From: Clostridia bacterium
GTDB lineage: Bacteria > Bacillota > Clostridia > RGIG7378
Reading direction: 5' to 3'
DNA length: 42,955 bases
NCBI GenBank assembly: GCA_017559445.1
Contig: JAFYSJ010000027.1
Coordinates: forward strand, 1-42,955
Under the pieces are notes generated by a model that saw only the letters and a list, made by a program, of their open reading frames with translations, did not search any database and was not told the origin of the DNA. The translations under genes were made by a program, and so were the position numbers. Of this stretch, positions 1 through 42,955 are shown one piece after another. Numbering within the stretch: the first letter of the stretch is position 1; each line of letters starts with the position of its first letter.

Positions 1-220
1 CGCTAGTGGCCGCCTTCGGCTAGTGGCCGCGCAGTCGCGCTAGTGAGCCGCAACTGCGTTGCTAGTATACGCTCGTTTCACTCGCTAGTGAGCCGCTGCG
101 CTAGTGGCCGCCTTCGGCTAGTGGCCGCGCAGTCGCGCTAGTGAGCCGCAACTGCGTTGCTAGTATACGCTCGTTTCACTCGCTAGTGAGCCGGCTGCGC
201 CTAGTAGGCCGCCTTCGGCT
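1..220. repeat. CTAGT-joined micro-hairpin array A (98-bp higher-order repeat)
   Basis: Every 16-23 bases the pentamer CTAGT recurs and separates short GC-rich modules. Starting at base 3 the module lengths are 17, 20, 22, 23 and 16, which sum to 98. The same series then repeats from base 101 with few changes and ends in variant modules at 183-220. Several modules are small perfect hairpins, such as GCCG-CCTT-CGGC, GCGC-AGTC-GCGC and GCAAC-TGC-GTTGC. The 98-bp period is not a multiple of three and no reading frame or start signal fits, so this is non-coding. The array touches the window edge and may continue to the left. A second array of the same modules lies at 2594-2880 in the same orientation. 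Confidence 0.9.
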
Positions 221-289
221 CATCATGCTTAACGATAAAATGATGATTGTATATGAAATATTTTAAGACCATAGGATCCTAAAAACATT

Positions 290-320
290 CACTAAACACC
301 AAACACTAATCACTAATCAC
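290..320. repeat. Heptanucleotide tandem repeat CACTAAW
   Basis: Four heptamers in a row, CACTAAA, CACCAAA, CACTAAT and CACTAAT, are followed by a partial CAC. They lie in the spacer between array A and the rubredoxin gene. No function is evident; the tract runs directly into the inverted repeat at 320-348. Confidence 0.6.
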
Positions 321-348
321 TGTAAATTTAGAAAAACAAAATTTACAG
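320..348 (-). other. 10-bp inverted repeat just after the rubredoxin stop codon
   Basis: CTGTAAATTT at 320-329 is the exact reverse complement of AAATTTACAG at 339-348, with a nine-base loop. It begins one base after the rubredoxin stop codon, so it would form a hairpin at the 3' end of that message. There is no T-run behind it (the T-rich stretch is in the loop), so it looks more like a stabilising 3' hairpin than a classical intrinsic terminator. Confidence 0.5.
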
Positions 349-349
349 T

Positions 350-505
350 CTATTCTACAGAAAACTCGTCCTTGCCTGCGCCACAGAGAGGGCAAACCCA
401 ATCCTCTGGAACATCAGCCCAAGCTGTGCCCGCAGCAATACCATTATCTGGATCGCCTACTGCTTCATCGTAAACATATCCACAAAGATCACATACGTAT
501 TTCAT
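350..505 (-). CDS. rd: Rubredoxin
   Basis: Rubredoxin, a 51-residue cytoplasmic one-iron electron carrier. It passes single electrons from NAD(P)H:rubredoxin reductases to rubrerythrin, superoxide reductase or oxygen reductases, so in anaerobes it usually serves oxygen and peroxide defence. Two knuckle motifs hold the iron: YVCDLCGY near the start (Cys5, Cys8) and [13 protein letters not shown] near the end (Cys38, Cys41). The middle has the usual acidic and aromatic pattern ([14 protein letters not shown]). The ATG at 505 has a GGAGG site a few bases upstream, and the length matches the family exactly. It lies between repeat array A and glgB with no partner reductase in the window, so its redox partner is unknown. 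Identification is close to certain. Confidence 0.95.
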
Positions 506-518
506 AAATTCCTCCAAT

Positions 519-2507
519 TTAAATCTTCTTTAATATTATTGCCGTTCTCTGTGGCAAATAACACTGGAAGCCAATTCTACCATCTTCTCCTCTAGTAGCC
601 TCGTAGATATACTGCTTATCTACTCTATTATGGCCACCATACTCTCCATCGTCTGTTGACAGGATTACCTGGTACTTGCCAACCTGCTCTACAGGAACAT
701 AGTATTCCTCAAAGGATTCTGTTGGGTTAAAGTTAAATGCAAATACAACCTTACCCTTTGTATAAATAATTACCTTATCTCCATTGAGCATCCACTGGTT
801 ATTAGCCTTTTTGCTAAGTAATCTCTCCGCCTTTAACAAATGAATCATATCTCTGTCAAAGTTGTTAAGCTGTCCAAATCTCAATGTATCATCGTCAACA
901 AGGTTCCACTGTCTACGACAATAGTGATAGCTCCATCCATTACCCTCACGTGGGAAGTCGAGCCACTCAGGATGGCCAAACTCGTTGCCCATAAAGTTAA
1001 GGTATCCCTCACCAGCCAAGGAAGCTGTAATAAGGCGAATCATCTTGTGAAGTGCAACACCACGGTCAATCACCAAATTGCCGCTGTCCTTGCGCATACC
1101 TGTGTACATTTCGGCATCGCAAAGACGGAACATAATAGTCTTGTCTCCTACCAAAGCCTGATCATGGGACTCTGCGTAACCTACGTTCTTTTCACCTGGT
1201 CTACGTCCTGTAAGCTCATACCAAAGCTTAATGATATCCCAATAATCATCAGAGTTTTCCTTGATCATCTTAATCCAAAGATCCGGAACACCCATGGAAA
1301 GTCTAAAGTCAAAGCCAATACCACCATCCTCAATTGGAATACACATACCTGGCATACCAGACATATCCTCTGCAATAGTCAAAGCATTGGGGTTAACCTG
1401 GTGAATAAGCTCGTTGGCCAACTGCAAATAAGTTACAGCCTCAACGTCTGTATTCATGGAGAAATACATGTCATATCCAGTAAATGCACTACCAAGTCCA
1501 TGGTCCAAATAAAGCATAGAAGTTACGCCATCAAAACGGAATCCATCGAAATGGAAAACATCCATCCAATACTGAAGATTAGAAAGTAAGAAGTGCAAAA
1601 CTTGGTTTTTGCCATAGTTAAAGAGCTTAGTATCCCAGGCGCTGTGGTAACCCTTAGGTCCCTCATGGAAGAACTGATACTCTGTACCGTCAAAGCAATT
1701 AATACCTTCACTTGTATTCTTAACTGCATGTGAATGAACTACATCAAGCAAAACTGTAATTCCCTTACGGTGAGCTGCGTTAATTAATTCCTTAAGTTCA
1801 CGTCCTGTGCCATATCTAGAAGATGCAGCGAAGAAGTTGGATACCTGATAACCAAAGGAACCATAATATGGATGCTCCATAATGGCCATAATCTGGATTG
1901 TGTTGTAACCCAAATCCTTGATTCTAGGCAAAATATTGTCCTTAAACTCTGTATAAGAACCAACTTTATATGCATCCTGTGCCATACCAATATGACACTC
2001 ATATATAAATGGAGTCTGTGTTCTCTTAAACTTTTGGTCTGTCCACTTAAAGTCGTCGAACATAACGTCGTCAACCTGGGCACACCATGTGTAATTAACG
2101 GGATCCTGAACTACTCTAGTTGCATATGTGGGAATTCTACGAAGAACTTCACCATTGTGAATAACAATAGCCTGTACATTCTGGCCAACCTTAAGGGCAT
2201 CCGCTCCTGGCAAAACAACCTCAAAGACATCATTATCCAATCTCTTCATAGGGCATGACCAAATATCCCAGCCGTTAAAATCTCCGGTGAAATACATAGC
2301 CTCTGCACCTGGTGCCCACTCTCTGTATGTCCAGTGGTCTCCCTCGTAACGAATACCAAAATAAAGGTATCCCTTGGCGAAATCCACTAAGTTGCCATCT
2401 TCGCCAACAAGTTCCTGACGCTTAGACTGATAATTAGCCATGCGCATATCGATATCGTTGCTAAATGGCTCAAGATATGGGTCGATCTTAGTAATCTTAT
2501 AGCTCAT
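519..2507 (-). CDS. glgB: 1,4-alpha-glucan (glycogen) branching enzyme, eukaryotic-like GH13_8 type
   Basis: Branching enzyme that cuts alpha-1,4 glucan chains and rejoins them through alpha-1,6 bonds during glycogen synthesis in the cytoplasm. The 662 residues hold an N-terminal CBM48-like domain (about 45-150) and a GH13 barrel (about 165-560). The nucleophile is Asp326 in [13 protein letters not shown], the acid/base Glu380 in TIAEDMSG, and the third acid Asp449 in [14 protein letters not shown]. That last motif and [12 protein letters not shown] are hallmarks of plant and animal branching enzymes (subfamily GH13_8). Ordinary bacterial GlgB reads more like LSHDEV. The ATG at 2507 follows a G-rich Shine-Dalgarno. 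No other glycogen-synthesis gene adjoins it; glycogen phosphorylase lies 25 kb away. Function is confident; the subfamily call rests on motif recall. Confidence 0.93.
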
Positions 2508-2555
2508 ATGAACCCCCTTTTATATGTATGGGTTTTGATTTTGTTCCTTATAAAA

Positions 2556-2561
2556 ATAATA
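2556..2561 (-). promoter_or_regulatory. Likely extended -10 promoter element of glgB
   Basis: On the minus strand this reads TGGTATTAT, a TATTAT box with an upstream TG, about 50 bases before the glgB start. The matching -35 region (TTTCTA, 17 bases further up) is poor, so the extended -10 would carry the promoter. It sits between glgB and repeat array B. Confidence 0.5.
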
Positions 2562-2593
2562 CCACAATTAGCTTGATATAGAAAGGTGAAAAG

Positions 2594-2880
2594 ATAGTGA
2601 GCCGCTGCGCTAGTGAGCCGCTGCGCTAGTGAGCCGCTGCGCTAGTAGGCCGCAACTGCGTTGCTAGTATCCGCTCATTTCACTCGCTAGTGAGCCGCTG
2701 CGCTAGTAGGCCGCACCGTTGGTGCTAGTGAGCCACGTTGCTAGTATCCGCTCGTTTCACTCGCTAGTGAACCACGTTGTTAGTGAGCCGCAACTGCGTT
2801 GCTAGTATCCGCTCGTTTCTCTCGCTAGTGAGTCGCTTCGCTAGTAGGCCGCAACTGCGTTGCTAGTGAGCCACTTGCCC
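2594..2880. repeat. CTAGT-joined micro-hairpin array B
   Basis: Sixteen modules of fixed length classes (16, 22 or 23 bases) each begin with CTAGT or a one-base variant. Three identical 16-mers open the array. After them 22-base modules carrying GCAAC-TGC-GTTGC or CACC-GTT-GGTG hairpins, 23-base CTCGTTTCACTCG modules and 16-base modules alternate. The modules match those of array A at 1-220 and have the same orientation, so the two arrays are direct repeats around the rubredoxin-glgB segment. The last module runs into TTGCCC, the -35 box of the marR promoter. No coding potential is seen. Confidence 0.9.
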
Positions 2881-2903
2881 TAAACCAAACCTTGTGTTAT
2901 ACT
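2875..2903 (+). promoter_or_regulatory. Promoter of the marR-DUF1538-PII operon
   Basis: TTGCCC at 2875-2880 and TATACT at 2898-2903 are separated by exactly 17 bases. The -35 box overlaps the last CTAGT module of array B. Transcription would start near 2910, inside the palindrome at 2909-2924. Confidence 0.7.
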
Positions 2904-2908
2904 CATAT

Positions 2909-2924
2909 TGTTCTAAAACGAACA
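2909..2924 (+). promoter_or_regulatory. Operator-like inverted repeat TGTTC-N6-GAACA
   Basis: TGTTC at 2909-2913 and GAACA at 2920-2924 form a perfect 5-bp inverted repeat around the predicted transcription start. That is where a MarR repressor typically binds to control its own operon. The 13-mer ATTGTTCTAAAAC (2907-2919) recurs at 42882-42894, inside a palindrome before another gene. Binding by the adjacent MarR protein is inferred from position. Confidence 0.55.
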
Positions 2925-2953
2925 GTTCTATTTTTAACCAATCGAGGTATTTC

Positions 2954-3388
2954 ATGAACAGTCTAATCAAACACCATTACGCACATAAAGAACTTTACTG
3001 TCTCATAATGGAGCCCGTTTGCACCAAGTACGACCTTAACATGGCTGAACTTTTGACTTTACTGTTCATCCACGACCATCCAGAGCAGAACACCGCATCC
3101 GACATAACAACAGCTCTTAAGTTGGCTAAATCTCATGTTTCCGTATCTGTTCGTACTCTAGAAGATCGCGGATATATAATCTGCTGTCACGAAGATGGCA
3201 ACCGCAGATCTGTACGACTTAATGTTACAGACAACGCCGCTCCTGTCATTGCATATGGCAAGGAAATCCAGAATAAGTATTTCGATGTACTCTTCACAGA
3301 TTTTTCAGAAGATGAGCGTGCTCTTCTCTATTCCATGGTGGACCGCCTCAACTTAAACGCACAAAACTACGTAAGGGAGAATTATTAA
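2954..3388 (+). CDS. MarR-family winged-helix transcriptional regulator
   Basis: MarR-type DNA-binding regulator of about 144 residues. The centre has the winged-helix pattern: TASDITTALKLAKSHVSVSVRTLEDRGYI is the helix-turn-helix and CHEDGNRRSVRLNVT the wing. Helical flanks for dimerisation lie on both sides, as is normal for the family. I chose the ATG at 2954 because CGAGGT lies just upstream; a longer frame from 2894 would begin inside the promoter-operator region. Its stop codon overlaps the start codon of the DUF1538 gene by one base, so the two are translationally coupled, and it probably controls its own operon through the 2909-2924 palindrome. The ligand is unknown. Confidence 0.88.
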   Translation: MNSLIKHHYAHKELYCLIMEPVCTKYDLNMAELLTLLFIHDHPEQNTASDITTALKLAKSHVSVSVRTLEDRGYIICCHEDGNRRSVRLNVTDNAAPVIAYGKEIQNKYFDVLFTDFSEDERALLYSMVDRLNLNAQNYVRENY

Positions 3389-4914
3389 TGAATTTACAAC
3401 TTAAAGAAAAAATAAATGAATCCCTTGCGGCCGTATTGCCAATTACCCTAATCGTGCTAGCTATTAGCATTTTCTTGGTTCCATTGGCTGTTGGCACTGT
3501 TGTTATGTTCTTCTGTGGTGCCCTCATGCTCATCGTAGGTATGGGTATGTTCCAGCTTGGCGCTGAGACTGCCATGGGTCCATTGGGAGAAGGTATTGGT
3601 GTTGAACTTTCTAAATCCAAAAGGATTTGGCTTGTTGCTATTATCACCTTCGTTCTTGGTTTACTTATCACTATTGCAGAACCTGACCTTGTTGTTTTGT
3701 CAAACCAGGTACCATCTATTCCTAACAACACCTTAATTTTCACCGTTGGTATTGGCGTAGGCATTTTCCTTGCCACGGCAATTTTGAGAATTATCTTCAA
3801 AATCAGTCTTTCCATACTCCTTATGATCCTGTATGGAATCATGCTAGTATTCTCTATTTTTGTACCAGACAGTTTCTTAGCTGTAGCCTTTGACTCAGGT
3901 GGCGTTACAACTGGCCCCATGACAGTTCCTTTCATCATGGCCTTGGGTGTTGGTCTTTCCACAATCCGTGGTGACAAAGATGCTACAAGTGACAGTTTCG
4001 GTCTCGTTGCACTTTCCAGCATTGGTCCTATTCTGGCAGTAATGATTCTCGGACTTGTGTTCTCCCCTAAGGATGGCGCATATTCCTCCACAGTTATTCC
4101 TGCCGTTAGCACCATGAGAGATGTTGTAAACGCTTTTACTGTGGAGCTCCCACACTTTGCAAAGGAAGTTTCCCTCTCATTGCTTCCAATTTTAGGCGTA
4201 TTCCTTTTCTTCCAGCTTATTAGCCGCAGATATCACAGAAAGCAGCGCGCCAGGGTTATTATGGGCTTCCTGTACACATTCATTGGACTTGTACTTTTCC
4301 TCTGCGGTGTTAACGTAGGTTTTGCCCCTGTTGGTGCCCTTCTTGGAAAAGAATTAGCCTCATCTGCAACCAAATGGCTCCTTGTTCCAATTGGCATGTT
4401 AATCGGCTATTATATTGTTAAGGCAGAGCCTGCAATCCAGGTACTCAACAAACAGGTACAGTCAGTTACAAATGGTACTGTTTCTGCAAAGTCCATGAAC
4501 CGTTGCCTTTCCATTGGTGTTTCTATTTCTATTGGATTGGCTGTGGTGAGAATCCTAACTGGTATTCCTATTTACTGGATTGTGGTTCCTGGATACATAA
4601 CAGCATTGGTTCTTTCACTTTTTGTACCACGTATCTTCGTCGGTATCGCTTTTGACTCTGGTGGAGTTGCCAGTGGTCCCATGACATCCACTTTCCTAAT
4701 TCCTCTAAGCATTGGTGCATGCGAGGCAATCGGTGGAAATGTTATGACAGATGCCTTTGGTGTTGTTGCATTAGTTGCCCTTACACCACTTATCGCAGTG
4801 CAAATTATGGGCGTACAGTATGCTATTAAGCTTCGCAAGCAGACCAAGATTATTAAGCCAGAAAGCTTGTTGCCAGCGGATTGCGACATTATTGTAGAAT
4901 TTGAGGAGGAGTAA
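3388..4914 (+). CDS. DUF1538 polytopic membrane protein with internal duplication
   Basis: Integral membrane protein of 508 residues that I recognise as DUF1538. It is built as two homologous halves. Each has a run of hydrophobic helices, an acidic EPD/EPA turn followed by a NQVP or NKQVQ segment (AEPDLVVLSNQVP; AEPAIQVLNKQVQ), and the signature FDSGGVTTGPMT (about residue 168) or FDSGGVASGPMT (about residue 422). Such inverted or tandem duplication with glycine-rich hairpins in the membrane is typical of transporters, but no substrate is established to my knowledge. The gene overlaps marR by one base and is followed after three bases by a PII-like gene, so a PII-gated transporter is the most natural reading. 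The C-terminus is acidic and cytoplasmic. Confidence 0.85.
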   Translation: MNLQLKEKINESLAAVLPITLIVLAISIFLVPLAVGTVVMFFCGALMLIVGMGMFQLGAETAMGPLGEGIGVELSKSKRIWLVAIITFVLGLLITIAEPDLVVLSNQVPSIPNNTLIFTVGIGVGIFLATAILRIIFKISLSILLMILYGIMLVFSIFVPDSFLAVAFDSGGVTTGPMTVPFIMALGVGLSTIRGDKDATSDSFGLVALSSIGPILAVMILGLVFSPKDGAYSSTVIPAVSTMRDVVNAFTVELPHFAKEVSLSLLPILGVFLFFQLISRRYHRKQRARVIMGFLYTFIGLVLFLCGVNVGFAPVGALLGKELASSATKWLLVPIGMLIGYYIVKAEPAIQVLNKQVQSVTNGTVSAKSMNRCLSIGVSISIGLAVVRILTGIPIYWIVVPGYITALVLSLFVPRIFVGIAFDSGGVASGPMTSTFLIPLSIGACEAIGGNVMTDAFGVVALVALTPLIAVQIMGVQYAIKLRKQTKIIKPESLLPADCDIIVEFEEE

Positions 4915-4917
4915 AAT

Positions 4918-5613
4918 ATGAGCACAATTAAATCAAAACAAGCCTTTAGACTCCTTGTCTTAATTGGCAATCCTAAACTGGCGGATAAAGCCTCAGAAAT
5001 TCTCTCTCAAGCCTCTATTCCGCTCCAGTTTCAAACTAGTGCAACAGGAACCGCTCCATCAAATATGATCGATATTTTGGGCCTTGGAACTCCTGATAGA
5101 ACCTTGGTTCTATGCACACTTCCTCTAGATGTTGCCAACGAAACCCTTCGTTCTCTCAAAAGAGGCTTACGACTGGGAGCAGTAAACAGCGGCATTGCAT
5201 TTACAATCCCTGTTACAGGAGCAAGCAACATATTCCTCAGTCTTATGCAAAATCTTATGAAATCTGAGGACCAAACAGAGAGAAAGGAAACTAAACCAAT
5301 GACAGAAAATAAATATTCCCTTATCGCAGCAATCGTTAACCCAGGTTACAGTGAAGAGCTCATGGACGTGGCTAGAGAGGCTGGTGCCCGTGGTGGTACA
5401 GTTCTCCATAGTCGTCAAGTAGGTGAAACAGAGGCCTTGACTGGACTTGGTCTTACAATCCAGGATGAAAAGGAAATCGTTATTATCGTGGCAGATCAGA
5501 ACACCAAGCTTGGCATCATGCAAGCAATTGGAAACAAGTGCGGTATGCACAGCGATGCTAAAGGATTTGTTCTCTCCTTACCAATCGATGGTGTTGTCGG
5601 GGTTGAGGAATAA
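4918..5613 (+). CDS. Tandem-domain PII-like signalling protein
   Basis: Protein of 231 residues made of two PII-like (ferredoxin-fold) units. The first, about residues 10-115, begins RLLVLIGNPKLADKASEIL. The second, about 132-231, begins YSLIAAIVNPGYSEELMDVARE and has AGARGGTVLHSRQ before its loop region, resembling the segment ahead of the T-loop in GlnB/PII proteins. PII proteins are trimeric sensors of nucleotides and metabolites that bind and gate transporters and enzymes. The start codon lies three bases after the DUF1538 stop, and its Shine-Dalgarno (GAGGAGG) lies within the end of that gene. No classical GlnB uridylylation motif is evident. The two-domain arrangement could make a pseudo-trimer or a six-lobed ring. 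The PII assignment is fairly sure for the second half and weaker for the first. Confidence 0.8.
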   Translation: MSTIKSKQAFRLLVLIGNPKLADKASEILSQASIPLQFQTSATGTAPSNMIDILGLGTPDRTLVLCTLPLDVANETLRSLKRGLRLGAVNSGIAFTIPVTGASNIFLSLMQNLMKSEDQTERKETKPMTENKYSLIAAIVNPGYSEELMDVAREAGARGGTVLHSRQVGETEALTGLGLTIQDEKEIVIIVADQNTKLGIMQAIGNKCGMHSDAKGFVLSLPIDGVVGVEE

Positions 5614-5654
5614 AAAAGCCCTTGCCTATTAGCAAGAGCAACATAACAAAGTAC

Positions 5655-5685
5655 TAAAGGGCATATGGTTTTCATATGCCCTTTA
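5655..5685. terminator. Bidirectional terminator between the PII gene and the lipoprotein gene
   Basis: A perfect 13-bp stem (5655-5667 with 5673-5685, loop GTTTT) lies 40 bases behind the PII stop codon and 3 bases behind the stop of the convergent lipoprotein gene. It is followed by a T-rich tract on the plus strand. It can end both converging transcripts. Confidence 0.8.
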
Positions 5686-5687
5686 AT

Positions 5688-6098
5688 TTAGTCTAAATTA
5701 ATATCTAAATTGTAAATACCAAATCCATTATCATTTCGCACAATTTCAATTTCCAACCAACCATTTTTTCCTGATACAGAAATATCCATTGTTAATGTGT
5801 ATGTAGGACCATCTACAGACCCATCATAAAGAACAGACTTGAATCCTGTATACCTTTCGATGTTTATATCTGAAAAATCTACATTCTTCTGCATTGAAAC
5901 ATTTTCAAAAAATGTTTTCAAGTTTGCTGGACGTTCGGGATGTAAAAACTCCTCGGCAGCTTCATAATCTCCAGACTCTACCTTTTCTAAAAAACCATTT
6001 ATATGAGATTTCGCATCATCTCCTGAAATACCACTAGAACAAGAGGCAAAAGCAAAGACACAACACACCATCAATATCAAAGCAATAAGTTTCTTCAT
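5688..6098 (-). CDS. Small secreted lipoprotein, possible NTF2-like fold
   Basis: Predicted lipoprotein of 136 residues. The N-terminus MKKLIALILMVCCVFAFASC is a lipoprotein signal with the lipobox FASC, so the mature chain starts at Cys20 and is anchored to the outer face of the membrane. The rest is hydrophilic: a first helix (DAKSHINGFLEKVESGDYEAAEEFLHPE) is followed by beta strands (GPTYTLTMDISVSG, WLEIEIVRND). A helix then a curved sheet recalls NTF2/DUF4878-like lipoproteins, but that is a shape argument only. I chose the ATG at 6098 because it has a GGAGG site and gives a proper signal peptide; a longer frame upstream runs into the tRNA-Tyr terminator. The gene is single, between two terminators. 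Confidence 0.8.
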   Translation of the reverse strand: MKKLIALILMVCCVFAFASCSSGISGDDAKSHINGFLEKVESGDYEAAEEFLHPERPANLKTFFENVSMQKNVDFSDINIERYTGFKSVLYDGSVDGPTYTLTMDISVSGKNGWLEIEIVRNDNGFGIYNLDINLD

Positions 6099-6158
6099 TT
6101 TCCCACCTCCTAGGCAAAGTATAGCACATATTTTTTTCACTACAATTTGCGAAAGCAT

Positions 6159-6190
6159 AAAAAAATCCCGAGCACTTTCGTACTCGGGAC
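6159..6190 (-). terminator. Terminator of tRNA-Tyr
   Basis: On the minus strand the stem TCCCGAG/CTCGGGA (plus 6166-6172 and 6183-6189) is followed by seven Ts. It starts two bases beyond the tRNA-Tyr CCA end. Confidence 0.8.
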
Positions 6191-6191
6191 T

Positions 6192-6275
6192 TGGTGGGGA
6201 GAGGTGGATTCGAACCACCGAAGCAATCGCAGCAGATTTACAGTCTGTCCCCTTTGGCCTCTCGGGAATCTCCCC
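6192..6275 (-). tRNA. tRNA-Tyr (anticodon GTA)
   Basis: An 84-base gene with the CCA end encoded. The acceptor pairs GGGGAGA with TCTCCCC, the anticodon arm CAGACTGTAAATCTG presents GTA, a long variable arm is present as expected for bacterial tRNA-Tyr, and the T arm contains GGTTCGAATCC. Its own consensus promoter lies just upstream (6307-6335) and a terminator directly follows, so it is a one-gene transcript. Confidence 0.95.
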
Positions 6276-6306
6276 AAATTGTCGCTTTGTTTCAGCGACG
6301 CCGTTT

Positions 6307-6335
6307 ATATTAGCATAGACACATGCCTATGTCAA
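6307..6335 (-). promoter_or_regulatory. Promoter of tRNA-Tyr (TTGACA-17-TAATAT)
   Basis: The minus strand has a perfect -35 box TTGACA (plus 6330-6335), a 17-base spacer and a -10 box TAATAT (plus 6307-6312), about 30 bases before the mature 5' end. A small GTCGCT/AGCGAC hairpin lies in the leader that is trimmed off. Confidence 0.85.
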
Positions 6336-6358
6336 CACCAATTTAACAGATTTTTAGA

Positions 6359-7567
6359 TTAAATTTGTGCATTTAATCTTTCCTGGATAGCAAGCAAGAA
6401 ATCCTTGCTGCTTACCTTGGTCTTATTCTCCAAAGTGCTTACAAGATACAAGTCACCAGTCATAACACCAGCCTCAATTGTATCCAAGGAAGCCTTCTCC
6501 AACTTCTTAGCAAAATCAACAAGCTCCTGGTTACCATCCAACTCGCCTCTCTTAGCAAGTGCACCTGTCCATGCAAAGATTGTTGCAATTGGATTTGTGG
6601 AAGTCTCCTCTCCCTTAAGGTACTTGTAGTAGTGTCTTGTAACTGTGCCGTGTGCTGCCTCGAACTCATAGTTTCCATCTGGAGAAACAAGTACAGAAGA
6701 CATCATTGCCAAGCTACCGAATGCAGATGCTACCATGTCGCTCATTACATCACCATCGTAGTTCTTACATGCCCAAATGAATCCGCCCTTGGACTTCATT
6801 ACGCGCTGAACTGCATCGTCAATGAGGTAGTAGTCATAGGATATGCCTGCCTCCTCAAATTTTGCCTTATACTCCTTTTCGAACACTTCGTTGAACACAT
6901 CCTTAAATCTATGGTCGTACACCTTAGAAATAGTATCCTTGGCTCCAAACATAATGCTCATCTTAGTATCTAAGGCATAATTAAAGCAACTACGTGCAAA
7001 ACTCTCAATGGAGTTGTCCATGTTGTGCATACCCATGGCAATACCATCTGCCTTGTATGTATGTACAGGAAGAACCTTCTGTGTGCCATCTGGTGCTGTA
7101 ATAACAAGCTCTGCCTTGCTGCCAGCTTCTACCTTAGTCTCTGTGCACTTATAGATATCACCGTATGCATGTCTAGCAATTACGATAGGCTGTGTCCATG
7201 TGGGAACCAATGGATCTACACCCTTAACTGTAACTGGTGCTCTGAATACTGTGCCGTCCAAAATAGCACGGATAGTTCCGTTAGGGCTCTTCCACATTTG
7301 CTTAAGGTTGTACTCCTCTACTCTAGCAGCATTGGGAGTAATAGTTGCGCACTTAACGCCTACACCATACTTCTTAATAGCCTCTGCAGCCTCTACAGTT
7401 ACCTTGTCGTCTGTCTCATCTCTATAAGGGAGTCCCAAGTCATAATACTCTGTGTTAAGGTCTACAAAGGGAATAATGAGGTAATCCTTAATCTGTTGCC
7501 AGAGGATTCTTGTCATCTCATCTCCGTCCATTTCAACCAATGGTGTTGTCATTCTAATCTTTGCCAT
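6359..7567 (-). CDS. icd: NADP-dependent isocitrate dehydrogenase, eukaryotic-like type
   Basis: Isocitrate dehydrogenase, which oxidatively decarboxylates isocitrate to 2-oxoglutarate with NADP in the cytoplasm and so feeds glutamate synthesis and NADPH supply. The 402 residues match the homodimeric family of human IDH1/IDH2. Seen in the sequence are [15 protein letters not shown] near the start, [16 protein letters not shown], the substrate loop [17 protein letters not shown] and RHAYGDIYK. The 3' half has [20 protein letters not shown] and [13 protein letters not shown], which are metal- and cofactor-binding regions. E. coli-type Icd looks quite different. No citrate synthase or aconitase gene is nearby. 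It follows the ecfA gene by 28 bases on the same strand and may be cotranscribed with it. Confidence 0.95.
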
Positions 7568-7595
7568 ACTAACCTCGCAAAATCTAATGTGTATC

Positions 7596-8441
7596 TTAAT
7601 TCTGAGCCAAAGCCTTGACCACTTGTTCTGTGGCCTCCTCCATGGTCAGTGCAGTAATGTCTATGTCCTTAAAAGTCTTAGAAAGCTCGTACAAAATGTT
7701 GTTAACAGGAGGCAAATCCAAACCAGCCTTAAGAGCCAAATCTCTGTGAGCGAAAACCTCCTTTGGTGTTCCCTGATCAAGAATTACGCCATCTCCTACC
7801 ACAACAACCTTGTCTGCCAATGCAGCCTCATCCATGAAGTGGGTAATCATAATAACAGTTATGCCCTTATCTCTGTTAAGGCTCATTACAAGGTCTAAAA
7901 TGTCCCTACGACCGGCTGGATCCAACATGGCAGTAGATTCATCCATTACAATGCAATTGGTGTGCATAGCCAAAATACCTGCTATAGATACTCTCTGTTT
8001 CTGTCCACCGGACAACATATTAGGAGCTGACTTAGCATATTCACTCATGCTAACTTGCTCTAATGCTTCTGCAACTCTCTTGTGGAGCTCATCGTATGGC
8101 ACTCCAAGGTTCTCTGGGCCAAATGCCACATCCTCCTCAACAGTAGTACCAACAATCTGGTTGTCTGGATTCTGGAAAATCATACCTACCTGAGAACGAA
8201 TATCCCAAATCCTATCCTCATCTGCAGTATCAATACCATCTACATATACCTTGCCTTTAGCAGGAATTAAAAGACCATTAATGAGCTTAGCCATAGTTGA
8301 CTTGCCTGATCCATTACGGCCCAAAATGGCAGTTACCTTGCCCTTCTCAATATCTAAGGACACACCATTAACAGCTCTAACTGAATCGTCAGCACTGCCC
8401 TGATAACTAAAATATACGTCCTGAAAAGATATATAACTCAT
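7596..8441 (-). CDS. ecfA: ECF transporter ATPase subunit EcfA (cobalt/vitamin family ABC ATPase)
   Basis: ATP-binding subunit of an energy-coupling-factor transporter, which drives vitamin or metal uptake together with a second ATPase, the EcfT membrane subunit and exchangeable S components. The 281 residues show Walker A ([10 protein letters not shown]), the Q-loop stretch [22 protein letters not shown], the signature LSGGQKQR, Walker B (CIVMDES) and the switch histidine in ITHFMDEA. The NPDNQ motif with EDVAFG is characteristic of EcfA/CbiO. I chose the ATG at 8441 because of its GGAGG site; the frame extends 17 codons further up without a good start. It lies behind rplQ as in many Firmicutes, but EcfA2 and EcfT do not follow; icd does. 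The partner genes must be elsewhere. Confidence 0.93.
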
Positions 8442-8463
8442 ATGTCCTCCAAACAACTCGTTC

Positions 8464-8492
8464 ATTATCACACAAGGAACAAAAAAACACAA
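8464..8492 (-). promoter_or_regulatory. Possible promoter of ecfA (TTGTGT-17-GATAAT)
   Basis: Between the ribosomal terminator and ecfA the minus strand has TTGTGT (plus 8487-8492), 17 bases and GATAAT (plus 8464-8469). ecfA needs its own promoter because the terminator at 8535-8574 lies between it and rplQ. The boxes are only moderately close to consensus. Confidence 0.5.
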
Positions 8493-8534
8493 TGGAACTC
8501 AAAAACAGAGCAACAAACAGTATCAAAAATTGCA

Positions 8535-8574
8535 CAAAAAAGGTGGCTACCCTCTTTCGATTAGGTGCCACCTT
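8535..8574 (-). terminator. Terminator of the ribosomal supercluster after rplQ
   Basis: On the minus strand the stem AAGGTGGC/GCCACCTT (plus 8540-8547 and 8567-8574), lengthened by an inner ACC/GGT pairing, is followed by six Ts. It begins 30 bases behind the rplQ stop codon and closes the S10-spc-alpha transcript. Confidence 0.85.
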
Positions 8575-8603
8575 CTTAATGCTTTTAATTGAAATCCTAT
8601 GGA

Positions 8604-9128
8604 TTAAACCAACTCGAGAATTACAACCTCAGCTGCATCGCCACGGCGAGCGCCAAGCTTAACAATTCTTGTGTATCCGCCGTGAACGTCCTTATACTTA
8701 GGACCGATCTCGTCGAACAACTTGCTTACAACGTTGATCTTATTGCCATCCTTGTCGGACAGTCTATAAACATACTTCATTGCAGCTCTTCTTGCGTTCA
8801 ATCTTGACGGATTATCGACTCTGACCATCTCGGAAACTGTCTCACGATCAATAACGTCATAAACCTTGCCGTTCTTAGATGTCTTGCTTACAGTAAGCTT
8901 GTTACCCTTAGCATCTGTCTTTGCTCTGGAAACTGTAACAGACTTAGATGTGAAGTTGTCAGACTCCTTAGCAGCTGCGGCAATGAGCTTCTCGGCTACC
9001 TTCTGAACCTCTTTAGCTCTTGTCTCTGTTGTCTTAATCTTTCCGTAGTAAAGAAGCGATGTTACCAAACCTCTCAACATTGCCTCTCTCTGGTCGGATG
9101 TCCTGCCAAGCTTTCTTACGTTGGACAT
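8604..9128 (-). CDS. rplQ: 50S ribosomal protein L17 with internal insertion
   Basis: Large-subunit protein L17, which lies near the exit tunnel opening. The start [26 protein letters not shown] and the end [24 protein letters not shown] are the family's two conserved blocks. The protein has 174 residues, whereas most L17 proteins have about 115-130. The excess is a lysine- and serine-rich insert around residues 55-105 (including [20 protein letters not shown]), where other L17 proteins have a short linker. The ATG at 9128 has GGAGG eight bases upstream; a TTG two codons earlier is less well placed. It is last in the alpha operon and is followed by a strong terminator. Confidence 0.95.
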
Positions 9129-9205
9129 GAACAAACCCTCCTTGAATTAATTTATCATAAATTAGATGCTCATACTGTTGGCCTTAGGCCACACTGCAAT
9201 GAGAC

Positions 9206-10159
9206 TTAATCGTCGGACTCTGCCAACTTGAGGCCAAATGCCTCCAACTTGATAAGAACTTCGTCCAAAGACTTTCTGCCAAGGTTTCTTACCTTCATCA
9301 TTTCCTCTTCGGTCTTGTTAGTAAGATCCTCAACAGTGTTGATACCAGCTCTCTTCAAGCAGTTGTAGGAACGAACGGACAAATCCAACTCCTCGATTGT
9401 TGTCTCGAGAACCTTCTTGTCACTCTTCTCTTCCATGCTGACTGTTGTGTCAGTCTCATATACATCGCCAGAAAGATTTACAAACAGCTCTAAGTACTTA
9501 GTCATAATTCTTGCGGATGTGCAAATTGCATCCTCAGGAGAAATGCTACCGTTTGTCCAAACCTCAAGGTTCAACTTGTCGAACTCTGTGTTATTACCAA
9601 CACGTGTGTTCTCTACAGAGTAGTTTACCTTAGTTACAGGTGAGTAGATGGAGTCGATTGGAATAATTCCAATAGCCTGGTTAGGCTGCTTATTGTTGGA
9701 AGCGGATACATAACCTGTACCATGTCCAAGGTAAAGCTCGCAGTAGAATCTAGCATCACCATTAAGTGTAGCGATGTGAAGATCAGGGTTGAGAATCTCA
9801 ACATCTGCAGGGCAAATAATGTCAGCAGCTGTGATATCGCCTTCCTCTGTTCTGTCAATAATGAGCTTCTTCTGATCGTCAGAGGTTCCCATGTTCTTAA
9901 GTGCAAGGCACTTAATATTAAGAATGATCTCAGTTACATCCTCAACAACACCTGGCACAGTTGTGAACTCGTGCAAAACGTTGTCGATCTTGATTGCTGT
10001 AACGGCTGTACCCTCCATAGAAGAAAGCATAACTCTTCTAAGGGCATTACCAAGAGTAGTACCGTAGCCTCTCTCAAGGGGCTCAACAACAAACTTACCA
10101 TACTTGTTGTCATCGGACTTCTCAACGCATTCGATTTTAGATCTCTCAAACTCTATCAA
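9206..10159 (-). CDS. rpoA: RNA polymerase alpha subunit (TTG start)
   Basis: Alpha subunit of RNA polymerase, whose dimer nucleates assembly of beta and beta'. The C-terminal domain contacts UP elements and activators. The 317 residues show an N-terminal assembly domain ([10 protein letters not shown]...[34 protein letters not shown]) and a C-terminal domain ([46 protein letters not shown]) with the helix-hairpin-helix that binds DNA. The start codon is TTG at 10159, with GGAGG eight bases upstream and the family's MIEFE start, so the rare start is well supported. It lies between rpsD and rplQ, the standard order. Confidence 0.97.
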
Positions 10160-10198
10160 AGTAATAACCTCCTATTACTATCAGCTAAAAATTCCTTT

Positions 10199-10825
10199 TT
10201 ACTTAGAGTAGAACTCAACGATCAATGTCTCGTTAACCTGAAGGTCGATTTCCTCTCTTGTAGGCAAAGAAACTACCTTACCCATAAGGTTCTCCTTGTC
10301 AGCCTGAAGCCATGCTGGAACAACCTTAGAGCCTGCAATCTCTGTGATAGCCTTGAACTTCTCAGAGCTCTTGGACTTATCCTTAACAGCGATTACGTCG
10401 CCTGCCTTTACGATATAAGAAGGAATGTTTACCTTCTTGCCATTTACTGTATAGTGACCGTGAATAACAAGCTGTCTTGCCTCTGCACGAGATGTAGCCA
10501 AGTTAAGTCTGTAAACTACATTGTCAAGTCTTGTCTCAAGTGTCTTAAGCAACTCCTCACCTGTGATACCCTTGGAAGCTGCAGCTGCATCAAAGTAGCC
10601 TCTGAACTGCTTCTCAAGAACGCCATAGTAACGACGAGTCTTCTGCTTTGCTCTGAGATGTACGCCATACTCAGATGTCTTCTTTCTGCCCTGTCCGTGC
10701 TGTCCAGGAGCATATCCTCTCTTGGAAAGTGCGCACTTGGATGTATAGCATCTCTCACCCTTAAGGAAGAGCTTCTCACCCTCTCTGCGGCACAACTTAC
10801 ATGTTGATTCTGTATATCTTGCCAT
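10199..10825 (-). CDS. rpsD: 30S ribosomal protein S4, zinc-binding (C+) form
   Basis: Primary 16S rRNA-binding protein that starts assembly of the 30S body; in many bacteria it also represses translation of its own operon. The 208 residues begin [26 protein letters not shown] and keep four N-terminal cysteines (Cys9, Cys12, Cys26, Cys31), the zinc-binding form lost in many other bacteria. The S4 RNA-binding domain with [21 protein letters not shown] lies at about 95-155. The gene is inside the alpha operon between rpsK and rpoA. S4 is the candidate ligand of the structured leader upstream of rpsM (11636-11764), by analogy with E. coli. Confidence 0.97.
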
Positions 10826-10843
10826 TGATGGTTACTCCTTTCA

Positions 10844-11242
10844 CTAGACTCTTCTACGCTTGGGTGGTCTGCATCCGTTGTGTGGGATGGGAGTAACGTC
10901 CTTAATCATAGTTACTGTAAGACCTGCTGTCTGCAGTGCTCTGATTGCGGACTCACGGCCCTGACCAGGACCCTTAACGAAAACTTCAACGGACTTAAGT
11001 CCATGCTCCATAGCAGCCTTTGCTGCAGTCTCAGCACACATCTGAGCTGCGAAAGGTGTGCTCTTCTTAGCGCCTCTAAGGCCAAGATTACCGGAAGATG
11101 CCCAAGAGAGAGCATTACCAGCTGTATCTGTCATAGTAACAATAGTATTGTTAAATGAAGCGCGGATATGAGCCTGACCAAATTCTATATTTTTCCTTTC
11201 CTTCTTCTTTCTGGAAACGGACTTTCTAGTAACTTTTGCCAT
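10844..11242 (-). CDS. rpsK: 30S ribosomal protein S11
   Basis: Small-subunit platform protein that contacts the 3' region of 16S rRNA near the mRNA exit. The 132 residues contain the family blocks [44 protein letters not shown] and [15 protein letters not shown]. The basic tail [15 protein letters not shown] is the standard C-terminus. The N-terminus is lysine- and arginine-rich, as usual in Firmicutes. Both ends agree with the family, and the ATG has a GGAGG site. The gene is 14 bases behind rpsM and 18 before rpsD in the alpha operon. Confidence 0.97.
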
Positions 11243-11256
11243 TAGTCATTGCCTCC

Positions 11257-11625
11257 TTACTTCTTCTTACCTGCCATAGTCTTGCGGGGACCCTTACGAG
11301 TTCTAGCATTAGTCTTGGTTCTCTGTCCTCTTACAGGCAAACCAGCTCTATGCCTTCTACCGCGGTAGCAGCCAATTTCAACCAATCTCTTAATATTAAG
11401 AGATACTTCTCTTCTCAAATCACCTTCAACAGTGTACTCCTTGTCGATGATATCCTTGAGCTTAGCGATCTCATCATCAGTCAAGTCATTAGATCTTGTA
11501 TCTGGATCAATGCCTGCCTGTGCAACGATCTTCTTTGCACTTGTGATACCGATACCATAAACATAGGTAAGAGCATACTCAATTCTCTTGTCTCTGGGAA
11601 GGTCAACACCAGCAATACGTGCCAT
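11257..11625 (-). CDS. rpsM: 30S ribosomal protein S13
   Basis: Small-subunit head protein that contacts the P-site tRNA and forms bridges to the large subunit. The 122 residues start [26 protein letters not shown], the family's helix-turn pattern. They end with the basic tail [23 protein letters not shown], which reaches toward the P-site tRNA. Length and ends are normal. It is the first gene of the alpha section after a structured spacer of more than 130 bases, which is where E. coli has its S4-controlled leader. The ribosome binding site is CGGAGG shortly upstream of the ATG. Confidence 0.97.
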
Positions 11626-11635
11626 GTAAATAAAT

Positions 11636-11764
11636 CCTCCGAAAAATTAAATGGTGGACAAAATTAAGGAAAAAAGAGATCCCAGGATCCCGCATTTCAC
11701 CTGTGAACACAGTATGTCCACACATGAAAAGCGGGCAGCCGCTCCCGGTCGCCGCTAATTTCAA
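11636..11764 (-). promoter_or_regulatory. Structured spacer/leader before rpsM, candidate autoregulatory element
   Basis: The 129-base gap between rpmJ and rpsM can fold on the minus strand. CCCGC/GCGGG (plus 11689-11693 with 11731-11735) stacks on TTTCA/TGAAA (11695-11699 with 11725-11729). An inner CTGTG/CACAG hairpin lies at 11701-11712. A short GATC/GATC hairpin followed by TCTTTTTT lies at about 11668-11689 and resembles a weak terminator. No open frame is present. By position it matches the S4-binding alpha-operon leader of E. coli; I cannot show that it has the same fold. Confidence 0.5.
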
Positions 11765-11878
11765 TTAACCCTGTCTCTGCTTATGCTTAGGGTCAGAGCA
11801 AATAACCATTACTCTGCCTTTTCTCCTGATTACCTTGCAATTATCGCAAATCTTCTTAACAGACGGTCTTACTTTCAT
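11765..11878 (-). CDS. rpmJ: 50S ribosomal protein L36, zinc-binding form
   Basis: The smallest large-subunit protein, 37 residues, which helps to organise 23S rRNA. The sequence starts [21 protein letters not shown] and ends KHKQRQG. Cys11, Cys14, Cys27 and His32 form the zinc knot of the C+ form. The ATG at 11878 follows a GGAGG site. It lies 12 bases behind infA, the order found in most Firmicutes. Both ends fit the family exactly, so the call is sure despite the small size. Confidence 0.97.
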
Positions 11879-11890
11879 GCCATCCTCCTA

Positions 11891-12112
11891 TTATTTAAGT
11901 CTCCAGGTGATACGAGCTCTGTTGAGGTCATATGGTGACATCTCTACAGTAACCTTATCTCCGGGATAAATTTTAATGTAGTTAACTCTGAGCTTACCAG
12001 ACAAGTGGGCAAGAACTACGTGCTCACTGTTGTCTAACTTTACCTTAAACTCAGCATTGGGCAGTGCCTCGACGACAGTGCCGCCCATTTCGATCATATC
12101 TTCCTTTGGCAA
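11891..12112 (-). CDS. infA: Translation initiation factor IF-1 (TTG start)
   Basis: IF-1, a 73-residue OB-fold protein that covers the ribosomal A site during initiation and works with IF-2 and IF-3. The sequence [41 protein letters not shown] followed by the end [14 protein letters not shown] is an end-to-end match to the family. The start codon is TTG at 12112, with GGAGG nine bases upstream. Starting at the later ATG would remove the conserved PKED segment. It sits between map and rpmJ. The gap to map holds about 120 bases with no gene; the KOW/L14e-like gene found here in some relatives is absent. Confidence 0.96.
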
Positions 12113-12234
12113 GGCAGAAAACCTCCTTAATTATACACATCTCAAGTCCAAAGGCAATTATTTTTTTGCAAAAAATACAAGTTTGTATGCTTGAACAAAA
12201 ACAGTGCCATTAGTACTTAAGTTTTTGGGTAATT

Positions 12235-13008
12235 TCACCTTTTCAATGTGAGGATCATTGGTTCATCATCTGTAATTACGATTGTATTCTCATAATGAGC
12301 AGATAAGCTGTGATCCTTTGTGTAGACGGTCCATTTGTCGTCCATATCTACTGTTACTTCGTAGGATCCCATGTTAACCATGGGCTCTACTGCAAGTACC
12401 ATACCAGGTTCAAGTCTTGGTCCTCTAAACTTTGAAACATAGTTTGGAACCTCTGGCTCTTCGTGTAATTCTCTTCCAATGCCGTGTCCGACAAAGTCTC
12501 GAACTATACTAAAACCATTTGACTCAACAATGTTCTGGATTGATGCAGATATGTGAGAAATTCTATTACCATATACAGCAGATGATACTCCTGCGAAGAA
12601 ACTCTCTTTAGTTACATCAATTAACTTCTGAGCTTCTGCGCTAATCTTACCAACTCCATATGTTCTAGCTGCATCTGAATGGTAACCATCCAGAAGAACT
12701 CCACCGTCAATGCTAACGATATCGCCTTCAACTAAAACTCTGTTAGATGGTATTCCGTGAATAACCTGATCGTTAATGGATATACACAGAACTGAAGGAA
12801 ATGGAATAGAATCTCGGAACATTCCTGGCTGCCCTTTGAATGAGGGCAAGCCATTATGTTTCCTTATTACTTCGGCTGCAATACTGTCCAGGTATTGAGT
12901 AGTAACGCCAGGCTCAATTGCCTTCTCTACTTCATCAAACACCTGAATCAGTATATCTGCCGATTTTTGCATTTTATCAATCTGCGAACGAGATTTGATA
13001 TTAATCAT
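12235..13008 (-). CDS. map: Type I methionine aminopeptidase
   Basis: Removes the initiator methionine from nascent cytoplasmic proteins with small second residues. The 257 residues are a bacterial type I enzyme. The five metal ligands are seen in order: Asp in VSIDGGVLLDGYHSD and in the following DAARTY, His in VGHGIGRELHEEP, Glu in VLAVEPM, and Glu in YENTIVIT. The start codon lies one base after the secY stop codon, so translation is coupled. In most Firmicutes adk stands between secY and map; here there is no room for it. The gene ends with TGA, which shows that TGA is a normal stop codon in this genome. Confidence 0.96.
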   Translation of the reverse strand: MINIKSRSQIDKMQKSADILIQVFDEVEKAIEPGVTTQYLDSIAAEVIRKHNGLPSFKGQPGMFRDSIPFPSVLCISINDQVIHGIPSNRVLVEGDIVSIDGGVLLDGYHSDAARTYGVGKISAEAQKLIDVTKESFFAGVSSAVYGNRISHISASIQNIVESNGFSIVRDFVGHGIGRELHEEPEVPNYVSKFRGPRLEPGMVLAVEPMVNMGSYEVTVDMDDKWTVYTKDHSLSAHYENTIVITDDEPMILTLKR

Positions 13009-13009
13009 A

Positions 13010-14308
13010 TTAGTCTTCCAGGAATCCGGAGTGGTGTCTCATAATCATCATAGACTCTGCAGAACGAACAACTTCGAGTGCAACGCCTACCATAATGAAT
13101 ACGGAAGAACCACCAAGCCACAATCCGTTAATACCTGTGATTGTACCAAGCAAAGCTGGGAACAACTGAACTGCTGCAAGGAACAAACCAGAGAACCATG
13201 TGAGTCTGTGCAATACCTTCTTGATATAAGATGCAGTTTCTCTACCTGGTCTAATACCGGGGATAAATCCACCATTGCTCTGAATGTTATTTGCAAGATC
13301 AACGGGATTGAACTGTACATATGTGTAGAAGAATGTGAATCCAACAATCATAGCTGCATAGATGATGTTGTAAAGCCATCCGCCTGTCCACTGCTCTCTA
13401 AGGAATACTACGAAAGCATTTGTGGAGCTTGGCCAAATGAAGCTTACAATTGTTGAAGGCAATACCATGATAGACATAGCAAAGATGATCGGGATAACGC
13501 CAGCCCAACATACCTTAATTGGTACATATGTTGCCTGACCACCGTACATCTTAGAGCCAACAACTCTCTTAGCATACTTAACTGGAAGTCTTCTTTCAGC
13601 CTCGTTAACCCATACAACGCAGCCAATAACTGCAAGGAATACGAGAACGATAGCTGCGATAACAAGGAGTCCAACAACCTTGTTTCCGAAGTAACCATTA
13701 GAATAATAACCAATAATGTTGGATACAGCTGCAGGACCTCTAGAAATGATATTTACGAAGATAATCAAAGAAATACCATTAGAGATTCCTCTCTCTGTAA
13801 TGAGATCACCCAACCACATAATAATTGCTGTACCAGCTGTCATAGAAAGAGCTACAACTGCCAATACGAAAATGTTGAAATTATTAATGTAGCCGCGTAC
13901 ACCCCATGTAATACCAATAGCTTCTACGAGTGCAAGACCAACTGCAGAGTATCTTGTGATGCGGTCAATCTTCTTGCGTCCCTCTTCGCCCTCCTTGGAC
14001 AACTTACCCAAGCTATCGAAAACGATGCAAAGGAGCTGTACAATAATGGATGCGTTAATATAGGGGGAAATGCTGAGTGCAAAAATTGTTGCGTTTGAGA
14101 AAGCACCACCTGTGAAGACATCCACGAGTCCAAACAAGCTTCCGCCACCCTGTGCAACAAGACTAGCAAGAACTGTCTTGTTGAGGAATGGAATCGGAAT
14201 CTGGCAACCAATTCTGTAAACAACCAAGATAAGAGCTGTAAACAAAATCTTCTTGCGCAACTCGGGGATCTTAAAGATATTTGCGATACCGCTAAGAATC
14301 TTCTTCAT
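13010..14308 (-). CDS. secY: Protein translocase channel subunit SecY
   Basis: Pore-forming subunit of the Sec translocon, in the cytoplasmic membrane, which moves unfolded proteins driven by SecA or inserts membrane proteins from the ribosome. The 432 residues form ten hydrophobic segments with the expected marks. These are KKILFTALILVVYRIGCQIPIPF in the first helix, a glycine-rich plug region (GGSLFGLVDVFTGGAFSNATIFALSISPYINASII), GISLIIFVNI and the cytoplasmic loop GIRPGRET that contacts SecA and the ribosome. Length and ends are normal. It follows rplO after one base in the spc section, with map right after it. Confidence 0.97.
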   Translation of the reverse strand: MKKILSGIANIFKIPELRKKILFTALILVVYRIGCQIPIPFLNKTVLASLVAQGGGSLFGLVDVFTGGAFSNATIFALSISPYINASIIVQLLCIVFDSLGKLSKEGEEGRKKIDRITRYSAVGLALVEAIGITWGVRGYINNFNIFVLAVVALSMTAGTAIIMWLGDLITERGISNGISLIIFVNIISRGPAAVSNIIGYYSNGYFGNKVVGLLVIAAIVLVFLAVIGCVVWVNEAERRLPVKYAKRVVGSKMYGGQATYVPIKVCWAGVIPIIFAMSIMVLPSTIVSFIWPSSTNAFVVFLREQWTGGWLYNIIYAAMIVGFTFFYTYVQFNPVDLANNIQSNGGFIPGIRPGRETASYIKKVLHRLTWFSGLFLAAVQLFPALLGTITGINGLWLGGSSVFIMVGVALEVVRSAESMMIMRHHSGFLED

Positions 14309-14309
14309 A

Positions 14310-14753
14310 TTACAGTACCTCTACCTTGCCTCCGGCTGCAACAATCTTCTCCTCTGCTGCCTTTGTAACCTTTGCTGCCTGAACAGTTACGCTCTTTGTA
14401 AGAGTTCCGTTAGAAAGTACAACGATACCGTCTACAACCTTCTTTGTGATACCCTTCTCGAGTACTGTCTCAGCATTAACAACTTCGCCAGCGTTATATC
14501 TGAGCTCGATGTCAGAAATCTTAACCTCAGCGTAGTCATTCTTAAAGTTCTTGTTGTTGAAACCGATCTTAGGCAGTCTCATGTAAAGAGGCATCTGGCC
14601 ACCTTCGAAGCCAACTCTTACGCCGCCACCAGATCTAGCCTTCTGACCCTTGTGGCCTCTGCCACCAGTCTTACCGTTACCGGATCCCTTGCCTCTGCCC
14701 TTTCTGTAGGCCTTAGCGTTAGGATTTGCTGTTCCTAATTCATGAAGCTTCAT
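14310..14753 (-). CDS. rplO: 50S ribosomal protein L15
   Basis: Large-subunit protein that enters assembly late and links several 23S domains. The 147 residues have the glycine- and arginine-rich extension GKGRGSGNGKTGGRGHKGQKARSG-like tail near the N-terminus (about 18-45), which reaches into the rRNA. The compact C-terminal domain (KIGFNNKNFKNDYAEVKISDIELRYNAGEVV...KAAEEKIVAAGGKVEVL) is standard. The gene overlaps nothing; it starts four bases after rpmD and ends one base before secY. Identification is certain from the tail and the AAGGKVEV ending. Confidence 0.96.
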   Translation of the reverse strand: MKLHELGTANPNAKAYRKGRGKGSGNGKTGGRGHKGQKARSGGGVRVGFEGGQMPLYMRLPKIGFNNKNFKNDYAEVKISDIELRYNAGEVVNAETVLEKGITKKVVDGIVVLSNGTLTKSVTVQAAKVTKAAEEKIVAAGGKVEVL

Positions 14754-14757
14754 GCGT

Positions 14758-14931
14758 TTATACCTCCTCTACCTTGACGAGGTGATTAACTGTATGAATC
14801 ATACCGAGAATCGCATCGTTCTTTTCCTTAACAACAGAACTGCCGATCTTCTTAAGGCCAAGAGCCTTTACTGTCAGCATCTGATTCTTCTTGCTATCAT
14901 TGGTGCTCTTGATCAATGTAATTTTAAGCAT
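14758..14931 (-). CDS. rpmD: 50S ribosomal protein L30
   Basis: Small large-subunit protein of 57 residues. It starts MLKITLIKSTNDSKKNQMLTVKALGLKKIGSSVV and ends with GMIHTVNHLVKVEEV, matching the family in length and order. I chose the ATG at 14931 because an AGGCGG site lies eight bases upstream; a GTG three codons earlier would overlap that site. The gene is in its usual place between rpsE and rplO, four bases from the latter. Confidence 0.95.
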   Translation of the reverse strand: MLKITLIKSTNDSKKNQMLTVKALGLKKIGSSVVKEKNDAILGMIHTVNHLVKVEEV

Positions 14932-14944
14932 ATCACACACCGCC

Positions 14945-15460
14945 TTATCCTAAAATCTCAGCAACAGTCTTGCCACGAAGTGCAGCAACCTGCTCTGCTG
15001 TCTTAAGGTTCTTAATACCATCTACAGTAGCCTTAGCCATGTTGATGGAGTTATTTGTACCGAGAGACTTTGTTCTGATGTTCTCAATACCTGTCAACTC
15101 AAGAACTGTACGAACACCGCTACCAGCGATGATACCAGTACCGTGAGGAGCTGGAATAAGAACAACCTTACCTGCACCGAAGTTACCAACGATCTGGTGA
15201 GGAATTGTACCGTTAACGATTGGCATTGTTACAAGATTCTTCTTAGCATCTTCAACTGCCTTCTTGATAGCCTCTGGAATTTCAGTGGACTTACCAATAC
15301 CAAGACCTACAGTACCCTTACCATTACCTACTGCTACGAAAGCGCAGAATCTAGAGTTCTTACCACCCTTAACTACCTTAGTTACTCTTCTTACGCTAAT
15401 AAGCTTCTCAGTAAATTCCTTAACTTCTCTCTCTCTATAATCATTACGATCGTTACGCAT
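14945..15460 (-). CDS. rpsE: 30S ribosomal protein S5
   Basis: Small-subunit protein near the mRNA entry channel, involved in decoding accuracy and mRNA unwinding. The 171 residues have the double-stranded-RNA-binding-like N-terminal domain ([39 protein letters not shown]) and the C-terminal domain ([36 protein letters not shown]). Residues in the GGKNSRF region are those where spectinomycin-resistance mutations occur in other bacteria; no resistance change can be judged here. It lies between rplR and rpmD in the spc section with short gaps. Confidence 0.97.
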
Positions 15461-15473
15461 ACGTTACCCCCTG

Positions 15474-15842
15474 TTAAAAATTCAGACCGGCTTCGCGGGC
15501 GCCCTCTGCCACAGCTGCTACGCGGCCGTGGTAAACGTAACCACCTCTGTCGAAGACGACTGTATCAATGCCCTTCTCAAGGGCTCTCTTAGCAACGAGA
15601 GTACCAACTGCCTTAGCAGCATCAATGTTGCCGCCATATGCGCACTCGCTCTTAACTGCCTCATCCAGTGTAGATGCTGCTGCAAGTGTAACACCAGCTA
15701 CGTCATCAATTACCTGAGCATAAATGTGCTGCAAGGAACGATATACGCAAAGTCTGGGACGAGCAGCTGTACCAGAAACGTTCTTACGAACGCGAGCGTG
15801 CTTTCTATTTCTAACTTCTGCCTTATTAACTCTATTAACCAT
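15474..15842 (-). CDS. rplR: 50S ribosomal protein L18
   Basis: Large-subunit protein that binds 5S rRNA together with L5 and forms the central protuberance. The 122 residues begin [36 protein letters not shown], the basic rRNA-binding arm, and end in [26 protein letters not shown], the family's strongly conserved C-terminus. Length is standard. The gene is 13 bases behind rplF and 14 before rpsE. The ATG has a GGAGG site upstream. Confidence 0.97.
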
Positions 15843-15854
15843 AGATCACACCTC

Positions 15855-16406
15855 CTACTTCTTACCCTTTGCACCGGACTTGCCTTCTTTACGTCTGATT
15901 ACTTCGTAATCATACTTAATACCCTTACCAAGGTAAGGCTCAGGCAATCTCATGGATCTAACAACAGCAGCGACCTGACCGACCTTCTGCTTGTCAATTC
16001 CCTTAACAATAATCTTGTTGGGAGCAGGTACTTCGAACTCTACGCCATCAGCATCCTGGAACTCTACTGGGTGAGAGTAACCAAGGTTAAGAGCCAATGT
16101 CTTACCGTTCTTCTGTGCTCTGTAACCAACACCGTTGATCTCCAAAGTCTTTGTGAAACCCTGGCTTACACCGGTTACCATGTTGCTGATCAATGTTCTT
16201 GTCAAACCGTGAAGGGACTTGAACTTTGCCTCATCGTTAGGTCTATCAACAACAACCTCGGAACCCTCAACTACAATGGAGAGATCCTTGTCAAATGTGC
16301 CGTTAAGCTCGCCCTTTGGACCCTTAACGGTTACCACATTACCAGCTGCTACGTTAACAGTAACGCCTGCAGGAATAGCAATGTGCTTTCTGCCAATTCT
16401 TGACAT
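15855..16406 (-). CDS. rplF: 50S ribosomal protein L6
   Basis: Large-subunit protein near the factor-binding site and sarcin-ricin loop. The 183 residues form two homologous domains. The first begins [17 protein letters not shown], and the second carries the conserved [42 protein letters not shown]. The tail [15 protein letters not shown] is standard. The ATG has a GGAG site. The upstream gap to rpsH is 129 bases, far longer than other gaps in this operon, and is rich in hairpins. Confidence 0.97.
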
Positions 16407-24235: not shown

Positions 24236-25963
24236 TTATTTTGTCGTCTTAATTCCCTGTTTTTTGATTATAGCAACAATAATTGCCACAATTCCTGCAC
24301 TTACGCCACCTATTACGAGGACAACAAGTCCGTCTGAACCTTCATTTTTAGACGAATCTGCCACAGCTCCAACCCCATCATTATTAGGTACAGATGTCTC
24401 AAGGGGCTTGACAGGTTCTTCCGTGGGCTCATTTGTAGGCACTTCTGTAGGTATATCAACAGGCTTTTCTGTCGGAGCCGTTGTTGGTGCTACAGTTGGT
24501 GTAGCTGTCGGTGTCGCCGTTGGTGTGGCTGGAGGTGCTACAGTTGGCGTAGCTGTCGGTGCTACAGTTGGATCAGCTGTCGGTGTCGCCGTTGCTGTAA
24601 CTGTCGGCACCACCGTTGGAGTAGCTGTAGGCTTAGGCGTGGCCGTAGGCTTTGGCGTTGGAGTAGCTGTAGGCTTAGGTGTGGCCGTAGGCTTTGGCGT
24701 TGGAGTAACTGTAGAGGCTGTATACTTCGCCAAATTCAGTTCTTTTACATCATATGCCCCACTGTATGGCTCATTATCTATATATATAGTAATATATTTA
24801 GAGCCAGGCTTAATTTCAGTTCTATAGATACTATAATAGTCGCTATCAATTTCATCACTTATATCTATTGTATACACAACTGTTAAAAGCCCTGTAGATG
24901 GATTAACCATCAAAACATCCTTAGGACCATTTACAAAAATCATTCCGTTATAGACACCTATTCCTGAATACGTGCCTGTATAAATCAAATTTTCCTCTCC
25001 TGTCGGTCTCCAATAATCTGTGTAAATAGATATTCTCTTAGTCTCTCCACTAGAAACAGTATTCTCTACTAGAGCCTTACCATCTTTTCCATGCTGAGAT
25101 CCATCTATGTAATACCATTTACCATTTAATGTAACCATAAGGCCTTCTGCATTTTTCCAAAAAGCATTATCGTATTTTGTGGATGTGCAAGTGATCTTTT
25201 CACCATAGTTCGTTGCATCTGACCTATTAGGATCAAGCGTCAACAACCTACTGTCACTAATTAACAAATACTCATGGACTCCTTCTCTATAAGTAAAGTT
25301 TCCAGAACCATCGCTAGCATAATTTGAAGGGTCATCCCATGTAGTATCCACGTTATACCATTGACCATCCAATTTAACCACAACCCATGAGTGATTAGCC
25401 TGTCTACTATATCTATAACAGCATTCAATACCCTGAGATTTAAGCAATGCAATCATAAGCATAGAATATGCATCACAAACGCCTGCTCCCTCTTTCATCA
25501 TGTTATAAGCATCGTAAACAAAGTATGTATAGTCATACTCATAAACAGACACCACATATTCATGAAGCCAAATAACCTTGTTAACTGCATCTAGGCCACT
25601 TGGCATTGCAGACAAAATACTAGATAACATAGAGTTATACTCTGCTATTGCCCCATCTATCTCGTCAGATGGAATTGTATATTTAAAATATATATTAGAA
25701 ATATGTGCTGTAGGACCCAGTGTAGAATAAGAAAAAGCATTTGAGTAATAAAAGAACTGAGGATTAGCATAATAAACTTCATAAAACGGAGCTGTGCTAA
25801 CTGGCCATGTTCCTCCCAAATCTACGGAATCCTTACGATTGGACATTGCTTCATAAATATAATCCTGTGCTGTATATGCTGCCTGCACAGAAAGGCAAAG
25901 GCTTGCCACAATAGTGCTCAAGATGAGCACAACTGCAACAAGCCTAATAATTACATGTTTCAT
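24236..25963 (-). CDS. Secreted, membrane-anchored transglutaminase-like surface protein with a PT-rich stalk
   Basis: Surface protein of 575 residues. A signal peptide (about 1-29, ending VQAA) is followed by an N-terminal region and a transglutaminase-like papain-fold domain at about 125-240. Its triad is visible: Cys163 in GAGVCDAYSM, His191 in ANHSWVVVKL and Asp206 in YNVDTTWDD. Such domains in bacteria act as peptidases or protein-crosslinking or wall-modifying enzymes; the substrate is unknown. After about residue 415 comes a long threonine-proline-alanine stalk with 14-residue repeats (TATPTPKPTATPKP). A final transmembrane helix (VLVIGGVSAGIVAIIVAII) and the basic tail KKQGIKTTK follow, with no LPxTG sorting motif. 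The ATG at 25963 has a GGAGGG site. Single gene, ended by the terminator at 24088-24124. Confidence 0.85.
   Translation of the reverse strand: MKHVIIRLVAVVLILSTIVASLCLSVQAAYTAQDYIYEAMSNRKDSVDLGGTWPVSTAPFYEVYYANPQFFYYSNAFSYSTLGPTAHISNIYFKYTIPSDEIDGAIAEYNSMLSSILSAMPSGLDAVNKVIWLHEYVVSVYEYDYTYFVYDAYNMMKEGAGVCDAYSMLMIALLKSQGIECCYRYSRQANHSWVVVKLDGQWYNVDTTWDDPSNYASDGSGNFTYREGVHEYLLISDSRLLTLDPNRSDATNYGEKITCTSTKYDNAFWKNAEGLMVTLNGKWYYIDGSQHGKDGKALVENTVSSGETKRISIYTDYWRPTGEENLIYTGTYSGIGVYNGMIFVNGPKDVLMVNPSTGLLTVVYTIDISDEIDSDYYSIYRTEIKPGSKYITIYIDNEPYSGAYDVKELNLAKYTASTVTPTPKPTATPKPTATPTPKPTATPKPTATPTVVPTVTATATPTADPTVAPTATPTVAPPATPTATPTATPTVAPTTAPTEKPVDIPTEVPTNEPTEEPVKPLETSVPNNDGVGAVADSSKNEGSDGLVVLVIGGVSAGIVAIIVAIIKKQGIKTTK
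24618..24714. repeat. 42-bp in-frame tandem repeat in the PT-rich stalk
   Basis: A 42-base unit starting at 24618 recurs at 24660 with one difference and partially at 24702. It encodes a 14-residue Pro-Thr-Lys unit of the surface protein stalk. Weaker GTCGGTGTCGCC-type repeats continue down to about 24470. Such tracts vary in copy number by slippage. Confidence 0.75.
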
Positions 25964-25975
25964 ATTATCCCTCCA

Positions 25976-25992
25976 AAAGGGAAACGCCCTTT
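25976..25992 (-). terminator. Short hairpin between the acyltransferase and transglutaminase genes
   Basis: AAAGGG at 25976-25981 pairs with CCCTTT at 25987-25992 around a five-base loop, in the 27-base gap and touching the acyltransferase stop codon. It lies right beside the GGAGGG site of the next gene. It may be a weak terminator or may modulate translation of the downstream gene. Confidence 0.35.
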
Positions 25993-27211
25993 AGTCAAAG
26001 AATCTAATACCCTTACCAGAATACATAATCTTGCCAGACATCATCCATTCCTTGATGCCCTTCTGCAAGCTGGAATTCTCAGGAAGTGTGCTAAGGTCTA
26101 CATCTGGACCTTCCTTGAACAAGAAGTTAAGTGTATCCTCATTGCCACCGCTACGTGGAACGTTGTAATACTCCTTTAAGAACAAGAAAATGTTAGAAGT
26201 ATCCTTAACGAAACGAGGAAGTTCTCTACCAAGCAACCAAGAATCGCAAATGTATGCCTTAGGCTCAAAGTCTGGGAATACATTCTTGAAGTAAGCTCTT
26301 GCTCTAGCATAGGAATCTGCAGCAGCGTCTCTATCGAGCTTGCCATTGGGGCTAATGTGTACGCTGAGAACCTCATCTCCATCCTCAACCACAAGCTCCC
26401 ACTCAGACTTATTCAATGTGAGAACGATACGACAAACCTGACCTGCATATGTAATAAGGTTACCACGAACAATCTCGTCGTCCTCGTAGAAGTTTGCAAC
26501 AACCACATCCTCATCACACTCACCATCTGGCATGTATCCGTCCATACCATACTCACCAGGCTCAGCAATCAAAACATACTTGCCTGTATTCTTGTTTCTA
26601 TATGCCTTAACACCAAAAGAAAGTGTGTTGAGCTCAAATGTAAGACGACCTACATCCATAATAAGACCCTTAACATAGAGAGTGTTCCAACCCATAAGGC
26701 CCATGTTAACCCACTTAGGATTACCTGTCTCTGGATTACGTGAGCAAGTCCATCTAAGCTGACCCTGCTCCATCTCAATCTGCTCCTTAGGCAATCTCTT
26801 CCATGCCTCCTCAGAACGATGCAAACCAGAGAGCAATGTTACTGTACCAAAACCAGGAACCTCTGTGCCATCTTCCTTCTTAGGCATGCCCATGCCCCAG
26901 CTCTCAAACTGCCAATCAGAAGACATGTACATACAATAGTGGAGAACCCAGAATATCTGAGTCAATGCAGGAGAACTAGCAATAATCTGCTGCTGCTCCA
27001 CAAAGGGCTCCATCATATCCTGATTAATATCATAAAAAGCAAATGCCTTAGTAGCATATTCTGCTGTCAACTCTTCAACGCCGTCCTCTGGCATAGCAGC
27101 CATAGCAGCCTCGAACTCCTCTTCCAAACGCTCTGTTGCCCACATAGGCTTAACACCTACTGCCTTCAACAGATCCTTACATGTTGGGTATGCCCAATTT
27201 GCCTTAATCAT
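25991..27211 (-). CDS. GNAT-type acyltransferase domain protein (NAT_N/GNAT_C architecture)
   Basis: Cytoplasmic protein of 406 residues that resembles the two-part acyltransferase family found in Firmicutes, with an N-terminal alpha domain and a GNAT-like C-terminal domain. The N-terminal half carries SWGMGMPKKEDGTEVPGFGTVTLLSGLHRSEEAW and a tryptophan-rich core. The C-terminal half has VLSVHISPNGKLDRDAAADSYARARAYFKNVFPDFEPKAYICDSWLLGRELPRFVKDTSNIFLF, the stretch by which I recognise the family. Donor and acceptor are not known. The ATG at 27211 is preceded by a GGAGG-like site. The upstream terminator at 27309-27336 separates it from glgP, so it has its own promoter or is read with the gene behind it. 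Confidence 0.7.
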   Translation of the reverse strand: MIKANWAYPTCKDLLKAVGVKPMWATERLEEEFEAAMAAMPEDGVEELTAEYATKAFAFYDINQDMMEPFVEQQQIIASSPALTQIFWVLHYCMYMSSDWQFESWGMGMPKKEDGTEVPGFGTVTLLSGLHRSEEAWKRLPKEQIEMEQGQLRWTCSRNPETGNPKWVNMGLMGWNTLYVKGLIMDVGRLTFELNTLSFGVKAYRNKNTGKYVLIAEPGEYGMDGYMPDGECDEDVVVANFYEDDEIVRGNLITYAGQVCRIVLTLNKSEWELVVEDGDEVLSVHISPNGKLDRDAAADSYARARAYFKNVFPDFEPKAYICDSWLLGRELPRFVKDTSNIFLFLKEYYNVPRSGGNEDTLNFLFKEGPDVDLSTLPENSSLQKGIKEWMMSGKIMYSGKGIRFFD

Positions 27212-27308
27212 AGTAGTCCTCCCAAGCTTCTTTAGTGATGCTCATATATGACTTTAGTATATCACAGCTATATATTCTTTGAAACTACCTTTATTTTCTT
27301 TCGCATAC

Positions 27309-27336
27309 AAAAACACCCGCAGATAACCTACGGGTG
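27309..27336 (-). terminator. Terminator of glgP
   Basis: On the minus strand the stem CACCCG/CGGGTG (plus 27314-27319 with 27331-27336) is followed by five Ts. It begins 28 bases behind the glgP stop codon. Confidence 0.85.
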
Positions 27337-27363
27337 CCTAATACTTAAATATAATACTTTATA

Positions 27364-29808
27364 TTACTTAAGGTGCCAAATATCTCTGTTGTACTCAGCG
27401 ATAGTTCTATCACTGGAGAACTTACCAGAACATGCAATGTTCATTACAGACATGCGGTACCAAGCTGCCTTGTCGCCATATGCCTTATCAAGTCTTGCCT
27501 GTGCATCACAGTAGCTGTCGAAGTCCTTAAGTACAAAGTACTCGTCTCCTCCGTATACGAGGGAGTTGAAAATCTCTCTGAACATCTCTGTATCGCCATT
27601 AGAGAATGTGCCATCTACCAAGCTGTTCATTACTCTGTGAAGCTTAGGATTGTTGTAGTACTCATCTACAGGTCTGTAGGAGTTCTCTGCACGAATCTTA
27701 AGAATATCCTCTACAGTAAGACCGAAGATGAACATGTTCTCCTCGCCTACTTCCTCACAAATCTCAACGTTAGCGCCGTCCATTGTACCAAGTGTAACTG
27801 CACCATTAAGCATGAACTTCATACAGCCTGTACCAGAAGCTTCCTTACCTGCTGTAGAAATCTGCTCAGAAACATCACTTGCAGGGAACAACTTCTCTGC
27901 GAGAGTTACTCTATAGTTAGGCAAGAATACAACCTTCATCTTAGCACTTACAACAGGATCATTGTTTACTACTTTTGCAACGCAGTTAATCAAACGAATA
28001 ATCTGCTTAGCTCTGCGGTAACCTGCTGCTGACTTAGCTGCGAAGATAAAGGATCTTGGATGCATTGGGTAGTCAGGGTTAGCCTTAATCTCGTGGTAAA
28101 GAGAAATAATGTGCAATACATTAAGAAGCTGTCTCTTGTACTCGTGAAGTCTCTTAACCTGAATGTCGAAGATAGACTCTGGGTCAAGCTCTACTCCCAC
28201 TTCGTTCTTAACGTACTCAATAAGCTTAAGCTTGTTATCTCTCTTAATATCAGCGCACTTCTTACAGAAGGACTCATCCTCTGCCAAAGGTGCCAACTTC
28301 TTAAGGTCATCCAACTTAGTAATCCAGTTGTGTCCGATAATCTCGGAAATCAAAGAGGACAACTCAGGGTTGGAATAAAGCAACCATCTACGCTGTGTAA
28401 TACCATTTGTCTTGTTGTTGAACTTCTCAGGGAAAATCTCATAGAAGTCCTTAAGCTCCTGATTCTTGAGAATCTCTGTATGCAAGAAAGCAACGCCGTT
28501 AACGGAGTGGCTACCTACAATAGCGAGCTTAGCCATGTGGATCATGTTGTTATTAAGGATTGCCATGCCACAAACCTTGTCATAAGAGAAGTGGTGTACA
28601 TTGTACAACCTCTCTGTGAATCTGCGGTTGATCTCCTCGATGATCATGTAAACTCTTGGCAACAATCTCTTGAAGAGGTCGATTGGCCACTTCTCAAGAG
28701 CCTCAGACATAATTGTGTGGTTAGTATAAGCACAAGTCTTCTGTGTGATTTCCCATGCCTCATCCCATCCGAGACCCTCTTGGTCTGTGAGCAATCTCAT
28801 GAGCTCAGCAACAGCCATAGAAGGATGAGTATCGTTAAGCTGGAATGCGAACTTATCAGGGAACAAGTTGAAGTCTGTGTTGCCATTCATCTTGAATTCC
28901 TTAATAGCCTGCTGGATTGTAGCAGATACAAAGAAGTACTGCTGCTTAAGTCTAAGCTCCTTACCAGAGATGTGATCATCTGCAGGGTAAAGAACCTCTA
29001 CAATTGTCTTAGCAAGGTAATCCTGCTCAACAGCCTTACGGTAGTTACCAGCATTGAACTCTGCAATATCAAACTTGTGGATAGCCTCTGCATCCCAAAG
29101 ACGCAAAGTGTTAACCATATCTGTGCCGAAACCTGTGATCGGGATATCGTGAGCAACAGCCATTACAGAAGAGTAGTTCTCCTGTACGAAATCGTAACTA
29201 TCATTGCCCTTGTGTACATACTTAACTGTACCACCGAACTTGATCTCGAAAGACCACTCAGGACGAACGATCTCCCAAGGTGTTGTGCCGCCAGGAAGCC
29301 AATCATCTGGAATCTCCTCCTGCTCACCCCACTGGTTAATAACCTGCTTAAAGATACCGTTCTTATAACGGATACCGCAACCTACTGCTGGCAAATCAAG
29401 AGTTGTAAGAGAATCCAAGAAACAAGCAGCAAGACGGCCCAAACCGCCGTTACCAAGACCTGGATCTGGCTCTGCATCCTCTACTGCATCAAGGTTAATG
29501 CCCATCTCATCAAGAGCTTCCTTAACGCCATCCATAATGCCAAGGTTAATCAAGTTGTTACCAAGGAAACGTCCCATAAGGAACTCCATGGACATGTAGT
29601 AAACCTGCTTAGCCTGGTTGTCATTGTTATTCTTAATTGTCTGCATCCAGCGCTCAATTACCAACTCCTTAACTGCGTTGGAAACAGCAGCATAAACCTG
29701 AGTTGTTGTAGCTGTCTCAAGTGTCTTACCATAGAGCATCTTGAGGTTGTGCTTGACTTCAGACTTAAATTCAGTTTTATCAAACTGTGTCAAATAATGT
29801 TGAGTCAT
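27364..29808 (-). CDS. glgP: Glycogen/alpha-glucan phosphorylase
   Basis: GT35 phosphorylase that releases glucose-1-phosphate from the non-reducing ends of glycogen or maltodextrin, in the cytoplasm. The 814 residues match the family in length and order. Seen are YYMSMEFLMGRFLGNNLINLG near residue 70, EDAEPDPGLGNGGLGRLAACFLDS with the active-site glycine loop, AFQLNDTHPSMAVAELMRLL, and the PLP site EASGTGCMKFMLNGAVTLGTMDGANVE, where the lysine (about 664) holds the cofactor. The ATG has an ACGGAGG site. It is the degradative counterpart of the branching enzyme at 519-2507, although the two are far apart. A strong terminator follows, and ttcA lies 73 bases upstream on the same strand. Confidence 0.96.
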   Translation of the reverse strand: MTQHYLTQFDKTEFKSEVKHNLKMLYGKTLETATTTQVYAAVSNAVKELVIERWMQTIKNNNDNQAKQVYYMSMEFLMGRFLGNNLINLGIMDGVKEALDEMGINLDAVEDAEPDPGLGNGGLGRLAACFLDSLTTLDLPAVGCGIRYKNGIFKQVINQWGEQEEIPDDWLPGGTTPWEIVRPEWSFEIKFGGTVKYVHKGNDSYDFVQENYSSVMAVAHDIPITGFGTDMVNTLRLWDAEAIHKFDIAEFNAGNYRKAVEQDYLAKTIVEVLYPADDHISGKELRLKQQYFFVSATIQQAIKEFKMNGNTDFNLFPDKFAFQLNDTHPSMAVAELMRLLTDQEGLGWDEAWEITQKTCAYTNHTIMSEALEKWPIDLFKRLLPRVYMIIEEINRRFTERLYNVHHFSYDKVCGMAILNNNMIHMAKLAIVGSHSVNGVAFLHTEILKNQELKDFYEIFPEKFNNKTNGITQRRWLLYSNPELSSLISEIIGHNWITKLDDLKKLAPLAEDESFCKKCADIKRDNKLKLIEYVKNEVGVELDPESIFDIQVKRLHEYKRQLLNVLHIISLYHEIKANPDYPMHPRSFIFAAKSAAGYRRAKQIIRLINCVAKVVNNDPVVSAKMKVVFLPNYRVTLAEKLFPASDVSEQISTAGKEASGTGCMKFMLNGAVTLGTMDGANVEICEEVGEENMFIFGLTVEDILKIRAENSYRPVDEYYNNPKLHRVMNSLVDGTFSNGDTEMFREIFNSLVYGGDEYFVLKDFDSYCDAQARLDKAYGDKAAWYRMSVMNIACSGKFSSDRTIAEYNRDIWHLK

Positions 29809-29881
29809 ATATCCTCCGTAAGCATATTTAAAATCGCAATTTGTCTAATATGCTCAATTTTTCAAAATAGATTTAGCTATT

Positions 29882-30610
29882 CTATACTAACGGATTCCAT
29901 CCGTCAATCTTGGAACGACGAATTGCGCCAAAAATCGTATTTTTTATATCAGGATGTTGCTTAGCCATGTTTTCAAGTAGCAAACGCATCTCTGTTCGCT
30001 CTGTAAAACCGTCATGCGGACATGAATTTTTGATAGCTTCATAGCCGCAAGCCTTCATGTAAGCTATGATTTCCACTTCGTCTGCAAATATAAGTGGGCG
30101 AATAACTGTAATGCCTGTTCTTGTCAATTCTGTAACTGGCGAAAATGTGCTTATACGCCCTTCTCTAAAGAGACACATGAGCATTGTTTCTACAACGTCA
30201 TCCTTAGTATGGGCCAGTGCAACCACATTACATCCATTGGCCTCTGCTGCGTTATTAAGGGCTCCTCTTCTTAAGTTTGCACAAATAGAACAAGGCCTAT
30301 CCCCCTTCTCCACATAAAGAGAAGTAATTTCTCCAATGTTTGTTGGCACCACCACAAGGGGAACATTAATTTTCTGGCAAAAAGCCTCTAAGCGGCTAAC
30401 ATCCATGTTGCCGTATCCAAGATCTATATATATGGCCTTAAGATTAAACTTCTTGGGGTAATATCTTTGCACCTGTTTCATGGCTGACAACATAGTCATG
30501 CTATCCTTGCCTCCAGAAAGTCCCACTGCAACGCAGTCCCCATCCTTTATCATTCCAAAATCTTGAAGAGCCTTGCGCACTAAGCCAGGCATCCTCTTAA
30601 GATAATCCAT
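29882..30610 (-). CDS. ttcA: TtcA-like tRNA 2-thiolation enzyme (PP-loop ATPase)
   Basis: PP-loop ATPase of 242 residues related to TtcA, which puts sulfur on cytidine 32 of tRNAs after activating it as an adenylate. The ATP-binding loop is GLSGGKDSMTML (about residue 30). CSICANLRRGALNNAAEANGCNVVALAHTKDD contains the two cysteines of the CxxC pair that holds the iron-sulfur cluster. The third conserved cysteine is in NSCPHDGFTERTEMR. The ATG has a GGAGGAG site. It is 37 bases behind the nucleotidyltransferase gene and probably shares its transcript. Closely related PP-loop proteins act on other nucleotides, so the exact target base is not proven. Confidence 0.85.
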   Translation of the reverse strand: MDYLKRMPGLVRKALQDFGMIKDGDCVAVGLSGGKDSMTMLSAMKQVQRYYPKKFNLKAIYIDLGYGNMDVSRLEAFCQKINVPLVVVPTNIGEITSLYVEKGDRPCSICANLRRGALNNAAEANGCNVVALAHTKDDVVETMLMCLFREGRISTFSPVTELTRTGITVIRPLIFADEVEIIAYMKACGYEAIKNSCPHDGFTERTEMRLLLENMAKQHPDIKNTIFGAIRRSKIDGWNPLV

Positions 30611-30647
30611 TATTTCTCCTCCACCAATTAGGCTTGCCCAAACCTAA

Positions 30648-31589
30648 TTACCACAACTTTCTGGGATATACTCCATCCTGCACAAGCTTGGAAATATCAG
30701 CAATTACACTGTCTCTATCCTCTTTGTATGTCATGCCGAACCATCTGTCATCAGATGTTTTAGAGGCTACCTGAAGTTCTCCTTGAGACAACATATCGTT
30801 AACCATAATTGGCAAAACGCTTTCGGCCTTAAGAGAAGTCTGATCCAATGTTTTTAGGAAGTCATTAAAGTATCTCTCCATAATAGGCAAAAAATCATGT
30901 CTAAATCCCCAAAAGTTCATGGAAACAATGGCATTAGGATCCAACTCCTTTACTATCTCTTCCTTTGCTTCCTTTCCGGAACTAATTGCCTGATTGCCAG
31001 AGTTATCGGCCAAAATTTTTCCTGTCTCTTTGTCATAAATAATGTTACGAGTTTCATTAACATTAGTAAGCCAGCCATCCTCAATATGGCAAACGCCTCT
31101 TGTAACTCCGCCTGTCATACTAATTGTGTTATTCAAAACATAGGGAACCATTGCTCCCTGGTTAGGATTCTCCAGCTCACACAACATAGAATGAATAATA
31201 TCAAATGCCTTAGGACCATAGAAGTCATCTGCATTAACTGTTGCAAAGGGCTCATTAATGCAATCTGCTGCGCAAAGCACAGCATGTACTGTGCCATAAG
31301 GTTTTACTCTGTCCTGAGGAACCTGATACCATTTAGGTAACTTTGAGAAATCCTGAACAGCGTACTCCACCTGCACCAAATGGGAAATCCTGTCTCCAAT
31401 TGTTTCCTTAACAGTAGGGATCATCTGTTCTTTAAGGATAAACACAACCTTTGTGAAGCCAGCTTTAATAGCATCATAAATGGAATATTCCATAAGCATC
31501 TGGCCTTCAGGGCCTACCTGAGACATTTGCTTATCTCCACCAAATCGACTGCCTAAACCGGCTGCAAGGATTACGAGGGTAGTATTCAT
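30648..31589 (-). CDS. Sugar-phosphate nucleotidyltransferase-like protein
   Basis: Protein of 313 residues with the nucleotidyltransferase (Rossmann-like) fold. The start LVILAAGLGSRFGGDKQMSQVGPEGQMLMEYSIYDAIKAGFTKVVFIL has the glycine-rich nucleotide loop and the following lysine of the family. TVNADDFYGPKAF holds the metal-binding aspartates, and GTVHAVLCAAD is the base-binding stretch. Such enzymes activate sugar phosphates or choline phosphate with NTPs. No sugar-pathway neighbours show which; the next gene is ttcA. Compared with GlmU, RmlA or GalU the length and end differ, so I give no symbol. The ATG at 31589 has AGGAGG upstream, and a strong promoter is at 31631-31659. Confidence 0.8.
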   Translation of the reverse strand: MNTTLVILAAGLGSRFGGDKQMSQVGPEGQMLMEYSIYDAIKAGFTKVVFILKEQMIPTVKETIGDRISHLVQVEYAVQDFSKLPKWYQVPQDRVKPYGTVHAVLCAADCINEPFATVNADDFYGPKAFDIIHSMLCELENPNQGAMVPYVLNNTISMTGGVTRGVCHIEDGWLTNVNETRNIIYDKETGKILADNSGNQAISSGKEAKEEIVKELDPNAIVSMNFWGFRHDFLPIMERYFNDFLKTLDQTSLKAESVLPIMVNDMLSQGELQVASKTSDDRWFGMTYKEDRDSVIADISKLVQDGVYPRKLW

Positions 31590-31606
31590 GTTGTCCTCCT
31601 AATACA

Positions 31607-31628
31607 TTCTGTGTGAGCGTACACAGAA
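31607..31628 (-). promoter_or_regulatory. 8-bp inverted repeat in the leader of the nucleotidyltransferase gene
   Basis: TTCTGTGT at 31607-31614 and ACACAGAA at 31621-31628 are perfect reverse complements with a six-base loop. The repeat begins at about the predicted transcription start and ends just before the AGGAGG site, so it could be an operator or a 5' stabilising hairpin. Confidence 0.5.
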
Positions 31629-31630
31629 CA

Positions 31631-31659
31631 ATTATATCTATATATATAATTATTAGCAA
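31631..31659 (-). promoter_or_regulatory. Promoter of the nucleotidyltransferase-ttcA unit (TTGCTA-17-TATAAT)
   Basis: On the minus strand TTGCTA (plus 31654-31659), 17 bases and the perfect TATAAT (plus 31631-31636) lie 40 bases before the start codon. The spacer is an AT alternation. Confidence 0.75.
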
Positions 31660-31669
31660 ATGCCGTTAA

Positions 31670-31829
31670 AAACACCTTCTATGCTTCTGTTCATCAGGTT
31701 GCTATTTCGCTACCCCATCTTCTCGCCTACATCTCACGATGCAAACCTTGGAAGTCACTTTCGGGTTAGTTGGTAACTACCCTCCCATTGGACTTTCACC
31801 ACAGAGCATTGACATGCCCGTCATACTAC
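31670..31829 (-). mobile_element. Decayed group II intron fragment (class C-like domain I) behind the tRNA-Pro terminator
   Basis: Directly after the T-run of the tRNA-Pro terminator the minus strand reads GTAGTATGACGGGCATG, then TGGTGAAAGTCCA, a stretch ending AGTTACCAACTAACCCG, and CCTGATGAACAGAAGCATAG. These recall domain I of bacterial group II introns, in particular the GTGAAAGTCC and AACAGTTA-like motifs of class C introns, which insert right after terminator hairpins. About 160 bases remain. No reverse transcriptase frame and no domain V hairpin are seen, so it is a dead remnant. Recognition is from memory of such introns, not from a search. Confidence 0.55.
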
Positions 31830-31858
31830 AAAAAAACCGCCGCACAATTGCGACGGTT
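31830..31858 (-). terminator. Terminator of tRNA-Pro
   Basis: On the minus strand AACCGTCGC pairs with GCGGCGGTT (one G-T pair), followed by seven Ts. It lies immediately behind the CCA end of tRNA-Pro. Confidence 0.88.
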
Positions 31859-31935
31859 TGGTCGGAGTGACCCGATTCGAACGGGCGACTTCTTGGTCCC
31901 GAACCAAGCGCTCTACCTGCCTGAGCCACACCCCG
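31859..31935 (-). tRNA. tRNA-Pro (anticodon CGG)
   Basis: A 77-base gene with CCA encoded. The acceptor pairs CGGGGTG with CACTCCG, the anticodon arm CTTGG-TTCGGGA-CCAAG presents CGG for proline, and the T arm has GTTCGAATC. A perfect consensus promoter lies 16 bases upstream and a terminator directly follows. All features of a functional tRNA are present. Confidence 0.95.
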
Positions 31936-31950
31936 AAAACAGCACTGGTT

Positions 31951-31979
31951 ATTATATTTCACCCCTATAGGTCTGTCAA
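31951..31979 (-). promoter_or_regulatory. Perfect consensus promoter of tRNA-Pro overlapping the HAD stop codon
   Basis: On the minus strand TTGACA (plus 31974-31979), 17 bases and TATAAT (plus 31951-31956) match the sigma-A consensus completely. The TGA stop codon of the upstream HAD gene is part of the -35 box. Confidence 0.9.
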
Positions 31980-32809
31980 TTCAAAAAGGTCTGTACCATT
32001 TTTGCAAAGCCATCCTCATCATTAGATGGAGCAATTAAATCCGCCTGAGCTTTGATATCCTCTGGACTATTTCCCATTGCTACAGAAATACCTGCCACAT
32101 GGAACATGTCTAAATCATTATAATAATCACCAAAAACACAAATTTGCTCAAGAGGAATGCCTGTAATCTGGCTCAATCGCTTAACTCCCTGTCCCTTATT
32201 TTCTCCTGCCACAGTAATGTCAAGAAGGCCAAAATCAGATACTGTATATCCTGTAGTTGTGAGTGTATTAAGAAAATCCTGAGCTTTCTGGAATCTAATA
32301 GGATCCTTTTCTGCAATAAGCATCTTGGAGATTTGAATGTTTTCCATAAATCCATGATCCTCGGTAAGAACCTGCAAATCCATGGGCTGTACATTAAGTT
32401 TCTCTGCCAAGATATTGTTTCTCTGGTAATTCCAAAGTCTACTGCTATTAGGTGTGCAATATACCGGTCCGTGGGTTAACACAACATTGTCATAGCCATT
32501 GTCTCTGCAAAAATCAGCAATCCTTATGGCCTCGCCATTATCCATATACACTGCCTCAAGAGGCTTATTCTCTATTGAATCCCAAACAACTGCGCCCTGT
32601 GATGTCAAAATAGGCATCTTCTGGTCCAGTTCCTTACAATACACCAAGGTCTGTGTTGCAATGCGGCCTGTGCAGAAAGAAAACTCAATGCCATTGGCGC
32701 GCAAAAGCTTAACTGCCTCCAAATTGGCTTGAGACATAGACTTGTCACTACGGAGGAAAGTTCCATCCATATCTGCAACTATGAGCTTAATGTTTTTGAA
32801 GTCTGTCAT
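31976..32809 (-). CDS. HAD-superfamily phosphatase, Cof type
   Basis: Haloacid-dehalogenase-type phosphatase of 277 residues, the Cof (type IIB) subfamily, which dephosphorylates sugar phosphates and nucleotides or similar metabolites in the cytoplasm. Motif I is VADMDGTFL near the start, with Asp as nucleophile and the second Asp as acid. Motif II is FSFCTGRI, and the conserved lysine lies before the late motif. Motif IV is FGDYYNDLDMF with the metal-binding aspartates. The cap domain lies at about 85-195. The end AGISVAMGNSPEDIKAQADLIAPSNDEDGFAKM is typical of the family. The substrate cannot be read from sequence. It ends with TGA, which overlaps the tRNA-Pro promoter. Confidence 0.88.
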   Translation of the reverse strand: MTDFKNIKLIVADMDGTFLRSDKSMSQANLEAVKLLRANGIEFSFCTGRIATQTLVYCKELDQKMPILTSQGAVVWDSIENKPLEAVYMDNGEAIRIADFCRDNGYDNVVLTHGPVYCTPNSSRLWNYQRNNILAEKLNVQPMDLQVLTEDHGFMENIQISKMLIAEKDPIRFQKAQDFLNTLTTTGYTVSDFGLLDITVAGENKGQGVKRLSQITGIPLEQICVFGDYYNDLDMFHVAGISVAMGNSPEDIKAQADLIAPSNDEDGFAKMVQTFLN

Positions 32810-32833
32810 GTGAAATCCTTGAGAAAAAATAAA

Positions 32834-32859
32834 GACGCCTAGGCGTTAACCTAGGCGTC
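32834..32859 (-). terminator. Terminator of tRNA-Glu
   Basis: GACGCCTAGG at 32834-32843 pairs perfectly with CCTAGGCGTC at 32850-32859 (six-base loop). On the minus strand it is followed by TTTATTTTTT. Confidence 0.88.
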
Positions 32860-32864
32860 CAATC

Positions 32865-32940
32865 TGGTGACCCATAGCGGATTCGAACCGCTGTTGCCGC
32901 CGTGAGAGGGCGGAGTCTTAGGCCGCTTGACCAATGGGCC
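32865..32940 (-). tRNA. tRNA-Glu (anticodon CTC)
   Basis: A 76-base gene with CCA encoded. The acceptor pairs GGCCCAT with ATGGGTC, the anticodon arm CCGCC-CTCTCAC-GGCGG presents CTC for glutamate, and the T arm has GGTTCGAATCC. It has its own promoter (32949-32977) and terminator. This is the GAG-reading isoacceptor. Confidence 0.94.
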
Positions 32941-32948
32941 GTGCGACT

Positions 32949-32977
32949 ATAATACACAATGGTACATCTTATGTCAA
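32949..32977 (-). promoter_or_regulatory. Promoter of tRNA-Glu (TTGACA-17-TATTAT)
   Basis: On the minus strand the perfect -35 TTGACA (plus 32972-32977), 17 bases and TATTAT (plus 32949-32954) lie 8 bases before the mature 5' end. Confidence 0.88.
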
Positions 32978-33025
32978 GCACCAATTTTAGATTTTTTAAA
33001 ACTTTTTTCGGGATATTTTTCTAAC

Positions 33026-33058
33026 AAAAAGGAGGCCAAGTTTTAATCCTTAACCTCC
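33026..33058 (-). terminator. Terminator of thrS
   Basis: On the minus strand GGAGGTTAAG pairs with CTTGGCCTCC (two G-T pairs; plus 33049-33058 with 33031-33040) and is followed by five Ts. It starts about 20 bases behind the thrS stop codon. Confidence 0.8.
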
Positions 33059-33077
33059 TCTTATACCTAACTAAATA

Positions 33078-34982
33078 TTAAAGGCTACGACCCTTAACTT
33101 CATCAAGCAAGCTAGCCAATACCTGATCGAATGGAATTGCGCCCTTGTCACCCTCCTTGCGGGATCTAACAGCAACTGTGCCTTCCTCAGACTCCTTGTC
33201 ACCAACGATGAACATGTAAGGAATCTTGCTAAGCTGAGCCTCACGAATCTTGTAGCCCATCTTCTCGTTACGATCATCCAACTCTGCGCGAATACCTACC
33301 GCTGTAAGCTTATCCACTACGGACTGAGCATACTCTCTGTGCTTTTCTGCAATTGTAATAACCTTTACCTGAACAGGAGCCAACCATGTTGGGTATGCAC
33401 CTGCAAAGTGCTCTGTAATAACGCCGATGAAACGCTCGATGGAACCGAATACTACTCTGTGAATCATAACAGGTCTATGCTTCTCGCCGTCTGCACCTGT
33501 GTACTCAAGTTCGAATCTCTCAGGCAACTGCATGTCCAACTGAATTGTACCGCACTGCCATGTACGTCCCATGGAATCCTCAAGGTGGAAGTCAAGCTTA
33601 GGACCATAGAATGCGCCATCGCCCTCGTTTACGTGATAAGTCTTGCCCATGTCTGTAATAGCAGCCTTGAGAGTCTCCTCTGCAAAATGCCAATCCTTCT
33701 CATCACCCATGTGATCCTCAGGCATTGTGGAAAGCTCAATTGTGTAAGGCAAACCAAATGTGGAGTATACCTCATCAAAGAGTGTAACAACTCTCTTAAT
33801 CTCGTCTCTCATCTGATCCCAAGACATGAAGATATGAGCGTCATCCTGTGTGAAGCAACGCACTCTGAACAAGCCGTTAAGCGCACCAGAAAGCTCATGT
33901 CTGTGTACGAGACCAAGCTCACCAACTCTCAAAGGAAGCTCCTTATAAGAGTGAGGCTCAGACTTGTAAACGATCATACCGCCAGGACAGTTCATTGGCT
34001 TAATAGCGAAATCCTGCTCGTCGATAAGTGTTGTGTACATGTTCTGCTTGTAATGACCCCAGTGACCGCTACGCTCCCAAAGCTGACGGTTAAGGATCAT
34101 GGGTGTAGATACCTCAACATAACCATATCTCTTATGAATCTCTCTCCAGTAATCAATAAGAGTATTCTTAAGAACCATACCCTTAGGAAGGAAGAATGGG
34201 AAACCAGGACCCTCGTCTGTGATCATGAAGAGGCCGAGCTCCTTACCAATCTTACGGTGATCGCGCTTCTTAGCTTCCTCAATTCTAGCAAAGTACTGAT
34301 CCATATCCTTCTTATCTGTGAAGGATATACCATATACTCTCTGGAGCTGCTGGTTAGCCTGATCACCCTTCCAGTAAGCGCCTGCTACCTGAGTAATCTT
34401 AAATGCTCTAACGCGTCCTGTGGACATAAGGTGAGGACCTACGCAAAGGTCTGTATAATCACCCTGTCTATAGAAAGAAATAGTTGCATCCTCTGGAAGC
34501 TCCTCAATGAGCTGTACCTTGTATGTCTCACCAAGCTCCTGCATGAAAGCAATAGCCTCTGCTCTCTCGAGAGTGAATCTCTCAATAGCAATGTTCTCTC
34601 TGATAATCTTATCCATTTCTTTCTCAATGGCTGCAAGATTCTCTGGAGTGAAAGGCTGTGGGGTATCAAAATCATAATAGAATCCGTTATCCAAAGCAGG
34701 TCCAATAGCACACTTAACACCAGGGAACAATCTCTTAACTGCCTGTGCCATGATATGTGCTGTTGTATGCCAGTAAACGTGCTTACCATCTGGATCATCA
34801 AATGTAAGGATAGCGAGCTCGCAATCCTCATTAAGAACTGTTCTAAGGTCAACTACCTGACCGTTCACCTTAGCTGCGCAAGCTGCCTTAGCCAAGCCCT
34901 TGCTAATAGACATTGCAACGTCAATAACTGCAGTGCCCTGTTCTACCTCTATGATGCTACCGTCTAGAAGTTTAATATTCAT
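33078..34982 (-). CDS. thrS: Threonyl-tRNA synthetase
   Basis: Class II synthetase that charges tRNA-Thr in the cytoplasm. The 634 residues hold a TGS domain (1-60), an editing domain with HTTAHIMAQAVKRLFP (about 72-87; the usual HxxxH motif), the SAD part, the catalytic core and an anticodon-binding domain (about 535-634). Class II motifs seen are YGYVEVSTPMILNRQLWERSGHWGHY (motif 1 and after), FRVRCFTQDDAHIFM (motif 2) and HRPVMIHRVVFGSIERFIG (motif 3). MNCPGGM with the zinc-site cysteine lies between motifs 1 and 2. The ATG has GAGGAG upstream. The leader is only about 40 bases, so there is no room for the T-box leader that often controls thrS in Firmicutes. Confidence 0.97.
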   Translation of the reverse strand: MNIKLLDGSIIEVEQGTAVIDVAMSISKGLAKAACAAKVNGQVVDLRTVLNEDCELAILTFDDPDGKHVYWHTTAHIMAQAVKRLFPGVKCAIGPALDNGFYYDFDTPQPFTPENLAAIEKEMDKIIRENIAIERFTLERAEAIAFMQELGETYKVQLIEELPEDATISFYRQGDYTDLCVGPHLMSTGRVRAFKITQVAGAYWKGDQANQQLQRVYGISFTDKKDMDQYFARIEEAKKRDHRKIGKELGLFMITDEGPGFPFFLPKGMVLKNTLIDYWREIHKRYGYVEVSTPMILNRQLWERSGHWGHYKQNMYTTLIDEQDFAIKPMNCPGGMIVYKSEPHSYKELPLRVGELGLVHRHELSGALNGLFRVRCFTQDDAHIFMSWDQMRDEIKRVVTLFDEVYSTFGLPYTIELSTMPEDHMGDEKDWHFAEETLKAAITDMGKTYHVNEGDGAFYGPKLDFHLEDSMGRTWQCGTIQLDMQLPERFELEYTGADGEKHRPVMIHRVVFGSIERFIGVITEHFAGAYPTWLAPVQVKVITIAEKHREYAQSVVDKLTAVGIRAELDDRNEKMGYKIREAQLSKIPYMFIVGDKESEEGTVAVRSRKEGDKGAIPFDQVLASLLDEVKGRSL

Positions 34983-35026
34983 ATCAAACGCTCCTCTACG
35001 AAAAATTACTAAATTACTAAATATGC

Positions 35027-35055
35027 ATTATAACACTAAATTTGCACTCTGTTAA
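35027..35055 (-). promoter_or_regulatory. Promoter of thrS (TTAACA-17-TATAAT)
   Basis: On the minus strand TTAACA (plus 35050-35055), 17 bases and the perfect TATAAT (plus 35027-35032) lie about 45 bases before the thrS start. Transcription would begin near 35020. Confidence 0.85.
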
Positions 35056-35062
35056 TAAAAAA

Positions 35063-35086
35063 ATGGACACGCTATTGCGTATCCAT
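35063..35086 (-). terminator. Terminator of the methyltransferase-like gene
   Basis: On the minus strand ATGGATACGC pairs with GCGTGTCCAT (one G-T pair; plus 35077-35086 with 35063-35072) and is followed by seven Ts. It is nine bases behind the 35095 stop codon. Confidence 0.88.
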
Positions 35087-35094
35087 CTAATTAT

Positions 35095-36378
35095 TTAGCA
35101 AAGTGACTGTGAAAACTCCATGCAACCATATTTACGAGCAATCTTAGTTGCGCTATCGCTATCTGTTACAACACCAGGTCTTCCGTTATAACTACGTACT
35201 GCCATTTCCAAAAGCTTAGCATTGGAGGATCTAAATACGATTGGTCTCTTAACGTATGTCTGCATATCTCCAATTACGTACTCAATTGGAAGTTCATCGT
35301 CCATGGACTTGTCCACATCCAAATACAATACATCGCACTTGTGACCAGCAATCTCGCGGATAACATCAAACATATCATCCAAATCGATAACTGGTTCTGC
35401 TCCAACAATCTCATGTACAGACAGTGGTGCAAACTCTCTATCTGTTCTAACTCTAGAATTAGTACCTGTAAGCCAAGGATGAATTCGGCTAGTATTAGGT
35501 GCCCACTGTGTTACAGACATCTGTTCAATGGTCTCTCTAAGAATCTCAATAGTTCTAGGAGTTGTACCAAAGTTACCACCAATAAGTCTAGCTCCTGAAC
35601 GAATATACTCCTCGCAGAACTGGCTAATGGCATCTTCTCCATCTGGAGAAACAATGCGATCTCCCACAATATATGGTGTACCTGCATTAGGCCTTACGCA
35701 AATCATCTGACCACTCTGTGCTGCAGCTGCAGAAGCTCTAACCATGGAAGCCGCTCCGTCTCCATCACTAATAGAAACCACATCTGCTCCCAAGGACTTC
35801 ATAGTAACTGCCATAGAGCAAATGTCTTCGCCCATTAAGGTCTTACCATTCTTCTCTACAGAAGCGCCACAAATAATTGGAAGCTTAACATTCTCCTTAG
35901 CAGCCAAAAGAGCAATCTTAAGTTCCTTCATGCTCTTAAAACCATCCAGGTGAATTGCATCTGCTCCATGTTTTTCGAACAAGGAAAGTTGCTCTGCAAA
36001 CAACTCGTATGTTGCGGCAATTGTCAAATCTCCAAGAGGTCTCATAAGCTTACCAAGAGGTCCTGCTGTGCCTACAACAAAACACTTATCTCCAACCACT
36101 TCCTTAGCAAGTCCAAGGCCTCTCTCGATGATCTCTTCAAACTTGTCCTCAACACCGCGCTCACGAAGTTTAATTCTATTAGCGTTATATGTCATTGTCT
36201 GAATACAATCACTACCTGCCTGATAGTAATTCCTATAAACCTCTTTGACAGCGTTTGGACTAGTAAGATTATGTACATCAGGAATATCTACGCTAGAGGA
36301 AACGAGATTGCCAACAAAGGCACTCTTGGCGCCATCGTATATCAAAACTCTTTCTCTCATTGCCTGCAAAATATTCAC
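35095..36378 (-). CDS. Homocysteine S-methyltransferase-like protein lacking the zinc cysteines
   Basis: Protein of 427 residues with an N-terminal barrel of the homocysteine S-methyltransferase family (MetH module 1, BHMT). The order is right: ERVLIYDGAKSA for the usual LDGAMGT, QTMTYNANRIKL, GADVVSISDGDGAA, VRPNAGTPYIVG and LIGGNFGTTPRTIE. The residues that bind zinc and homocysteine thiolate are gone: GLNC has become SISD (202-205) and GGCC has become GGNF (267-270). After about residue 315 comes a shorter segment (CDVLYLDVDKS, PIVFRSSNAKLLEMAVRSYNGRPGVV) that recalls a fragment of a pterin-binding domain. The start codon is GTG at 36378 with AGAGG upstream. It is a single gene with its own promoter and terminator. 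It cannot do standard zinc-dependent methionine synthesis; its substrate is unknown. Confidence 0.78.
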   Translation of the reverse strand: MNILQAMRERVLIYDGAKSAFVGNLVSSSVDIPDVHNLTSPNAVKEVYRNYYQAGSDCIQTMTYNANRIKLRERGVEDKFEEIIERGLGLAKEVVGDKCFVVGTAGPLGKLMRPLGDLTIAATYELFAEQLSLFEKHGADAIHLDGFKSMKELKIALLAAKENVKLPIICGASVEKNGKTLMGEDICSMAVTMKSLGADVVSISDGDGAASMVRASAAAAQSGQMICVRPNAGTPYIVGDRIVSPDGEDAISQFCEEYIRSGARLIGGNFGTTPRTIEILRETIEQMSVTQWAPNTSRIHPWLTGTNSRVRTDREFAPLSVHEIVGAEPVIDLDDMFDVIREIAGHKCDVLYLDVDKSMDDELPIEYVIGDMQTYVKRPIVFRSSNAKLLEMAVRSYNGRPGVVTDSDSATKIARKYGCMEFSQSLC

Positions 36379-36428
36379 TGGTGTTCCTCTTAATCGATTT
36401 AATCCACTTTCTTAAAGTGGGTCTACCA

Positions 36429-36456
36429 ATTATAACACCAAGTTTTTTGTTGACAA
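36429..36456 (-). promoter_or_regulatory. Promoter of the methyltransferase-like gene (TTGTCA-16-TATAAT)
   Basis: On the minus strand TTGTCA (plus 36451-36456), 16 bases and TATAAT (plus 36429-36434) lie 51 bases before the GTG start. A seven-pair hairpin CCACTTT/AAAGTGG (36404-36420) follows in the leader. Confidence 0.65.
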
Positions 36457-36462
36457 CCATTG

Positions 36463-36485
36463 AAAAAAGACGGATTTTGTCGTCT
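36463..36485 (-). terminator. Terminator of the TadE-like operon
   Basis: On the minus strand AGACG pairs with CGTCT (plus 36481-36485 with 36468-36472) and is followed by six Ts. It is 50 bases behind the last pseudopilin-like gene. Confidence 0.7.
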
Positions 36486-36535
36486 ACCGTTTATATAGTG
36501 TTTAACACATCAATCGCAGAACTATTACACAAAAA

Positions 36536-37219
36536 TTATTTTTGTAATGGATATCCAATTATCTCTGCTGTCATAAGCACACAAAATTCGCATGGGGTAT
36601 ATCCTCTACTTAAAGCATCCATAAACTTCAATTCCACCGACGAATATCTCAAACAATTACACCACGCTTTGTGATACTTATTTCCCGTATTAGTTACATA
36701 TACCACGCTTTCGCCTTGCGGCTTATTTTCTATAGAACCTAAGCTGTTGGCCCAATCGTACACATGGGATAACAACAACTTCTGAATATCCTTTATGTTA
36801 ACTCTTGGATCTATCCACGGCTTTTGAACAAACTCCACTTTAGGATTTGCAATAAGCTTACCTAACACTCCTCCAAAGCCTAAGTTATACACTGCAGACA
36901 CCATAACTGAATCACCCTGACCATTTGCAGGAATCTTCATATTTCTAATCTCTATATTCTCTTTGTTCAATATACCTTCTTTCCAACATCGATCCATTGC
37001 CATATTTACAACAGCTTGATCCGACGAATCGTTAAGTCGTAGATTATACATTGTGGCTTCACAAGATATGCAATTAACCACATCAGATACTAATCTTGTC
37101 AGTGCAACTCTAACACCTAAAGCATATATTCCTAAAACAATAGATATCAAAAACACCGTAACTAAAGGTAAAATGATTGCTGCCTCTATTGTTACACTTC
37201 CCTCCTTACCTATATTCAT
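36536..37219 (-). CDS. TadE-like pseudopilin with a C-terminal cysteine motif
   Basis: Protein of 227 residues, last of a three-gene operon. The N-terminus GKEGSVTIEAAIILPLVTVFLISIVLGIYALG is a TadE/pilin-like leader and single membrane helix with the conserved Glu five residues after the glycine-serine. The extracellular part is followed by a separate tail at about 175-225: VVYVTNTGNKYHKAWCNCLRYSS...ALSRGYTPCEFC. This is a histidine plus three- or four-cysteine pattern as in the small zinc-like motif at the end of some ComEC and nuclease proteins. I chose the ATG at 37219 because GGGAG lies seven bases upstream. It overlaps the preceding gene by 14 bases. No other tad genes (CpaF/TadA ATPase, TadB/C, prepilin peptidase) are in the window. 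Confidence 0.72.
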   Translation of the reverse strand: MNIGKEGSVTIEAAIILPLVTVFLISIVLGIYALGVRVALTRLVSDVVNCISCEATMYNLRLNDSSDQAVVNMAMDRCWKEGILNKENIEIRNMKIPANGQGDSVMVSAVYNLGFGGVLGKLIANPKVEFVQKPWIDPRVNIKDIQKLLLSHVYDWANSLGSIENKPQGESVVYVTNTGNKYHKAWCNCLRYSSVELKFMDALSRGYTPCEFCVLMTAEIIGYPLQK

Positions 37220-38372
37220 ACGAATACTCCCGACCATCTTGGAACGCTAAAATCTTAATATAGTACTTATCCAGTGTAAGATTCCCCTGGTCCTTTAGGT
37301 TCATATTAATAACATCGCCTATACGACCTAGAACAAACCTAGACGGCTCCATTAATAAAAACATAATAAGATAATCCTCATAATCTGTTTCTACCATTTC
37401 TAAATGAGGACTTAGAGGTACAGCATTTCCGGCCATTAGAGATATTACGTCAGTCGTTGCTGCCAAAAGTGCTAACACAGCAGCGCATATTACTAATGTT
37501 TCTGGTTCTGGTATCTCAAGTGTAACAAGGTAATCCACAAAATTCACAGCTGTCCTTGCCTTATAAATTTCCTCGAAACTATAAATTATATTAAGACTAC
37601 CTGTAGTATCTCCGAAAGCACAGTATTCGGCCTCACTAGAGGGTAAAACAGCATCTCTAGAAAGGCTATGGCCGTACCAATTAAAATACGTCATTACATA
37701 AGCTGTATAGGCTACTGAGTTTGTCGCTTCCTCTTTAATGTTCCATCTCTGTATTTCCTCAAAATACGTCTTTGCTTGTTCAAGTATGCCATTTACATTT
37801 ATTTGACCATTTTGACTCCAGGCCCATGTCCAGTCCACAGTCCTCCAGTTCTCCCCTAGGGCAGTTGCTAAATTCCATACCCCCTGCACTATTTCCTTAA
37901 GATTAATATCAGGCAAATTCTTTCCTATTACAGAAGAGACACTCTGACTTGCTATTTCTCCCACCTGATTATTTACCGTATCTAGAACTTCTTCGGCTTC
38001 TCCTGAATAGCCTACAATAGCCTTTAATTTACCTAGCACTCGTTCCACAGCCACAACTCCTGCTTGATCCTGGCCCACAGCTAATATGGCAGATTTAAGA
38101 TTTTCCTGCTCCCCAAGAGACTTACTTAAAACAACATCTACTTCACCTGTTTTCTCTCCCTCAGATACCCCAAATATTCCATATTCCTCCAATAGTTTGT
38201 GGTTAAAGCTAGCCGCCATATTCATAACTTCGACCCTAAGCCTATGTTCTAGCAACGCTATTGACATAGCTCTAGTCCCCACCTCTGATATAAATACAGC
38301 CAAAATAACTGCAGGGACTATTACAATCACTGCAAACAGGGTTATAGATCCATCCTGTGAAAGTCTCCTCAT
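37206..38372 (-). CDS. TadG/DUF5702-like membrane-anchored protein
   Basis: Protein of 388 residues, middle gene of the operon. It starts MRRLSQDGSITLFAVIVIVPAVILAVFISEVGTRAMSI, a TadE/TadG-type leader with one membrane helix. RLRVEVMNMAASFNHKLLEEYGIFGVSEGEKTGEVDVV follows, a segment by which I recognise DUF5702-type proteins (LLxxYGIFG). The rest is a long extracellular region with coiled stretches. A second hydrophobic stretch (LVICAAVLALLAATTDVISLMAGNAVPL) occurs near residue 320, so the topology may not be a single anchor. The ATG at 38372 overlaps the stop codon of the upstream gene (ATGA) and has GGGAGA before it; the longer frame upstream overlaps that gene in full and is unlikely. Assembly into a Tad-like surface structure is inferred. 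Confidence 0.7.
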   Translation of the reverse strand: MRRLSQDGSITLFAVIVIVPAVILAVFISEVGTRAMSIALLEHRLRVEVMNMAASFNHKLLEEYGIFGVSEGEKTGEVDVVLSKSLGEQENLKSAILAVGQDQAGVVAVERVLGKLKAIVGYSGEAEEVLDTVNNQVGEIASQSVSSVIGKNLPDINLKEIVQGVWNLATALGENWRTVDWTWAWSQNGQINVNGILEQAKTYFEEIQRWNIKEEATNSVAYTAYVMTYFNWYGHSLSRDAVLPSSEAEYCAFGDTTGSLNIIYSFEEIYKARTAVNFVDYLVTLEIPEPETLVICAAVLALLAATTDVISLMAGNAVPLSPHLEMVETDYEDYLIMFLLMEPSRFVLGRIGDVINMNLKDQGNLTLDKYYIKILAFQDGREYSYEYR

Positions 38373-38623
38373 CACTTTTCTCCCAAACCATCTAGCCACA
38401 TATCTATACCATCTAACAATGTAGAGGAATACTGGTATGCAAGATTCAGAGAGTCGCAAAACTCAACTGGATCTACCAATTCAACAAACTCCCTGTGAAA
38501 CTCAATATTAGACTTCCTTGTCACATTAAAAATGGACCAATAACTCCCTATAACGCCCATAAATAACACCACAATCACAATGGTTGCTTCCAAGGTAATA
38601 GAGCCTTTTTCGTCTCTTCTCAT
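38372..38623 (-). CDS. Small TadE/Flp-like minor pseudopilin
   Basis: Protein of 83 residues and first gene of the operon. MRRDEKGSITLEATIVIVVLFMGVIGSYWSIFNVTRKS is a leader with the motif G-S-I-T-L-E followed by a hydrophobic helix, the pattern of TadE and minor pilins. The remaining 45 residues are soluble (EFHREFVELVDPVEFCDSLNLAYQYSSTLLDGIDMWL). I chose the ATG at 38623 with GGAGG five bases upstream; a TTG six codons earlier is not needed. Its TGA stop overlaps the next start. A weak promoter (TTGTGT-17-TACATT, plus 38643-38671) lies just upstream. Confidence 0.7.
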   Translation of the reverse strand: MRRDEKGSITLEATIVIVVLFMGVIGSYWSIFNVTRKSNIEFHREFVELVDPVEFCDSLNLAYQYSSTLLDGIDMWLDGLGEK

Positions 38624-38642
38624 ACTTGCCTCCACTACCAAA

Positions 38643-38671
38643 AATGTAGCAATTTAGAGATCTTTACACAA
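38643..38671 (-). promoter_or_regulatory. Weak candidate promoter of the TadE-like operon
   Basis: On the minus strand TTGTGT (plus 38666-38671), 17 bases and TACATT (plus 38643-38648) lie 20 bases before the first pseudopilin-like gene. Each box matches consensus only in part. The position is right, because the divergent ychF promoter is on the other side of this gap. Confidence 0.35.
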
Positions 38672-38827
38672 TGGAAGCTTTTCTAGTCTGCTTTGACATT
38701 TTCCCTTATATTTTGACAGAAACTGCTGACCATCCGCTCCTTTTCAACTAAAAGCGACAACCCACCCCCATGACTTTCACCATATTTCTTGGCAAATTTA
38801 CACCCTATGCTAAACCCATGCCCATAT

Positions 38828-38835
38828 GCTATAAT
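38828..38835 (+). promoter_or_regulatory. Extended -10 promoter of ychF
   Basis: TGCTATAAT is a perfect TATAAT (38830-38835) with the extended-10 TG. It is 45 bases before the ychF start codon and has no good -35 box. The ychF ribosome binding site AAGGAGA lies at about 38864. Confidence 0.7.
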
Positions 38836-38879
38836 TCCATGTTGCATATATTGTTATTTATTTAAGGAGATATTTCCCC

Positions 38880-39974
38880 ATGAAGATAGGTATCGTAGGA
38901 TTGCCAAACGTTGGTAAGAGCACTTTGTTTAACGCTCTCACTAAGGCCGAGTCTGCAGAGGCTGCTAACTACCCCTTCTGTACTATTGACCCCAACGTTG
39001 GTATTGTTACAGTTCCAGATTCTAGATTAGATTATCTGGCTAATATGTATAACCCCGACAAGTTCACTCCTGCTATTGTTGAGTTCGTAGACATTGCAGG
39101 TCTCGTTAAGGGTGCTAGCAAGGGCGAAGGTCTTGGCAACAAGTTCCTTAGCAATATCCGCGAGGTAGATGCTATTCTCCACGTTGTTAGATGCTTTGAC
39201 GATGAGAATATTACTCACGTAGATGGCAATGTTAACCCAATCCGCGACGTTGAGACAATTAGCCTTGAGCTTGTTCTTTCCGATATGGAAATGTTGGAGC
39301 GCCGCATTGAGAGACTTCAGAAGACAACTAAGGGTGGCGACAAGAAGGCTATGCCTGAGATTGAGCTTTGCCAGCGCATCTATGCTGTTTTGGAGAGCGG
39401 CAAGCCAGTTCGTAGCATGGAGTTCACAGCTGAAGAGCAGGCCATCGTTAACCAGATTATGTTCTTGACAGACAAGCCTGTTCTCTACGCAGCAAACATT
39501 TCTGAAGAGGAAATTGGCCAGCCTGACAACGCATATGTACAGGAGCTTAGAGCACTTTCCGCCAAGGAGAATTCCGACGTTATGGTTATCTGTGCTAAGT
39601 TCGAGTCTGAGATTATTTCCTTGGATCCTGAAGAGTGCGCAATGTTCATGGAGGAAATGGGCATTTCCGAGACAGGCCTTGATGTTCTTATTAAGAAGAG
39701 CTACTCTATCTTGGGACTTATCAGCTATTTGACAGCTGGTCCTAAGGAGGTTCGTGCTTGGACTATCGTTAAGGGCACTAAGGCACCTCAGGCCGCTGGT
39801 AAGATTCACTCCGACTTTGAGAGAGGCTTCATCCGCGCTGAGATTGTTGCTTTCGACGACCTCGTTGCATGTGGCTCCATGACAGCTGCCAAGGAAAAGG
39901 GTCTTGTTCGCAGCGAAGGCAAGGAATACGTCATGAAGGACGGAGACGTTACATTATTCCGATTCAACGTTTAA
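38880..39974 (+). CDS. ychF: Redox-regulated OBG-family ATPase YchF
   Basis: P-loop protein of the OBG family that prefers ATP to GTP, binds ribosomes, and in E. coli has been linked to oxidative-stress responses. The 364 residues have G1 [15 protein letters not shown] (8-22), G3 [20 protein letters not shown] and the altered G4 NISE in place of NKxD, which explains the ATP preference. A coiled-coil insert lies at about 125-170 and a TGS domain at the end ([38 protein letters not shown]). Length is standard. It is a single plus-strand gene with its own promoter and terminator, divergent from the TadE-like operon. Confidence 0.97.
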
Positions 39975-39997
39975 TCAAAACTTCAAATACAAAAACC

Positions 39998-40024
39998 AAG
40001 GAGATGGCATCAAACCATCTCCTT
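39998..40024. terminator. Bidirectional terminator between ychF and the unknown membrane protein gene
   Basis: AAGGAGATGG at 39998-40007 pairs perfectly with CCATCTCCTT at 40015-40024. T-rich tracts follow on both strands, so it can end ychF and the convergent gene at 40031. Confidence 0.82.
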
Positions 40025-40030
40025 TAATTT

Positions 40031-40933
40031 TTACTTTCCGTATATAAATATTGGATCCTTTTCTTGGAATAGAATCTTAACTATTCCCTTATCGCTAGAA
40101 ATATAAGCTCCCTCTGGATAGTAAAGAATAGTTGTATCTCCCTCTAAGATGTACACATCTCCCTGTGTCTCATGAACCACAACCTGTTTCTCGTAAGTGT
40201 AACCATTAAAGTACTGCTCTGGCAAATATTCCTTTACGTAGGCTGGAACATCATCTAGGCCATATGCTAAATAAAGTGTGTACCTGCCCTGCTCCCCCAT
40301 ATCGAACAACAAGACTTCACCATACTTCTGTACCACAACGTCATTAACATAATCGTATATTATGAAGTACTCCTTATCCATCATCTGCTGGGTCAAAATA
40401 GTATCTACATCTTGGTCAAAGGAGATTTCCTCATGCTCCATGGACAAATAGCTATCCATCATCTGCTTGTATAAGAATTTAGCTCCTGCCTCCCCTTGAG
40501 TAAACCAATTAAATCCCACAAGACACATCCACAAAAAGGCAAGCACTAATCCTATTCTCAAGGTAAATCTCAAAAGCTGGCTTTTGCCGTAACCGCCCTT
40601 CTTAACAAGCTCCCACTTAATGTCATCTAACTTGTCTACCTCTATTTCTCTGACTGCCTTTGTTGGAGCAAACCTATATCTTTCCCCAACTGCACTCTTA
40701 GTCTCTGTGTTGTACAAAAACTCCTGCTTTATCATGGCTCTCTGGCCAACGGGGTTCATGGTAATCCTGTATTCCCTAGCCCTAGTTTCTACGGCTGTTT
40801 CATCCTCCAGCTCCAGGGCGTAGAGCTTATCCTGCTTTGCATTTATAACATGGGGGCTTTTGGCACCCTTTGCCTTAGGGAACTCTGGAAACACAGTGCC
40901 TGTCTTAATTAAATTTATATCAACTTGATTCAT
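40031..40933 (-). CDS. Unknown single-pass membrane protein
   Basis: I do not recognise this 300-residue protein. About 130 cytoplasmic residues rich in charge (KAKGAKSPHV..., KLDDIKWELVKKGGYGKSQLLRF) precede one hydrophobic helix (FTLRIGLVLAFLWMCLVGFNWF, about 125-146). About 150 residues then follow on the outside with many tyrosines and beta-like strands (YFIIYDYVNDVVVQKYGEVLLFDM; VYILEGDTTILYYPEGAYIS). No signal peptide, enzyme motif or cysteine pair is visible. The layout resembles a sensor or assembly factor with an outside domain. The ATG at 40933 has a GGAG site; a GTG two codons before it is too near that site. It is a single gene with no informative neighbours. Confidence 0.75.
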   Translation of the reverse strand: MNQVDINLIKTGTVFPEFPKAKGAKSPHVINAKQDKLYALELEDETAVETRAREYRITMNPVGQRAMIKQEFLYNTETKSAVGERYRFAPTKAVREIEVDKLDDIKWELVKKGGYGKSQLLRFTLRIGLVLAFLWMCLVGFNWFTQGEAGAKFLYKQMMDSYLSMEHEEISFDQDVDTILTQQMMDKEYFIIYDYVNDVVVQKYGEVLLFDMGEQGRYTLYLAYGLDDVPAYVKEYLPEQYFNGYTYEKQVVVHETQGDVYILEGDTTILYYPEGAYISSDKGIVKILFQEKDPIFIYGK

Positions 40934-40985
40934 AGTCACACTCCTCTATGCATCTACCATATCACTTCGAAGTTTTTGTGGCAAT

Positions 40986-41009
40986 AAAAAAGCCCCAACA
41001 ATGTGGGGC
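40986..41009 (-). terminator. Terminator of mscL
   Basis: On the minus strand GCCCCA-CATTGT-TGGGGC (plus 40992-41009) is followed by six Ts. It is 22 bases behind the mscL stop codon. Confidence 0.85.
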
Positions 41010-41031
41010 ATAAATGTCTAAAGCAATAAAA

Positions 41032-41487
41032 TTACTCTGTTACAACCTCAAGCTGAGATGTGCAGGAAGGGCAACGTGTTGCATCGATAGCGATTGTGGA
41101 CTTGCAGTAAGGACAAACCTTAGTTGTAGGAGCTGCAGGAGCCTCAGGCTTCTTGCCTGCATCCTTAATCTTGTTAACAAGTGTAACAAACATAAATACT
41201 ACGAATGCCATAAGGAGGAAGTTAATAACTCCGGAAATGAAGTTACCGTATGCGAAACAAGGAGCGCCAGCTTCCTTAGCTGCCTCAAGAGTAGCATACT
41301 CATTACCATCCAAAGCGATAAACAAATTAACAAAATCAACCTTACCTGTAACCAAGCTAAGTACTGGCATAAACAAATCATCTACCAAAGACTTAACCAA
41401 AGCTGTGAAAGCGGAACCGATGATCATACCAACTGCAAGATCAATCATGTTACCTCTAACAACAAATTTCTTGAACTCTTTAAACAT
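41032..41487 (-). CDS. mscL: Large-conductance mechanosensitive channel MscL with a zinc-ribbon tail
   Basis: Homopentameric channel in the cytoplasmic membrane that opens at high membrane tension and releases solutes on osmotic downshock. The 151 residues begin MFKEFKKFVVRGNMIDLAVGMIIGSAFTALVKSLVDDLFMPVLSLVTG, the first pore helix. FISGVINFLLMAFVVFMFVTLVNKI (about 83-107) is the second helix. The cytoplasmic bundle region usual in the family is replaced by a proline-rich linker and a zinc-ribbon motif, VCPYCKSTIAIDATRCPSC (Cys125, 128, 139, 142). I chose the ATG at 41487 because a GGGGG-type site precedes it and the protein then begins as the family does. The next gene upstream ends 81 bases away. 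Confidence 0.92.
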   Translation of the reverse strand: MFKEFKKFVVRGNMIDLAVGMIIGSAFTALVKSLVDDLFMPVLSLVTGKVDFVNLFIALDGNEYATLEAAKEAGAPCFAYGNFISGVINFLLMAFVVFMFVTLVNKIKDAGKKPEAPAAPTTKVCPYCKSTIAIDATRCPSCTSQLEVVTE

Positions 41488-41568
41488 GGTGAAACCCCCT
41501 AAAATAATAGCTAGTTCTATTTGTAAATAATAAAATAAAACACCGAAAACTGCAACAAAATCTGCCAA

Positions 41569-41823
41569 TTATTTCCACAAAGTTTTGATGGCATCTTCTA
41601 ATCCTGCGGGGCCAACTTGGTACTGGAATAGCCTATTCAAAAGTCTAAGGCATTCCATATAGTCCCTGAACCACGAATTTCCTGTGGCCCATCTCTGTTT
41701 GCCATCCCCACGTATAGAACGAACCATGATCCCATACTTTTCCTTTTTCTCCACCACATAATACAAGAACGCGTATGACGAATGTTCTCCTTGAACTATT
41801 CTCTTATAAACCAACTGCTCCAT
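41569..41823 (-). CDS. Small hypothetical protein, possibly DUF6514-like
   Basis: Protein of 84 residues starting MEQLVYKRIVQGEHSSYAFLYYVVEKKEKYGIMVRSIRGDGKQRW and ending with a helical segment (MECLRLLNRLFQYQVGPAGLEDAIKTLWK). The pattern of a beta sheet with YGI followed by a helix resembles short Clostridia proteins of DUF6514, but I rate that as weak. No membrane segment or cysteine occurs. The ATG at 41823 has a clear GGAGGGG site, which supports translation. It is 81 bases upstream of mscL on the same strand and may be cotranscribed with it. Confidence 0.7.
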   Translation of the reverse strand: MEQLVYKRIVQGEHSSYAFLYYVVEKKEKYGIMVRSIRGDGKQRWATGNSWFRDYMECLRLLNRLFQYQVGPAGLEDAIKTLWK

Positions 41824-41873
41824 AACCCCTCCAAAGTCATGCTAACAGTTCGACAAAAGCCTTTTCAAGGCAT

Positions 41874-41906
41874 AAAAAGACGACATTTGACCTCAAGTGT
41901 CGTCTT
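41874..41906 (-). terminator. Terminator of the PHP phosphatase gene
   Basis: On the minus strand AAGACGACA pairs with TGTCGTCTT (plus 41898-41906 with 41877-41885), lengthened by TTGA/TCAA, and is followed by Ts. It lies 23 bases behind the stop codon. Confidence 0.85.
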
Positions 41907-41929
41907 AAGTGATTGTTTAATTAAAAAGA

Positions 41930-42766
41930 CTAAACCAATGCAATTTCTTCCCACTTGCCGTCAATAATAGCCATAGTGGACTTGTAACCTACATCAATAA
42001 GTCTCTGAATACCGAAATCATGCATGTAGTCGATACTTGTCGGAACGTGGCTATCACTATTAACAGTAATTGGAATCTTACGAATAAAGCATTCCTTAAG
42101 CAGATCATTAGAGGGGTACTGCTCTACTCCTGGTCTAACCTTGCTAACGTTCATCTCAACGATTGTGCCTGCCTCTGCAATCTTCTCGATGTAGGGCATA
42201 ACCAAGGGCTTATACCAAGACTCCTCCCAATCAAAGAATGTCTTGTCAAAATTATTACGACGAACGAGATCTAAGTGGCCTATCATGTCAGGCTTAAGAG
42301 CATCTACCATGTCAACACACTGCTCATAGAACTTCTTAACCAAGTTCTGAGCACCAAGGAACTCAATAGCCTCGCCAAATGACTGCACAGAGCCGTCAAT
42401 GGAGAAATAACGACCTGAATCCTTGTCCAAAAGAACGTGCACACTACCGATTGTATACTCAAGGCCATACTCCTCACGGTGGTTAACCGGTGGAACGCCC
42501 ATATAGTCGCACTCCATGCCAAGGTAGATCTGAATCTGGTCAGCGTATTTAGCCTTTAACCCTAATACTGTATTTCTATAGTCCTCTACTCTGTCCATAT
42601 GCATAAGCCAGCTGCTGTCCGGGTCAGATGCAAGTGGTGCGTGGGAAGAGAAACCCATAGATTTGATCCCGCAGTCAATCGCTGCGCGGACGTATTCTTC
42701 GGGGGCGCCTTTACCATCACAGAAATTAGAATGTACGTGATAATTTGTTTTAATATAGTCTCTCAT
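41930..42766 (-). CDS. PHP-domain phosphatase, histidinol-phosphatase (HisJ/HisK) like
   Basis: PHP-fold metal-dependent phosphatase of 278 residues, most like the monofunctional histidinol-phosphatase of Firmicutes, which converts histidinol phosphate to histidinol. Metal-binding motifs are seen in order: NYHVHSNFCDG near the start, FSSHAPL, the acidic CDYMG at about residue 88, GSVHVL, GHLDLVRR, and NSDSHVPTSI near the end. No other histidine-biosynthesis gene is near, so a different phosphoester substrate is possible. The ATG at 42766 gives the standard start; its ribosome binding site is weak (AGG). Confidence 0.88.
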   Translation of the reverse strand: MRDYIKTNYHVHSNFCDGKGAPEEYVRAAIDCGIKSMGFSSHAPLASDPDSSWLMHMDRVEDYRNTVLGLKAKYADQIQIYLGMECDYMGVPPVNHREEYGLEYTIGSVHVLLDKDSGRYFSIDGSVQSFGEAIEFLGAQNLVKKFYEQCVDMVDALKPDMIGHLDLVRRNNFDKTFFDWEESWYKPLVMPYIEKIAEAGTIVEMNVSKVRPGVEQYPSNDLLKECFIRKIPITVNSDSHVPTSIDYMHDFGIQRLIDVGYKSTMAIIDGKWEEIALV

Positions 42767-42880
42767 GGCCTAAGTTTACCATATACTAATCTATGTGTAC
42801 ATAAAAAACCATTGTTTAAAGAAATTTAGCAGAAATCCGGTTAGTTTTAGCTGAGTGGATGAATGCGTCAATCATAGACA

Positions 42881-42898
42881 GATTGTTCTAAAACAATC
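42881..42898 (+). promoter_or_regulatory. Operator-like palindrome GATTGTT-CTAA-AACAATC
   Basis: A perfect 7-bp inverted repeat around CTAA, which can be extended by AGAC/GTCT past one bulged base, lies 41 bases before the start codon of the gene at the right edge. Its left part ATTGTTCTAAAAC (42882-42894) is identical to 2907-2919 in front of the marR operon. It may be a site of the same or a related regulator. Confidence 0.55.
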
Positions 42899-42938
42899 GT
42901 CTGTTGCCGATAAATCAAGTAAAGGAGATTTGTAAGTA

Positions 42939-42955
42939 ATGGGCGAATGGAAATC
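42939..42955 (+). CDS. 5' end of a gene cut by the window edge
   Basis: An ATG at 42939 is preceded by AAAGGAGATT at the right distance and reads MGEWK before the window ends. Together with the palindrome at 42881-42898 and plus-strand orientation this looks like a real gene start. Five codons are too few to say what it encodes. Confidence 0.45.

What the first reader, a model, noticed from the sequence alone, without database searches (positions are those of the whole stretch)
1..2880. Two direct arrays of CTAGT-joined micro-hairpins flank rubredoxin-glgB
Arrays at 1-220 and 2594-2880 are made of the same modules in fixed length classes (16, 17, 20, 22, 23 bases). Each starts with CTAGT and many form tiny perfect hairpins with different stems and the same frame. 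Array A is a 98-bp higher-order repeat present twice. Module order is shuffled between the arrays, as if modules can be copied or swapped. I know no named family of this build. Direct orientation allows recombination that would delete or duplicate the rubredoxin-glgB cassette, and the foreign-looking glgB fits a movable cassette.
Basis: seen in the sequence. Interest (0 to 1): 0.75.

Follow-up and report, generated by a model that had tools for sequence, protein, structure and literature searches.

The report
Genome-wide arrays of tiny DNA hairpins
A gut bacterium carries about seventy chains of tiny hairpins between its genes, built to rules known to make single-stranded DNA exceptionally stable; similar chains occur in many related bacteria and are catalogued, perhaps wrongly, as an RNA.

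Summary
The arrays are real, but they are 2 of 73 array stretches parsed in this 1.68 Mb Clostridia genome (one 13-mer: 126 exact copies; reversed control 0). They do not mark a glgB cassette: a related MAG has glgB beside rubredoxin without arrays.

On the strand opposite CTAGT, 734 modules read [hairpin]-GG-NN(N)-ACTA. 707 pair fully with Watson-Crick or G.A pairs (shuffled 40%). Loops follow the published rule for ultrastable DNA minihairpins: 439 of 639 triloops are GNA; 48 of 68 tetraloops are GNNA, 47 of them not RNA-type GNRA. By distinct type the bias is weaker (22 of 62, 6 of 18). Neighbouring modules avoid being identical. Arrays tend to start at stop codons or terminator T-tracts, in the direction of that gene (37 against 7 within 40 nt).

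The exact modules were found in no other genome searched. The same build with other spacers occurs in other Clostridia; one spacer type is Rfam Gut-1 RNA (71 of 382 class genomes), again GNA-rich. This genome's arrays fail the Gut-1 model.

Best reading: a species-specific, amplified variant of a Gut-1-type minihairpin repeat, acting and probably spreading as single-stranded DNA. No propagating enzyme was found (Y1 transposase, reverse transcriptase absent). An RNA role is the main rival.

The parts
1..220 (+). Array A, CTAGT strand +, hairpin strand -; about 2.2 copies of a 98-bp block; cut by the contig start
2594..2880 (+). Array B, CTAGT strand +, hairpin strand -; 13 modules parsed; lies between divergently transcribed genes, so it does not abut a stop codon
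267..321 (-). Remnant of a companion dispersed element: core GACCATAGGATCCT... followed by a heptamer arm (NCACTAA)n
   Evidence: read; the same kind of element at other loci
350..505 (-). Rubredoxin gene (51 aa), neighbour, not part of the repeat
   Evidence: Pfam PF00301, E 5.3e-25
519..2507 (-). glgB-like branching enzyme gene (662 aa), neighbour, not part of the repeat
   Evidence: Pfam CBM_48, Alpha-amylase and Alpha-amylase_C; 80 of 175 relatives kept
2954..3388 (+). MarR-family regulator gene, neighbour, not part of the repeat
   Evidence: Pfam MarR_2, E 2.7e-10

Best explanation
The arrays are a species-specific, strongly amplified variant of a repeat type spread over Clostridia: chains of minihairpins joined by a fixed short spacer, of which Rfam Gut-1 is the one named spacer type. 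The unit is [R-stem-loop-stem'-Y]-GG-NN(N)-ACTA. The fold that has been kept is that of single-stranded DNA on the strand opposite CTAGT (GNA/GNNA loops, tandem G.A pairs). Shown: the genome-wide family, the hairpin rule, the match between joint base and closing base, the neighbour grammar, the bias to gene ends and terminators in gene orientation, and the same build with other spacers elsewhere. Inferred: arrays grow by duplication of multi-module blocks when the hairpin strand is single-stranded during replication or repair, and spread between intergenic sites as non-autonomous DNA by ectopic copying at the ACTA joints; gene ends and the stretch behind terminators are tolerated or preferred landing sites; any benefit to the host is secondary.
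For: 126 exact 13-mers genome-wide, reversed control 0; 707 of 734 modules pair fully with WC or G.A, shuffled 39.6%; joint/closing bases G-C 661, A-T 48, neither 25; 439 of 639 triloops GNA, 48 of 68 tetraloops GNNA, 47 of these not GNRA, 160 modules are d(GCGNAGC); the published DNA minihairpin rule, PMC4686876 passages; the same loop bias in AATWTCACT-type arrays (81 of 119 triloops, 44 of 57 tetraloops) and ATTTCAY arrays (62 of 79, 10 of 16); adjacent identical modules 4 against 30.3 in shuffles, spacer classes alternate 451 of 661 against 338.6; block reuse above shuffles also without contig-end arrays; orientation at gene 3' ends 37 against 7 within 40 nt; none of 12 arrays with both flanks found in the sister sample has hairpin modules there, so the expansion is young.
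Against: No mobilising enzyme: Y1_Tnp and RVT_1 absent from own genome and G001. Energy models do not favour DNA: with RNA parameters the CTAGT strand is the more stable in 62 of 73 arrays, with DNA parameters the hairpin strand in only 42 of 73, and both give d(GCGNAGC) zero energy. 200 of 639 triloops are not GNA, and by distinct hairpin type only 22 of 62 triloops are GNA. Most block sharing first seen (4 of 5 runs of four) is between contig-end arrays that may be halves of one array. Array B of the window does not abut a stop codon. The Gut-1 model does not match these arrays.
Confidence: 0.55

Rival explanations
1. RNA-level 3'-UTR element: the CTAGT strand is transcribed as the tail of the upstream gene, and its hairpins protect the mRNA, back up termination or bind a protein, as the name Gut-1 RNA implies.
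For: Array orientation follows the gene whose end it abuts (37 against 7); RNA folding favours the CTAGT strand in 62 of 73 arrays, median z -1.06; Gut-1 was described as a noncoding RNA (PMC2864571 passages).
Against: On the RNA strand the loops are UNC and UNNC, no known stable RNA loops (recalled), while the other strand obeys the DNA rule; 160 modules would have a 2-bp RNA stem, zero energy; several arrays and at least 13 of 30 Gut-1 loci start behind a terminator, where little transcript is expected.
Confidence: 0.25
2. REP-like repeat moved in trans by a RAYT/Y1 or other HUH transposase that recognises a tetranucleotide plus hairpin; here ACTA/CTAG plus hairpin.
For: Tetranucleotide directly 5' of each hairpin and ACTA at both array ends; hairpin fold on one DNA strand.
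Against: No Y1_Tnp in the 96% complete own genome or in G001; the tetranucleotide is not GTAG or CGTC, the two types of PMC3733652 (passages).
Confidence: 0.12
3. Chromosome-structure or protein-binding sites kept by selection, as proposed for some REPs.
For: Many intergenic copies; hairpins of a limited set of types.
Against: Absent from the same-genus G001 and from the sister sites compared; copy number and module order vary without visible rule of spacing.
Confidence: 0.06
4. The first reader's movable rubredoxin-glgB cassette bounded by recombining arrays.
For: Two arrays in direct orientation on either side.
Against: 73 array stretches exist, so flanking pairs arise by chance; the two genes are adjacent without arrays in L102.
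Confidence: 0.02

Closest known systems
Gut-1 RNA, Rfam RF01706 (Weinberg et al. 2010, PMC2864571, passages only)
   Same: Tandem minihairpins joined by a fixed spacer that contains GTGA; GNA loops on the complementary strand; often just behind a terminator; many copies in some genomes.
   Different: Spacer GTGAAAT, not TAGTGAGCC; in loci read here usually two inverted arms of three to six hairpins, not one arm of up to 21; the model matches none of the 57 array stretches fetched, nor window 1-4000.
REP / GTAG- and CGTC-tagged palindromes (PMC3733652, passages)
   Same: Short intergenic palindromes in high copy with a tetranucleotide at one foot.
   Different: Tag is ACTA/CTAG; stems of 2-6 pairs; long head-to-tail chains of different hairpins; no RAYT found.
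Selfish palindromes of Volvox organelle DNA (PMC2670323, passages)
   Same: Many short hairpins filling intergenic space, read as selfish DNA.
   Different: Organelles; average 50 nt; loops TAAA/TTTA; nested, not spacer-joined chains.
Heptanucleotide short tandem repeats (STRR) of cyanobacteria (recalled; papers seen as listing only)
   Same: 7-bp tandem repeats occur in the same genome and in G001, at 2 of 11 compared sites exactly where an array stands.
   Different: STRRs have no hairpins between units.

Membership tests
Gut-1 RNA (RF01706) | Match to the curated covariance model | tested here: not met
   No Gut-1 match at E<=0.1 in any of the 57 array stretches nor at E<=1 in window 1-4000. 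The genome as a whole has one match, E 3.4e-7, place not listed.
Gut-1 RNA (RF01706) | Three or more minihairpins joined by a short constant spacer with GTGA | tested here: met
   Spacer TAGTGAGCC/TAGTGAACC and variants between hairpins; Gut-1 consensus has GUGAAAU
Gut-1 RNA (RF01706) | Acts as a transcribed RNA | not testable with these tools
   No expression data held
REP/RAYT repeats | GTAG or CGTC tetranucleotide at the foot of the palindrome | tested here: not met
   Joint is ACTA followed by G or A; tag types from PMC3733652 passages
REP/RAYT repeats | A Y1 (RAYT) transposase in the genome | tested here: not met
   PF01797: 0 matches in own genome, 0 in G001, 13 of 21 genomes searched have one
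CRISPR | Identical repeats separated by unique spacers | tested here: not met
   The segments between joints are hairpins reused genome-wide: 104 distinct for 734 modules
Ultrastable DNA minihairpin (GNA/GNNA loop, at least two G-C pairs) | Loop sequence rule | tested here: met
   439 of 639 triloops GNA and 48 of 68 tetraloops GNNA; by distinct type 22 of 62 and 6 of 18; the rule from PMC4686876 passages
Ultrastable DNA minihairpin (GNA/GNNA loop, at least two G-C pairs) | Measured stability | not testable with these tools
   The energy models used give the shortest ones zero energy

The most novel reading that the evidence does not exclude
A distinct class of self-amplifying bacterial DNA: chained minihairpins whose fold is selected as single-stranded DNA, widespread in Clostridia with a lineage-specific spacer, landing at gene ends and behind terminators, and propagated by an unidentified single-strand DNA process. 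Rfam Gut-1 would then be a DNA element read as an RNA.
Probability: 0.3. Interest if true: 0.85.

Novelty: new variant of a known kind. Interest (0 to 1): 0.6.

Why it matters
The exact modules appear in no other genome or collection searched here, yet the build and the loop rule recur in other Clostridia families with other spacers. That points to a general process that makes and spreads DNA minihairpins. It also makes an old annotation testable: whether Gut-1, listed as a noncoding RNA, is really a DNA repeat. The preference for stop codons and terminators gives an experimental handle on how such repeats land.

Tried and rejected
Y1/RAYT mobilisation: no Y1_Tnp in own genome or G001. Reverse transcriptase or group II intron aiming at terminators: no RVT_1 in either; of the 12 Gut-1-rich genomes put in that call only G195 and G215 have one, against 8 of 10 others. 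Virus or plasmid origin: no match for the exact 21-base pattern in viral contigs or for array B in plasmids and phages. The 27-base module pattern: 0 stretches in the species genomes, own genome possibly left out. A heptamer search found other genomes with 7-bp repeats and helped with the companion element only. Of the loci brought, several are matches inside genes (for example L264, L268, L269, L274, L279) and were set aside as chance. Folding energies do not decide between RNA and DNA. Local GC skew of the hairpin strand (28 positive, 45 negative of 73) cannot be separated from the gene-orientation bias. One empty site (second L081 array) shows ACTAA where the array stands, but at about 70% identity this is an anecdote. 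Papers: ten searches; no listed title or abstract start describes such arrays; RF01706 is named in one held paper and 'Gut-1 RNA' as a phrase in none. Only open-licence PubMed Central papers are held, so this is no proof of absence from print.

Full report
OBSERVATION. Arrays at 1-220 and 2594-2880 are present as described. The window is contig C36 of a 1,684,159-base, 40-contig, 96.4% complete assembly and begins inside array A. The 13-mer GCTAGTGAGCCGC occurs 126 times in that genome (57 and 69 by strand; read backwards 0) and not in G001, the one other genome held of the genus. A BLAST with array B gives 68 matches at E<=0.01, 40 of 90 candidates being scored. I fetched 57 stretches round array places and, with the window, parsed 73 merged array stretches. 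Eight of them run into a contig end (list), and some of these may be halves of one array cut by the assembler; on the other side, a few places lie outside my stretches (for example C1:22062-22279, and C28:78390). So 'about seventy' is the fair number.

ANATOMY. On the strand opposite CTAGT, 734 modules read [hairpin]-GG-NN(N)-ACTA and follow head to tail, 3 to 21 per array. 634 hairpins are fully Watson-Crick and 707 if G.A is allowed; with the hairpin letters shuffled, 15.6% and 39.6%. The last joint base belongs to the stem: first and last bases are G-C in 661, A-T in 48 and neither in 25. One class keeps a tandem GA/GA mismatch while the pairs above it change together (GT/AC, AT/AT, AC/GT). 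There are 104 distinct hairpins; the twelve commonest make 509 of 734 modules.

DNA-TYPE LOOPS. 439 of 639 triloops are GNA (17 are TNC) and 48 of 68 tetraloops GNNA; 47 of these 48 have a pyrimidine in third place and so are not RNA GNRA loops; 643 of 707 loops are closed by C-G; 160 modules are d(GCGNAGC). Counted by distinct hairpin the bias is weaker but present: 22 of 62 triloop types GNA, 4 TNC, 6 of 18 tetraloop types GNNA. PMC4686876 (passages) states that GNA or GNNA loops with at least two G-C pairs make extraordinarily stable DNA minihairpins, Tm 78 C for GCGAAGC. The bias recurs with other spacers: 81 of 119 triloops and 44 of 57 tetraloops among 181 hairpins selected between AATWTCACT-type spacers (most come from one genome, G195), and 62 of 79 and 10 of 16 among 96 perfect hairpins in 112 segments between ATTTCAY spacers, in 27 of 29 loci (these loci were picked by the Gut-1 model, whose consensus contains CUUCG, so GAA is over-sampled). 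Against: energy models do not favour DNA (RNA parameters, CTAGT strand the more stable in 62 of 73; DNA parameters, hairpin strand in 42 of 73), and they give the shortest hairpins no stability at all.

GRAMMAR AND COPYING. Adjacent modules are identical 4 times against 30.3 (sd 4.9) in within-array shuffles; adjacent hairpins 15 against 61.7; four steps apart, hairpins repeat 80 times against 44.0. Long ...CACTA spacers alternate with the others in 451 of 661 steps against 338.6 (sd 12.0). Over all 73 stretches, runs of three identical modules are shared 12 times and runs of four 5 times, but 4 of those 5 are between contig-end arrays. Without the eight contig-end arrays the counts are 4 shared and 5 internal runs of three (shuffles 0.2-0.7 and 0-0.5) and 1 and 1 runs of four (shuffles 0-0.05). 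Growth by duplication of blocks of two or four modules is my inference; copying between loci is supported only by these few runs and by the shared set of modules.

WHERE THEY SIT. One of 73 array stretches lies inside a mechanical ORF. Of gene 3' ends next to an array and within 40 nt, 37 read in the direction of the CTAGT strand and 7 against it; beyond 40 nt, 6 and 25 (Fisher p=2e-8). The 40-nt limit was chosen after a first look, and genes are ORFs of at least 90 codons. Many arrays begin at the stop codon (TTAG|TGAGCC, AGTGA|ACC) or right after a terminator T-tract (by eye). Array A's start is off the contig and array B lies between divergent genes, so the window's own arrays do not show the rule. 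In 605 kb of sister sequence (G001 plus L102) 12 arrays at 11 sites have both flanks. None has hairpin modules there; at 2 sites (L038/L252 and L066/L221) the sister has a 7-bp repeat directly behind the stop codon where the array stands. Both genomes carry a companion element with heptamer arms round a core; a remnant lies at 267-321.

RELATIVES. The exact modules were not found in species genomes (one 27-mer, own genome possibly left out), viral contigs, plasmids or phages, and GCTAGTGARCCGC has one hit each in 4 of the 390 other class genomes searched and none in the rest. A search for two common hairpins at the right distance hit 25 of 391 genomes; part of these hits are inside genes, part are arrays with another spacer, AATACCACT/AATATCACT. 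Two of the latter score 47 bits with Rfam Gut-1, just under its cut-off of 50. Gut-1 is found in 71 of 382 class genomes at E<=0.01 and over the cut-off in 38, with at most 12 candidates scored per genome; 2 of 14 control genomes ring at E<=0.01, none over the cut-off. Weinberg et al. list it under noncoding RNAs, human gut only (PMC2864571, passages). In 13 of 30 Gut-1 loci a rough test on one arm sees a terminator just upstream. The arrays of the window genome do not match the Gut-1 model, so I do not file them as Gut-1; they share its build.

MECHANISM. Best reading: non-autonomous minihairpin repeats that exist and spread at the level of single-stranded DNA. The enzyme, if any, is unknown: Y1_Tnp and RVT_1 are absent from the own genome and G001, though the assembly is 96% complete and repeats break it. 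The RNA 3'-UTR reading is the main rival because orientation follows transcription and RNA folding favours that strand.

THE CASSETTE. glgB and rubredoxin are ordinary genes (Pfam), adjacent without arrays in L102, and GlgB relatives are common in Clostridia. The pair of arrays round them is what about seventy arrays in 1.68 Mb would give by chance.

Noticed in passing
window 24482-24714: Tandem repeats with periods 18, 24, 42 and 72 bp inside a long minus-strand ORF (24236-25963), so probably a repetitive protein segment.
   Followed up: no
L184, L185, L188, L198 (other class genomes); L214, L234, L252, L256, L259 (G001): Heptamer repeats of differing sequence (ATTAGTG, AAGAGGT), in some loci as two inverted arms round a core of 60-90 bases, like a miniature inverted-repeat element with 7-bp periodic arms.
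   Followed up: partly
L040 and L043: Two arrays in different contigs share the same unique-looking flank (CTAACTAAAAAGTGCCTAGCTGACGAAT), so some arrays may sit in larger duplicated segments.
   Followed up: no
L034, L035, L037, L050, L057: A second dispersed multi-hairpin element (CCTCCCGCGCTTCGGAAGTAGCGGGCGACTTTGG...) borders several arrays and also ends in GGTTCACTAG or close variants.
   Followed up: no
L035 701-1048; L036 305-392: RNase P RNA and a glycine riboswitch near arrays, above their Rfam cut-offs.
   Followed up: no
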